Source: Hymenopus coronatus (taxonomy: Eukaryota; Arthropoda; Insecta; Mantodea; Hymenopodidae). Taken from it: a stretch of 64,000 nt of DNA. The stretch lies in contig CM060895.1 of assembly GCA_030762935.1 (NCBI GenBank), positions 40,043,001-40,107,000 of the forward strand. The letters run 5' to 3'. The stretch's first letter is position 1. Every line of letters begins with the position of its first letter. The position numbers and the translations under genes were made by a program. This document shows, piece after piece, positions 1 to 64,000 of the stretch. Below the pieces are notes generated by a model, which did no database searches, was not told where the DNA came from, and saw nothing but the letters and a program-made list of their open reading frames with translations.

Positions 1-456
1 CTAGTTATGCAAAATTCAGCAAAATTCATCCAGAATGAGCAGGTCTTGGAAGCTATTCCCAGAAAATTCAAGGATATAGGTAAATTTTATTTGTGGTGTA
101 AATATCTATAGTGTACGGCGGTATTTAAATCAAAATCGTTAGAGACATTTTTGAGAAAAATAAAATTTTCAAAAAAATTTCAATGTAAACGGTAGTTTGG
201 GGTGGGTGGGATTTTTCTAGAAAATCTTCGTGTCACATCCTTGGAAGATAAACTTAAATACCCAGTTTGGTATTTCACGGTCTTTTAGTTTTTGAACTAT
301 GCTGTCCAAAGACACGCACAGAGCTTTATCTAAAATTTTTTTTGGGGGGGTCTCAGGAAACCTCAAAAAACATTACGGGGAAATTTCGGTATCGAACTTA
401 TGAGTGGAATACAATACGTTCTCTATACACTATGTACGTAGTACGTGTAGAGAAAG
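1..456 (-). repeat. Rep-1 copy 1 (cut by window edge)
   Basis: Left part lies outside the window. The retained part runs from the region around GCAAAATTC to the terminal palindrome and ends in GTAGAGAAAG. The microsatellite site is collapsed to a short non-CA sequence. Confidence 0.85.
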
Positions 457-848
457 ATACAACATTATCTACATTACAGTGATAACGCGTAAATAAAGTG
501 TAATTAACGCAACAAAATATAAAATACGTAAAGTCCTCCAACAACGTTTAGTCTTTGAACAGTTCATATTTTTACATCCTATTTTTACCGGATCCTATTG
601 ATGTAGAATTTTAGTTATTGCTAGCATGCAATTATGAACTTGGAACACTGTTATCAGCTTGCAGCTTACGTAATAAATATGCAGAACCGCGATGTAAGAG
701 GCACTGATGCATTATGCTGCAAACATAAATTGAATCACAAGGGCATTTTGAATTTGCTGAAATGCAGATACTAGCAATCATTTATTCGCAGAAACAAGAG
801 AAGTCCAAACAACTTTCGAAATGGCCCCGAACCTTCTTTACACGTTCC
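457..848. other. Unassigned AT-rich interval
   Basis: No open frame of note, no transposase motif and no tRNA-like boxes seen. Single-copy as far as the window shows. Confidence 0.5.
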
Positions 849-1684
849 TTTTTATTCCTTTCTCTACACGTACTATGTACATAGTGTATAGAGAAGGTAT
901 TGCAATGAATCAAAGAATTCAATACCGAGATTTCACCGGAAATACATGTTTTGGGTCCCCCTGAATTAAAAAAAAAGAGCATTTTTAGAAAATGTCTGCG
1001 TGTGTGTCTGTCTCCCTGTCTGTACAGCATAGCTCAAAAACGAAAAGACCGTTAAATACCAAATTTGGTATTTAAGTTTGGAATCTTCCAGGGATGCGAC
1101 ACGAAGATTTTCAAGAATACCCTTTACATGGCAGTTTTTTCGAAAATTTTTATTTTCTAAAAAATGACAAACGATTTTGGTTAAAATCCGTATATTTAAG
1201 ATATTTATCTGACAAATAAAATGTTTATCTTGAATTTTCTGGGAATAACCTCCGAGTTCTACTTTATTCTGGATAAATTTTACGGAATTTTACATAACTG
1301 GTAAACCGTAAGAGATAGACAAAATCTAACATAACAGAAAATGTAGAGCTCGTTAAAACACACAATTTATATTATATACATTCATTTCGTGGAATTAATC
1401 GTTTTTGAGATATTCCTTATTGGTTTCAGCTTTAAAATACTTACACTTTATACGGGAATTTGTAACTCCTTCCCATGCAAACAAAGCAACTTCAGTTACA
1501 CATCAACCCACTTGATTGTCACTTTAACCTATGGTACGCCCTTATTTCCCTTCTAGCTACAAGGGAACAAGTAATAAGAATATATATCTGCTAATTTATT
1601 TCTTGATTAGCATGAAGTAAGTAGAAGCAATTTTTTGCAGAGATGTATAGAGTCATTGGAATGGAACACATCAGATTTTTTTTC
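849..1684 (+). repeat. Rep-1 copy 2, near full length
   Basis: Intact terminal palindrome at 858-896, short TG/TC tract in place of the microsatellite, and the 3' end GGAACACATCAGATTTTT. About 830 bp, so it represents the whole unit. Confidence 0.9.
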
Positions 1685-1716
1685 TCTTATCACGCATATA
1701 CTTTTTTTGTTTTGGT

Positions 1717-1903
1717 AGTATTTAACGCCCGCTTTTACTGCTCTGGCACCGCAGGCGATGATACTGATGATACATGAAGATGGAGCTCCGGTGGAATGAG
1801 ATGGCGGGGGAAACCGGAGAACCCGGAAAAAACTCGTCCCTGCGCCGCTTTGTCCACCACAAATCTCACATGCGGTCGCTTGGGATCGAACCCGGGCCGT
1901 CTA
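1717..1903 (-). mobile_element. SINE-C copy 1 (tRNA-derived, 5'-truncated)
   Basis: Read on the minus strand, the B box GGTTCGATCCC is followed by a body that ends in GCGGGCGTTAAATAC. The A-box half of the tRNA head is missing compared with the copy near 55.1 kb. Sits between two Rep-1 copies. Confidence 0.75.
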
Positions 1904-1911
1904 GGACGCAT

Positions 1912-2745
1912 ATACAATCAACATACATAGCAGATAGAGAAGGCATTGTACTCCATCCGAAAATTCGACACCGATATTGCACCGGCAATATACGTTCTGA
2001 GAACCTCTGAAGAATATTATATATATATTTATAATGTCTGCGCGTGCGTGCGTTCATGTCTGTGGACAGCATAACTCAAAAATGAAAAGGCAGTTAAATA
2101 CCAAAAACTTGGTATATTTAAGTTCAACATCTTCCAAGAATGCGACATGAAGATATTTGGGGAAATCCCACCACCCCAACTATCCTAAAAATGAAACATT
2201 TTTCGAAAATGTTAATTTTCTCAAAAATGGCTCTAACGATTTTTATTAAAATCCATGTATCTAATATATTTTCATGAAAATGAAATGTATGTCTTAAAAT
2301 TCCTAAATAGCCTCTTGAAGACCTAATCATTCTGGGTGACTTTTGTGTAATTGGTAAATCCTAAGAGATAACAAAATCATATACACAAAAATGTAGCTGT
2401 TCTTAAAACAAACAATTTATGAAACAATCTTGTTTTTGTATTCAGTTTAAAACTACTTCAACGTTTCTCAAACGGGAAGTTATCTTTCGTTTCATCTCTT
2501 TCTTGTTTTATCCCAGGCCTTGGAAAACCCCCAGTTTCAATGACAAACGCTTTTAAAAGAGTTGGGTATCGCTTTAGCCTAGTATATTTCCTTATTTCCC
2601 TTCTACTTAACAAGAAATTAAAAAGACCATTTCTGGCCATGTTTAATTTAATTGGCATTATATAGATAAAAGAATAACCTTTTGTAAGAATAATCTGTTT
2701 GCAGAACAGATACTTATTTGAATGGAACACACGAGATCCCTCCGC
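1912..2745 (+). repeat. Rep-1 copy 3
   Basis: The 5' palindrome is eroded (only the right arm AGATAGAGAAGG is clear). The body is recognisable throughout and the 3' end reads GAATGGAACACACGAGAT, divergent from the consensus. Confidence 0.8.
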
Positions 2746-4225
2746 CCTAGAAGTTTGTTCAAGCTTGGACCACAATTCTTACGTGAACTTTCTATTTGTT
2801 ATTAGAAACGAATTATAAAACAGTAATTTACTACTAAGAATAAAGCAAGCTATTAGTTTGCTACATGAAAAATCAAATATTCGGGAAGCATGGTTTTGTA
2901 GATTTATGTTAGGAAATTAATAAAAAGAAGTTAAAATTGATGTGTACATTGCCAAAAATATTAAGTTTTTTACATCATGTAGGAAACCGTTTTCTATATG
3001 TTGTTATCTATTTTACATGAAAATTAACTGTAACAAGCATACAGCCAATTTACTCGTCCAACTCTGCTTGCAGGTTATACTTATTTGCTGCATGAAATAA
3101 ATCGCAAGTAAATATAACAATAAAAATGAAGTACACATCGAGTTCTCCGGCTGTTCACAATGACGTTTAAAGGTGACATCTACTTGACTTGTTTATTTGC
3201 TGAATCTAATTACGTATATTTTGGCCTGTCCAAGTGGTAGCTATTTAATACATTTCCCTTAAACGAAATTAGGTTTCTCCTTCAGCTTACCTGGGCCAGG
3301 GGAGCCTCTTCCGACTTCCTCGGGATGCCTCTACCTTCTGACAGACAAGTTTTGTTTCAATATTTTCGTTGACGTCACCTCCATTGCAAATGTGTTGTAT
3401 TGAATGCCAAAGGAAAGTTGTTGCAGTCTATTCTCAGAAGTTCAAGAGCTGAGTAAACAAACGAACGGCGACATCCGACATCGTTTTGTCTTTGTCATTT
3501 AGGCAATGAAAACTTTTCTTTCTCGGTGCTCTTAGCATCTTGTTTAAAAATCTCTAGTATGTCTTTTTATCCCAGCCGGTAGACTTCATGTATATATTTC
3601 ATATATCCCAGGAAACAACAAAAATGAGACTTTATTTAATCGTAAAATAAAGTACTTTATTTCATTATATATTAATTTAACTCCTTTGGCAGCTCTCCAT
3701 TCTTTAAATGACAATTCTTGTCATATAAGTTCTTCGACTGCCAGGTAACAAACTAAGTACAGCTATTTTTAGCATAATTTAAAACTTCTTCGGGACATCC
3801 ATTTTTATTCATTTATTGATTTATTTGGTGGAGTTAAAACAACAAGAATTGAAACTGTTTATTCCGGCGGGGTTACGCAGCAACGAACAAATCGCGACTA
3901 AAATTCAATTCCTCGTAATGGCGATTCTAATAATATTAATATAAGAATATTTGAGTTAATATTAGGTTAGGATAAAACGTTGTATATTACACGTGGCTTA
4001 TTAGACTATTATTTGCTCATTAGATATTAGAATACTCGCACTTACGCGCTCGTGTACTAAACATCCCACTCACAAATAATAGTCTATGTAAGCCACTTAT
4101 AATATAAATAACTATTATTGTAGAAATTAACTAATGTATTGAAGTGAAATATTAAAAACCAAAATGGAATGAACGACAATAAAAATACCTCACAGAACAT
4201 TAGCAGTATCTGTAAAGACACATTA
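2746..4225. other. Unassigned interval with weak regulatory-like sites
   Basis: No recognisable gene. Sites seen: a TGACGTCA octamer (CRE core) at 3370-3377; on the minus strand a good splice-donor-like CAG/GTAAGC with the exon edge at 3291; an 18-bp perfect palindrome AAATAAAGTACTTTATTT at 3645-3662; and a larger hairpin listed separately. A short minus-strand ATG frame at 3384 runs 16 codons to a stop, so any exon here would probably be untranslated. Weak evidence. Confidence 0.3.
3983..4106. repeat. Imperfect inverted repeat, ~33-bp arms, ~57-bp loop
   Basis: The left arm GTGGCTTATTAGACTATT followed by ATTTG pairs with the right arm CAAATAATAGTCTATGTAAG followed by CCAC, and pairing extends outward through TATATTA/TAATATA with a few mismatches. 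This could be a tiny foldback or MITE remnant. No transposase nearby shares these ends. Confidence 0.6.
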
Positions 4226-4545
4226 TACAGTGTGTTTCAATTTTGTATTATGGAAAACGTATTAAATATAGAAACAGATTAAGCAATTTCACTGGATATA
4301 TGAAGATTCAAAGTTTTAAACAGGTACAGAACACATTCACTTTCGTGTTCGACGATTACGTCAGGATTTTGTGTCCCCCAAATTCTCACATAATGGTGAT
4401 TAACTTTAACTGAGAGATAAAACGTCGATTCATCAGAAAAGATAAGTCGTTCCGAATACTTGTCATCTTCCATATTTTGAAGAATTGAAGTGCTTAATTC
4501 GCATCAGCTGTTGTGGTCGCCGGGACGCAGTTTATGCAGTAACTA
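4226..4545 (-). pseudogene. mariner-type transposase fragment
   Basis: Minus-strand translation of about 70 codons carries the motif LIFSDESTFYLS followed by VNHHYVRIWG. In mariner/Tc1-type DDE transposases this is the block around the first catalytic Asp. The open frame starts at 4473, but the same frame continues upstream (residues SILQN before the Met), so that Met is internal. Only ~20% of the usual ~345 residues is present and the second and third catalytic residues are absent. Plus-strand ACAGTGTGTTTCAATTTTG at ~4229 looks like a mariner terminal inverted repeat and would mark the 3' end. A dead relic with no predicted activity. Confidence 0.75.
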
Positions 4546-4960
4546 ACTTTATATCTGTATAGAGTCTTACAACTTTTTTGCAAGAAGAAGACTCCCATTC
4601 CACTCCACTCCCTCGGCGCAGAGCAAGTACAACAGAATCACCCGTTTTGCAGGTTCCTTAGGCTAGGTCGGAACGGAGGCTATCCTAATTTAAAGTGTCG
4701 ACAGATCGTGGGATCGGGAAACGATGTTAAGAATCTGCACAAACTATAAGACTTCATATGCAAACGTCGTTTAAGAACACGCCACATCGTTTAATGCCAA
4801 TTTTCGGACAGAATAAATGAGTAATGATATGACGAAATGAAAATTATTACGTGGCTAAAGTAACAATTATTTCAAATCAATATGGTGAATAGAACATCAC
4901 CAAATTGCAACATTTTCGTTGTTCGTGGTTGCACTTTTGTTACAATTTGAGTTATATGTA
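4546..4960. other. Unassigned interval
   Basis: Contains a slightly GC-richer patch around 4590-4740 but no readable gene, SINE box or repeat end. Confidence 0.4.
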
Positions 4961-5405
4961 GATAAAAATCTCATGTGTACCACTCGCATGACTTCTCTAT
5001 ATCCCTGCAACAAATTATTCTTAAACAGCTTATACTTCTATTTACTTTATGCTAATCAGAAAAAAATACCAGAAATAGTCTTATTACTTGTTTACTTGTT
5101 TCCTTGTAAGTAGAAGCGAAATAAGGGACTGCCATAGGTTAAAGTGATAGTCAAAAGCTAGTTGCTATGTCAATGAAGTTCCTTTGTTTATATGGATAGG
5201 AGTTGACAAGTTCCTGTATGAGAAAAGTATGCGTTTTTAATAGCAGAAACCAAAAATAAGGAATGTCTCAAAAACGACGAACTCCACGAAAAAAATGTAT
5301 ATAGCATAAATTGTGTGTTTTAATGTGCTCTACATTTTTTGTGAGTAAGTTTTTGTCCATCTCTTACGGTTTAGCAGTTATTCAAAATGCAGTAAATAAT
5401 ATTCA
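4961..5405 (-). repeat. Rep-1 copy 4, 3' half only
   Basis: Starts at the hairpin end (ATCTCATGTGTACCACTCGC) and stops near the central ACGGTTTAGCAG segment. The palindrome end and the microsatellite are missing. Confidence 0.8.
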
Positions 5406-6404
5406 TGATCTAAATGTGTGTTCTAATCTTGTGGAGCCAATGCCTAATCGTGTAATGGAACTTAAAAAGAAAAGAGGACATATTAGGTATTAAAATACAA
5501 ATTAGAAGTAATTTATGATTAAAGTCATGAAAGCATGAAAAATGTATTCTTGTTCTATTCCGATTAATTCGCACGGGACTGTATCACCAGGACAAGGTAT
5601 TGCAAAAACGAAGGAGACACCAGCAATGAAAATGCGATAGAGTGCCAAAGTTAGGCGCATGTTGAACAACATAAGGTGTCCAAGGAATGAATAAGGTAGA
5701 CCGTAAATCAAAGCATGAACAGAAACTTGCAGTTGTGCAACAGGGAAGTCATAGCTTCAAGGTAAGATCTAGCGTTTTGCAACTTCTATTCTTGCTTTGC
5801 TTACAGGCATTCTGAATCACTGGAAACTATTTAGAGCTAGTACAGATTCAGCAATAGAGTATGATTTTATTTCATTATCCTACAATATGTAGTCGAATAT
5901 TGTGTCACTGACTATTATAGTTAATGCAAATACCTACTCTTCAGGTGTGCGTCAGCTTACTTCATAAAATTCTTAGAGCAAGTCAAAATGTTATGCTATC
6001 ATTCCCCCCCCCCCCTTATTTTTCAGACAGTTGCCTTTTATATCCCGTCACAGAAGTCGGCCTTCTCCAGGCTTGTAAAATAAAACCGAGTTCAAAAGAA
6101 GAAAATTTCTTTCTAGTAAATAACTTTCGCAGTTTATGAGCAGATAGAAGTCGGATTGAGAACTTCGTTATTGAAACAACTAATGCACGTGGGCAAGAAT
6201 TGCCGTGATAGATGGTTTTCCTCAATGCCAAACCCGTTCTTATTGGTCCAAACGATTAGAAGAATGGTTCCGGCGATGCATTTCATGAGTGAATACGATA
6301 ATTTGCAGCATATCTTTGTCATTCAAGATCCAACAGCATGCTCTTTTTGGCAATTTGCCTTCTTTGGTGATAGAGTATCTTACTGCTTTAATTGCTCAGA
6401 CTGA
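5406..6404. other. Unassigned interval
   Basis: AT-rich with a C-run at ~6005-6016. Short frames on both strands overlap one another and match nothing I recognise. Confidence 0.4.
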
Positions 6405-6526
6405 TGCTTTTTACTTTCTCTGCACGTACTATGTACATAGAGTATAGAGAAGGTATTGTTGCACTCCACCCAAAAATTCGATACCGAGATTTCACCGCAA
6501 ATATATTTTAAGGTCCCCTGTATCCA
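6405..6526 (+). repeat. Rep-1 copy 5, part 1 of 3
   Basis: Palindrome end through GGTCCCCTGTATCCAAAAA. The element is cut inside its A-run by copy 6 and resumes after it. Confidence 0.9.
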
Positions 6527-7431
6527 AAAAAATCTCATGTAATCCATTCACATGACTTTCTATATATCACTGCAACAAATTTTTGTTAAGTTTATGCTTC
6601 TATTTACTTCATGCTAAGTGAGAAATTGGCAGAAATAGTCTTATTACTTGCTTCCCTGTGTAAGTAGAAGCGAAATAAGGGAGTAACATAGGTTAAGTGA
6701 TAGAAAAAGATGGTTGCTATGTGACTGAAGTTCCTTTGTCTGTATGGACAGGAGTTGACAAATTCCTGTATGAGAAAATTTATGTTTTTTAAGGCTGAAA
6801 GAAAAACAAGGAATATCTAAAAAAAAAAAAAACGCTCAACTCCACGAAAAAAAAAAGTATATAACATAAATTGTGTGTTTTAATGTGCTCTACATGTTTT
6901 GTGTGGTAAGTTTTTAACTATCTCTTACGGTTTACCAGTTATACAAAATTCCGCAAAATTCATTCAGAATCAAGGACTCTTCAGAGGCAATTCCCAGAAA
7001 ATTCAAGATACGCATATTATTTGTCAAGTATATGTCTTTAATATATGCTATTTTAATTTTAATCAAAATCGTTAGAGCCTTCTTTTAGAAAATCAAAATT
7101 TTGGAAAAATTTTCCACGCAAAGGGTAGTTGAGGGTGGGGGGATTTTCTTGAAAATCTTCGTGTCGCATCCTTAGAAGATACTGAACTTAAATACTAAGT
7201 TTGGTATTTAACGGTCTTTTCGTTTTTGAGCTATGCTGCCCACAGACACACACACACATACACACAGATAGACAGACAGACACACGGACATTTTTCTAAA
7301 AATGTGTTTTTTTGGATTCAGCTGATCTCAAAACATGTGTTTTCGGTGAAATCTCGGTATCGAATTTTTGGATACAATGTAATTCCTTCTCTATACACCA
7401 TGTACATAGTACGTATAGAGAAAGTAAAAAA
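6526..7431 (-). repeat. Rep-1 copy 6, full length, inserted in copy 5
   Basis: Complete from ATCTCATGTAATCCATTCAC to GTATAGAGAAAGTAAAAA. It sits in the A-run of copy 5, whose next bases (GCATTTTCAGAAAAAGG) follow directly on the right. The CA tract near 7245 is mixed CA/GACA. Confidence 0.92.
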
Positions 7432-8045
7432 GCATTTTCAGAAAAAGGTCCGTGTGTGTCCTTAAACAAGATAACTCAAAAACGAAAAGTCGATAAAATA
7501 CCAAACTTGATATTTAAGTTTAGTATCTTCCAGGGATACGACACGAAGATTGAGAAAATCCCCCCCAAACTACCCTTTACATGGGACTTTTCGAAAATTT
7601 CGATTTTCTCAAAAAAATGGCTCTAACGATATTGATTAAAATATCATATATTAAATACTTTTACCTGACAAATAAAATGTATATCTTGAATTTTCTGGGT
7701 ATACTCTTTGCAGACTACTTTATTCTGGATGAATTTTACGGAATTTTGCATAACTGCTAAACCGTAAGAGATAGAGAAACAGTTATCACACAAAAAATGT
7801 AGAGCACGTTAAAATACACAATTTATGTTATATACATTTTTTTTCTTGGAGTTGATCGTTTTTTTTTTTAGATATTCCTTATTTTTTCAGCTTTCAAAAA
7901 ACTTTACTTTTCTCATACAGGAATTTGTAAACTCCTATCCATTCAAACAAAGGAACTTCAATCACATAGCAACCAGCTTTTGACTATCCTTTTAACCTAT
8001 GGTGCTCCCTTGTTTCGCTTCTACTTACAAGGAAGCAAGTAATAA
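7431..8045 (+). repeat. Rep-1 copy 5, part 2 of 3
   Basis: Continues the consensus from GCATTTTCAG to AAGCAAGTAATAA, where the Penelope-like element interrupts it. Confidence 0.9.
8033..8045. repeat. Target-site duplication, left copy
   Basis: AAGCAAGTAATAA, 13 bp, repeated exactly at 10729-10741. It is part of the Rep-1 consensus, so it marks a clean insertion into Rep-1. Confidence 0.92.
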
Positions 8046-8081
8046 TGTGTCTTCTTAGCTTCCGGAGAAGGCCGCGTTATC
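8046..8081 (+). repeat. PLE terminal inverted segment, left
   Basis: 36 bp starting TGTGTCTTCTTAGCTTCCGG. Its exact reverse complement is at 10658-10693. Confidence 0.9.
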
Positions 8082-8292
8082 TTGCATTGGAGTGCCAACG
8101 TTTCGCTCATCTTGCCGTGAGTTTCTTCTGGGCTCTTGTGCGGTAGTTGTTTTTTTTTTTTTTGGGGGGGGGGAAACAGGAATAAAGGTTATAAGGATAA
8201 CAGGTATATAGAGTATTTGGGAAGGGAATAAGGAAAAGGGAGAGAAAGGATTTAGTACTGTGGTGTCACTATTTATTGGGGCATAAGTGGTG

Positions 8293-9561
8293 TCATGGGG
8301 CCCGGTACCGCCGAAGCAAACCGAGTGATTGTGGGTAACTGTATTTTGAAGCGTGGGGTGTAGGGGCAAACGACATGGCGCAATGCCATGACGGCGACCT
8401 ACAAAAGTTGAGGTGCATAGCTAAACCAGAGGGGCATGTTAGTCTGGCGATGGAGCTCTTCCCAGGCGAGTTCTGGGTGATGTAGCCATAGCTCCAAAGC
8501 TTAGTGTGTTTGGACGATGATGTATGGCTAATATGATTTGCTGTGTCATATCTTGCAGTCTTATTGTTAGTCCTCGAGTCTGTTGCTGAAGCAGCTCGAT
8601 TGTGGACCTTGTAGATTCGGGAATTGTTGATGTAGTCCACCACCTTCTCGAGGCTCCTATTGAAGTGGTCTCGCAAGGCGGCGTTCTCCCGGTGAACTTC
8701 TTGAGGTGTAGATTGAAGGCTGAGGGCGGTTGCCTGAAGCTCCGCCAGAGAGCGGGTCAGGGCTTCCTCCCACGTGGCGATACGTTCGGTTATGGTGTTG
8801 ACTGCAAGACGGAGATTTTGGAGTTCGGCTGTGTTGGTCGCAAGGTCATTTCAGAGCTGGATGAGTGTGGAGGTCTGCGGTGGCTGTTCTGTCTGCGAGG
8901 TAGTGATGATGGGAGCTGGCGGGTGAGAGAGTGGTTGTGGTGGTGCTGCGTGCGGCTGATGAGGTGCTGGTTGTGGTGGCGCGGCGTACGGCTGGTGAAT
9001 GGCTGGGATCTGTCTGCGTGGATGTTTGGGGCACACCGCTTGACCCGTGTAGTGACCTGCGCTGTTGCAAGTAGCACAGTACACGGGCCGGCGTCTCAAA
9101 TCATGGTAGGTGCAGGCGGAGGTGAGACATCCGGCGTCACAGTAATGGCAACGGGCGGAGGCTGTGCAGGCGTCTGATGAGTGCCCGTAATGACAGCATC
9201 GGCGACACGGGAAGACACGGACGCCTCGTCCGTGCTCAACTGCGAGCACCTGCCCGAGGGCAGGCAACCCATCAGCTAAGGCGGCGCGGTAGTCCGCCTC
9301 GTTCCAGAATTCCAGCCTGACAAGCGGTGACGGTCCTCTCTCCGTGTGAATTCTTGAGGCTTTCATGAGTGAAGGCCAACAAAGACGGCCAGCGTTGAGT
9401 ACTAGACCGTCCGGTAATTGCCGGTGAACTCCACGCACCACTGCGCAGAAGCGCGGCAGCGAGGAGAGGTCTAGTACTGGTGACGGCGAGGGTGGTGTGT
9501 TGACGGTGGTGAATTGGCGTGGGTACTGGCACCGCTCTTTCCTGGTGATGTTGGAGTTGCT
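8293..9561 (-). pseudogene. Gag-like protein, CCHC zinc knuckles plus coiled coil, one internal stop
   Basis: Reading one minus-strand frame from just after a TAA (9564-9562), the frame stays open to a single TGA at 8853-8851 and then continues in the same frame to 8293. Part one has ~120 residues with a globular look (LVRLEFWNEADYRAAL), then CRRCCHYGHSSDAC (C-x2-C-x4-H-x4-C), a second Cys/His cluster (CHYC...CTYH), and CATCNSAGHYTGQAVC, followed by a Pro/His/Ala-rich linker. Part two is Leu/Glu-rich with heptad spacing (TAELQNLRLAVNTITERIA). Zinc knuckles of this type bind nucleic acid in Gag and LINE ORF1 proteins, and a coiled coil would oligomerise them. I infer an RNP-forming Gag-like role. 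The TGA is probably a CGA-to-TGA mutation. The true start may lie in another frame upstream, where the sequence is Lys/Arg-rich (KRKRKATPTS). It overlaps the tail of the PLE frame. Confidence 0.7.
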
Positions 9562-10592
9562 TTACGCTTTCTTTTTCCAGGTTTTTGTTTCCTGTTTGTC
9601 TTATTTCTTGTTTTAGATTGTGGTTTGGATATTCTTTTAGTAAATGCTGCCGTGGATTGCCGTCCGTTTCTAGAATGCCGCATGTCTCCGCCCCTTGCCT
9701 CTCTTTGGCTGGAGGCCGGCCTATTATGGCTCTCCTTGTGAGCAGAGTTTTCCAGATGTTGTGGAGATGTTTTCCGCCGTCCCTGTTGATGTTCTTCTTT
9801 TCTTTGAAAATCTCTATGCTTTCACGGGTCATTCTGTGATGAAAATTGCTGCAGGTGGCTATGAGCTCTGTGTTGTCAAAGTCAATGTGGTGGCCGGTTG
9901 TTATTACGTGTTCAGCTAGTGCGGATTTTTCGGGTTGGTCGAGTTTTAGACTGCGTATGTGTTCTTTTCTGCGTGTTACTATGGACCGTCCTGTTTGGCC
10001 AATGTAGGCACTTCCACAGTCGCATCTAATCCTATATATGCCCGGGTTTAGGAGCGGGTTGCTGGTATTTTTGGCTGGTCGTAGGAACGATCTGAGCTTT
10101 CTTGTTGAGGTGTAGCGAGTTCTGATGTCGCGGCTTTTAAGGACTTTGGAAATCCTGTCTGTGACGCCTCGAATGTATGGTACATTGATCCATTTTTGGT
10201 TGTTTTTTCTGGAGTCCTGGTCGTCGTCCTTTTCGGGGGTTCTTCGGTTGGTGTTCCTTTGTATTTCCCGTATTTCTTTGTGTGCGTAGCCATTAGCCCT
10301 GAGAATGCTGTTCAGGTGTCTCATTTCCTCTCTGACGAGTTCTGGGTCGCATATGCGAATGGCGCGGAGGAATAGTGCGTTTATCATTCCTCGTTTTATG
10401 GCGGGTGAATGGTGAGAAGACGCATCTAAATATCTGTTGGTGTGAGTGGGTTTTCTGAAGACTGAGCATTGTACAGTCTTGCTCGTTTCATCTCGTTGTA
10501 CCAAGACGTCTAAAAATGGTAGTCTTCCGGCCTCTTCTATTTCCATTGTAAATTGTATGCTCGAATGGAGGTTGTTTATATATTGGAGAAAA

Positions 10593-10657
10593 CCGGTTAT
10601 GGTGTCTCTGCCGTGTCTCAAAAGTAGTATGGCCACACGGCAGAGACACCATAACCG
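10593..10657. repeat. Foldback at the PLE 5' junction
   Basis: TTATGGTGTCTCTGCCGTGT (~10597-10616) is repeated in inverted orientation at ~10636-10655 around an 18-base spacer. This marks the point where the 5'-truncated coding part joins an inverted piece of the same element. Confidence 0.85.
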
Positions 10658-10693
10658 ATAACGCGGCCTTCTCCGGAAGCTAAGAAGACACAT
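10658..10693 (-). repeat. PLE terminal inverted segment, right
   Basis: Exact inverse of 8046-8081. It is followed by a further 35 bp (TCAAGACTCAGGTCGTGGAA and onward) absent from the left end, so the left copy is the shorter one. Confidence 0.9.
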
Positions 10694-10728
10694 CAAGACT
10701 CAGGTCGTGGAAGCCTACGCATCCATTT

Positions 10729-10862
10729 AAGCAAGTAATAAGACTATTTCTGCTAATTTTTTTCTTGATTAGCACGTAGTAAATAAAAGCATAAGCTTTT
10801 TGACAATAATTTGTTGCGAGATGTAGCGAAAGGCATGTGAATGGAACGCATCAAATTTTTTC
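10729..10862 (+). repeat. Rep-1 copy 5, part 3 of 3
   Basis: Resumes with the duplicated AAGCAAGTAATAA and runs to GGAACGCATCAAATTTTT. Removing the PLE and copy 6 restores one Rep-1 of about 870 bp. Confidence 0.9.
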
Positions 10863-10890
10863 AGATAAGCAGTAGAGCACCTTTGTATCA

Positions 10891-11037
10891 TTTTTTACTT
10901 TCTCTACATGTACTATGTCCTTACATGGTGTATAAAGAAGGTATTGTATTGCACCCAAAATTCGATACTGAAAGTTCACCGGAAATATGTTCTGAGGCCT
11001 CCTGAATAAAAAAAGAAAGTAGTTTTAGAAAAAATGT

Positions 11038-11078
<41 letters not shown>

Positions 11079-11788
11079 TGTGGGCAGCATAGCTCAAAAA
11101 CGAAAAGTCCGTTAAATACCAAACTTGGTATTTTAGCTCAGTATCCTCCTAGGTTGCGTTACGAAGATTTTCAAGAAAATACTCGTACCTCTAACTACCC
11201 TTTACATGGAACATTTTTGGAAATTTTTCACTTTCTCAAAAATGGCTTTAACAATTCTGATTAAAATATCATATATTAAAAATATTTATTTACATGAGAA
11301 AATGCATATCTTGAATTTTATGGGAATAGCCTCTGAAGACATCTTTTTACTGGATGAATTTTGCAAAATGTTGCATAACCGGTAAACCGTAAGAAATAGA
11401 CAAAAACTTACTTAAAGAATGTAGAGCTCGTTAAAACACAGAATTTATTATATACATTTTTTCGTTGAGTTGAATGTTTTTGAGATATTTCTTGTTATTG
11501 ATTTCAGTTTTAAAATACTTTTAACTTTTCTCACACGGGAATTTGTCAACTCCTTTCCATACAAACAAGGAACTTCAATCACATAGCAACCAGCTTTTAA
11601 AATATTTCACTATCGCTTTAGCCTATGGCACTCCCTTATTTTCCTCCTACTTACAAGGAAGTAAGCAAAATGGTCATTTCTGCTATTTTTTATCTATTAG
11701 CAAGAAGTTAAAAGAAGAATAAGCTTTTTAAGAAAAAATTGTGGCAGAGATGTAAGAAAGCCATGAGAATGAAGCACATCAGATTTTT
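10891..11788 (+). repeat. Rep-1 copy 7, full length
   Basis: TTTTTTACTTTCTCTACATG at the left end, palindrome slightly expanded, a pure TG repeat at 11038-11077 and the 3' end GCACATCAGATTTTT. The 3' subterminal repeat has drifted to TGTAAGAAAG. Confidence 0.92.
11038..11077 (+). repeat. (TG)n microsatellite inside Rep-1 copy 7
   Basis: About 19 units at the same internal position where other copies carry 4-6 units. Confidence 0.95.
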
Positions 11789-12895
11789 ATAAATACACAC
11801 ATAAAGACCGGTGGGATATCTCTACCTTTGTTCGGTGATTCTGCAGAAGCTTGTCGTGAGCTTTATTGTTATTAATTTAGGTTTTTTTAATATTTTATAC
11901 CTTAACCTTACCTTTCAACGTGCGTTAAACTGCTTGGTGCACTTGAAAAGGTTGAAAATGTTGGTGCGAGTTCTCGAAGCCATTCGTAACAACCGTCTGT
12001 TTTTTTTTTTTTTTTTTTTTTACACCCTTCGTACAAAATTCTTTATTGAACAACATCTATATTAATAGCATTGTTTCCCTGAAAACAATGAAAACAACAC
12101 TAATTTGGAAATACAGCTACAATATGTGGGACAATTCGATAACTTTTCAAAGGGCCGATGTTTAAATGTTGATTTTATGTTACTCTCCCTGTGGACTCCA
12201 CAACAGAGCTGCCAAAAGGCTTAATCAAAACCCCATCAGATTCATTATCGAATCCCGTCAGAAATTGACCAAAAATTACAAAATGTTCTTCAGAAAAACA
12301 CCAACATAAGAATGTTCACCCTCTTATTACAGCAGCGCATTCAGGATTTGATTCTAGGGAAGGGGGTGACATTTTAAAAAAGTCTTCCCCTATGGTATCA
12401 GAAACCTTGGAAGCACGCCGATTACGTCATAAAATAAAATAATGTTTATTAAAACTGAAAATATAGCACATTTACTTGAGGGTCTCTAGGTAGTTTTATC
12501 CCCGAACCACCATCTCTTCGCTGCGCGTTTATTTTGCTGAGCTATGACTAAAAATAACCGGTAGGTTACTCTACAGGAAGAAATCCAAAGGCACTCTTTT
12601 CCAGTCAGATTTTGTTATGCAATTTTATATGCCACGATTATTATTTTATTTTTATTTATCTTTGTTGCTCACTTTCTCCTTATTTCATAGTTATTAATTC
12701 TATTGCATCATTACTTTTTATTTTATTTATTACAAATATTTTGCATTATTATTATGGTTCGTCTAAATGGCAATCTCACATGCAGGGAAAGCTATAAGGA
12801 ATGATTCCTTTCTAAATAAAAGTTTGGACAGTCAAATGAAAAATATACCTAACTAGCTCAGTTTCGCATATTTGCTTACAAGCTCAAATAAGGGC
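11789..12895. other. Unassigned interval
   Basis: Contains a T-run at ~12000-12020. The segment 12030-12560 is non-repetitive within the window, but no frame on either strand is convincing. 12610-12770 is T-rich low-complexity. Confidence 0.4.
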
Positions 12896-13732
12896 CACAT
12901 TTTTTACTATCTCTACTCGTACTATGTACATAGTGCGTAGATAAGGTATTGCATTCCACCCAAAAATTCGATACCAAGATTTCACCGGAAATAAACGTTT
13001 TAGGATCCCTGTATCCATAACGCATTTTTAGAAAAAGGTCCGTATGTATGCCCGTGTGTCTGTGAACACAACTCAAAAACGAAAAGTCGCTAAAATACCA
13101 AACTTGATATAAGTTTAGTATCTTCTAAGGATGCAACATGAAGATTTTGAGGAAAATCCCCCCAACTCAAACTATCCTTTACATGGAAAAAAAATGTTTT
13201 TTTCTTCTCAAAATGGCTGTAACAATTTTGATTAAAATACCTTATATTAAATATATTTACACGACAAATATAATGTATATCTTGAATTTTCTAGGAATAT
13301 CCTCTGAAGACCTCTTTATTCTGAATGAATTTTGCATAACAGGTAAACCGTAAGAGATAGAAAAACAATATGCAGTTCTCGTTGAATCACACAATTTATG
13401 CCATATACATTTTTTTCGTAGGATTGACCATTTTTGAGATATTCCTTGTTATTGGTTTCAGATTTAAAATACTTAAACCTTTTCATACACGGTCATTTGT
13501 CAACCCCTGGCAATGCAAACAAATGGATTTCAACAACATGGCAACCATTTATTAAAACATTTGACTATCACTTTAACCAAGTGTTTTCCCTTCTAGTTGT
13601 AAGAATGCAAATAATAAAGACAAATTCTGATAATGTTTATCTTGATTACTATGAGGTAGATAGAAGAAAATGCATTTTAACAATAATTTGTTACAGAGAT
13701 GTAGAGAAAGTCATGTGAAACATGTTTTTTTA
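12896..13732 (+). repeat. Rep-1 copy 8
   Basis: Full 5' end with palindrome TACTATGTACATAGTGCGTA. The microsatellite is reduced to a few TG. The 3' hairpin region is shortened to CATGTGAAACATG, which changes the loop. Confidence 0.88.
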
Positions 13733-15135
13733 AAAATTTAAAAAAATGAACAAATTGAAGATTTCTATAATTTTATTTTAAAATTTAACGGTACAATTTA
13801 AAACCTTCAGCTTTCCCGCCTACCGCTAACAGAAAACTTTCCGCCGCTAAGTATACGAAACCTACAGATTTGACGGAAAACTGCTGTCATTGGCAAGCCT
13901 CCTCTGCAGTGTGATGAACTCGACATATTGTGAAGATAAGCATTTGCATAATCTCAACTTTATCCTGCTGTTTTAGGTTGAAGTTTGTAAACATAGTAAT
14001 GTGGCTTTCAGTTGTTTACTGACACGTTTAGCGAACTGGAAAGATGAAAACGTAATTTGAATATAAAGCCAAAATATTTTATGCACACTTCAGCTTAAAA
14101 CAGCTAATCTCCTAAATCGCTTTTAATAATTGTAGCATTTTTGGTGTTATACATAATCTTCGAAGATAAAACCTGGTTGTTTACAAGAATGTGAAGGTAG
14201 ATTTTCCTACGCTTAATGTCCCAGCATTCTTCTTATTGAGCAACTATTATACTGCAGTACTGCTTTGTTTGATCAGAGTTTCTAACAAAAGATTACATTG
14301 GAACTTTTTTAGCTCAAACCACATCTTCGTTTCATTTTATGATTTAGTTAGCGATATCGGCTCATTATTTACTTCACCAAATGTGTGTCCATCGCTAAAA
14401 ATTGAGGCAGTACTAACGTCTGCAAGAACAATTAATAAGATAGTCTAAATAAATATATACAGTGTAGAAATAAGATTATATTGTTAGAGGATGTTAGCAT
14501 AAGCATAGTTATAAGGGAGTAGATATAACAAACTGTACACGTCATAAAAGAGTAATCTCTCGCAAGGTTTTTGTGGACTAAATTCCCGGAGCTTGGTTGA
14601 AACGTTTATAAAAGGATGTTCTTGAGTTAAAAAGATTACGCAAGTCTTGAAGGAGTTTTGAAATAATAAAAATGTGAAAGTTAGTGAGGAACTGACAGTC
14701 TTGAGATACTAGGATATTTGTATGGACTCGTGAGAAGAGACGCTACTGAGAGCAGGAAGACTAGCCAATCAGATCATAGTTTTAATGTTCATACAGAATA
14801 GGTGTTTGAATATATTCTACAGAGTCGCAGTTCTCAAGACAGTTCGCCCACAGTTATTGTACATACATTCATTTATTTTCATTTATTATACAGTAAAGTC
14901 GTTTTAGGTAGAAGTGCATTTAATTGTTCTCACACCTTATTACAGATTACTTACGTAAACGTGAAATCAGTTCGTTTTACCGTTCAAGCCCTGTTATGAG
15001 ATACTTGCTCGACCGAGGAGCCCAACTATCTTGAGCAAATATATGCATAAGATATTAAAAACATAGTTTAAAATATAACAATAATTCAGCGATAACTAGG
15101 AGTAGGAAGCAACACCGCAAATTTCACTTCTTACC

Positions 15136-15201
<66 letters not shown>

Positions 15202-15519
15202 CTTCAAACAAGCCTCACAAAATCCACAGAAATAATCTCTAATTAATTATGCTATTTGATTCCAGTAAACAAGTAGCGATGGTTAGTCAAGGTAACATGA
15301 TTAACGATTCGAGCTTTTAGAAAGGTGGATGAGAAATGACTTACAGCCCTGAAGTATAAGACATCCACAACATTTATGTTAAAACGTTTGTTGTGAAACA
15401 GACTCTGAAACGAATCCTGTTTCTTACAAGCTTGTCCGCAGATATGTGACCCTCCGCGCACAATTCCCTTCCCCTTTCCCCTGATTGGCTAAGCACACCT
15501 TTGGATAGCGATATAACTC
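13733..15519. other. Unassigned interval with (AG)n tract
   Basis: The frame at 14191-14448 (85 codons, +) and other short frames have no recognisable domains. A (GA)n microsatellite lies near the right side. Nothing shows a splice or promoter pattern. Confidence 0.4.
15138..15200 (+). repeat. (AG)n microsatellite
   Basis: Uninterrupted AG repeat of about 31 units, not attached to a Rep-1 copy. Confidence 0.95.
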
Positions 15520-16054
15520 TAGATCCAAAAAGTCTCGTAGCGTTTGTTTTGTCTTTAATGTATGCAAAACCAAGGAGATTTTATTTTTAGGAGTTGGCAA
15601 CGTCCATGACGACTCTTCATTTCAATTTTCATTCTAATAATGCGTTTGTCTTTGCTTGGCAACTAGTTTTTGTTGTGTATGCATGCTCGTTTATCACATT
15701 TCATAATGTCGGCAACGCAGCACGTTCGGACATAAACACATCTCCTTAGAGACGTTGAAAATGATGAAAGAAGCTTATGGTGAAGCAGCGATGAAGAAAA
15801 CTCAAGTGTATGATTGTCATAACGTTTCAGTCAAAAGTTTCGAACGCTGAAGAAATTGCTGTATGTGCATACGACAAGGGCACCACGACAGATATCTGAA
15901 AATGGCTTCCAGGAGTGCTTCAATCTCTTTACACGCAGTGGTAGAAGTGTGTCACTGCGCAAGGGAATTATTTTGAAGGAAATTATGTGTAAATACCCTT
16001 ATGGTAATTTGTTTGTGTGTTATTTGCCATTCCGGGAACTTTTTTGATGTGGTA
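15520..16054 (+). mobile_element. mariner-derived MITE, copy A
   Basis: About 535 bp starting at a TA. Its imperfect inverted ends match the partner copy at 44.1 kb: the right end reads TTCCGGGAACTTTTTTGATG, and the cognate left end, best preserved in the other copy, reads ATTCAAAAAATCCCCGGAAT. Inside, MSATQHVR and MMKEAYGEAAMKKTQVY are the N-terminal DNA-binding region of a mariner transposase. These are joined directly to KCVTAQGNYFEGNYV, its C-terminal tail. The whole DDE catalytic core is deleted and there are stops, so it could only move with a transposase supplied in trans. Confidence 0.8.
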
Positions 16055-16774
16055 TATACAAATACCATAGAGTGCAAAGTCAGGCGACAAAAACGATATC
16101 AACACAGTCATGATTTCGTTATTCGAGAGGCAGATTTAACACGAAAGATACTACTATATATCAGATATACATATGGTATATATTGCTGATAAAATTTATG
16201 CGACTCTTATTACAAATATATTTGATTCATGCTCTATGAAAATGGAAATTTGACACCTTTTTCGGATATATTAACTAAATATTGATCTTAAAAAAGCAAA
16301 TATTTTGTATCGCATAACCGCACATTCCACTACAGTAACCAATGAGAAGTGGACTGCAGTGACTTTCAAATGGGATGGGGTTTGTCCTTAAGGCCACCAG
16401 GCCGGCAGCCAATCAGAGTGCTGCTGTTTTGACATATTACATTCGCGCTTAACTGGGACAAAATATTCAAATTCTACCAAAAATAATTAAGGGGTAATGT
16501 TCATAGCAGAACTGTAAAAACCACAGATTTTTAGCTCAAATAGTTTTCATAACACACATGAATAAACATTATGTCGCCAGTCAGATTTGCATGCTCAGGG
16601 TGCGAGTGAGAGGAAAATGAAAAGAGTTGGGGGGGGGGGGGTAGCGGCCGGCAACGCAGAGCACAATAACGCATCTCATTCGCCAGAGATTAGAATTCTT
16701 CCGCTTTGAAAAACATAATAGTCATGTGGCAGGTGGCAGTTAACAGATACAAGGCAAACGTACATGGAACAATT
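16055..16774. other. Unassigned interval with G-run
   Basis: AT-rich with a (G)n tract at ~16629-16641. No gene or known repeat end seen. Confidence 0.4.
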
Positions 16775-17040
16775 CTTTATGGTTTCAGCTTTGAAAAACT
16801 TATACTTTTCTCATACAGGAATTTGTCAACTCGTGTCCTTACAAAGGAACTTCTGTCACATAGCACCAGCTTTTGACTATCACTTTAACCTATTGTACTC
16901 CCTTATTCCCTCCAAGGAAGCAAGCAATAAGACTATTTTTTCTCAATTAGCATGAAGTAAATAGAAGCATAAGCTATTTAATAATAATTTGTTGCACATA
17001 TGTAGAGAAAGTCATGTGAATGGTACATATAAGATTTTTT
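16775..17040 (+). repeat. Rep-1 copy 9, 3' end fragment
   Basis: Only the last ~265 bp, from GGTTTCAGCTTTG to GGTACATATAAGATTTTTTT. Confidence 0.85.
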
Positions 17041-17106
17041 TGGTGGTATACAATCCTTCTCTGACTACTATATACCTTTATGTACATACAGACTAGATAA
17101 AGTAAT
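17041..17106 (-). repeat. Rep-1 copy 10, palindrome-end fragment
   Basis: ATACAATCCTTCTCTGACTA and an eroded palindrome around TATGTACATA. Only the extreme end is left, joined tail-to-end with copy 9. Confidence 0.6.
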
Positions 17107-17279
17107 ACCTTTTCTTGACCTGTGTGACCTTGGGCAGTGACGTATTCGGCGGGCTGAGGTGTTACGAGAATCGAGACAGCACTCGCTCAACCGTTGCATT
17201 TAATGTCTAAGCGGTCAAAACACAGACACTGCGAAAGATCGTTGGGAAGCTAAGACACTCGTCGGTGAAATTTATAATA

Positions 17280-17929
17280 AAAAAAAATCCCTGATGTGTT
17301 CCATTCACATGACTTTCTCTATATATCTGCAACAAATTATTGTTAAAAAACGTATGCTTCTATTTACTTCATTCTAATCGAGAAAAAAGTGATAGTCAAA
17401 AGCTGGTTACTGTGTGACTGAAGTTCCTTTGTTTGTAGGGACAGGAATTGTTAAATTGTTAAATTCCTGTATGAGAAAAGTATTTTTTTAAAGCTGGAAC
17501 CAAAAACAAGGAGTATCTCAAAAACGACCAACTCCACGAAAAAAATGTATATAAGATAAATTGTGTGTTTTAAGGTGCTCTACATTTTTTGTGTTGTAAG
17601 CTTTTGTCCATCTCTTACGGTTTAGCAGTTATGCAAAATTCTGTAAAATTCATCCAGAATAAAATAGTCTTCAGAGGCTATTCTCAGAAAATTCAAGATA
17701 TACATTTTATTTGCAAGGTAAATATCTTTAATATTCGAAATGTTAATCAAAATCGTTAGTGCCATTTTTGAGAATCAACATTTTCGAAAAAAGTTCCCAG
17801 TAAAGGGTGGTTTTGGTTGGGGGGGGGATTTTTCTCAAAATCTTCATGTCGCATCCCTGGAAGATACTAAACTTCAATATAAACTTTGGTATTTTACAGA
17901 CTTTTCATTTTTGAGCTATCGTGCTCAGA

Positions 17930-17975
<46 letters not shown>

Positions 17976-18114
17976 CCCTTTTCTGAAAATGCTTTTTTTG
18001 GTTACAGGGGACCCTAAAAAATATATTTCCGGTGAAATCTCGGTACCGAATTTTTGGGTGGAGAACAATATCTTCTCTATACACTATGTACATAGTACGT
18101 ATAGAGAAAGTAAA
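17280..18114 (-). repeat. Rep-1 copy 11, full length
   Basis: CCTGATGTGTTCCATTCACA at the left end, a pure CA repeat at 17932-17972, and palindrome GTACATAGTACGTATAGAGA at the right end. Confidence 0.93.
17932..17972 (+). repeat. (CA)n microsatellite inside Rep-1 copy 11
   Basis: About 20 units, at the standard internal site of the element. Confidence 0.95.
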
Positions 18115-18139
18115 AAAAGAATATTTAGCTTTTTTATTT

Positions 18140-18970
18140 TAGTCTTCTTATGTAAACTTGCACATAAGATAGAGAAGGTATTGTATTCCACCCAAAATTC
18201 GATATCGAGTTTCATCGGAAATATATATTTTGTGGCCCCCTGAATTATAAAAAGCATTTTAGGGAAAAATCAGTTTGTGTCTGTGAACAGCATTAATCAA
18301 AGGCGAAAAGTCCGTTAGATACCAAACGTGGTAGGTATTTAATCTCTCTCAAGGATGCAACGGAGATTTTCAAGACCCCCATCCCCAAACTACCCTTAAA
18401 TGGAAGTTTTTTCATTTATTGAAAAATGGTTCTAACGATTTAATTAAAATACAATAAATTATAGATAGGTTCACGACAAAATGTATATCTTGAATTCCCT
18501 GGGAATTCTGAATACCTGTTCATTCTGGATGAGTTTTGTCGAAGTTTGCATAACTAGTAAACCGTAAGAAATACACAAAAATTTACTACACAAAAAATGA
18601 ATATCTTATTAACACATACAATTTATGTCATTAATATTTTTGTTGTAGATTTGACCGTTTCTGAGATAATCCTTGTTATTGGTTTCAATTTTAAACTAGC
18701 TACGGAACTTTTCTCAAACGGAGTCCTTTCTTTTCGTCTCTCTTCTGTTTTGCTGGCAATACAAAGCGAGCCGAACTTCAATTGGTCACATTTTAAAAGA
18801 TCTGACCATCGCTTTAGCTTAGTGTATTCCTTTATTTCCCTTCTTCTCACAAGGAAGCAAGTAATAAGACCATTTCTGCTGATGTTTATCTAGATAAGCA
18901 TAACGTAGATGAAAGAGTAATCTTTTGAAGGAAAGTTTGTTTGTGGAACACATAGTCATGTGAATGCAAT

Positions 18971-18975
<5 letters not shown>
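18140..18975 (+). repeat. Rep-1 copy 12
   Basis: Head-to-head with copy 11, about 26 bp apart. The left palindrome arm is scrambled (CTTATGTAAACTTGCACATA). The 3' end has lost the terminal CATCAGATTTTT and runs into a TA repeat. Confidence 0.82.

Positions 18976-19017
<42 letters not shown>
18976..19017. repeat. (TA)n microsatellite
   Basis: About 20 TA units abutting the degraded 3' end of Rep-1 copy 12. Confidence 0.95.
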
Positions 19018-19021
<4 letters not shown>

Positions 19022-19442
19022 AATGTGTCCGTTGCAATAGTGTGCTAAACATTTATGTTTATGCTACATTTAAGCGTAGTTTTGACAGTAGAGGAAACTT
19101 TAGAAAGAAATGGCCAAGGTGACATAATTCCAAAGTCGTAACATCTCTGGCATTTGTCCAGGACCTTCATTCACCACCTGATTCTACATTACCTTGCACT
19201 GTTGAAAGGTCAAGAGGCAACACATGCCCATAAATTCCCCGCACTCTACAATTGGATGCTGGAAGAGGAATTTTAGTCAGGAAAAAAGTAAAAGCAGACC
19301 ACAAGGAGTTTCTTAGAGCCATCGTCCTTAGCAGTGTAAGCAAACATTTAAACGTAAAAATCTGATGTGTTCATTCGTACAACTTTAATAGCTACCTTAT
19401 TTAGTTTTATATAGCTGTTAAAATCTGTGCTTGCTAAAGCTT
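19018..19442. other. Unassigned interval
   Basis: No domain, repeat end or tRNA-like box recognised. Confidence 0.4.
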
Positions 19443-20170
19443 ATTTTTACTTTCTCTGCTTCGTACGTAGTGCACAGACACCTATTGCATTCCTCCCAAA
19501 AGTTGGACATCGAGATTTTACTGGCAACACACGTTATAGGGTCTTCTAAATGTGTGCGCATATAGAGCATAGCTCAGCAGCTTCCAAGGATCCGACCAAA
19601 CATTTTCAAGAAAATCCCACACCCCAAACTACCCTTTCTCACAAAATGGTTAACGATTTTAACAGAAATACCACGTATTAAACATTAGCATGACAAATGT
19701 GTATCTTGAATATCCTCTTCATTGTGAGATACAAGAAAAGTTCCTGCAAAAAAATGTAGATCTCTTAAAAACACACAATTTATCTCATATACATATTTTG
19801 AGTAAAGTTAATGTTTGCCAAGATATTCCTTACTTTTTTTGTTTCAACTTTAAAATACTTATGATTTGCTCAAACATGATATTCCATTATTTTCATAGTA
19901 CTTTGGTGTTACTCCTAGGCATCCCGAGAGACTTTAATCGCAATTGCATCATATAGCAATCATTTTTTAAAGTTTTTGTCTATATTACTTTATTAGCCCC
20001 TTATTTCCCTTCTACATACAAGGAAGTAATTAACAAGACCATTTCTTTTAATGTTTTTTTTTTTTTTCTGGATTAGCATGATGTGGATACAAGAATAATC
20101 TTCTGTAAGGATAGTTTGTATGTGGAACAGCTAGAGAAAGCCATGTTAATGGGACACATCATATTTTTTT
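19443..20170 (+). repeat. Rep-1 copy 13, old, internally deleted
   Basis: Has the TTTTTACTTTCTCTGC end and the CACATCATATTTTTT end, but the microsatellite region is shortened and substitutions are frequent. Confidence 0.8.
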
Positions 20171-20440
20171 CTATAAATGTTTGCAGAAATAGTTTCATAC
20201 GCCTGTAGGAACAACCGGATTACAAGAGGATGAGCTATAGTTCCAATTTCAAAAAATGGCTCTGAAATTCAATAATTCTGATATAACATCGCCAAAAACA
20301 ACGAATGGTGATAGGATTCCAAATGACAAAAGTATTGAAACATTTGAACAACTACAAATATCAGATAAGTGGAAATTAGAAAAAATCATTTGTTTTTAAG
20401 ATGTTTACAATAGTTGTGTTAGATTTTTGTCTATCTAATA

Positions 20441-20715
20441 TATTTTAACAGCTACACAGCAGGATACAATTAAGTGGTTTTCATGAAGTGGATTTCCATT
20501 CGTGGAAAATTCAGGATATGCATTTTAGTAGTCATGCAACTGCCTTGAAGGTATATTATTGTTTTCAGAATCCGTTTCTGAGAAAACATAAAATACCTAA
20601 AATGTTTTCATGCAAATAGTAATTTGTAGCCGAGAAATTTTTCTTGAGAATCTTCATGTGATATTCTTGGAAGATACTGAACTTAAATACTAAATTTGTT
20701 ATTTATCACTCTTAC
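20441..20715 (-). repeat. Rep-1 copy 14, old internal fragment
   Basis: Recognisable only through AAAATTCAGGATATGCATTT and GGAAGATACTGAACTTAAAT. Both ends are lost. Confidence 0.6.
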
Positions 20716-20912
20716 TTTTTACTAAGTTCTTCTTTCTTTCTCTCTTAATATTATAAAAGAGAGAAAAGAGTAACACCGACACAAATGTAACTACGTTTAA
20801 CTAACCTCTTAGGGTGTATGCACCGGTGCATTGCCCGGACTAAGGTGCAAAAGATGATTTAGCTAGATTGACCAGAGTGCAAACCCCACTCCTAGATGTT
20901 GAGCAATAGTGA

Positions 20913-20936
20913 TGTGTATGTGTGTGTGTGTGTGTT

Positions 20937-20978
<42 letters not shown>
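20913..20978 (+). repeat. (TG)n followed by (CT)n
   Basis: About 11 TG units, a TTTG break, then ~20 CT units. Confidence 0.95.
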
Positions 20979-20982
<4 letters not shown>

Positions 20983-22069
20983 ACTTGTCCTGATACTCCT
21001 GTATTCTCCTTCCTTACCTTCTCCACTGTTTCTTTCTCACTGCCGAGCGGAGCGATTCCCGGTGCCAGAAGCTTGAACCTCTGTCTGCATGCATGCGTTT
21101 TACACGTTTGAGAGGGCTTGAGCTAAACTAAAAGTTATAGAAGGTTTAACAATTTCAATTATTTCACCACTGCAGAAATTAAGTTACTCGGTATTCTCAT
21201 TATTTCAAAACTATCGGGTGGCATTTAGCATATTTATTTTGGCATGTTAATTCCATTTCACGAGCCTTTACAACATTGTAGTGCTAAGAGGTAATGGTGA
21301 TGATTCTATATAAAAAATCTTTATGCAATCCTAGTATTAAAACGGCGTATTATGACTGTATATATCGTGCGAAATTACCCTATTTCTGGCACCAGTGCCA
21401 GAAAATGAATGACATAATTACCATGGCAACAAGATAGCAATGGTATCACGTACAATATAATTTTCTCCGAAATGTCTGTAAGAAAACCCGAAATCGTCAC
21501 TCTCGCTAGTACGGCAACATTAAAACACAAGAATCATCTCATTAAATTTATTTTAAAATCAAAACCAATAACAATATACTTTGATTTTTCTGGAATTAAC
21601 AAACTCTCAGCATTCTTGACTTCGTTCAAAATGTCAAGCGGAATACAATCCATATTTTCAATGATTTTATCATTTCCTAGTGAATGAAACATCTGCTTAG
21701 CAACCATATTACGTCATACATGATCTGATACATTACAATTTTTCATTTAGCAATTTTTATTAATTAATTTTAGATATTTTAATACTAATATTACATAAAA
21801 CGTGTGTATCACGTGTGTCTCATTATAATGCTTATAAACGTCCTATATTCGGTCATAATCAGTTCATCATTCGTCATCATAATGCACTAGTTACACATTT
21901 ACGTGCTGAACAAATTTCTGGTATCTAAAGAATACAAAATGAAATTAATTTAAACGTCATTCGAAATTTACTAGTATATCTGTGAACGCTAGCTAACTTC
22001 AAATATTTTAATAACTAACAGTATGTGCAGTAACACTCGCGTTATATGTTTACAGCGAAGCTTTAACTG

Positions 22070-22078
22070 GTCTGTCTG

Positions 22079-22136
<58 letters not shown>
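22070..22136 (+). repeat. (TCTG)n/(CT)n microsatellite
   Basis: Short TCTG and TCTCTG units grading into a pure CT run. Confidence 0.95.
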
Positions 22137-22137
<1 letters not shown>

Positions 22138-22399
22138 ACACCACAAACATATAACCTGTTTCTTATGTTTATATTGTTGATAGAGACTTTTCTTTTGTTT
22201 TACAGGTGTCTGGTTCAATCCTCGGTTGGCCTTCGGAAGTTTTTCTTACATAAAATATTCCTCGGTATGTTTAGGGTTGGCATGTGAATGACAGTGATGC
22301 CAAGTGTTATTCCAGTTATTTAATAACCAAATAGCCAATATCAACACCGCCACTAGACAAGATACAGGTAGGCTGATTTTTTAATAGTGTCAATAATGC

Positions 22400-22762
22400 C
22401 GTGAATGGGAACCAGGTAATATCAGGTTAGATGCCCACCTTTCCTCAGAGTAAATAAACTCGTCCTTGCCCCTCGATGCCCGTGTGCAGCGCCAACAATG
22501 TTGCAATTTTGAACAAGCGCTCGTGGAATACGCTGCAATGATTTCGAAGATCGGAGGAATTGGCTGAAAATGGAGAATGTAGTCCCTGAGACTTAATCTG
22601 GAGAACAATAGGAATGGTAAAGTACTTCCCAGCTCCAAGAATTAAACAGACCAGTCCAGCTCCTGCTGCATGCGCCTTTGCATTGTTATGTAGAATGATA
22701 GTTAAGTTATTCAGGAAGTGCCATCGATGTTTTAAGAGTCTGTTAACATTCGATCTCATCCC
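22400..22762 (-). pseudogene. mariner transposase C-terminal relic 1
   Basis: Minus-strand residues IILHNNAKAHAA match the second catalytic block of mariner (normally LHDNA..H), with the Asp replaced by Asn. After a frameshift, WSWEVLYHSYCSPD continues the family pattern up to the YSPD motif, and another frame gives SLRDY at the third-Asp position, 33-34 residues after the second. Further down, KLQHCWRCTRASRG is compatible with the tail. Several frameshifts and a lost catalytic Asp make it inactive. Confidence 0.65.
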
Positions 22763-22890
22763 TAAAATGAAAGAACCACTTCGTGGGATCCGCAGTTTAT
22801 GACGTTCTCCAGGCAGTATCCAACAGCTTCCACATCGCTAGGAACACGTGGCGATTATGTCGAAAGTCTGCAAAACTTAAAACCTTGTGT
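22749..22890 (+). pseudogene. mariner transposase C-terminal relic 2 (opposite strand)
   Basis: Plus-strand FDLIPKMKEPLRGIR is the conserved block just after the third catalytic Asp in mariner transposases. After a deletion come QQLPHR-stop-EH and, one frame over, GDYVESLQN, the standard tail. It abuts relic 1 but points the other way, so the two pieces cannot be one simple copy. Either an inversion occurred or one mariner landed in another. Confidence 0.7.
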
Positions 22891-24430
22891 GTATGCTATG
22901 TGTCTAAATAAAAATAGTTGTCACTACTGAAAAATCAATCTTCATATTTTCTACAATTGTTGCCTATGACACATTTATCATATCCAGAATATAAAATGCC
23001 ACTAAGAGATGTGCCACATGTTAGGTAACTGAAAATGAAAATCTAGAATTGCATTCATTAGTATGAATTTCAACAAGATATTTCATATACCATGGATTTT
23101 TTCTTTCAAATTTCACAGATGGATTACCTTAAGAAAACCTCCACTTCATCGCCCTTACCATGCTCAGCACTCGTAACGCGGCCATGCAACATCTTATACA
23201 ACTGATAAGCTGATAAACATCTGGAGATAAGCTAGAGTGACCATAATATGCAAACGTTTTTTGTATAATAGTTTTCATAGAATACAAATAATAAGCGAGA
23301 TATTTCAGTTTCTCCCTTTAAGATATGTCATCTCAGCAATATAAAACTTATATATTATATTATACATTGAATTTCAATCGTTCTTGCATACTAAGTTGGT
23401 ATCAAACATACATACACATCTAAAGCATTATTTTTAGCTTCAAGGTTATAAACGTGAACATTAGCTAATTAAAAATAATTGAACATTGCCCAAAATATTT
23501 TGAATACATCTTATCTCCTGAATTTGTTTATAATGACACTCATTAATATTTATAACCCCTCATTTGCCCTCGATTATCTGAACTAGATAAAGTAGTGGTA
23601 CCAAAGCCTATTGGTACAAAGAACATACGATTTCCTATCTCTGACCCCATGATCCCTGCCTCATAGCACAGAAAAAAACTCGTAATAACTCCAAAGCATA
23701 TTCAGCAGATTGTCGCCACAATTATACATATTTGTGGTCATTTGTATTCGCTGCAGACATACATTTTGCTGACATACTTAAACTGACCTGATTCAGCATT
23801 TAAGAAGACAAAATAGAATAACTGGTACCGATTATGAAGTGTTCAGATTTAATAACTACCAAAATATGTCATTCAAAACAGTGACATTTAATTTGGAACA
23901 TATGTTATTATAACATATAGCAGTTATTTTTATCGGAAGTGTAATCAGGATAAGTAATCTGGATAAAACTAACTGAAACTTTAAGACCCACTTAAGAGAG
24001 TTCTAATTTTATTATTAACAACATTGGCGTTAAGTTCAATCCGCGTGTCACATTTATTGCAAAGTAGGAAAAAAGGCGCCGATTGAGAGTTGGGATCCCA
24101 TATTAGCACTAGGACGGAAAAACAAGTGAGCGTAGAAAACCCCTAGGAAACCATGGCGTATTACCGATTCGCTAACACAGTTTTATTATTTTTGTTATTA
24201 TTATTATTATCATCTATTTATTGAAACAATAAAAACTCCCCATATTTATGGACTGCCAACAAGGACAGAATAAAACAGACAAATTATAAATTATCTATAA
24301 AAATAAACGAAAATAAAAACTTGAAACTCTTCTATAAAGATAATGAAATATTGACAGTTTTCATTACTATAGCAATCGAAAAGGAAACTAAAAGCAGCAA
24401 AAGGAGTGTTAAACATAATATAAACATTTA
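22891..24430. other. Unassigned AT-rich interval
   Basis: No gene recognised. The right part (about 24180-24430) is A/T-rich, includes ATT repeats near 24195-24215, and is probably the 3' untranslated tail of the LINE relic to its right. Confidence 0.4.
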
Positions 24431-25335
24431 TATCAAAGGAATATAGACCGTGGTTATTATACAAATGATTCCGAAGAAGAGAAATTGATCCTCTTATTGC
24501 AGATATGGCAATTTCTTTTATTTTTTCCTTCTTCAGTCCAAACTTCTGCCAAGTATTGAAACATGTAAAGGAATGGTGCCCCGAGGTCCGACCATCAGAC
24601 AAATTACCTCCAAGTTGTTTAGATCGTATTTTTCCTTGAAGTATGGTATTGTGGGTGTGTAAATATTCCTTTTCTCTTTGTCGATGTCTTTTTGAGCTTT
24701 TCAAACCTAACGGTAGGGTCGATGATAAATCCTAGTTTTGTGTCTTCTTGCAATCATGTCAATTCCTCTTGTGCTACCGTTAGTTTCCAGCCCGTGGACT
24801 TCTTCGAAGACTTTGTAGTTGTTCATTCGCAGTTTGTCGGCGATCATTGAGCGAATTTTGTGATGGCGAGAGTTGCGTAATACTTCTCCATGAGGGCAAG
24901 TGTTTCTATGGCTTCGCCGACAGAGCCTGTTGTCTTGCGATCTACCCGGTTTGGAACGCACGGATACATTAGCTGTTATTTTTATGGATTCACGCCATTC
25001 ACTTGAAGTTAGGACATCACGGTTTCGAATCCATGAATAAGCTGGCTTGTATTCACTGAATAATTCGACGCCGAGTCCTTTCTGAGGAACTTTGGCCCAG
25101 GGGTCTACTTCTCTTTCTCGAAGTGTCCTCCTGAAACATCGAACGTCAAACAGTCCGGTACGGGATTCTTCATTAAATCGTATTCTGTTAAATTTAAAAG
25201 CTTCAAGATTTATTCATCTCAGCGTAAGGTCTCAAGTGGTCTGTGCGTATGGACTGGAGGATTGAATTAAAGTTTTGCGCGAGTTTGTGCTGCAGATACA
25301 CTTCCCATGCTGCTTTGAAGACACCAAGCCCTTTA
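24430..25335 (-). pseudogene. R2-type LINE 3' end (Cys/His finger and restriction-like endonuclease), frameshifted
   Basis: Minus-strand pieces in three frames form one protein tail. AKVPQKGLGVELFSEYKPA and WIRNRDVLTSSEWRESIK come first, then a damaged CCHC-type finger (CRR...ETLA...CPHGE with an internal deletion), RHHKIRSMIADKLR, NNYKVFEEVHGLETNGSTR, GIDMIA, LGFIIDPTVRFEK, KDIDKEKRNIYTPTIPYF, LEVICLMVGPRGTIP and AISAIRGSISLLRNHLYN. A CCHC finger followed by an R/ID...D endonuclease after the RT is typical of the R2-like, restriction-endonuclease class of LINEs. The RT itself is absent, as expected for a 5'-truncated copy. At least three frameshifts; dead. Confidence 0.8.
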
Positions 25336-25388
25336 CATTATATTTATATCGCGAGAAACAATTGAATATCGAACAGACTAAGAGCATT

Positions 25389-25985
25389 ACCAAAAATCTG
25401 GTGTGTCCCATTCACATGACTTTCTCTACATTAGTCACAAATTATTGTTAAAAAGCTTATGCTTCTGCTTCAGGCTATTCGAAATAAATATTATCAGGAA
25501 TTGTCTTATTACTTAGTTCTTTATACGTAGAAGGCAAATACGAGAATACACTATGTTTAAACGATAAAAGCTGGGTGCCATGTCATTGAAATTCGTTTCT
25601 TTGCATGGCCGGCGTTGATGAACCAATAACAAGAATATCCCCGAAATGGTCAACTAACCAGAAAAAGGTATACAACAAATTATGTGTTTTAACGAAATCT
25701 ACATTTTCCGTGGTAAGTTTTTGTCTTGTCTCTTACGGTTTACTAGTCATGCAGAAATCACCCAGAAGGAAGAGGATTTCAGAGGCTATTCCCAGAAAAT
25801 TCAAGAGTTACATTTTGTCATGTAAACAATTTTAATGTACGGTATTTTAATCAAAATCATTAGAGTCACGTTGAAATAAACATGTAAAGGGTAGTTTGGT
25901 GTGGGGAGGATTATCTTGAAAATCTTCGTGTCGCATCCTTGGAGGATACTAAACTTAAATACCAAATTTGGTATTTAACGATAAT
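25389..25985 (-). repeat. Rep-1 copy 15, 3' two thirds
   Basis: Starts AAATCTGGTGTGTCCCATTC and stops at CCAAATTTGGTATTTAACGA. Microsatellite and palindrome end missing. Confidence 0.85.
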
Positions 25986-26079
25986 TTGGTAATGTTTAGC
26001 GTTCAATAGGACATGCACTAAGACCTTTTCAAATGTATTTGTATTCAGCGGTTCTCTAAACATTTTCCAGGTCTCAAAA

Positions 26080-26335
26080 TTTTGGATCCATGGTTAACCA
26101 AGACCACGTTCAAACCCGGTGGAGGGCGATGGATTTTTTTCGGGCGAAAAATGCGTAACATGACTTCCTTTGGAAGGTAAGTTAAGCCGGTGGTCTTGTG
26201 TCGCAGATTTACGGTACGTATATGAACCTCAAGCCTGATAATGAGGCCTCCGAATAAAATTAAGCAGTCTTTTACCAACATAGAATGGGACACTGAGAAC
26301 CGCAGCAGTTAAGGAGCGTCCATAAAATATAAAAC
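26080..26335 (+). mobile_element. SINE-A copy a
   Basis: B box GTTCAAACCC and the body GAGGGCGATGGATTTTTT...AGCGTCCATAAA. The tRNA head before the B box is corrupted. It lies directly left of Rep-1 copy 16. Confidence 0.75.
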
Positions 26336-26938
26336 ATATTTTTATTTTCTCTACATGTACTATGCACATAGTGTATAGAGAAGGTATTGCACTCCACCCA
26401 AATTTGATACGCATATTTCACCGGAATAAATATGTTTTAAGGTCCCCGTTTAAAAAAAAAGCATTTTCATTAAAAGATCCATGTGTGTCCGTGAACACGA
26501 TAACTCAAAAACGAAAATTCGGTAAAATGCCAAACTTGATATTTAAGTTTAGTATCCTCCAGAAACACGACACGAAGATTTTGAGAGAAATCCCCCACCC
26601 CAAACTACCCTTTACATGGATCTTGTTTCGCAAATTTTGGTTTTCTCAAAAAATGGCTCTAACGATTTTAATTAAAATATTGTATATAAGAGATATTTAC
26701 TTCACAAATAAAATGTATATTTTGAATTTTCTGGGAATAGCCTCTGAAGACTACTTTAATCTGGATGAATTTTACGGAATTTTGCATAACCGGTATACCG
26801 TAAGATATGGACAAAAATTTACCATTCAAATAATGTAGAGCACGTTAAAACACACAAATTATGTTATATTTTTTCGTGGAATTGGTCGTTTTTGAGATAT
26901 TTCTTGTTTTTTGTTTCAGATTTAAAAACATACCTTTT
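26336..26938 (+). repeat. Rep-1 copy 16, part 1 of 2
   Basis: Good palindrome (CTACATGTACTATGCACATA) and body up to AACATACCTTTT, where a SINE-D is inserted. Confidence 0.92.
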
Positions 26939-27168
26939 TGGGGGGGGGCAGCTTAACGTCCTTTAACCTGGTTGGTCATATCGGACGATGAATGAAATTG
27001 GTGACATGATGCTCAAATGATATCGGGGTTCATAGAGAGATTTGTCTTCTCAGGATAAGGGAAACCCCGAAAAAAAACCTTGCCTGGGTAACTCACCCTA
27101 AGCGAGATTCGAACTCACGACTGTTGAATGTGAGGCAGACACGCTACCACCACACTACCCAGGCGGAC
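26939..27168 (-). mobile_element. SINE-D copy 1 in Rep-1
   Basis: Minus-strand tRNA head with B box GAGTTCGAATCTC and 3' body ending in a G/C homopolymer. Flanked by AACATACCTTTT (26927-26938) and AACATACCTTTC (27169-27180), 11 of 12 bases matching. Confidence 0.88.
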
Positions 27169-27419
27169 AACATACCTTTCTCATACAAGAATTTGTCAAC
27201 TCCTGTCCATAAAAAGAAAGGTACTTCAGTCACATAGCAACCAGCTTTTGACTATCACTTTAACCATATTTCGCTTCTACTTACAAGGAAGCAAGTAATG
27301 AGACTATTTCCGCTAATTTTTTCTCGATTAGCACGAAGTAAATAGAATCGTAAGCTTTTTAACAATAATTTGTTGCAGAGATGAAGAGAAAGTCTTGCGA
27401 ATGGAACACATCAGATTTT
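27169..27419 (+). repeat. Rep-1 copy 16, part 2 of 2
   Basis: Resumes at the duplicated target and runs to GGAACACATCAGATTTT. Confidence 0.92.
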
Positions 27420-27750
27420 CCCACCAAAGTTTTGGTGGAATGCCTGTTGTATTACACACTTGTCTTAATTGTAGCGTATGTAAATTACAATGTGATGATA
27501 AATGAGGGAAACGTTCTTTTTCTGATAGAAGTCCACAGTTCCTTATACACAATACTCGGTCACCTTTACCATTATTCATAACAAGATGTCGGGTTGCATT
27601 ATAGTCACGGACGTCATGAATAGTCACGATTATTATCTATGCAAGTGCATGTGAACCAATGGTCTCTTACATTTAACTTTGCCTTTTCTCGTAACTGCCA
27701 TATACATGTCACCTCTCATTGGTCACTGTCATGAAATAGGTTATGTGGTG
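27420..27750. other. Unassigned interval
   Basis: A minus-strand frame (about 27627-27430) reads through without stops for ~65 codons, but its sequence matches nothing I recognise and its end lies in Rep-1. Confidence 0.35.
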
Positions 27751-28566
27751 AAAAATCTGATATGTTCCATTCTCTGCATATGCTTCTATCTACTTTATAA
27801 TAATCGAGATAAACATTAACAGAAATTGTCTTAATTACTTCTTCCTTGTAAGTAGAGGGAAAATAAGAGAATACACAAGGTAAAACGATAGAAAAATATT
27901 TTAAAAGCTGGTTGCCATGTGGTTGTAATCCATTTCTATGCAGGGTCAGGAGTTTACCAACTTTCCGTGTGAAAAAGTTTTAAGTATTATTCTAAATCTG
28001 AAACAAATAACAAGGAATATCTCAGAAATGGTCAATTCAACGAACAAAAACGTATATGACATAAATTGTGTGTTTTAACGTGATCTACAGTTTTTGTAAT
28101 AAGTTTTTGTCTATCTCTCGCGGTTTACCAGTAACGCAAAATTCAGTAAAATTCATTCAGAATAAAGAGGTTTTTAGAGGCTATTTCCAAAAAACTCAAT
28201 ATATACATTTTATTTGCCATATAAATGTCTTTAATGTGGCTATTTTAATCAAAATCGTTAGAGCCCTTTTTGAGAAAATCAAAATGTTGGAAATTTTTTC
28301 CATGTAATTTGGAGTGGGGGGATTTTTCTCAAAAGCTTCGTGCTGCATCCGTGGAAGATACTAAACTTAAATACCAAGTTTGATATTTTACGACTTTTCG
28401 TTTTTGAGTTGCCGAGCTCAGACACAGGACACACACACACTTTACTTCTTCTGACACAGGAGACCCTAAAACGTCTATTGCCGGTGAAATTACGTTAATG
28501 AATTTTTGGGTGCAATGCAATACCTTCTGTATACTATGTATATAGTATGTGAGATAAAGTAAAAAT
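27751..28566 (-). repeat. Rep-1 copy 17
   Basis: AAAAATCTGATATGTTCCAT to GAGATAAAGTAAAAATAG. The palindrome has drifted to ACTATGTATATAGTATG, still self-complementary at the centre. Confidence 0.9.
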
Positions 28567-28984
28567 AGTTATTTATTTAACGTGAATACATCTGACGCTA
28601 ATTGTAAAATTTAAATTTTCGTAATGTGAAAATTATTAAATAACAGAATTATTGCATCTGGAAGTCATGAGCAAATTAATTCTTATCAAACAGTAGAGAA
28701 GATACTTCGGTTTAAACCTGCCTCCTCTCAGGATGAGAAAAGCAAGAGATCCATAATGACGAGGCTTTATTATAGATCGCATTTATCCTTGTAATGCACA
28801 CGGCTTATTTGTTACTATTCGAAGGTGCATATTACTCCATCAGGGGACGGGGGAAGGACACGCAGTGCAGAAGAATACACATCAGAGGGGCAATGTTATA
28901 AGTGTCATAAAAAGGCTTAACAGCTACCTATACTAAGTAAACTGTGGAAGTAAAGGTAATATTTTTTCTGCCAGTGTGATTATT
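28567..28984. other. Unassigned interval
   Basis: AT-rich, no readable feature. Confidence 0.4.
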
Positions 28985-29310
28985 AGAGCTCGGTCCGGGG
29001 CACGAGGTTGCCGGTTGCACATAGTATAACTATGATGTGTCGGAATAAGGGTGGTCTCTATAGCCCGTTTCGAAACGTGTTGCACTATGCCTGGCCTCGT
29101 TTGATTCCTGGTAGTTTCTTTATTTATTTATTTTTACCTTCCTTCCTTCTTTTTGTATTTACCCCTTTATTTCTGTTGTTTTACTATTGTTTCGTTTCTA
29201 TACATAAGTATTTACAAGCACCCTGTCCGAAGCGCGACTCGAACCCGCGATCCCCTGCGCCACGAATTACCAAAGCTTAAGCAGTTTAGCGAGCGCGGCC
29301 ATAGGGAACT
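28985..29310 (-). mobile_element. SINE-F copy 1
   Basis: Minus-strand head GCCGCGCTCGCTAAACTG with B box GGTTCGAGTCGCG at ~29230-29242, then an A-rich body. The family is shared with 38.3 kb. Open frames across it are not genes. Confidence 0.7.
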
Positions 29311-30112
29311 GGCAACTAGAAGATATATCAGTGAACACTGAACAAACTTGTGGATGAATCAAAATTATTTTGAGTGACAGGAGGAGAGCCTTTTCTTTCG
29401 ATACAGTAAAGATGTATCTTGTAATTCACTTCAATGAACTCTGAGCGAGTTTGGTTGATTTATGTTCATTGTCTTTTCAAAGCTCTGTCTATTAGTATCC
29501 TGATTTTTTCTGTATCAAACTCTATAGGTATTTTATTTGTAAAAGTACAAAGCAGTTTTATTTGTCAATCGTATTATAACTGCTTTATTGTGTTACTTTA
29601 AGAATTAGAACGATGCACGTAATGAGCTACTTTTGAAACAATTATATGCATGTTTACGCTACAAACCCCTTGCCACTACCCTCTCTTTATGTCCCTGACT
29701 GCTGTGTGTGTTAGTAACTGTATGCGCTTCGGAAGCCAAAACCGTGCTCTACTAAATTCTCATTAAAAGGCTGATTCGCGTAGGTCAGGTTCTAGATTTG
29801 TATCATTTAGAAATTTGAATGCAACTACTTTGGCAGTTTCAAGATAAAGCAAGAGAAATCAGTGTAATTCTGTAGCAGTAACTTACTCATATAAATACAC
29901 AACCACGTAGATTGTGCTGGCTAAAAAGTTAAAGATTTCTCTGGCCTGTTAATAAATTTCTAAAGTAATAGCAGTTCTTCTAGTTACCAGGTTGGCAACA
30001 CTGTTTCAAGGATATGCATATGACCCAAAATCACATGCGCAACTGTTGCAACCTTCTCCGATAGTGAACATAGCACGCAATGGGATTTTCTGGTTTTAGT
30101 ACTAATTTATAA
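29311..30112. other. Unassigned interval
   Basis: No repeat end, domain or tRNA box seen. Confidence 0.4.
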
Positions 30113-30915
30113 GTAGGTAGAGAAGGTATTGCACTCCACCCAAAAATTCGATAGGGAGATTTCACGAGAAATACATGATTTAGGGTCCCCTATATCCAAA
30201 AAATCATTTTTAGAAAAATATCCGATAACTCAAAAACGAATAGTCAGTAAAATACTAACTTGGTATTTAAGTTTATCTTCCAAGGATGCGACACGAAGAT
30301 TTTGAGGAAAATCTCCCCATCTCAAACTACCCTTTACTTCGTAAAATGCTCCGCAAATTTTAATTTTCTCAAAATTGGTTATAACGATTTTGATTAAAAT
30401 ACTGTATATTAAAGATATTTACATGTCAAATAAAATGTTATTTTGAATTTTCTATGAATAGCCCATGAAGACTTTATTCTGGAATTAATTTTGATGAATT
30501 TTGCATTACTGCTAAACTGTAATAGCCAAAAAGATATTACACAACAAATGTAAATCTAGTTAAAACACACAATTTATATTACATATATTTTTCCTTGGAG
30601 TTGACCATTTTCGAGATACCTATTCCTTGTTATTGGTTTCAGTTAACTTTACTCATACTGGAATTTTGAAACTCCAGGCCTTGCAAACAAATGATTTCAA
30701 CTAAATAGCAACCAGCTTTCAAATTGTTTGACTATCACTTTAGCCTGTTTTATTTCCTTATTTCACTTCTACTTACAAGGAAACAATAAGACCATTTCTG
30801 TTAATATTTATCTCGATTAGCATGAAACAGGTCTACAAGAATAAGCGTTTTAGCAACCATTTGTTACAGAGGTATAGAAAAAGTTATATAAATGGAACAC
30901 ATCGGATTTCCTTTT
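30113..30915 (+). repeat. Rep-1 copy 18
   Basis: Lacks the left palindrome arm (begins GTAGGTAGAGAAGG) and has no microsatellite at all. The 3' end is GGAACACATCGGATTTCC. Confidence 0.88.
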
Positions 30916-31384
30916 TTTTTTTTTTTTGACAAATGTTGCCGAATAGAAGTTACGCCACTCTTTCTGCAATAAAGGCATGTAGAAAAGGCAAGGTAAATTT
31001 AGTCTCATTTTAAATTAGGAAATAGCAAGGTTTTAGAGAATATATAAGAAGGTTGTTCAAAAGGTCAAAGGAAACTAACGTAACTTTTAATGCAGACTGT
31101 GCTTTTGACAATTTTATCTGGCGAAACGCCTTATTTTTTACAGTGTCTTGTGAAATGCGTGTTTATAACTATTATAACTCTAAAGGAATAATATATATTA
31201 TATTGATAGCACTGAAACTTTATCACAAGTAATGTCATTAGACGTCTGACCTACAGATAAATTCTCGAGCGGAGCGAGGTAAGGTCAGACCGTCAAATGA
31301 TATTTATCTGAACACTTTCAAAAATAAAATATGAGTTTAAATACTGTGTCCCGAAGATATGACCAGAAAATGATAAATTTTATA
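30916..31384. other. Unassigned interval with small inverted repeat
   Basis: Contains the hairpin listed next. Otherwise unremarkable. Confidence 0.4.
31230..31304. repeat. 23-bp inverted repeat around a CTCGAGCGGAGCGAG core
   Basis: The left arm TAATGTCATTAGACGTCTGA plus CCT pairs with the right arm AGGTCAGACCGTCAAATGAT plus ATTT, with one bulge and three mismatches. A second overlapping pair, CAGATAAAT/ATTTATCTG, gives an alternative fold. Confidence 0.6.
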
Positions 31385-32208
31385 TAAAAATCTGATGTGT
31401 TCCATGACTTTCTCTACATCTCAGCAACAAATTATTGTTAAAAAGCTTATGCTTCTATTTACTTCATGCTAATTCAGAAACATTAGTAGAAACAGTATTT
31501 TTACTTACTTCCTTGTAAGCAGAAGCGAAATAAGAGAGTACTATCCTTGAAGGGATAGTCAAAAGCTGATTACTATGAGACTGAAGTTCCTTTGTTTGTA
31601 TGAACAGGAGTTGACAAATTCCTGTATGAGAAAAGTTTAAGTTTTTTAAAGCTGAAACCCAAAACAAGAAATATCTCAAAAATGACCAACTCTACGAAAA
31701 CAAAAGTATATAACATAAATTGTGTGTTTTAACGTGCTCTATATTTTTTGTGTGGTAAATTTTTGTCCATCTCTTACGGTTTAGCAGTTATGCAAAATTC
31801 CGTAAAATTCACCTAGAATAAAGTAGTCTTCAGAGGCTTTTCCCAGAAAATTCAAGATATACATTTCATTTGGCATGTAAATATCTTAAATATAAGAGCT
31901 TTTAATCAAAATTGCTAGAGCCATTTTTGAGAAAACCAAAATTATCGAATAAAGTTCCACGTAAACGTTAGTTGGGGTGGGGGATTTTCTTGAAAATCTT
32001 CGTTTTGTATCCTTTGAAGATACCAAACTTAAATACCAAGTTTGATATTCAACGGACTTTTCGTTTTTGAACTATGCTGTCCATAGACACACACACACGG
32101 ACCTTTTCCCAAAAATGCTTTTTCTGGATTAATAGGGACCCAAAACATTACTTCCGGTGAAATCTCGGTATTTATACACTATGTACGTAGTACGCGTAGA
32201 GAAAGTAA
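31385..32208 (-). repeat. Rep-1 copy 19
   Basis: AAAAATCTGATGTGTTCCAT to GTAGAGAAAGTAAAAAA. Short CA tract. Directly abuts the 3' end of copy 20 in head-to-tail order. Confidence 0.92.
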
Positions 32209-32276
32209 AAAATCTGAAGCTATTCCACAAAAGAATTTTCTTTACCAAAGACTATCATTTTATCCTCATACTAATC
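32206..32276 (-). repeat. Rep-1 copy 20, part 1 of 3
   Basis: AAAAAATCTGAAGCTATTCC up to TCATACTAATC, where a SINE-A is inserted. Confidence 0.82.
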
Positions 32277-32583
32277 AAAATGAAAAAAATGAAATGGCGT
32301 GTTATTTATGGACCCTCTTCAACTGCTTTGGTTCTCAGCGTCCCATTCTATATTGGGCGTGAAAGATCGCTTAATTTTGCTCAGAGGCCTCTCTTATCAG
32401 GCTTTAGGTTCTTTACGTGCCGTAAATCTACGACACGGGACCCACAGCTTTACTTCCCTTCCGAAGGAAGCCATGCTAAGGATTTTTACGCCCGAAAAAA
32501 TCCATCGTCCTCCGCCGGGTTTGAACCCGCGACCTTGGGTATATGAAGTTAGCATGGTAACAATTACACCACGGAGGGCGACA
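32277..32583 (-). mobile_element. SINE-A copy b in Rep-1
   Basis: Minus-strand tRNA head with A box TGGTGTAATTG, B box GGTTCAAACCC and the family body. Flanked by a perfect 11-bp duplication TCATACTAATC (32266-32276 and 32584-32594). Long plus-strand frames across it are artefacts. Confidence 0.9.
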
Positions 32584-33047
32584 TCATACTAATCGAGATA
32601 AACATTACTGGAATATATCTTATTACTTGCTTCCTCGTAAGTAGAAGGGGAATAAGGGAAAACGCTAAGTTTAAGCGATAGTCAAATACTTGAAAAGCCC
32701 ATCGCTATGTGAAACAATTGAAATTCGGTTCTCTCTTGCACTCCCAGGAATAAAACAAAAGAGATGAATCGAAAGTTGAGTTCCTACTTGTGAAAAGTTT
32801 AAGTGGCTTAAAATTGAAGCCAACAACACGGAATATCTCGAAAACAGTTAACTCTGCATACAACTCATAATACTAAATAAAAAACAATTTAAAAAGTATA
32901 TTACAAATATTATGTGCTCTATCTAGATTTATATTTTTTGTGTAGTAAGCTTTTCTGTTACGGTTAAACAGTTGCATAAAAATCATCCAGAATGAAGAGA
33001 TCTTCAGAGGCTATTCCCAGAAAATTCAGGATATACAATTCGATATC
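32584..33047 (-). repeat. Rep-1 copy 20, part 2 of 3
   Basis: Resumes after the SINE and runs to GATATACAATTCGATATCAT, where copy 21 is inserted. Confidence 0.85.
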
Positions 33048-33886
33048 ATAAAAATCTGTGTGTTCCATTCACATGACTTTCTCTACATCTCTGCAACAAC
33101 TTATTGTTAAAAAGCTTATGCTTCTATTTACTTCATGCTAAGTGAGAAAAAAGTAGCAGAAATATCCTTATTATTTGCTTCCTTGTAAGTAGTAGCAAAA
33201 AAAGGGAGTACCATAGGTTAAAGTGATAGTCAAAAGCTGGTTGGTATATGATTGAAGTTCCTTTGTTTGTATTGACAGGAGTTGACAAATTCCTTTATAA
33301 GAAAAGTAAGTTTATTTAAGGCTGAAACCAAAAACAAGGAATATATAAAAAAACGATCAACTCCACGAAAAAAATGTATATATCATAAATTGTGTGTGTT
33401 TAATGTGCTCTACATTTTTTGTTTGCTAAGTTTTTGTCCACCTCTTACGGTTTACCAGTTACACAAAATTCCGTAAAATTCATCCAGAATAAAGCAAGTC
33501 TTCAGAGGCTATTCCCATAAAATTCAAGATATACACATTATTTGTCAGGCATGTATCTTTAATATACGATATTTTCATCAAAATTGTTAGAGCCATTTTT
33601 AGAAAATAAAAATTTTCGAAATTTTTTCCATGTGAAGGGTAGTTGGGGGTGGGGGTATTTTCTCGAAAATCTTCGTGTCGCATCCTTGGAAGATACCGAA
33701 CTTAAATACCAACTTTGGTATTTATCGGTCTTTTCATTTTTGAACTATGCTGCACACAGACACACGGACATTTTTCTAAAAATGCTTTTTTTTTATTTAG
33801 GTGGTCTCAAAACATGTATTTCTGGTGAAATCTCGGTATCGAATTTTTGGGTGCTATGTGCATGTACATAAAGAAAGTAAAAATGT
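33048..33886 (-). repeat. Rep-1 copy 21, inserted in copy 20
   Basis: AAAAATCTGTGTGTTCCATT to TAAAGAAAGTAAAAATG. Its palindrome is shortened (CTATGTGCATGTAC). The bases after it (GTAAACATATAG...) continue copy 20. Confidence 0.88.
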
Positions 33887-34050
33887 AAACATATAGTATT
33901 TTAATCAAAGTAGTTTGAGCCAATTTTGAGAAAACAATAATGTTCAGAAAATGTTCCATGTAATAGGTAGTTGGAGGTGGGGGAATTCTTCGTGGCACAT
34001 TCTTGGAAGACACTGAAAGTAAATATATTTGAAATATATATATTTTAAAG
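33887..34050 (-). repeat. Rep-1 copy 20, part 3 of 3
   Basis: Continues with ATTTTAATCAAAGTAGTTTG to the CACTGAAAGTAAATATATTT segment, then ends at a long T-run. The palindrome end is lost. Confidence 0.82.
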
Positions 34051-34053
34051 CCA

Positions 34054-34057
<4 letters not shown>

Positions 34058-34118
<61 letters not shown>
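34058..34118. repeat. 61-base T homopolymer
   Basis: Uninterrupted T. On the minus strand it is a poly(A), so it may be the tail of a retroposed sequence lying to its left or a homopolymer expansion in Rep-1. Assembly length is unreliable here. Confidence 0.9.
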
Positions 34119-34120
<2 letters not shown>

Positions 34121-34425
34121 GGATTTGGTGCTTCTCTTCATTGCTATTAAAACTCTTAATAATAAAGTATGAAATGAAATATAACAAACTACATGAAATT
34201 TATAGGTCTTGATCATTTTGAAAGCCTTCAAATTAGAAAAAATTAAAAAAAATTGTTTAATTGTTTGGTTAATATATTACGTCTCGATACATCTTTCTCA
34301 GTAGCAGGGGAAAAAAAAACAAAAAAAAAAAAAACAAAAAAAAAACAAACAGATGCAGACGAGGAAGGTCCGTTACGTCGCAAGCAGCATGTCCTCGTGG
34401 CTCACACAGAGTGGAATGGGTTACT
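34119..34425. other. Unassigned A-rich interval
   Basis: A-runs at ~34309-34347. Lys-rich open frames across it are homopolymer artefacts. Confidence 0.4.
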
Positions 34426-34612
34426 GCGTCATGGCTTCCTTCGGAAGGGAAGTAAAGCTGTGGGTCCCGTGTCGTAGATTTACGGCACGTAAAAGAACCT
34501 CAAGCCTGATAAGAGAGGCCTCTGAGCAAAATTAAGCGATCTTTCACGCCCAGTATAGAATGGGACGCTGAGAACCAAAGCAGTTAAAGAGCGTCCATAA
34601 ATAACAGGCCAT
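34426..34612 (+). mobile_element. SINE-A copy c, 5'-truncated
   Basis: Body from CATGGCTTCCTTCGGAAGGG to AGCGTCCATAAATAACA. The tRNA head is absent. Confidence 0.82.
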
Positions 34613-35327
34613 TTTTTTTCCTTTTAATTAGATCATGCATTTTTAGAACGTGAAATTTGATATTGTCCCTGTCTCAGAATCATATGCTATAATTGGAGAG
34701 TGACAAACGAATACTGCATTGAATTAAAACAAAAGATGGACTCTGATATCTGTATAAACCTGTCGATCTTTGGTCCACTTTTGTGGTTGCCGCTCTGCTC
34801 ATCCACAATCTTATAAACATCGCTGAAATTAATGTCTGTATTCCAGTTTATCTAACACGTCAGACCACGAGGTATTTTATGAAAATACATCGTCAAAACT
34901 ATTTATTGGTGCTTTATGAAGTAATTTATTACAATGTCTTCAGGCTTTTACTCCGCACTAACACTAATTTACAGTACTGGGGCACTTTGTTCCATGAATT
35001 AATGAATACCCTATCTTGGGAAACATTTTATCTTATCTGAAAGAAGTAAGTCACAGTGTTGCCAATTCATAGGTATCTGCCAACTAATCATATGCTTCAT
35101 GTGAATCCCTGAGGTTCGAAGTTGCTATCTTACATAATACCAATTTGATTATTTTATGGAGCAATCTTTGTGACAAATTTTCTAGTTTTATACAGTCTAT
35201 TTTGCATCCTCTATGTTTCACCAATTTCTGAAAGTCTCTGCCGACAGCACGCGCAAGTTGGCTTCAACTTACAGTATTTATTATTCCATATTAAAATAGT
35301 ATCAAACTCGTACACAATATATTTATA
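34613..35327. other. Unassigned interval
   Basis: An 85-codon plus frame (34783-35040) has hydrophobic stretches but no recognisable family. No splice context or promoter seen. Confidence 0.35.
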
Positions 35328-35568
35328 TTGACTGCCTCCGTAGTCGAGTGGTCAGCGAGCGGGGAATTTTTCTTTAATGAAAATTATTCCCTATCCGCCT
35401 TAGAGTCTAGAAGTATGTATGTGAGAGTGAATGTGTGTGTTTTAAGAAAAATAAAACAAGTATTAAAAACCAAATTAAAGAACCTACTGTCAACATGTTG
35501 TTTCTAATGCAAAGCCCCCGATATGACCTTAGATGTTAAAGGGGGCTATATAAATGAAACAATTTAAA
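35328..35568 (+). mobile_element. SINE-E copy 1
   Basis: Head GCCTCCGTAGTCGAGTGGTC (A box). The B-box region is deleted relative to the 43.6 kb copy. The body contains the family block CCCCCGATATGACCTTAGAT. Flanked by CAATATATTTATA and CAATACATTTATA (12 of 13 matching). Confidence 0.85.
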
Positions 35569-35581
35569 CAATACATTTATA

Positions 35582-36384
35582 AAACGTTGTGATAAGTGCC
35601 ATCGAATTATGCAACATTTCTTGAGGCTTATAGTAAACTTGGGCATTGTGTTGGTGAATTAAATAACTAAGATGATCATCTGTGAAATGTAACCAAAAAT
35701 TGTAAAAACATTTTTATAAAATAAAATGAATTCTTTCGAATATGCGACGCGAGACGGCGAGAAAATGTTCTAAATTCGAAGGTCCGGCAATGCGCATGCG
35801 AACGGAAGAGTGCGTTTTGCATTGGAAAGAACAGCCGATTTTCGTAAAGTCCATTTTTACTCTTTATTTCGATTCAGTTCATTTGCACACACCTAACCTA
35901 ACATCGACGAAATCTCGAAACCAGGGGAACCTGTCGTTCGCAGCAGCTCGCTACAAACTCCACTCCCCTCATATTCGTTTTTCAAAAACTACCAGAAATA
36001 CCCGTGTCATTTTGGAAAGAAGAACCATAAAATGAATTCAAAACTTTAAGAAATAAGTTTTGCTTTTAGCGCATTTTTTTTAGTACCAATTGAACTGAAG
36101 CTATGAATGGACAGCGGCATGCTATTCATAGACACGCCGACTTATCTTACAAACTTTTTTCAACATTTTCCCATAGTCAAAATGCTTCACACGTTGCAAT
36201 TTTGTTGTTAATTTATTTTAAAGGTTTCGTGTTGCCTTTCTAAAATGTGTAAATAATACGATTTCTGCAATAATAAGGGTGAAAACACGATAGGTATCGA
36301 AGATTACTCATAATCAGATGCATTTCTTTTTGTAAATTTATTACTTGATGGCTAGGCTCTGGTTCCTAAGGTCATGAATTAAAA
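35582..36384. other. Interval with a CpG-richer patch
   Basis: 35745-35960 is visibly richer in CpG than its surroundings and holds TGCGCATGCG at 35791-35800, close to an NRF-1 site. A minus-strand frame starting MDFTKIGCSFQC is open for ~45 codons and a plus frame for 97, but neither is recognisable. A short promoter or a foreign insert are both possible. Confidence 0.35.
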
Positions 36385-36592
36385 TCCAGTAGAGGGGGAT
36401 GAATTTTTTTTCAGGTGTAAAAATTGTAAGCATGGCTTCCTTCAATAGGCAAGTAAAGCCGCTGATCAATATACGGCATGTAAAGCACCTCAAATCTGAT
36501 AAAGAAACCTCTAAGCAAAATTAAGCTGTCTTTCACACCCAATATAGAATGGGACGCTAGAACCGCAACAGTTAAAGGGCGTTCATAAATAA
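36385..36592 (+). mobile_element. SINE-A copy d, old
   Basis: Body AAAATCCAGTAGAGGGGGAT...GGGACGCTAGAACCGCAACA with many substitutions. The head is eroded beyond the B-box remnant. Confidence 0.7.
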
Positions 36593-37115
36593 ATACTCAA
36601 CTTTTAAAAGGTTACATGTTTATTGTGAACATTTTTTTTAAAAGAAATGCATCGTATGGGGTAGTTTAGATAAAAGAGAAAAATCTTCTTAATAGATTTC
36701 CAATCTATCACCTATTAATCTCAACCATTTTACCTCTCTTTGATTGCAACAATCATTATTCTAAAAAAAAAAAAAAAAAAAAATAAATAAAATAAAAAAA
36801 GTCCTCATATTTTATCTCTGGTGCATTAGCGGATATGTTAGTAACATATTTGCAATCAACAACAATGAATAAAGACATCAAGGAATTATTATTTAAATGA
36901 CAAGTTAGCATTTTGAAACACGACAAAACATTACTGCAATATATTTCGACAAAAGATCACAACATAATTCAGATTTTACAAATTTCACAAATGCATTCAG
37001 CAATAAATTATATAACAATATGTTAACAATGATTAGTAAATGCTATAAAGTTGTATCATTTTTTTTTGAGCTTACGGTGTATAAAATAATTAATGTTGAT
37101 TATTCCCACACCTAC
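36593..37115. other. Unassigned interval; intron side of the candidate exon
   Basis: AT-rich with a long A-run at ~36763-36782. If the exon at 37116-37221 is real, this begins its first intron (read leftwards). No acceptor or second exon found within the window. Confidence 0.35.
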
Positions 37116-37221
37116 CTGGTACGATGTACCAGACGATGAAGTCGTTAAGCTCCGTCTCCCAAATGTGCACATCCTGGGTTTTGTCGTATTCTTCAACCAC
37201 TATAGGAAAACCGTACTCCAT
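37116..37221 (-). CDS. Candidate first coding exon of an unidentified host gene
   Basis: On the minus strand, ATG at 37221 in a good context (AGCAAAATGG) opens 35 codons plus one base. It begins MEYGFPIVVEEYDKTQDVHI, continues through WETELNDFIVWYIVP and ends exactly at CCAG/GTAGGT, a strong 5' splice site (donor GT at 37115-37114). No repeat family covers this stretch, codon composition is balanced, and the acidic N-terminus followed by FIVWYIVP could lead into a membrane segment. I do not recognise the protein. A coincidental frame cannot be excluded because it is short and no second exon is visible to the left. This is the best host-gene candidate in the window. Confidence 0.4.
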
Positions 37222-37500
37222 TTTGCTTTATGCTTTGAACTATTCACAAAACAACATAGGCACCACACACAGTCACATCACACACAAATGACAGTCGCCT
37301 GCCTACCACTCCAACAAAACACTGGCAGTGGACTAACAGCGCTAACTCGCTTGGAAGGTAAACTGAAGGATGAACCTTCACTTAGCCAACCAGTCGGTCG
37401 GTCGCTCTGGAATGTTATCAAACGTCACCACGTGGTACTAATGCAGCGAGGGCGTGTGAACTGTTGATGTTGCCTGTTTTATGAAACGGAAGCGGAGTTA
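37222..37500 (-). promoter_or_regulatory. Putative 5' UTR and promoter of the candidate exon
   Basis: GC- and CpG-richer than the flanks. Read on the minus strand it has an E-box CACGTG (37434-37429), repeated CGAC units (~37410-37396) and an initiator-like TCAGTT (37366-37361), 143 bases before the ATG. No TATA box at the expected place. Functional roles are inferred from position only. Confidence 0.3.
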
Positions 37501-37613
37501 CAGTTTCTGAAAGGCAGGTAAATAAAGCTATACATATACAGCGGAGTACGCAGGGTGGTGGGGGCTCAATCCCCTAGATAACCAAAATCGTAATCACGAA
37601 GCACTCAGTCCCA

Positions 37614-37708
37614 TTATTTTACTTTATCTACCACGAGTATTTCTTCCATGCAAAAATTCTATATTCCACACTTCACTGGAAAAACACTTTTTCGGGCCCC
37701 TGAACAAC
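37614..37708 (+). repeat. Rep-1 copy 22, 5' fragment, old
   Basis: TTTTACTTTATCTACCACGA then AAAAATTCTATATTCCACAC and TTCGGGCCCCTGAA, a diverged version of the first ~90 bp after the terminal end. Confidence 0.6.
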
Positions 37709-37709
37709 A

Positions 37710-37907
37710 ACAAATAGTATTGGAAAGGTAAAGTTAGATTGAAAAATTCAATGCCATAGCCGGGATTTGAACCACGGATCTCCCGGTCTCTAGCCGGTTG
37801 CTCTAGCACCAAGCTACCATGGCAGCATCCCGGCACATCAATGAATTTCTCAACTGACTCGCATATTTCGCGGTAAACCACAAGGTGATCTCAAATTATT
37901 TTGAGAT
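37710..37907 (-). mobile_element. SINE-B copy 1
   Basis: Minus-strand head GGTAGCTTGGTGCTAGAGCA with B box GGTTCAAATCCC and a leader GTTTACCGCGAAATATGCGA. Its far end is the palindrome ATCTCAAATTATTTTGAGAT, shared with the next copy. Confidence 0.85.
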
Positions 37908-38125
37908 GACAAACCCCAATGGCGACTTACAATGTTGCCATGGTAGCTCAGTGACAGAGGAACCTGCTTGAGACCGGGAGATCCGTGGTTCAAATTCCGG
38001 CTATGGCATTACATTTTTCAATCTGACTCTACCTATCCATTTAATAAATTTCCTGATGTGTGAATACTTATATCCGCCTATGTACAGGTTTTGTTGGGAC
38101 CACAGGTTGCATAGAGATCGCCGGT
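37888..38125 (+). mobile_element. SINE-B copy 2, head-to-head with copy 1
   Basis: Starts at the palindrome and has a different leader (GACAAACCCCAATGGCGACT), then GGTAGCTCAGTGACAGAG and B box GGTTCAAATTCC, and a body ending near CCACAGGTTGCATAGAGA. Confidence 0.85.
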
Positions 38126-38284
38126 CCCACTTTGACCTCGGTCAGTGAATATCTGTTCCTTACAGAGTTAAGAAGCTGTACCGATATTGTTATTGTTATT
38201 TTCTTTCGGTGTTTTGAGTATGCATGAGGAAAGAAATAATGCCTAATGCAGAGGCAACAACACAGCTGGGTAAATTAATGTCCC
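38126..38284. other. Short unassigned spacer
   Basis: Contains ATTGTT repeats near 38188-38200. Nothing else. Confidence 0.4.
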
Positions 38285-38460
38285 CATGGCCGCGCTCGCC
38301 AAGGCTTTGGTGCTTAGTAGCGCTGGGGATCGTGGGTTCGAGTCCTTCCTTGGGCATGGGTGTTATATGTTTCTGTATATGTGTGTGTTGTAAAAGTAAG
38401 AAAACAGTAATAATACGGCAAAACAAGGTAAAAAAAAAGGCAAATAAAAGTAGGGTATAC
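38285..38460 (+). mobile_element. SINE-F copy 2
   Basis: Head GGCCGCGCTCGCCAAGGCTT, B box GGGTTCGAGTCC and an A-rich tail with AAACAGTAATAATACGGC. Same head as the 29.2 kb copy. Confidence 0.75.
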
Positions 38461-38726
38461 AGTGCCAGAGTCCCGATCAGACTCCGGTACTGTATTTTAA
38501 AGAAAAAAGAAAAAAAAATGGTTTACCTAGAATGTCAGCCGGAAACAGTCGAACAAATGTCAGTGAAACGTCTACAAGTCTGACTCTACCTAACCAACTC
38601 CTGTCCTACACACGGTTTCTGTGAGAAAACAAGTAAAATTATAAAAAACTAGTCTAATAGAAGGTCTGTGTGCATGGGAGAGGAGTAGGCGCGCAAGTTC
38701 GTTTGTGTGTCCGGAAACATTTATTT
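38461..38726. other. Unassigned spacer
   Basis: No feature recognised. Confidence 0.4.
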
Positions 38727-38916
38727 TATTTAGTGTTCAACGTCCGCTTTTACTACTTATGGCACCACAGGTAATGCCACTGAGAAAGAAGATGGAGCAC
38801 CGGTCGAATGCGATGGTGGGGGAAACCGAAGAACACGAAGAAAATCCGCACCTGCGCCACTTTGACCGTCACAAATCCCACTGACGGTCGCCTGGGATTT
38901 GTCTAACCACTTGGTC
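38727..38916 (-). mobile_element. SINE-C copy 2, internal deletion
   Basis: Body as in the 1.7 and 55.1 kb copies (GGCACCACAGGTAATGCCAC...). The B-box part of the head is deleted between TGGGATTT and GTCTAACCAC. Confidence 0.78.
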
Positions 38917-38917
38917 T

Positions 38918-39110
38918 GAAAACAGCACAACTCCAAAACGAAATATCCAATACATATAACATTTAATGTTTTATGTTTAGTAACCTCCAAATTGCGACAC
39001 AAGATTAAAACCTCCCTAGCACAAACTCTACCCTTTGTATTTTACTTTTTGGAAATGTTCAATTTTCTGATAAAATGGCTACGATTATGATTAAAATACG
39101 GTCATCATTA
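38918..39110 (+). repeat. Rep-1 copy 23, internal fragment
   Basis: AACTCCAAAACGAAATATCC through AAAATGGCTACGATTATGAT. Neither end is present. Confidence 0.7.
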
Positions 39111-39140
39111 ATCCGGATTTATGGTTTTGTTTCCTTTTCC

Positions 39141-39461
39141 TTTTTACCATCTCTAGCCCATATGAACAATGTACATAGTGGATAGACAAGGTATTGAATT
39201 CCATTCAAAGATTCGATGTCGAGCTTTCACCGGAAATAGATGTTTTGAGGTCCTCAGTCCGAAAAAAACATTTAGAAAAGGGTCCGTATGTGTCTGTGGC
39301 CAGCAATGCCACAAAACGAAAAGAAAATTCCAAACTTGGCATTTATCTTAAGTATCTTCCAAGGGTGCTACACGAAGATTTTCAAATAAATCCCCCCACT
39401 ACTGAGTACCCTTTACATGAACATTTTTTTTTCTAAAAATGGCTAACGATTTTGATTAAAA

Positions 39462-39505
<44 letters not shown>

Positions 39506-40002
39506 GATATTTACATCACAAATAAAATGTATATTTTGAATTTTCTGGGAATAGCCTCTGAAGACCTCTTTATTCTGTGTGAGTTTTTCAGAATTTTGCA
39601 TAACGGTTAAACCCTCAGAGTCAGACAAAAACCTAATACACAAAAAAGTAGATCTCGTTAAAACACACAATTTATGTCATACACTTATTTTATGTAGAGA
39701 TGACCGTTTCTGAGATATTCCTTGTTATCGGTTTCAATTTTAAAGTCCGTAACACTTTTCTCAAAGGGAAGTAACGTTACGTTTCCATCTCTCGTTTTAC
39801 AGGCCGAACTTAATTGTTTCAATCAATTGTGAAAAAGATCTGACTATCAATTTAGCCCAGTGTATTCCTCCTACTTACAAGGAAGCAAGTAATAAGGCAA
39901 TTTCTGCTAATGTTTACCTTGATTAGCATGTCGAAGATAACAGAGTAATCTTTTGTAAGCTGTTTGTATTAGAGAAGGTCATATGAATGGAACATCAGAT
40001 TT
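39141..40002 (+). repeat. Rep-1 copy 24
   Basis: Both ends recognisable, although the palindrome is degraded (CCCATATGAACAATGTACAT). Carries a TA-repeat expansion at 39464-39501 within the GATTAAAATAC-TATATTAAAG segment. Confidence 0.88.
39464..39501. repeat. (TA)n microsatellite inside Rep-1 copy 24
   Basis: About 18 units, grown from the short ATATTA present in other copies. Confidence 0.95.
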
Positions 40003-40375
40003 GTATGTTTCTTTTTTTTTTTTTTAAACACGTAAATGTATGGTTTACGGTTGATACAGTACGGTGTATAGTGGTAGACATTCGCAGTCTAATTGTAAAA
40101 CCTGCCTTCATAATCAAGATAATGAACTTTCGCCTTTGTTATGTTTAGCATTTGTTTCAGATGCTCACTATGTCTGCGTATACACAAACGTATTTAAATC
40201 CAAAGCTTTGGTTAAAAGCTACAGACCAAAATGCCGATAGGGGTTGCTTTTGAAGCAGACATAAGCATTCACACATTGCGGGTAAAATGTAAACAAAAAC
40301 ATTAGAGTGAGCCTCGGTTCCAAACACCGAGTTAAACTAGCAGCAAGGTCAGTGTACAGAGTATGTGATAACAAC
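40003..40375. other. Left flank and probable 5' part of the Tc1 element
   Basis: T-run at ~40012-40024. The rest precedes the transposase start. I could not identify a terminal inverted repeat with confidence. Confidence 0.4.
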
Positions 40376-40705
40376 ATGGCCAGAAAAGGGAAAGAAACAA
40401 CTCTAGACGAGAAAACTCTACATGGTCAGGATACGTTATATGCTGAAATTGCAGATATGGTTGAGAGGAGCCGTTTATACGGTGTGTGGTGTTGTTAAGC
40501 ACTTTAAAAGCTCAAAAACATTGATAAATTTGGAAGACCACGACATCTTACAGAAAGGGAAGAGAGGCACATTGTAAAGGTTATTAAGAAAACGCCTAAA
40601 ATAAGTGCTCCACAAATAAAGAGCTTTATAGGAAACAAGTTCGTCCGAAGACTATCAAAAGAAGCTTTCATCGAGCCGGTTACAATACTCGAGCTCCAGG
40701 AAAAA
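40376..40705 (+). pseudogene. Tc1-type transposase, N-terminal part
   Basis: The Met codon at 40376 starts MARKGKETTLDEKTL. After two frameshifts, DMVERSRLYGVV, KHFKSSKT, KFGRPRHLTEREERHIVKVI and KKTPKISAPQIKS follow, then IKRSFHRAGYNTRAPG. This is the paired helix-turn-helix DNA-binding half of a Tc1 transposase with its GRPR linker. The frame is then broken by a Rep-1 insertion in an AAA-rich codon run. Confidence 0.85.
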
Positions 40706-41525
40706 AAAAATCTGATGTGTTCCATTCACTTGACTTTCTCTAGATCTCTGCAACAAATTTTAGTTAAAAAGCTTATGCTTCTATTTACTTCATGCTAATC
40801 GAGAAACATTAGCAGAAATAGTCTTATCATTTGCTTCCTTGTATGTAGAAGCGAAATGAGGGAGTACCATAGGTTAAAGTGATAGCCAAATGCTGGTTGC
40901 TATGTAACTGAAGTCCCTTTGTTTGTATGGACAGGAGCTAACAAATTCCTGTATGAGAAAATTATGTTTTTCAAAGCAGAAACGAAAAACCAAGAATATC
41001 TTAAAAATGATCAACTCCACGAAAAAAAATGTATATGACATAAATTATGTGTTTTATCTGTTACGGTTTAGCAGGTATGTACAATTCCGCAAAATTCATC
41101 CAGAATAAAGTAGTCTTCAGGGGCTATTCCTAAAAAATTCATGATATACATTTTATTTGTCAGATAAATATCTTTAATATACGATATTTTAATCAAAATC
41201 GTTAGAGCCATATTTAAGAAAATCAAAATGTTCGAAATTGTTTCCATGTAAAGGGTAGTTTGGGGGTGGGGGATTTTCTTGAAAATCTTCGTGTCGCATA
41301 CTTGGAAGATATCAAACTTAAATACCAAGTTTGGGCTTTAACGGTCCTTTCGTTTTTGCGCTATGCTGCCCACAGACACACACGGACATTTTTCTAAAAA
41401 TGTTTTTTGGATTCAGGGAGTCTCAAAACATGTATTTCCGGTGAAATCTCGGTATCGAATTTTTGGGTAAAATAAAATACATTCTCTATACACTATGTAC
41501 ATAGTTCGTATAGAGAAAGTAAAAA
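40706..41525 (-). repeat. Rep-1 copy 25, inserted in the Tc1 gene
   Basis: From (A)n TCTGATGTGTTCCATTCACT to GTATAGAGAAAGTAAAAAA. The host reading resumes straight after it, so its limits are fixed to within the A-run: 10 A on the left, 6 A on the right. Confidence 0.95.
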
Positions 41526-42124
41526 AGAGCCGTCTTTTCCTCCAAGGAAAATGAATATGTGACCAAAGATTTAGAGTTCTGGAAAGGAGTAATTTTCTCT
41601 CACGAGAGCTAGTTCAAACTTTCTCATCACGATGGGCGTATTTTGGTGTGAAGAAAACAAAATACCCAGATGGAACCTGCTAATGTGGAGTGTACTGTAA
41701 ACCATGGTTTTGGTCTTATGGTCTGAGGGTGCATGGCTGCCATTAGCAACTGGTGCTAATGGATGGAAATATGGATCAATATGTGTATCTGGTTATTTTA
41801 CAATGAAATTTGAAACTCGGTGCCGAAAAACTAGGTTGAGGGGTGTGATGGTTTGCTTGATGAGGGGTATCTTGAGTAAAATACTGACTACTATTTCCAA
41901 CAAGCAATGTATGATATAGCATACAATACTGCTTGGATTCTTAATAATACTCCCTCTAAAAGTACCACCTTTGTCCCCAGACATGAACCCTATTCAGCAT
42001 TTGTGGGACGAGTTGGAGAGAAGAGTCAGAAAGTATCTTATTTCCAGTAAAGCAGGTCCGACGGAAATTATTGTTCAAGAATAGGGGAATATTGGAGAAG
42101 CAGCAAAAAGAAAGCTAGTAAAAT
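41526..42124 (+). pseudogene. Tc1-type transposase, catalytic part, inactive
   Basis: Resumes SSKENEYVTKDLEFWKGVIF then SHES-stop, where the family has SDES: the first catalytic Asp is His (codon at 41601-41603) and a stop follows. NGWKYGSICVSGYF is intact. The second catalytic block (normally QQDN..H) is broken by an indel after FQQ. LSPDMNPIQHLWDELERRVR has Gln where DD34E elements carry the catalytic Glu (NPIEHLW). The tail AAKRKLVKSMK is present. All three active-site positions are lost, plus frameshifts. Confidence 0.87.
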
Positions 42125-42130
42125 CCATGA

Positions 42131-42372
42131 AGATCTCAAATTATTTTGAGATGACAAACTCCAATGTCGACTTACAATGTTGCCATGGTAGCTCAGTGAC
42201 AGAGCAACCGGCTTGAGACCGGGAGATCCGTGGTTCAAATCCCGGCTATGGCATTGAATTTTTTAGTCTGACTCTACCTATCCATTTAATGCATTTCCTT
42301 TTGTGTGAATACTTATATCCGCCTGTGTACGTATCTACAGTTATTGTTGGCACCACAGGTTGCATAAAGATT
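42131..42372 (+). mobile_element. SINE-B copy 3, at the Tc1 3' side
   Basis: Palindrome at 42133-42152, leader GACAAACTCCAATGTCGACT, head GGTAGCTCAGTGACAGAGCA and B box GGTTCAAATCCC. The tail ends CCACAGGTTGCATAAAGA, merging with the next Rep-1. Confidence 0.88.
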
Positions 42373-43045
42373 TCACCGAAAATATTTTGAAGTCCCCTGA
42401 ATCCGAAAAAAGTAAGACTTTAAATAAAATCTCCCACCTTCAACTACCCATTACATGGAAAAAAATTCGAAAATCTTGTTTTTTCTCTCTCTCTCTCTCT
42501 CTCTCTCAAAAATGGCTCTAACGATTGATTAAAATATCTTATATTTAAGATGTTTACAAGACAACTATAATGTATGTCTTTAATTTTCTGGGAAGATCCT
42601 CTAAAGACCTCTTTATCCTGGATGAACTGTTATGAATTTTGCGTAACTGGTAAACCGTAAGAGATAGACAAAAGCTTACTACACAGAAAATGTAAATCTC
42701 ATTAAAGCACACAATTTATTTCATATACATATTTTTTCGTGGTGTTGACCGTCTTCTGAGATATTTCGGTTGTTGGTTTAAGTTTTAAGCTCTTCTCATA
42801 CGGTAACTTGTCAACACCTGCCACGCAAAGAAAGGGATTTCAATCTCATGGCAACCACATTTTAAAACACTTGACCGTCGGTTTAGCACAGTGTATTCCC
42901 TTATTTCCCTTCTAATTATAAGGAACTAAGTAATAAGACCGTTTCTGCTAAAGTTTATCTCGACTAGCATGAAGTAGATAGAAGAATAAGCTAATTTCCT
43001 ACAGATATGTAGAGAAAGTTATGTGAATGGGGCACAGCAGATTTT
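42368..43045 (+). repeat. Rep-1 copy 26, 5'-truncated
   Basis: Begins at AGATTTCACCGAAAATATTT (palindrome and first ~60 bp gone), lacks the CA tract, and has a CT expansion at 42481-42508. The 3' end is GGGGCACAGCAGATTTTTT. Confidence 0.88.
42481..42508 (+). repeat. (CT)n microsatellite inside Rep-1 copy 26
   Basis: Grown from the TTTTCTCAAAAATGG segment, which has a single CTC in other copies. Confidence 0.92.
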
Positions 43046-43627
43046 TTATGTTATACTTCGTGCAGCCACATTTTAGTATTCAGGCGTCCGCCAGGCGGGT
43101 TGATACCAAACGCATTGTTCTCGGACATCTGTGTTCTAAGCTGAATGAGGTAACTTATAATCCACCTGTTGACCTTCAAAATGTTATTTTCCACACCGAC
43201 TGGTATAGGTCTATGGACATTTAATGAGATGAATTAACTATGGCGTAAATTAGCGCGGAACATGGCATTTATTTCTAATGCTTATCTCCACAGCCACGGA
43301 AACAATCTCTGAGAAAGGAAGCATTAACGCAATAAGTTCATCGAACTGAAAACGAAATCCAGGTTGTTACCGTACTCTTGAAATTATTGCAATTCCCTAC
43401 TCCCTTGTAGCCTTTCATTTATAGGAGGGGGGGGGGGATGGCAATCCGATTTCAGACGGTCCCATATAGAAATGAATCTAGAAATCGGAGAGTTTAACGT
43501 ATTTTGAAACATACCTTACCAGTCAGCAAAGCAATCAGTAATGTCTAAAATTTCAATCTTCCACAAAATATCCTTTAGATGCAAACATTTTAAATTGAGA
43601 AAATATCAATTTTACTGTAAGTTATTG
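43046..43627. other. Unassigned interval
   Basis: A plus frame (to 43224) reads NEVTYNPPVDLQNVIFHTDW without an obvious family. G-run at 43427-43437. No other signal. Confidence 0.35.
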
Positions 43628-43881
43628 TTTTATTGTTTCATTTATATAGCCCCCTTTAACATCTAAGGTCATATCGGGGGCCCTTGAAACAACTCGCTGT
43701 CTGTAGGTCCTTTTACGTTTGGTTTAAATCATTTTATTTTCACATACACACATACTTCCAGGCTCTGTGGGGGATAGGGAATAATTCTGGCTAAAGAAAA
43801 TTTCCCCGCCCCAGCCGGAAATCGAACCTGGGACCTCCGGGTGAGAAGCCAACTTGCTGACCATTCGACCACAGAGGCAGT
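43628..43881 (-). mobile_element. SINE-E copy 2, intact head
   Basis: Minus strand: GCCTCTGTGGTCGAATGGTC (A box), GGTTCGATTTCCGG (B box), body with CCCCCGATATGACCTTAGAT. Perfect 13-bp duplication CTGTAAGTTATTG at 43615-43627 and 43882-43894. Confidence 0.92.
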
Positions 43882-43894
43882 CTGTAAGTTATTG

Positions 43895-44138
43895 CTTCTC
43901 ATTGAGAACTCAATTCTTAATTCATAAGTATTTTAATGGTAAACATAAAGCGTTTTTATTCAATTTATGTGCTTCTCGTCTTTCTTTTGCAGTTAATTGA
44001 ACATGTTTTGAGATATAGTCCATCACTAATAACTGGCTGAACGAATAGAGGTGATTTGGTTTAAGTAAACAAAACAGAAATATAAATGTAAATTTGGACT
44101 TTACCAAAGCAGCACAATTTGCATGTTTGTTCTAACCC
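43895..44138. other. Unassigned spacer
   Basis: AT-rich, nothing recognised. Confidence 0.4.
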
Positions 44139-44682
44139 TAGATTCAAAAAATCCCCGGAATCGTTTATTTTTCTCTTCAATGTACACTTACAAAAGTAAC
44201 TGATATTTTATTTTTGTGTGTTGGTAACGTCCACGACGACATTTTATTTCAATTTTCATGCTAATAATAATTGTTGTCGTCTTTGCTTGGCAACTAGTTT
44301 TTGATATCCATGCATGTTCCTTTATCGCATTCCATAATGTCGGCAGCGGAATACATTGGAACATAAAGTTTGTGTCTCTCCCTCAAAGACCTTGAGAATG
44401 ATGGAAGTAGCTTATTGTGAAGCAGCATGAAGAAAATTGAGGTGTATATATGGCATAAACGTATCAGTCAAGATTTTCGAACGCTGAAGAAATTACTGTA
44501 CATGCGGCAAGGGTACTGCGACAGATATCTGAAAATGACTTCCAGGAGTGCTTCCAGTCTCTTTACACGCGATGGCAGAAGTGCGTCACTGCGGAAGGGA
44601 ACTTTTTTGAAGGAAATGAAGTGTCTTATAGGTAACTTGTTTCTGTGTTATTTAAAATTTTCAGAGAACTTCTTGAATGTAG
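44139..44682 (+). mobile_element. mariner-derived MITE, copy B
   Basis: Begins TAGATTCAAAAAATCCCCGG and ends GAGAACTTCTTGAATGTAGT, the inverse with mismatches. It has the same internal structure as the 15.5 kb copy: N-terminal fragment around GAAGCAGCATGAAGAAAATT joined to the C-terminal RWQKCVTAEG region with no catalytic core. The same deletion in two dispersed copies implies spread after the deletion. Confidence 0.82.
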
Positions 44683-45977
44683 TATGTATAACTAAGGCGA
44701 CTAAAACCTTCTTAGCCCTTCACTAGGTCACAGTTGTTAGAGTTAACTTGCTCTCTTCCGGCCATTGCACGGATGTAGCCTGTAAACAATGGTGGATTTT
44801 AAAATCACTGCCAGTATAATAATTCCCGTATCCGAGAAGGAAGAATCCTGTCCCCTATTACCATCTTACGGAAAGTAAAAAACACGGATTTAATTCTGTT
44901 TCTAGATACGAGTATTTCTTTTTTAAATATTCATTAGGTACATTGGTATTGGTAGCCACTAACCTAATGGTCAGTTTGTATCAACCCCTCCTAGACTTTG
45001 GTTGTAATGCTGGAACTATAGCTTATCAAGGTAATTAAAAATGTAACCATGTTTCGTTCTACGCAACTTGTACCTTCAAATGCTTCTCCTCTTCCGCTTT
45101 AGCCGGCGATCGTTGGTAGGAAACATGGGGTTGGAGGGGGAGTTTGCCATCACCGCTATACCATTGTTACAATAAGCTTGTGTATAGTTGCTTTTAGGAT
45201 GAGAACAAGTACTTGTTTTTGCAACTAAGTGGCAGCATTATAAAGAATCTCCCTGGCCTGTCCTCTAAGGAACTAACCAGAAGATAACTTAAGAGTTGAA
45301 TGTCCCGATGTTACTGTTAATTAGTTCTCAGTTTATATTCTCTTATAATAAACGGTTCACCAACTGCCGCTTGCAATGTCCTCTTTCATACCACTGACAA
45401 AACCTCGAGATACGCATGCGTGTCAGTCAGATGGTCTTGCCAAGAAGGGAGAGTGACGTAATCGGTAATACTTGTAGTTGCACCCACAACGTTCTGCGCA
45501 GCTTCTTCATTACCCTGACAGGGTAATATATTGTCATGCCACAGGGTCGTGTGGACAAACAATGTTGCCGGAAGGAAAAACGTTTACTGGACCTATGGTG
45601 TGGCGTAAATAAATATATATGAATATTTGTGAAAAATAATTTCAAAGCGCGATGTAAGATTTGTCATCGTTGTAACTTCTGTGCAATTCATTCGTCACGT
45701 GTTTGGTGATGATTCGAGCAGCATAAATATTTTCTGCATGCCAATAAATATGTTGTAACAGTATTCTTTTAATGTGCATGTAGGTTCTTTCAAAAGTCAC
45801 TTCAAATTTTAATCGTAATAGATATTATAATATTTAAGATAGGAGAAAAAGAAGCCACCTACTGGGCAATGGGATTTTATAAAACTTTGGGAAGATGTTC
45901 TCTGTTCTCACGTTCAACGTACACCATTCTTTCTACAACTCCATGCACAACATTTTCCATGTCTTGGAATACTAGCA
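44683..45977. other. Unassigned interval
   Basis: Contains a CpG-bearing patch 45405-45600 with ACGCATGCGT (~45413-45422), GTGACGTAAT (~45453) and a 19-bp odd palindrome ATTACCCTGACAGGGTAAT at 45509-45527. A minus frame of 72 codons there is unrecognised. No firm gene. Confidence 0.35.
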
Positions 45978-46123
45978 ATTTTTACTTTCTCTATACGCAC
46001 TATGTACATAGTATATAGAGAAGGTATTGTACTCCACCCAAAAATTCGATACCGAGATTTCACCGGAAATATATGTTTTAGTGTCTCCAATATAAAAAAA
46101 ATCATTTTCACAAAAAGGTCCGC

Positions 46124-46158
<35 letters not shown>

Positions 46159-46867
46159 GGTGCGTGTGTGTGTGGGTGCGTGTGTGTGTGTGTCTGTGAA
46201 CACGATAACTCAAAAACGTAAAGTCGGTAAAATACCAAACTTGGTATTTAAGTTTAGTATCTTCCAGGGATGCGACACTACCCATTTTTTCGAAAATTTT
46301 GATTTTCTCAAAAATGGCTCTAACGATTTTGATTAAAATTTCGTAAATTAAAGATATTTACCTGGCAAATAAAATGTATATCTTGAATTTTCTGGGAATA
46401 GCCTCTGAAGAATAGTTTATTCTGGATGAATTTTACTGAATTTTGAATAACTGCTAAACCGTAAAAGATGGACAAAAACTTACTGCACAAAAAATGTAGA
46501 GCACGTTAAATCACACAATTTATGTTTATGTTACATACATTTCTTTCGTGAGTTCGTCGTTTTTGAGACATTCCTTAGTTTTGGTTTCTGCTATGAAAAA
46601 CTTATACTTTTCTCATATAGGAACTTGTCAACTCCTATCCATATAAACAAACGAATTTTATTGACATAGAAACCAGCTTTTGACTATCATTTTAACCTAT
46701 GGTAGTTCCTTATTTCGCTTCTACTTACAAGGAAGCAAGTAATAAGACTATTTCTGCTGATTTTTTTCTTATTAGCATAAAGTAAATAGAAGTATAAGCT
46801 TTTTAAAAAATAATTTGTTGCAGGGATATAGAGAAAGTCATGTGAATGGTACACATAAGATTTTTTG
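45978..46867 (+). repeat. Rep-1 copy 27, best-preserved ends
   Basis: Subterminal repeat perfect over 12 bp: ACTTTCTCTATA at 45983-45994 and TATAGAGAAAGT at 46827-46838. The 3' hairpin ATGTG/CACAT is at 46840-46856. TG/GTGGG microsatellite at 46124-46195. Confidence 0.95.
46124..46195 (+). repeat. (TG)n with GGTGGG interruptions, inside Rep-1 copy 27
   Basis: Compound tract at the element's standard microsatellite site. Confidence 0.92.
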
Positions 46868-47325
46868 ATATAGCGTTTTTCAGTTATTGGATTATTGAAT
46901 TGGTCAGGAAAACTCGTTTTTTCTGGAGATTGCGGCGGCCACATTGTTGGAAAGTGTCTACTGAAGACAGGATCGCACAAAAATCTGGGTAATTAATTGT
47001 TTTGGAGAATATAGTTATGAAGTACCTCAGGAGCAGTGACATCATTGATTACCCATGGCCTTCTGGATTTCTAATTATCAGCAACAGAACTAGTTTCCTC
47101 AAACTTCCTGATTAAATCCTCAAAATTACGAATGGGCCTGTTCTTAAATTGTTGGGTTGTAAATTTTCTCAGATCTCGAGGAAAACTCCTCTTGCTTTCA
47201 TAATAGTATTGTATCAAATGCATTCTATCATTTAGTGATAAAGCCAAAATTTGTAGCTGACAAATTCTTATAGCAGCATGAATACATTTACTAAAGTTTT
47301 ATTCAACAAAACTGTACCCATGGTA
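46868..47325 (-). pseudogene. mariner-like transposase relic (N-terminal HTH plus DDE remnant)
   Basis: Minus-strand LSLNDRMHLIQYYYESKRSF, then RKFTTQQFKNRPIRNFEDLI and RKFEETSSVADN-stop-KSRRPWV, matches the N-terminal helix-turn-helix domain (DUF4817-like) found on many insect mariner-like transposases, which bind the element ends. After a large deletion comes SRHFPTMWPPQSPE, the segment before the third catalytic residue (normally WPPRSPDLTPCD). Most of the catalytic domain is missing and the remnant abuts a Rep-1 3' end. Confidence 0.72.
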
Positions 47326-48545
47326 ACGGCGAACTCAAGAAAAAATAAAGAAAGAAAACAAAGTCCCATTGCTTCCAGTATGTGACTTTTGTTTTAATCC
47401 TATCTCAAATAGAGGTCGGAAGTTTTAAGTGTCTCTTGAAAGACCCTATATTTTGGGGTAACATCAAAGTGTATTTACATTACCACTTCTAGCTTTCTAA
47501 AAATATGCCATTCTAGTCACAAGTAATCTATTTTCGCTCATACTTAAGCGCAACTGTCCAAAGTTTAGTGCAAATTAGACAATTAGAATAAATTTATGAA
47601 TTGAAAATACGAGTGGAAGTAGCAAATAAGTTTGAAAATTCAAGGAGAGTGGTAGTATTTTCGGTGAAATTTCGGTATCAACTAGGAGAAATACAGTACT
47701 TCATGAAGAAGACATATTGTAGAGAATGGGAGACCTCAGCAAATGGTATAAATAAAACTGAATTTTTATTGCAGTTGACACAGAATTATAATGCCTTAGC
47801 AACAGAAAAGAAAGGGCAACAGTGCAACCAATAATAACAAACATGGTGAAGGACTTTCCATTATCACAAAGAGGCGTGAACCCTACAATCAGCTGTTTTC
47901 ACTCATTTGCTTATCTACATTAAGGGTTCGATCCCAGCCATCTGAGTCATGGGTCATTCCGATGAATTTGTAATCATATTTGATGTTTAATTAATTTATT
48001 TGAACCAAAGCACTTAAGCGAGAATCCAAATTAGAAATAATTTGAATCTAAAGCTATTAGAATTCTACCAGTTTTATCGTTTCAAGATGTATTAACTTCG
48101 TTTTATCTCCTCGATGTGCAAGTTTATTTTCTATGCATTTTAGGTTACCCAGACTCGCTTATAGATTCCCTCACCAATTAGCTTTGCTTTACCCGCCTGA
48201 CACGAAAATTACTCCTCCACCGCTTGAGGTGCGAGTTGATATGTAAATCAGTTTGAAAAACTTGTTGGCGCATTTAAATTTTGGTTGAAAATAATCCACA
48301 ATTAAGAGTAGCTTATGCAGAGAGTCAACTTGACGACTTACATTTTTAGTCCAAGTGCACTTTATACACAAAGAGTTTGAACAGCTTGTATCTATTTATT
48401 TTAAATTTAGTAGAGGATATTGAAGATAACATTTTCGATCTGAATATTGCTGAACCGATGCTATAGCCTTTACGCTTTGATGGGAAAAAGAAATACTCCA
48501 ACACATAATGGACTACAAACCCGGGGGAGAAACCAAATACACCGA
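47326..48545. other. Unassigned interval
   Basis: Plus frame 47601-47834 (77 codons) is unrecognised. No repeat ends, apart from a short GGTGAAATTTCGGTATC at ~47661 that resembles a piece of Rep-1. Confidence 0.35.
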
Positions 48546-49402
48546 CTTTTATTACTTTCTCTATACGTACTATGTACATTGTGTATAGAGAAGGTTTTGC
48601 AAAAATTCGATATCGAGATTTCGCCGGAAATACATGTTTTGAGACCACCAAAGAAAACATTTTTAGAAAAATGCCCGTGTGTGTGTGTCTGTGTGTATCT
48701 GTGGGCAGCATAGCTCAAAAACAAAAAGACCGTTAAATACCAAACTTGGTATTTAAGTTCAGTATCTTCCAAGGATGTGACACAAAAATTTTCAAGAAAA
48801 TGCCCCCACCCTCAACATGGAAACATTTTCGAAAATTTTCATTTTCTACAAAATGGCTCTAACGATTTTGATTGAAATATCGTATATTAAAGATATATAC
48901 CTGACAAATAATAGGTATATCTTGAATTTTCTGGGAATAGCATCTGAAGACTACTTTAGTCTGAATGAATTTTACGGAATTTTGTGTAACTGGTAAACCA
49001 TAAGAGATAGACAAAAATATACCAAAAAAAACGTAGAGCTCATTAAAACACACAATTTATGTTATATACATTTTTTTTCGTGGAATTGATCGTTTTTTAG
49101 ATATTCCTTGTTTTTGGTTTCAGCCTTGAAAAACTTATACTTTTCTCATACAGGAATTTGTCAACTCCTGACCATACATAAAAAGGAACTTCAGTCACAT
49201 AGAAACCAGCTTTTGACTATCACTTTAACCTATGGTGCTGCCTTTTTTCGTTTCTACTTACAAGGAAGCAAGTGATAAGACTATTTCTGCTAATTTTTTC
49301 TCACCAAGCATGAGGTAAATAGAAGTATAAGCTTTTTAACAATAATTTGTTGCAGAGATCTAGAGAAAGTCATGTGAATGGAACACAACAACAGATTTTT
49401 TT
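48546..49402 (+). repeat. Rep-1 copy 28, full length
   Basis: ACTTTCTCTATACGTACTAT palindrome, a small deletion after GAGAAGG, a mixed TG tract at ~48676-48698 and the 3' end ACAACAGATTTTTT. Confidence 0.92.
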
Positions 49403-49679
49403 TTTATTTGTATTACCCTAATGAAATGCAACCATAAAGTAACCCAGGGAAAGTGAGCGAAGCATTGTTGTTTATAAACATTAATAACAAACAGTTGCTG
49501 TGCGGTATGCTCTTGGCATGGCGATTTTATCTCCCGAATATTAAATAATAAGTTTTAACAAACCTTAAATGTGTTACATTTATTGTCGTGATTATCGCAA
49601 ATAGTATAAACAAACCACTGTATTTGAGTATATTAATTTTCAAAGAAATATGTACTTGTCAATGATAATGGTAGAGAAA
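49403..49679. other. Unassigned spacer
   Basis: No feature recognised. Confidence 0.4.
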
Positions 49680-50340
49680 GTCATTTGAGGGTTCCATATC
49701 TGCTTGTTTTTCTTCTTTCTTTTAACGTTCTCTAACTGCCTATGATGACGTCCAAGTAATTTCAAACTTGGTACTATGCAAGTTCAACATCTTATAAAGC
49801 AGCGACACGAAAATTTTCAACATCCTCACCTCAAACTACTCAATATATGGGCCAACTTTGGTTATTTTTATCTACACAAAAATAGCTATAACTATTTTAA
49901 GATTGAATTTTCCGTGAATAGTCTCCGAAGCAGTTTTCATTGTGAATTATTTTTTACACTTTATAAAACATAAGAGACAAAAGCTTACGACACGAAAACT
50001 GTAAATATAGTTAAAATACTACCTATGTTAACTAATTCTGATATTACTTTAACATATTCGTTGTAATTTCTTTAGTTTTCAACTCCACATTTCATGAAGA
50101 GCAAATTACTTTATTTTTGTTTTCTTACTGGCTCATGCCATGGAAGAAGTATGGAACTTCAAAGGCAGCATTTAGGGAACTATTTTTTTAAACATCACTT
50201 CACAATTCTTAGGCCCCGTTCTTTTGTTTTTAACAATTCATGGAAAGCATTACAAAGCCAACAAACACCGACATGCTTTTTAAACATTATCTCTTCTGGT
50301 ATACTCGTATACCCTTAGCTAAAAATTAAATTTACACATT
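49680..50340 (+). repeat. Rep-1 copy 29, part 1, very old
   Basis: Diverged but aligned through AATTTCAAACTTGGTACTAT, GCGACACGAAAATTTTCAAC and GATTGAATTTTCCGTGAATA. 5' end unclear. Confidence 0.6.
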
Positions 50341-50455
50341 AAGCCCTTGCGGGCCTTGGCCTACCAGTCCGGCTGCCAACCTCACGCCAACATACGCAAG
50401 GCAGAGCTAATACCGGGAGATAACATGGCCTGTATCACACTTCCCCCATTTTCGT
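50341..50455. other. GC-rich insert within an old Rep-1 copy
   Basis: About 115 bp (GCCCTTGCGGGCCTTGGCCT...) unlike both flanks, which belong to Rep-1. No A or B box recognised and no clear target duplication. Origin unknown. Confidence 0.5.
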
Positions 50456-50778
50456 GACCTACAGACTACTAACTTTTTGTAAAGTTAACTATTCTAATAC
50501 TTGTGATTTTCTCAAAAGGGAGATGGTCATTTTCTTTAACTCCTGGCCTTGCAAAGAGAACCCTATTTCAAGAGCATCACATAGCGATCAGTTCTTGAAA
50601 GATTTGACTCTCGCTTTAACCTGGTCAATTCCCTTAAACCTACAAGGACATAGATATTGCGCCTATTTGTGCTAATGTTTATCTGGATTAGCTTGGAGTA
50701 GCATAGAACAAGCTTTTATAAGAATAGTTTGCAGATTAGGCAGAGAAACCATGTGAGTGTAACACATCAGATTTTTAC
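50456..50778 (+). repeat. Rep-1 copy 29, part 2
   Basis: Continues to the 3' end GTAACACATCAGATTTTTAC. Confidence 0.72.
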
Positions 50779-50819
50779 TACAATGTAATGTGTAATGCGA
50801 GCCATTTGTGCAAAAACAG

Positions 50820-50905
50820 ATAAGCTTCTCTAAGGCTAGCTTCTTGAAGAAATGCGAAATAAATGGTAATGGTGAAGGTTATGTGAATGCAATATATAAG
50901 CTTTT
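50820..50905 (+). repeat. Rep-1 copy 30, 3' stub
   Basis: Only GGTGAAGGTTATGTGAATGC and its immediate upstream are recognisable. Confidence 0.45.
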
Positions 50906-51403
50906 TCTTTAAACTGATATAGAAGTAACAAAACTGGAGTTAAATTTTCAAGTATGTAAATATTCCACAGGAAGCATGTTCTACCAGTTGGGCATTAGAG
51001 AGAGGCTTGTCTGCTCACTGCCCGGGTCATTAACCGCATTCGATGATATCCTTCAAAAAGTAAGGCACTGCAAAGGCCAGATAAGTGAAAGTGTTGATTA
51101 GTTTATTTATATCACAACTAGCCATAAAAAAGCACTGCAAACTATGTGGTATTGCGTGCAAGATCTAAGAAGTATCCATGTAACGGTTTTCATTAGAGAC
51201 AGCTGTTTAGGGTAATCGTATTTATGGATATTATCCATAATCACCTGTTTCTGTTAACTATTTCAAGGATAATTCTTAAATCTTGTATGTAATTGTAGAT
51301 CATTAAATGCACGAGCCTTTCAGCCAGTCAGAGTCGAATCACAAATTCACTAATCAGAGTCGAACTTGATGGTTTTAAAGAAATGTTCAAAACTAATAAC
51401 CGA
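50906..51403. other. Unassigned interval
   Basis: No readable feature. Confidence 0.4.
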
Positions 51404-52185
51404 TAATTTTTACTTTCTCTACACATACATACTAGGTAGAGAAGGTACTTATTGCATTCCTCCTAAAAGTTCAATACCAAGATTCCATTTGAAAATACAC
51501 GTTTTAGGCTCCCCTAAATAATTAAAAATAATGTTAGGAAAAAATATGCATTTGTATGTGTGTGAATAGTATACCTACCTAACTCAAAAACGAAAAAAGT
51601 CGGTTAAATATATCTTATATAAACGTTCAGTATCTTCCAAGGATGCGACATGAAACTTTTCAAGAAAATATCCCTTCCCAAACTATTTTGCATGAAAAGC
51701 TTTATTTACTCAAAAACGGCTCTAACGAATTGGATTAAAATATATATTTTACATACTTAAATCTAATTTTAAATATTTTCATAATAAGTAAAATGAATAT
51801 CTCGAATTTTCTGGGAATAGCCGCTGATGTCCTTTTCATTCTGAAGGACTTTTGGTAAGCCGTAGTAAGAGATACACAAACTTCTACATATAATGTAGAT
51901 ATATTAAAATACGCAAATCATGTTATACGCAATTTTTTGTGGAGTTAACCACTTCCGAGATCGGTATTTTTTGTCACTAGTTTTAAATTTTCCAATACTT
52001 TTCTCAAATGAGAAGTCGTTATTAGTGTTTTCCTGGTCAAACAAAGGGAACGGAATTTTAATACTATCACATAACGATCAGCTCAAGCTTAGTATATTTC
52101 CATATTTACATTTTATCTACAAGGAAGTACGCACTAAGAGAATTTCTGCTGATCTTTATCTGGATTAACGCAAAATAGATATGTT
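51404..52185 (+). repeat. Rep-1 copy 31, old
   Basis: TTTTTACTTTCTCTACACAT end with a collapsed palindrome (ACATACATACTAGGTAGAGA). Truncated on the right at GGATTAACGCAAAATAGATA. Confidence 0.8.
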
Positions 52186-52345
52186 TTCCTCCTGTATTGA
52201 TTTCCCCCCCATAAATTCTGCTTCTATTTGATAGGGACCTATGAAAACGTTTCCCATGCATTTTCCTGTTCTCTGTTGGCAGCTCGTACAAGCTATAAAA
52301 ATATCTGTTGAACTGCGAATTCTAAACATAAGAAGCAGTGTAATA

Positions 52346-53083
52346 ATACAAAAAAGTGTGTGTTACATTCGCATCATTTTCTCTATAAACTAGTATTACA
52401 AAAGTTGTTTTCCTTTATCTACATCGTGGTAATCGAGATAAACATCAATAGAAATGCCTGATTTTTTTTTTTTTTGGGGGGGGGCTTCAGGTGAAAGTTA
52501 TTTGGCTGTATCAGTTCCTTCTAAGTAGAAGGGAAACAATATGATACATTCGGCTGAAGGATAGTCTAACCTTCTAAAAGCCGGTCACCACGTGAAACAA
52601 TTAAAATTCGGTTCGGTTTGCACGGCCAGGAGAAAAACAAGAGGGAGATGAAACGAAAGATGACACCCCGTTTCAGAAAAGATTAAGAAGCTTAAAATTG
52701 AAACCAATAACAAGGAATATCTCGGAGACTGTTATACTTAAAAATGTATATAACATAGATTGTTTTAACCAGGTCTTTATTTTTGGACATTCATTAATCC
52801 AGAATGAAGATGTCTTCAGAGGCTATTCCCAAAAAGTTCAAGATATAAATGTTATATATAGTGCAAATATATTTAATATGCGGCATTTTAATCAAAACCG
52901 TTAGTGCTGTTTTTGAGAAAAACAATATATTAAAAAATGTTACATGTAAAGGTAGTATTGGGTAAGGGGATTTTTTAAAATCTTCGTGTCGCACCCTTGC
53001 AAAATACTAAATATCAAATTTTGTTAACGGTCTTTTCGTTTTTGAGCTATGCTGTTCACAGACAGACAGACAGACACACACAC

Positions 53084-53114
<31 letters not shown>

Positions 53115-53221
53115 TACACTGACCTTTTTCTAAAAATGCTCTTTTTTTGGACGTAGTGATATAAAAACATTAATTTTGGTGAAATCTTGGTGTAGAACTT
53201 TTGGTTGGTTACAATACATGT
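52346..53221 (-). repeat. Rep-1 copy 32, part 1 of 2
   Basis: From AAAAAAGTGTGTGTTACATT to GGTTACAATACATGT. Carries a (CA)n(GA)n compound tract at 53077-53115 at the usual microsatellite site. Confidence 0.85.
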
Positions 53222-53520
53222 ATCACCCTCCGTGGTGTAATGGTTACCATGCTAGCTTCATATACCCAAGGTCGCGGGTTTAAATCCGGCGGAGGACGAT
53301 GGATTTTTTCGGGTGTAAAACTCCTTAGCATGGATCCTTCGGAAGGGAAGTAAAGCCGTTGGTCCCTTGTCGTAGATTTACGGCACGTAAAAGAACCTCA
53401 AGCCTGATAAGAGAGGCCTCTGAGCAAAATTAAGCGGTCTTTCACGCCCAGTATAGAATGGGACGCTGAGAACCACAGCAGATAAAGAGCGTCCATAAAT
53501 AACACGCCATTTCCATTTTT
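53222..53520 (+). mobile_element. SINE-A copy e, full length
   Basis: A box TGGTGTAATGG, B box GGTTTAAATCCGG, complete body to TAACACGCCATTTCC. Flanked by a perfect 11-bp duplication ACAATACATGT (53211-53221 and 53521-53531). The best reference copy of the family here. Confidence 0.93.
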
Positions 53521-53573
53521 ACAATACATGTTCTACCTACAATATACCTATATAATATGTGTAGAGAAAGTGA
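53521..53573 (-). repeat. Rep-1 copy 32, part 2 of 2
   Basis: Terminal end with a shrunken palindrome (ATATACCTATATAATATG) and GTAGAGAAAGTGAAAAA. Confidence 0.85.
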
Positions 53574-53577
53574 AAAA

Positions 53578-53690
53578 GCCTTTTTAAATTTTTGGGAGCT
53601 CAAAAATGTTTATTTTCAGTAAACTTCTACACTGAATTATTGGTTGGAATTTAATATTTTCTCTACTTACTATAGGCAAGTGGTTCAGAA
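53578..53690 (-). repeat. Rep-1 copy 33, palindrome-end fragment
   Basis: TTTTTAAATTTTTGGGAGCT to TTCTCTACTTACTATAGGCA. Copy 32 seems to have landed in the A/T run of this older copy. Confidence 0.6.
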
Positions 53691-54334
53691 AGAAATAAAT
53701 AAAGATGAGAAACCACGTCTGCTTTACAAATTTAAACCGTGAACATTAGGTGATGTAAATCAAATGTTTCTAACACCATCTGCATAAATACCCACATGCG
53801 TATTTTATGATTCTCACAGCGAAATTGCGGACTCCAAAATTCCAGTTCCTGATTATGAATTCCAGAGATGCCACATTCGTGCTCCCTCCTTAAATAGTTA
53901 ACCAAAATTCCGTAGTAAACGTTTCGTTAGTGTACGAGAGGATAGAGTTTGCCAACTACAAACAAAGAAGGGCACAGTAGCACACAAATTGGAGAGTGTA
54001 GCTTTTTACCAGAATTGGGGCAGTTCATTTTATCGCCAAAACGCTACAATCACAAGCCCTGCTTTGTGTATCTTGTGCCAAAGGTTTTCCGGACGTAGCT
54101 GCAATGGACTACAGAGGGTGTAGAATTAAATTAGTGATTTATGTTAACTGGCCACGTGCTAGCGGGCTGCCAAAGGCAACGGAAGGGGAAATGCCTCATG
54201 TAGAAGCTTCAAAAACAACGTAACAGTCTCATGACCACGTGAAATGGTCAATATATGTAGGCTTTGCATTGCTTCCATGCATTGAAGTAGAAATTTTATT
54301 TGATAGAGCATGTCCAGAACATTTGATCAAAATT
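53691..54334. other. Unassigned interval
   Basis: Two CACGTG-type E-boxes (~54151, ~54237) but no gene structure recognised. Confidence 0.35.
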
Positions 54335-54382
54335 TTGTTCAACATTCACATAGCTTTCTCTACCTATGTTGCAACAACCTAG
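54335..54382 (-). repeat. Rep-1 copy 34, part 1 of 2
   Basis: TTCAACATTCACATAGCTTT to GCAACAACCTAG, then a SINE-D. Confidence 0.75.
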
Positions 54383-54607
54383 ATTTTTTTTTTTTTTTTA
54401 GCTTAACGTCCTTTAACCTGGTTGGTCATATCGGATGATGAATGAAATGCAGCTCAAATGATCAGTCTCCTGACATTCGTCTTCTCAGGTTAAGGGAAAA
54501 CCCCCAAAAGCCTTATCCGGGTAACTCACCCTAAGCGAGATTCGAACTCGCGTCCTGTTGAAACTTGAATGTGAGGCAGACACGCTACCACCACATTACC
54601 CAGGCGG
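54383..54607 (-). mobile_element. SINE-D copy 2 in Rep-1
   Basis: Minus-strand head TGGGTAATGTGGTGGTAGCG, B box GAGTTCGAATCTC, body to GACGTTAAGC and an A-run. Flanks GCAACAACCTAG and GCAACAAACTAT agree at 10 of 12. Confidence 0.88.
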
Positions 54608-54687
54608 GCAACAAACTATTCTTACAAAAGCTAATTCTTCTACCTACCTCACGCCTAAAAAGAAAACAACAGCAGAAATGGCTTTAC
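54608..54687 (-). repeat. Rep-1 copy 34, part 2 of 2
   Basis: CAAACTATTCTTACAAAAGC to CAGCAGAAATGGC, then an abrupt switch to an opposite-oriented copy. Confidence 0.7.
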
Positions 54688-55066
54688 AAGAAAATCCTCC
54701 CCCCTAAACTACTTTCAAAAAGGTTGATTTTCTCAAGAATGCATAACGATTTTGATTACAATACCGCATAGAATTTCCTGTAAAGAGCCTCTGAAGTCTT
54801 GTTAATTCAGAACAAGTTTTGCACAACTGGTAAACCATAAGAGATACACAAAAGTTTACTACACTAAAAATAAAGATTTCATCATCATAACACAATATTT
54901 ATATCATATACATTTTTGTTGTTGAGCTAACCATTTTGCTATAGATTTAAATTTTCCAATATTTATTCTTTTCTCAAAAGGAAGTCGTTACTCTTAACTG
55001 TTCACCCTAGTCAAGCAATACCATTACATGGCGGCCGGCGTTTAAAAGAGCAGCTTATTGCATTTT
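54688..55066 (+). repeat. Rep-1 copy 35, part 1 of 2
   Basis: Starts mid-element (ACAAGAAAATCCTCCCCCCT) and runs to the duplicated target CTTATTGCATTT. Confidence 0.78.
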
Positions 55067-55289
55067 TAAAGTGTTTAACGCCCGCTTTTACTACTATGGC
55101 ACCGCAGGCGATGACACTGATGATACACGGAATGCAGATAGAGCACCGGTGGAATATGATGGCGGGGGATACCAGAGAATCCGGAGAAAACCGCTTTGTT
55201 CACTACAAATCCCACATGCGGTTGCTTGAGATCGAACCTTGGCCACCTATTGAGAGGCGAGCAGTCTAACCACTCGGCCACGGCGCGGT
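55067..55289 (-). mobile_element. SINE-C copy 3, full length, in Rep-1
   Basis: Minus strand: GCGCCGTGGCCGAGTGGTTA (A box), GGTTCGATCTC (B box), body to GCGGGCGTTAAACAC. Flanks CTTATTGCATTT (55054-55065) and CTTATTGTATTT (55290-55301), 11 of 12. Confidence 0.9.
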
Positions 55290-55457
55290 CTTATTGTATT
55301 TCCTTATCTCCTTTGTACAAGGAAATAATACAGTAATAAAATCATTTTTGCTAATTTTTATCTTGATAAGCCTGAAATGCATATAAGAATAATCTTTTGT
55401 AATAATGTTTGATGCAGGATAGGTAAATAAAGTTACGAGAATGTAGCAGATACGAGT
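55290..55457 (+). repeat. Rep-1 copy 35, part 2 of 2
   Basis: Continues to the 3' region GAGAATGTAGCAGATACGAG. The hairpin is degraded. Confidence 0.75.
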
Positions 55458-56445
55458 TTTTTTTAATTCGGTGACTTCAAAAACCTAGTATGCGTGCACT
55501 TTTTTTTTTTTTTTTGCGTTGATTTTACGGGGAAGCAAAGACCGGGGAAGAAGAGCCTGTTTATCCGTAGCATTGTAAACTAAAGAAAGTTTCTTTCTTT
55601 GACGCCCCCAGTCATTATGATGAATAGGTTATCTAATTTACCTGGAACTAGCTAAATTATTAAATGAAATACAGCGCGGGGGCATGTTCATTAACTCTGG
55701 GATCTACAGACAAATGAAATTCTAGCATTGAAGCCACAAAATATCTGGGTGTATAGCGTACTTCATGGTTCAATGTAATCGCCTTGCTCTTTTTCCGATA
55801 TTGCGCGAAACCTACCGAATGAAGACGGTGCCGAACTCCCAAGAAAACGTGCGCGCATAGTACTTCCGGCGATAGATACCATGATATTGCTCTTTTTATG
55901 TGTGTATGCAATGCAATACTTCCTCTGCTTTAGGCACCAAAGTGATAGAGAAAACAAAATGCACTATTATGTCTGCGAGAACAATGGAAGCACGCAACTC
56001 GCAGAATTTCACACTTTTTTTTTACAACCAACAAACATAGTCTTTATTGCTTCAGTTTATGAGAAGGGCAGAATTAATGGCTCCCCAGAAAACATTGATG
56101 CTAGTTTTGTTTCCAGTTCACGTCTTGGATTTTAGAGCTCATTTTTCAACTAATTGCACTAACAGTCATCACGTCCGGGTGGGGCTTTTAGCTGGTAAAC
56201 TTATCACTAGCGTTCACGATCCACTAATAGGAACACCATGGCACATATTGTTGCATTACTGTCCAGCTCTGTTACTGCACACCCATTGACACCGACATAC
56301 AACCTGATTTCACAAGGAATGAAAAGGGACTTAATGAAAACTCATAGTTACTCACAAGTTAGAAGTAAAGGTAAATAACACTGGGCAACAATGTAATTGT
56401 TTCGGGCTCAAAAATAGTTTACTCTTGTTTATTTATACCTGTTGA
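55458..56445. other. Unassigned interval with protein-like minus frames
   Basis: Minus-strand frames across ~55660-55957 (SSFGRFRAISEKEQGDYIEP in one; VRYTPRYFVASMLEFHLSVD in another) look like former coding sequence rather than random frames, but I cannot assign a family. The remainder has no signal. Confidence 0.3.
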
Positions 56446-57128
56446 ATTAAAACACTCTGATGCGTTACATTCGCATGACTTTCTCTACATCTCTACAACA
56501 AGTTATTGTTAAAAATCTTATCCCTCTATTTACTTTATGCTAATCGAGAAAAAAATTAGCAGAAAGTGTCTTATTACTTGCTTCTACTAGCAGGGAGATA
56601 AGGGAGTACACTAGGCTAAAACGATAGTCATATCTTTTAAAAGCTGCTTGTTCTGTGATTGAAGTTCCTTTGTTTGTATGGACAGGAACTGACAAATCCT
56701 GTATGAGAAAATTATAAGTACTTTAAAGCTGAAACCAATAACAAGGAATATTTCAAAACTGTACGAAAAAAATGCACATAACATAAATTGTGCGTTTTAA
56801 TTTTTTGTGTGGTAAGCTTCTGTCTATCTTTTACGGTTTACCAGTTACGCAAAATTCCGCAAAATTCATTCAGAATATAGAGGTCTTTAGCGGATATTCC
56901 CAGAAAATTCTAGATATACATTTTATTTGCCATTTAAATATCTTTAACACGCGGTATTTTAATCAAAATCGTTAGTCATTTTTGAGAAAATCAAAATTTT
57001 CGAAAAGTGTTCCATGTAAAGGGTAGTTGGGGATTTTCTTATAAATCTCCATGTCACATCCTTGGAAGATACCAAGCTTAAATACCAATTTTGGTATTTA
57101 ATGGTCTTTTCGTTTTTGAGCTATGCTG

Positions 57129-57175
<47 letters not shown>

Positions 57176-57314
57176 TATTTTTCTAAAAATGTTTTTTTTA
57201 TTCAGGGGGTCTCTAAACATGTATTTCCAGTGAAATCTCAGTATCAAATTTTGGGTGCATTACAATACCTTCTCTACACACTGTAGATATATAGTACGTG
57301 TAGAAAAAGTAAAA
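56446..57314 (-). repeat. Rep-1 copy 36, first of a tandem pair
   Basis: ACTCTGATGCGTTACATTCG to GTGTAGAAAAAGTAAAAA. CA repeat at 57131-57172. Its right end runs directly into the left end of copy 37. Confidence 0.93.
57131..57172 (+). repeat. (CA)n microsatellite inside Rep-1 copy 36
   Basis: About 20 units at the standard position. Confidence 0.95.
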
Positions 57315-57628
57315 ATCTGATGTGTTCCATTCGCATGACATTCTTTGCATCTCTGCAACAAATTATGTTAATAAGCTTATTATTCTATCTCCTTCATGCA
57401 TATCGATATAAGCATTAGCAGGTACGGTCGTATTACTTAGTTTCTTATATGTAGAAAAGAAGTAAGGGAATACACTAGTCTAAACAGACAGACATGTTTT
57501 AAAAGCTGGTTGCTATGGGATTGAAATCTGTTTCTTTGCGTGGCCAGGAGTTAAGTTCCCGTATGAGAAAAGTATAAACATTTAAAACTGAAATCAGAAA
57601 CAAGGAATATCTCAAAAATAGTAAACTC

Positions 57629-57671
<43 letters not shown>

Positions 57672-58184
57672 AGTATATGATATAATTGGATGTTTTAAGA
57701 AATCTACATTTTTTGTGTAGTAAGTTTTTGTCTATGTCTTACGGTTACTAGTTATGCGAAATCCAACAAAATTTATCCACAATAAAGAGGTCTTCAGAGG
57801 CTATTCCCAGAAAATTAAAGTTATACATTGTATTTGACATGTTAATATCTTTAATATACGATATTTTCATCAAAATCGTTTAAGCCATTTATGAGAAAAT
57901 CGAAATTTTTTCCAAGTAAAGGATAGTTTTGGGGAGCGGGGTGGGTTTATCAGTCTTCTCTACTGAACTTAAATACCATATTTGATCTTTTACCGACTTT
58001 TCGTTTTAGTTATCGTGTTCACAGACACACGGACACTCGGACTTTTTTCTAAAAATGTTTATTATGGATACAGGGGCCCTAAAACAGTATTCTAGGTGAA
58101 ATATCGGTATCGAACTTTTGGGTGGAATACAATACCTTCTCTATACACTAGTGAATAGTAGTACGTGTAGAGAAAGTAAAAATC
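57312..58184 (-). repeat. Rep-1 copy 37, second of a tandem pair
   Basis: AAAAATCTGATGTGTTCCAT to GTGTAGAGAAAGTAAAAATC. The palindrome has an insertion (ACTAGTGAATAGTAGTACGT). Has a GA expansion at 57632-57666 where the consensus has CCACGAAAAAAA. Confidence 0.93.
57632..57666 (+). repeat. (GA)n microsatellite inside Rep-1 copy 37
   Basis: About 17 units at a site not used in other copies. Confidence 0.93.
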
Positions 58185-58379
58185 ACCTTAAGAATGACTG
58201 GTTAGCTTTTGTTAGTGGTTAATGGTAAAGTATATTTCTTGTTTTATAAAGCCAACTTTTTTAGTTTAGGGAAATTTTATTTTGGGAGTTGGCAGACCTG
58301 TTAACTGTCAAAGAAAGTTCTTCAGCTGTTTGTAAATTGTAAAATATAAATACTCTTGCTGTGATTGTTAGTTTATCTT

Positions 58380-58760
58380 GTGATTAATGCAGAATTTGTG
58401 GTTTGCAAGTGCTTGCCAGGGATCCTCCATTTGACAGAGTTTGGGAGGGGAAAGAAAAGGAAGCTCGAGAAGCCGTCACTGCAAGCTATTCATGGATTTT
58501 TAGGCAAGACAAAAGATAACTACATGCAGTTGCGACAGTGCTCCTGCAAAACTACCATGAACTCGGAGGCAACATGCCCTCTAAAATCCACTATCTTCAC
58601 ACCCATTTAGAATTTTTCACTCAGAGTCGTTGAGCTGTCAGTGATGACCATGGAGAAAGATTCCATCAGAATGAAGCATAGCTTGCGGATTACTGCTGAT
58701 CTTTGTGTAGGGATGCTCCGGAACTCGCTTACAAGAGGCAAGCCAAAAGACAATGATGTT
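58380..58760 (+). pseudogene. Relic of a transposon-associated insect gene family
   Basis: Plus-strand pieces FDRVWEGKEKEAREAV, then LQNYHELGGNMPSKIHYLHT, then SDDHGERFHQ, LADYCWSLCRDAPELAYKRQ and AKRQ, spread over at least two frames with stops. This order of motifs (NYxxLGxxMSxKIHxLxxHLxFF, SDEHGERFHQ, LADYCW) is typical of an abundant repeated gene in insect and hydra genomes, probably carried by DNA transposons. I do not know its biochemical function. Broken here. Confidence 0.65.
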
Positions 58761-59105
58761 ATGAAGCCAGCATATGATTCTCTACAGGCCCAACCATCAG
58801 CAATTTTTCTATCAATTTAGAACTCTTAGAATGTAAAAAATTTAAATGCACTTTCAATGTTGTTGGCATATACAATTATAATGTATATTTTCTCTTAATC
58901 CATTTAACTGTAATACTTCCATTTATTGTATATTATAGAAAGTAGAGCTAAAAAAAGCATTTCGTTGTCATATTCGTTTGTTTTCAATCCAAAATTATTG
59001 ATAATTAACTTAAGAAGTGCAGGAAACACTTAAAAATTGTTGCCCAGTGTAATAAATAAAGCTCTAAAGTTGACATAAAATTCTGTTTTCATCGATATTT
59101 TATTT
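58761..59105. other. Unassigned interval
   Basis: AT-rich and probably the 3' flank of the relic to the left. No feature recognised. Confidence 0.4.
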
Positions 59106-59331
59106 TTAATTTTTTTTAGGGGGGGATGCCATTCAAGAGGTCTCGAGTTCGAAACTCCTTAAGGTGAGTTACCCGGATTTGAATATTTCCGGGGTTTTCC
59201 CTTATCCAGAGAAGGCAAATGTCGAGTAACTTTAAGCTCTTTGAGCAAATTCCACCGATTTCACTCATTAATCGACTGATATGACCTACGAGGGTAAACG
59301 ATGGTAAACTTTAAAAAAAAAAAAAAAAAAA
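59106..59331 (+). mobile_element. SINE-D copy 3, old, poly(A)-tailed
   Basis: GAGTTCGAAACTCC (B box), GTGAGTTACCCGG body and a 3' A-run at 59313-59331. The first half of the head is eroded into a G-run. Confidence 0.75.
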
Positions 59332-60538
59332 GTTGTAACCATTTCAGTTCATGCTATAATGCGTAGGAAATTCAAATTCCACTCCTTGCGTTTTGTATTT
59401 TACGCAGAGTTGAGTAAAATTTACGCACAGCAGGAAAACGATTTCTAACATATACATATATTGATTCTTATTTAAGACTGCGAGAGAGGAGGCAAATTAA
59501 GATGTAATTTTTACTAAAATCCGCTTTTCAGTGCTCACTGAAAGTTTGCATTCTTGTGCTAGAATTTCAAGTGAAACTGAGAGATATCAGATAACCGTTA
59601 TATGCATAGCGTAGAATATCTGCAATATAGTTTTAAATGCTGAGCTGCACGTCAATGGTGGAAGTTTTCTCAACTATTCAAGTTACAGCAACACGCCTGC
59701 TATATCCTATTGCCAGAGTTCTCCAACAGATGTCTCACTGATCACATGATTTGAAGAAAAAACCTGTGAGCCATTGTGGAACTGGAGCATTGCTTATGAA
59801 CCTGCAGTTTGCACGTTTTTCTATTGTATTCAATGATAATAATCAAGGAGGAAAGTAAAATTTGCACATATATAATAAGGTGTGTAGATATGGTTTTTAC
59901 ATAGTTGTCTTGCATGATTATGTCCATCATTTTTACAGCAACGTTTATGCTTGTTGCACATGTACAACAACAATGTTTATAAAATTTAGGCTATATTGTC
60001 TTATAATGAATCCTATAACAAGATTGTGTATAATTAAGCTAGTTTTCTGATCTTTAAGTTAACCGAGTTCCTAGTTTGATGCTCTTTCATTTTAGGTTAT
60101 GAATAGATTAATTATTTGGCTTCAAAGGTGTGATAAGGCAAGGAGCAGACCAAGAAAACTGCAGGAGTTTCTGGCAATATCCTCTGGTAGTGAACATGAA
60201 CTTTGATGATAGTAATGAAGACTCTATAGCACTCCCAAATATCTCAGAACTATTTCAGTCTTCTGGAAGTGAATTATCTGCTGATGAAGACTACAGATTT
60301 GTCACATATTGATGCAGGTAATACAAAAAATTGCAACTAAAGGCAGTCATAACGGAAAAACATCTAATTTTCAAGGTCATCAAATTGTACAGAGTAGCAG
60401 CAATGGTACTGGAGTTTCTTGAAAACCAAGAAGGACCAGTGTACTTGAAAACTAAAAAATAGTTTCCTGAATGACAATGAAAAGATATCTAAAATATTAA
60501 AACTCTATATCAGAGGAATTTATTCATAGAAGAAAGCT
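59332..60538. other. Unassigned interval with an acidic frame
   Basis: Around 60130-60312 a frame reads Asp/Glu/Ser-rich (DDSNEDSIALPNISELFQSS), reminiscent of acidic N-termini of some domesticated or piggyBac-type transposases, but too little remains to assign it. Rest AT-rich. Confidence 0.3.
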
Positions 60539-60735
60539 ATCTCAAATTAATTTGAGATCACCTTATGGTTAACCGGGAAACATGCGAGTCAGTTGAGAAA
60601 TTCAGTGCTATGCCGGCATGTTGTCATGTTAGCTCAGTAATAGAGCAACCGTCTAGAGGCCGGGAGATCCGTGGTTCAAATCCTGGATCTGGCATTGAAT
60701 TTTTCAGTCTGTCTCTACCTATCCACCAATTATCA
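60539..60735 (+). mobile_element. SINE-B copy 4
   Basis: Palindrome ATCTCAAATTAATTTGAGAT at 60539-60558, leader of the same subfamily as the 37.8 kb minus copy (GTTAACCGGGAAACATGCGA), head TTAGCTCAGTAATAGAGCAA, B box GGTTCAAATCC. Confidence 0.87.
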
Positions 60736-61636
60736 TTTGACTCATGTGATTTAAGACAGTTATGAAAATGTTGCTTACCCAAGTTGCATTTCTCTAGATG
60801 AAAGCAAAATGCTAGAGCTCGAAAATCATGTAATTATCTCTTGAAATTACCGAAAGTACCATTTTCGCAATATCAAGTTCATTAATTTGGCGAACGCAAC
60901 TCATTGTTTGAGAAGGCCGATGCTTCTCCGTGTGGCGAAAATGTCATAAAAAACGAACGGCCACGAGTCATTTAAAAGAAATTAAGATTCAAATTGGAAA
61001 GTTTTTTAATTTGAACTACAACATTGTACAAACAGTAAAACGGAGAACGACGGGTGCAGACAGCGCAGAAATTCCATTACTCCGTGTTAATTAAACCGGG
61101 AATACGTCATCTGCCTAAAACGCAAGAAATGACTAAGTTCTGTCTGGCTTTAGCAGAGAAACTAGAAGTAGATTACAACTCTGTACTTCACAGTCTGATC
61201 TTAGGTATAAACACATTGAAAAATCTTATCAAGTACCCATTATTATCTAAAGGCATTTCTTATTCATATACAAAATTATTCTTTTATCAACTTTGTTACT
61301 TACAACAAAAAATACACCTAGAATCTGAAAATTACTTTAAATCAGAAAATACGGTTTTATTATGTTTGTCAGACAAATTACTTCACGAGGGCGTGGCCTG
61401 TTTTCCACCAAAAACGCTCTTACCCACTCAAATTCTCTCTGCGTTGCCTAGATAAATGCATTCGTGAAGTAATTAAAATATTAAAAGCGCACGGAAAATG
61501 TTTAATAGCTTCGGAAAGACTGTAGTTCTTTATTGAGAGAAATCATTCAGTTCGGTGCACACTAATAAAACTCCATGTTTCTAGTACTGTTAGCTCAATT
61601 TCTATGAGCGCTTTTAACTTTGGTTACATATAATTT
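60736..61636. other. Interval with an unrecognised 133-codon frame
   Basis: The plus frame 61054-61455 is the longest outside known repeats. It has no ATG before residue 27, no recognised domain, and its last 80 bases contain TTACTTCACGAGG, inverted as TTCGTGAAGTAAT ~80 bp further on. It could be a decayed transposon piece or chance. Confidence 0.35.
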
Positions 61637-61783
61637 TAAACAAATCTGATGTGTTACAATCACATGACTTTCTCTAACATGACCTGTTAAAAAGCTTATT
61701 CTTCTATCTACATCATGCTAATCCACTCTGATAGCAGATATTGGCCTTATTACTGGTTCCTTATAAATAGAAGGGAAAATATC
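61637..61783 (-). repeat. Rep-1 copy 38, 3' stub
   Basis: AAATCTGATGTGTTACAATC to GAAGGGAAAA, then interrupted by or fused to copy 39. Confidence 0.8.
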
Positions 61784-62642
61784 TAATGTATTCCATTCAC
61801 ATGATGTCCTCTAGTTGTTCGGTAAATAAATGTTTTATTCAAAACATCAATCTGTTATCTACATCATGCTAATCAAGCTAAATATAAGTAGAATTAGTCT
61901 TATTACTAGCTTCCTTGTATGTAGAAGAGAAATAGGAAAATTGCATAGAGTAAAGCGATAGTCTCGTTCTTTAAAAGCCGGTCGCTGTGTGAAACAATTG
62001 AAATTCCAATCTCTGTTTCGAGGAGTAAGCGAACGAGGAACTAGAAGAAACATGTCTTCCCGTTTGAGAAAAGTTTAAGTGCCTAAAATTGAAACTAATA
62101 ATCCAGAATATCTCGAAAACTGTTAACTCTACAAAAATGTATATAACATAAATTGTGTGTTTTAATGAGATCTACATTTTTTGTATAGTAAGTTTTTGTA
62201 TATCTCTTACACTCAGTTATATAAAAGTCATTCAATGAAGAATTCTTCAGATGCTGTTCCCAGAAAATCCAAGATAAACATTTCGGTTGTCATAAAAAAT
62301 CTTAAACATACGGTATTTTAATAAAAATCGTTAAGACATTTTTGAGAAAATTACAATTTTTTAAAAATGTTCCATGTAAAGGGTAGTTGGGAGTGGGGGG
62401 ACTTTCTTGAAAATCTACAGGTCACATCCTTAGAAGATACCAAACTTGAATACCATGCTATGCTGCCCACAGACACAGAGACACACACACACGCGCGGTG
62501 ACATTTTTCAAAAAATGATGTTTTAGATTCAGGGGATCTCAAAACATGTATTTCTGACGAAATCTTGGTATCGAATTTTTAGGTGCAATACATAACCTTC
62601 TCTATACACTATGCACATAGTATGTGTAGAGAAAGTAAAAAT
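61784..62642 (-). repeat. Rep-1 copy 39, full length
   Basis: TATCTAATGTATTCCATTCA to GTGTAGAGAAAGTAAAAATT. Palindrome well kept (ACTATGCACATAGTATG). CA tract ends in CGCGCG. Confidence 0.92.
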
Positions 62643-62925
62643 TGTTCCTTTTAAGTTCGCTGTGCTCAACATTGATCTGCTTGTAACAAAATATTAATAC
62701 ATTGAACACAATAAGCACACTAGCCTAAGTTAACTTGAAGTTACGGAAAAATAAATCATTCTTGAATGCGAAGTATTATATAACAATAATTTAATCTTGT
62801 GAGTTGCTTTATAGGTGACAGAATATCATTGCTCTGTGGTGTCAATGACGAAATTCTTGCTGTGCCTTTTGAGTAAAAATATGCCTAAATATAATATGTT
62901 AAAGCATTTTTACTCAAGCATAAAT
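62643..62925. other. Unassigned spacer
   Basis: No feature recognised. Confidence 0.4.
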
Positions 62926-63083
62926 AATCTTGTGTGTTCCACTCGCATGAATTTCTCTACCTATTCTTACGAAAGCTTATTGTTCTTCTACGTAATGATA
63001 ATCAGATAAACACTAGCAGAAATGCTGTTATTACTTAGTTTCTTATACGTAGAAGGGAAACAAAGTAATGTACTATGCTAAAG
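62926..63083 (-). repeat. Rep-1 copy 40, part 1 of 2
   Basis: CTTGTGTGTTCCACTCGCAT to TACTATGCTAAAG. Confidence 0.88.
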
Positions 63084-63278
63084 AGTCGTTTCCTTAGCGC
63101 GGTGGTAGCGGGGCTGCTTGCCAATCGAGAGACCTGGATTCGATTTCCGGTACCGGTGTGGGGAATTTTTCCCTGTTGGGTGACCTGATCCGGGATGCAC
63201 TCAGCCTCATGAGGTCCCTGGGGGAGGGCAATTGAGAAGCTACTTGATTGAGATCGTACCACGGAGTTAGTTGGAGTT
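63084..63278 (+). mobile_element. SINE-G, in Rep-1
   Basis: Head TTAGCGCGGTGGTAGCGGGG, B box GGATTCGATTTCC, body to GGAGTTAGTTGGAG. Flanked by TACTATGCTAAAG (63071-63083) and TACTACGCTAAAG (63279-63291), 12 of 13. The only copy of this family in the window. Confidence 0.88.
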
Positions 63279-64000
63279 TACTACGCTAAAGTGATAGTGA
63301 AATCTTTTAAAAGCTGGTTGCTATGTAATTGAAATTCAGTAATATTTGGATGATCACGAGTATAAGAAAAGTAAAAGGAATGGCGAATTCCTATTTGAGT
63401 TTTTAAGTATTTTAAAATTGAAACTAATAACATGGAATGTCTGGCAAATGGTTAACTACAAAAAATATATAAAATAAAAAGTGTATATGACAAAAATTGT
63501 ATGTTTTAATGAGAACGATATTTTTGTGTATTAAGTTACTGTCCACCTCTTACGGTTTACCGTCACGCAAAATTCATTCAGAATCAATTAATGCATTTCT
63601 TCAGAGGCTGTTCCCAGAAAATTAAGATATACCTACATTTTTACTTGTCATGTAAATATCTTTAGTATACGGTATTTTAATCGAAATCGTTAGAGCTATT
63701 CTGGATAAAAACAAAATCTTCAAACGTTCTTCCATGTAAAGGGTAGTTTGGGGTGTGGGGATTTTCTTGAAAACTTTTGTGCCGCATCCTTGGATGACAC
63801 CGAACTTAATTACCAAATTTTGTATATAACAATCTTTCGTTTTTGAATTGTAAGGTCCATAGAAACACACAGTGATCTTTTTCTACAAATGTTTTTTTGT
63901 GCTCAGGGGTCCTTAAAACACGTATTTCCGGTGAAATTTCAGTATTTAATTTTTGATGGAATACAATAATTCTTTATACACCATGTACAGTGCAGAGAAA
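63279..64000 (-). repeat. Rep-1 copy 40, part 2 of 2 (cut by window edge)
   Basis: Resumes at the duplicated target and continues through the ACACACAGTG tract to an eroded palindrome (CACCATGTACAGTGCAGAGA) at the window end. Confidence 0.9.

Follow-up and report, generated by a model that had tools for sequence, protein, structure and literature searches.

A complete copy of the repeat family Rep-1 lies within the 64-kb window, the whole stretch of Hymenopus coronatus DNA that was analyzed (35.8% GC), and its structural features are given in Table 1 along with further copies from the same window. The element is bounded by T-runs, and the outermost base on each side of the interval 45978–46867, to which the first-pass annotation had assigned it, belongs to the flanks. 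In elements of the HINE/DINE-1 class, subterminal inverted repeats (subTIRs) of ~11–15 bp are located 0–4 nt from the 5′ end on one side and, on the other, tens of base pairs inside the 3′ end. Those of Rep-1 are 12 bp long and exact inverses of each other, the first residing right after the 5′ T-run and the second about 28 bp inside the 3′ end, which is closer than the ~35 bp initially estimated. A hairpin with a 7-nt loop (arms ATGTG, 46840–46844, and CACAT, 46852–46856) follows the 3′ subTIR. The paired repeats, the hairpin, and the T-runs at both edges had all been recognized beforehand; the CA microsatellite reported for the middle of the element is also present, as a GT-rich tract, but occupies the first quarter of Rep-1. 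With at most one mismatch, the 12-mer ACTTTCTCTATA is found 33 times in the window, where 0.55 occurrences would be expected. A further palindrome, AAATACCAAACTTGGTATTT, resides at positions ~196–216 of the Rep-1 consensus and ranks with the family's best conserved stretches.

Table 1. Coordinates of the complete Rep-1 element, its structural features, and other informative Rep-1 copies in the window.
Feature	Position	Strand	Basis or remark
Rep-1 copy, complete non-autonomous DINE-1/HINE-class element	45979–46866	+	Profile match
5′ terminal T-run (TTTTT)	45979–45983	+	
5′ subTIR, ACTTTCTCTATA	45984–45995	+	Outer palindrome arm
Imperfect 5′ palindrome, 42 bp, 19 pairs, 2-nt bulge in left arm	45984–46025	+	subTIR plus the "IR" of DINE-1
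Inner palindrome arm (IR)	46014–46025	-	Reads ACCTTCTCTATA on the minus strand
GT-rich microsatellite, downstream of 5′ subTIR	46124–46198	+	Tandem-repeat scan
3′ subTIR, TATAGAGAAAGT on the plus strand	46827–46838	-	Exact inverse of the 5′ 12-mer
3′ hairpin, ATGTG-AATGGTA-CACAT	46840–46856	+	Fold energy within the range of shuffles (weak)
3′ terminal T-run	46861–46866	+	
Rep-1 copy nested in a Rep-1 host (parts 6408–6531 and 7425–8051)	6528–7430	-	T tract in uninterrupted relatives
Rep-1 copy nested in a Rep-1 host (parts 34025–33887 and 33041–32581)	33053–33881	-	
Rep-1 copy whose 3′ T-run doubles as the next copy's 5′ T-run (junction 57311–57315)	57311–58182	-	
Less diverged member of the head-to-tail pair (second Rep-1 copy)	56451–57315	-	K2P 0.119 vs 0.199
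Rep-1 copy split by an unrelated SINE-like repeat with flanking direct repeat	26339–27419	+	Positive control for target duplication

An nhmmer model built from 17 copies identifies 47 Rep-1 segments in the window, which together cover 25,685 bp (40.1%), so that the earlier estimate of ~40% in 40 copies was right. Most of the 17 aligned copies have common termini, beyond which their sequences differ; 30080–30909 lacks the 5′ end, 27776–28566 lacks part of the 3′ end, and the palindrome is partly missing from 31386–32211 and 33050–33910. When the ends from the window were pooled with those from twenty sampled 10-kb stretches of the genome, the consensus drawn from 81 5′ and 82 3′ ends agreed with these termini, T-runs being readable at 70 of the former and 51 of the latter. 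The ATGTG…CACAT hairpin is present in the consensus of the 82 3′ ends and is also seen in individual ends. The lack of coding capacity proposed by the first-pass annotation is borne out by the five open reading frames (ORFs; 110–173 aa) that overlap Rep-1 copies, none of which exceeds a Pfam cut-off: four have no match of any kind, and the fifth, which contains a poly-lysine run, has three weak matches that all fall under the curated thresholds. At 61642–62641 (minus strand), a complete copy is immediately followed by a second 3′ terminus (model positions 726–876, at 61778–61642), a doubling that could reflect either end-bypass or insertion into a truncated copy.

Other repeats share the window with Rep-1. 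The interval 8854–10699 (minus strand) is read here as the remnant of a Penelope-like retroelement. Its 475-aa frame (9275–10699) has 61 protein matches, of which many carry a reverse transcriptase domain and some GIY-YIG, and its best named relatives are from insects, at about 45% identity; the same frame yields nothing against Pfam at E up to 0.01. The neighboring frame, 8854–9561, is cysteine-rich and retrotransposon-like in appearance. A repeat of ~220 bp at 26948–27166, inside a Rep-1 copy, is termed SINE-like on our reading of a tRNA-like stretch, and has relatives at 54400–54616, at 59130–59310, and in the sampled stretches. Dispersed repeats also occur outside the Rep-1 matches (26105–26335, 32279–32580, 34429–34631, 53223–53520, and 11 other stretches), with up to 3–16 overlapping matches each in the window and the 200-kb sample.

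The most elaborate feature of Rep-1 is the palindrome at its 5′ end, in which the subTIR constitutes one arm. The first-pass annotation considered it unfamiliar. Its kind is in fact that of the published DINE-1 "IR", an inverted repeat complementary to the 5′ subTIR and situated 1–22 bp away (Yang and Barbash, 2008; Thomas et al., 2014; the oyster HINE paper), although its length, at 19 pairs and 42 bp, is above that of the published examples found in excerpts of these sources. The DINE-1 IR is described as "partially complementary to the 5′-end terminal repeat" (PMC2374699), and its distance from the subTIR is about 3–22 bp in the available part of another account (PMC4067079). An arm-pairing score of at least 10 is reached by 38 of the 81 5′ ends and by none of 81 shuffled counterparts, with the remaining 43 ends scoring lower; this palindrome is a genuine, inherited feature. 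When the window was scanned for ungapped hairpins, only two TA microsatellites were returned, the palindrome being missed because of its 2-nt bulge.

Compensatory changes among 18 copies give no signal of selection for pairing when compared with 500 shuffles. Over the 19 pairs, 88.7% of cells are paired, compared with 87.2% after shuffling (3 of 500 shuffles being as high), and three pairs are changed on both sides, against a shuffled mean of 2.0, a value that 129 of the 500 shuffles equal or exceed. Nor are the ends clearly better conserved than the interior, the terminal 45 nt ranking at 0.11 (5′) and 0.33 (3′) among interior windows, and the fold of the 3′ hairpin is not clearly better than that of shuffled sequence (z of -0.30 for the consensus and -1.44 for copy 45979–46866). 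In 15 of 16 copies, the 3′ subTIR agrees with the outer arm of the palindrome no less closely than with the inner one; as the outer-arm consensus was used to locate the 3′ repeat, which introduces a bias, and as many copies are degenerate, this preference carries no weight and nothing is built upon it.

Canonical Helitrons (Helitron1) have 5′-TC and CTRR-3′ termini and insert between A and T. The ends of Rep-1 are of another form, consisting of a T-run followed by ACTTTCTC at the 5′ side and CATCAGA followed by a T-run at the 3′ side. Similar comparisons can be drawn with non-autonomous relatives, for which the published descriptions were available in excerpt. The arrangement of 12-bp subTIRs, 5′ IR palindrome, microsatellite near the 5′ end, 3′ hairpin, and terminal T-runs is the layout of DINE-1/INE-1 of Drosophila, a non-autonomous Helentron with a short subTIR 0–2 nt from the 5′ end and its 3′ counterpart internal, an IR complementary to the 5′ subTIR, a microsatellite in the 5′ block, a 3′ stem-loop, a T-rich target, no coding capacity, and high abundance (PMC2374699, PMC4067079). 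Within what those excerpts describe, Rep-1 differs from DINE-1 in its subTIR (ATACCCGTTACTC in D. melanogaster), the comparison being one of layout rather than of homology between blocks A and B, in the type of its microsatellite (GT rather than GTCY), and in the extension of the IR into an almost continuous palindrome.

The Cg_HINE elements of Crassostrea gigas likewise combine a subTIR of 11–12 bp, an adjacent IR of 7–12 bp at a spacing of 1–12 bp, a microsatellite, a 3′ palindrome, and a T-rich target without duplication (PMC7492417, in excerpt). They also have central satellite-like arrays, of which a tandem-repeat scan of the window found none in Rep-1 copies. The pairing of Rep-1 continues through the spacer. 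HINE-Mo and the Culex Helentrons share with Rep-1 a palindromic 5′ end, a 3′ hairpin, T-runs, and unmodified empty sites, and in these systems a partner encoding Rep, helicase, and endonuclease has been found (PMC4067079, in excerpt). There the subTIR is itself the palindrome, whereas in Rep-1 it forms one arm of a longer one; the 19-pair structure is of the kind that DINE-1 and Cg_HINE exhibit as an IR near the subTIR and that the mite and Culex elements exhibit as a palindromic subTIR. Rep-1 fits these published DINE-1/HINE elements (PMC4067079, PMC2374699, PMC7492417, each seen in part), and we consider it very probable that it is a non-autonomous rolling-circle family of the Helitron2/Helentron branch (HINE, DINE-1 class), its mechanism being that of the class and its load the product of old bursts. 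The HINE/DINE-1 assignment made by the first-pass annotation is thereby upheld at the level of this branch, on the features that a non-autonomous element can display. By structure, Rep-1 is a family of an already known kind, for which no claim of being unpublished is made; the surprising part is its amount.

A family of this class would depend on an autonomous relative, and the Helitron Rep domain (PF14214) is indeed present in the host genome, with 112 matches at 86 places (grouped within 3 kb), compared with none in 14 control genomes. Among the seven of these 86 places that were inspected (L040–L046), none has Rep-1 ends as its own termini, nor does this material contain a partner with such ends that encodes a DDE transposase or a reverse transcriptase. 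A tblastn search of the window and the sample for Rep and helicase pieces returned just two loci (L022 and L028), neither in the window, and 20 ORFs outside Rep-1, scanned out of the window's 155 of at least 60 aa, gave nothing over a Pfam cut-off. L040–L045 are related to one another. In the 10 ORFs scanned from L040 and L041, loci without Rep-1 ends, Pfam finds Rep and PIF1-type helicase domains and no endonuclease domain. CTAG forms the 3′ end of the insert in L043, whose 5′-TC is not evident. On the strength of this domain content and the CTAG end, L040–L045 are taken for ordinary Helitrons; they are like Rep-1 in belonging to the rolling-circle class and unlike it in their termini.

L043 (G000 C16:151281501-151291500) bears a superficial resemblance to the missing partner, displaying a 5′ part of Rep-1, a Rep-helicase, and a 3′ part of Rep-1 on one strand. 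It was rejected, as its 5.25-kb interior shares about 90% identity with L041, a locus without any Rep-1 match in its 10 kb, and as its two Rep-1 parts continue each other (up to about model position 506, then from 538). L043 is accordingly another Helitron situated inside a Rep-1 copy, and it illustrates a trap for partner searches that rely on flanking ends. L046 was also rejected, its Rep being diverged and broken and its Rep-1 pieces lying on the 5′ side only, in both orientations and without paired ends.

The alternative that survives best, although it is unlikely, is that Rep-1 derives from a Helitron2 without endonuclease or from a proto-Helentron, in which case the strict term HINE would be wrong and the mechanism the same. 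The ends of Helitron2 and Helentron elements are alike, with asymmetric terminal inverted repeats and hairpins at both ends (PMC5148889, in excerpt), and no endonuclease domain was seen in the 10 ORFs scanned from L040 and L041, loci that in any case do not carry Rep-1 ends. However, the inspected Rep places number seven of 86, and insect elements linked to Helentrons in the accounts seen in part resemble Rep-1 in the DINE-1-type IR next to the 5′ subTIR, the microsatellite, and the T-rich target.

The sites at which Rep-1 resides are informative about how it inserts. In the window and the twenty sampled stretches, 45 distinct copies are complete. Enough flanking sequence is available for 43, of which eight lie inside another Rep-1 copy that runs across the junction and hence represents an empty site; the other 35 yielded no empty site spanning the insertion, Rep-1 being present on a flank in 22 and on neither flank in 13. 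The clearest of the nested cases (6528–7430) sits at the T tract of its host copy, and uninterrupted relatives of that host supply the empty site. At five of the eight nested sites, the junction coincides with five or more consecutive Ts in the host consensus, read in the orientation of the insert, compared with 18% of background positions, and the mean longest T-run is 4.9 against 3.1 (P about 0.001), in alignments that may be pulled toward T-runs by the Ts placed between the joined flanks. At the other three sites the host consensus has just 2–3 Ts. The test of empty sites proposed by the first-pass annotation has yielded eight of them, free of any duplication beyond Ts. Rep-1 inserts into T-rich sites without target duplication beyond Ts, as do HINE/DINE-1 elements, which enter TT or T-rich sequence, bear terminal T-runs of variable length, and leave empty sites unmodified.

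Three junctions were found at which adjoining copies have a T-run in common, and all three are head-to-tail, with none head-to-head or tail-to-tail. Such copies might be rolling-circle multimers generated in a single event, given that tandem copies are known for Helitrons (PMC4067079, PMC5148889, both in excerpt). This reading is rather improbable. In the one pair that was dated, that of the window, the members differ in their Kimura two-parameter (K2P) divergence from the consensus (0.199 and 0.119) and do not group in a tree; their unequal divergence and separate placement probably fit better with insertion of the second copy into the T-run of the first.

DINE-1 was once classified as a MITE-like cut-and-paste element, and a MITE of a DDE transposon is characterized by terminal inverted repeats and a target duplication of fixed length. 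That Rep-1 is itself such a cut-and-paste transposon, with a TT target duplication, is very improbable, even though it has inverted repeats, no coding capacity found, and a high copy number. Its 3′ repeat is internal and is followed by a hairpin, and once Ts are removed, the two flanks of each of 17 copies have at most one base in common. The summed match of these flanks is 6, compared with a shuffled mean of 9.3, and is reached by 1856 of 2000 shuffles (one end each of copies 12901 and 33877 having been placed a few bases off). Target duplication of more than ~6 bp, which the first-pass annotation would have regarded as contrary to its assignment, is consequently not seen in these flanks, in which the terminal T-runs could conceal a duplication of 2–5 bp composed solely of Ts. 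Duplications are detectable in this window, as evidenced by the ~10-bp direct repeat that flanks the SINE-like insert in Rep-1 copy 26339–27419. Elsewhere, the same layout is tied to Rep-helicase partners (PMC4067079, in excerpt).

The host assembly comprises 3,126,739,099 bp in 384 contigs. Allowing up to three mismatches, a 28-mer from the 5′ palindrome matches at 229,597 places (115,339 on one strand and 114,258 on the other) and a 36-mer from the 3′ end at 341,140, while the reversed control patterns have no matches; older copies are missed by these patterns because they have accumulated more changes. In the twenty 10-kb stretches (200 kb), hand-chosen on contigs C1–C16, which represent 1.94 of 3.13 Gb and exclude the 545-Mb C21, Rep-1 occupies 30.9% on average (range 2.7–73.6%, bootstrap 95% interval 20.5–41.8%), with 61 5′ ends and 56 3′ ends, and the reversed sample again gives no match. 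Rep-1 is often found inside other copies, has ends at hundreds of thousands of places in the genome, and accounts for ~31% of the 200 kb sampled. Scaled up from this hand-chosen sample, the family would amount to about 0.96 Gb and ~0.9 million copies, and one old family seems to make up roughly a third of the 3.1-Gb genome. The spread between stretches (sd 0.25) exceeds that of a simulation of random insertion (0.098, with a largest value of 0.130), which indicates that the copies cluster; gene density or composition could contribute to this clustering. That the abundance is an artefact of assembly or search, or a satellite, is very improbable, since the variation between stretches that might suggest it is accompanied by zero matches for the backward patterns and the reversed sequence, and by copies that lie on both strands, are often nested, differ by 7.9–47% (42 copies), and form no tandem array. 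A search of viral contigs and genome contigs with Rep-1 core patterns returned 11 loci (L001–L011), none of which has an nhmmer match at E up to 10; they were rejected as chance matches of short patterns.

The copies are old. The K2P distances of the 17 window copies from the consensus range from 0.087 to 0.247, with a mean of 0.144, and pairwise differences among 42 copies have a minimum of 0.079 and a median of 0.28, producing a tree with long tips. A single 38-bp piece is the only sequence in the window and sample with more than 95% identity to the consensus, and eight copies chosen by an exact 28-bp 5′ end, six of which reach the 3′ end and two of which are shorter, are 73–88% identical among the pairs listed. 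The window, the sample, and these fetched copies contain no sign of recent activity, on a scale at which a small young subfamily could escape detection. The present load was probably made by old bursts and not by current activity.

By analogy with the class, transposition of Rep-1 would begin with recognition of the subTIR and palindrome at its 5′ end by the Rep-helicase of an autonomous relative, which would nick the DNA and peel off one strand. Termination would occur at the 3′ subTIR and hairpin, and the freed strand, probably a single-stranded circle, would be joined into a T tract. The terminal T-runs and internal A/T tracts of Rep-1 may in turn provide fresh landing sites for the family, which would help to explain both nesting and clustering. 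Conceivably, then, repeated old bursts turned Rep-1 into a dominant component of the genome (about a third of it, close to 1 Gb in 0.9 million copies) in part through self-feeding, with its own T tracts as the preferred target and each insertion creating landing sites in fixed orientation and so giving rise to nested clusters; this proposal is a tentative one.

Most of the rolling-circle shares that published excerpts give for animal genomes are small: 6% for a vesper bat, 6.6% for Heliconius (PMC4067079), 6.3% for the screwworm fly (PMC7403345), and about 4% for the silkworm (PMC3789558). The high values found are totals for all Helitrons, namely 28% in the house fly (PMC6327564, in excerpt) and, in morabine grasshoppers, 17–22% of assemblies and 23–29% of reads (PMC7754599, in excerpt). 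Set beside these totals for all Helitrons, the fraction occupied by Rep-1 as one family alone stands at the top of the published values found in the open literature. If its share is indeed near a third of 3.1 Gb, a single DINE-1-class family would match or exceed the high reports, and would do so with non-coding sequence. Rep-1 makes genome growth by rolling-circle transposition directly measurable, and its very large set of nested insertions allows both the dating of insertions and the reading of target choice.
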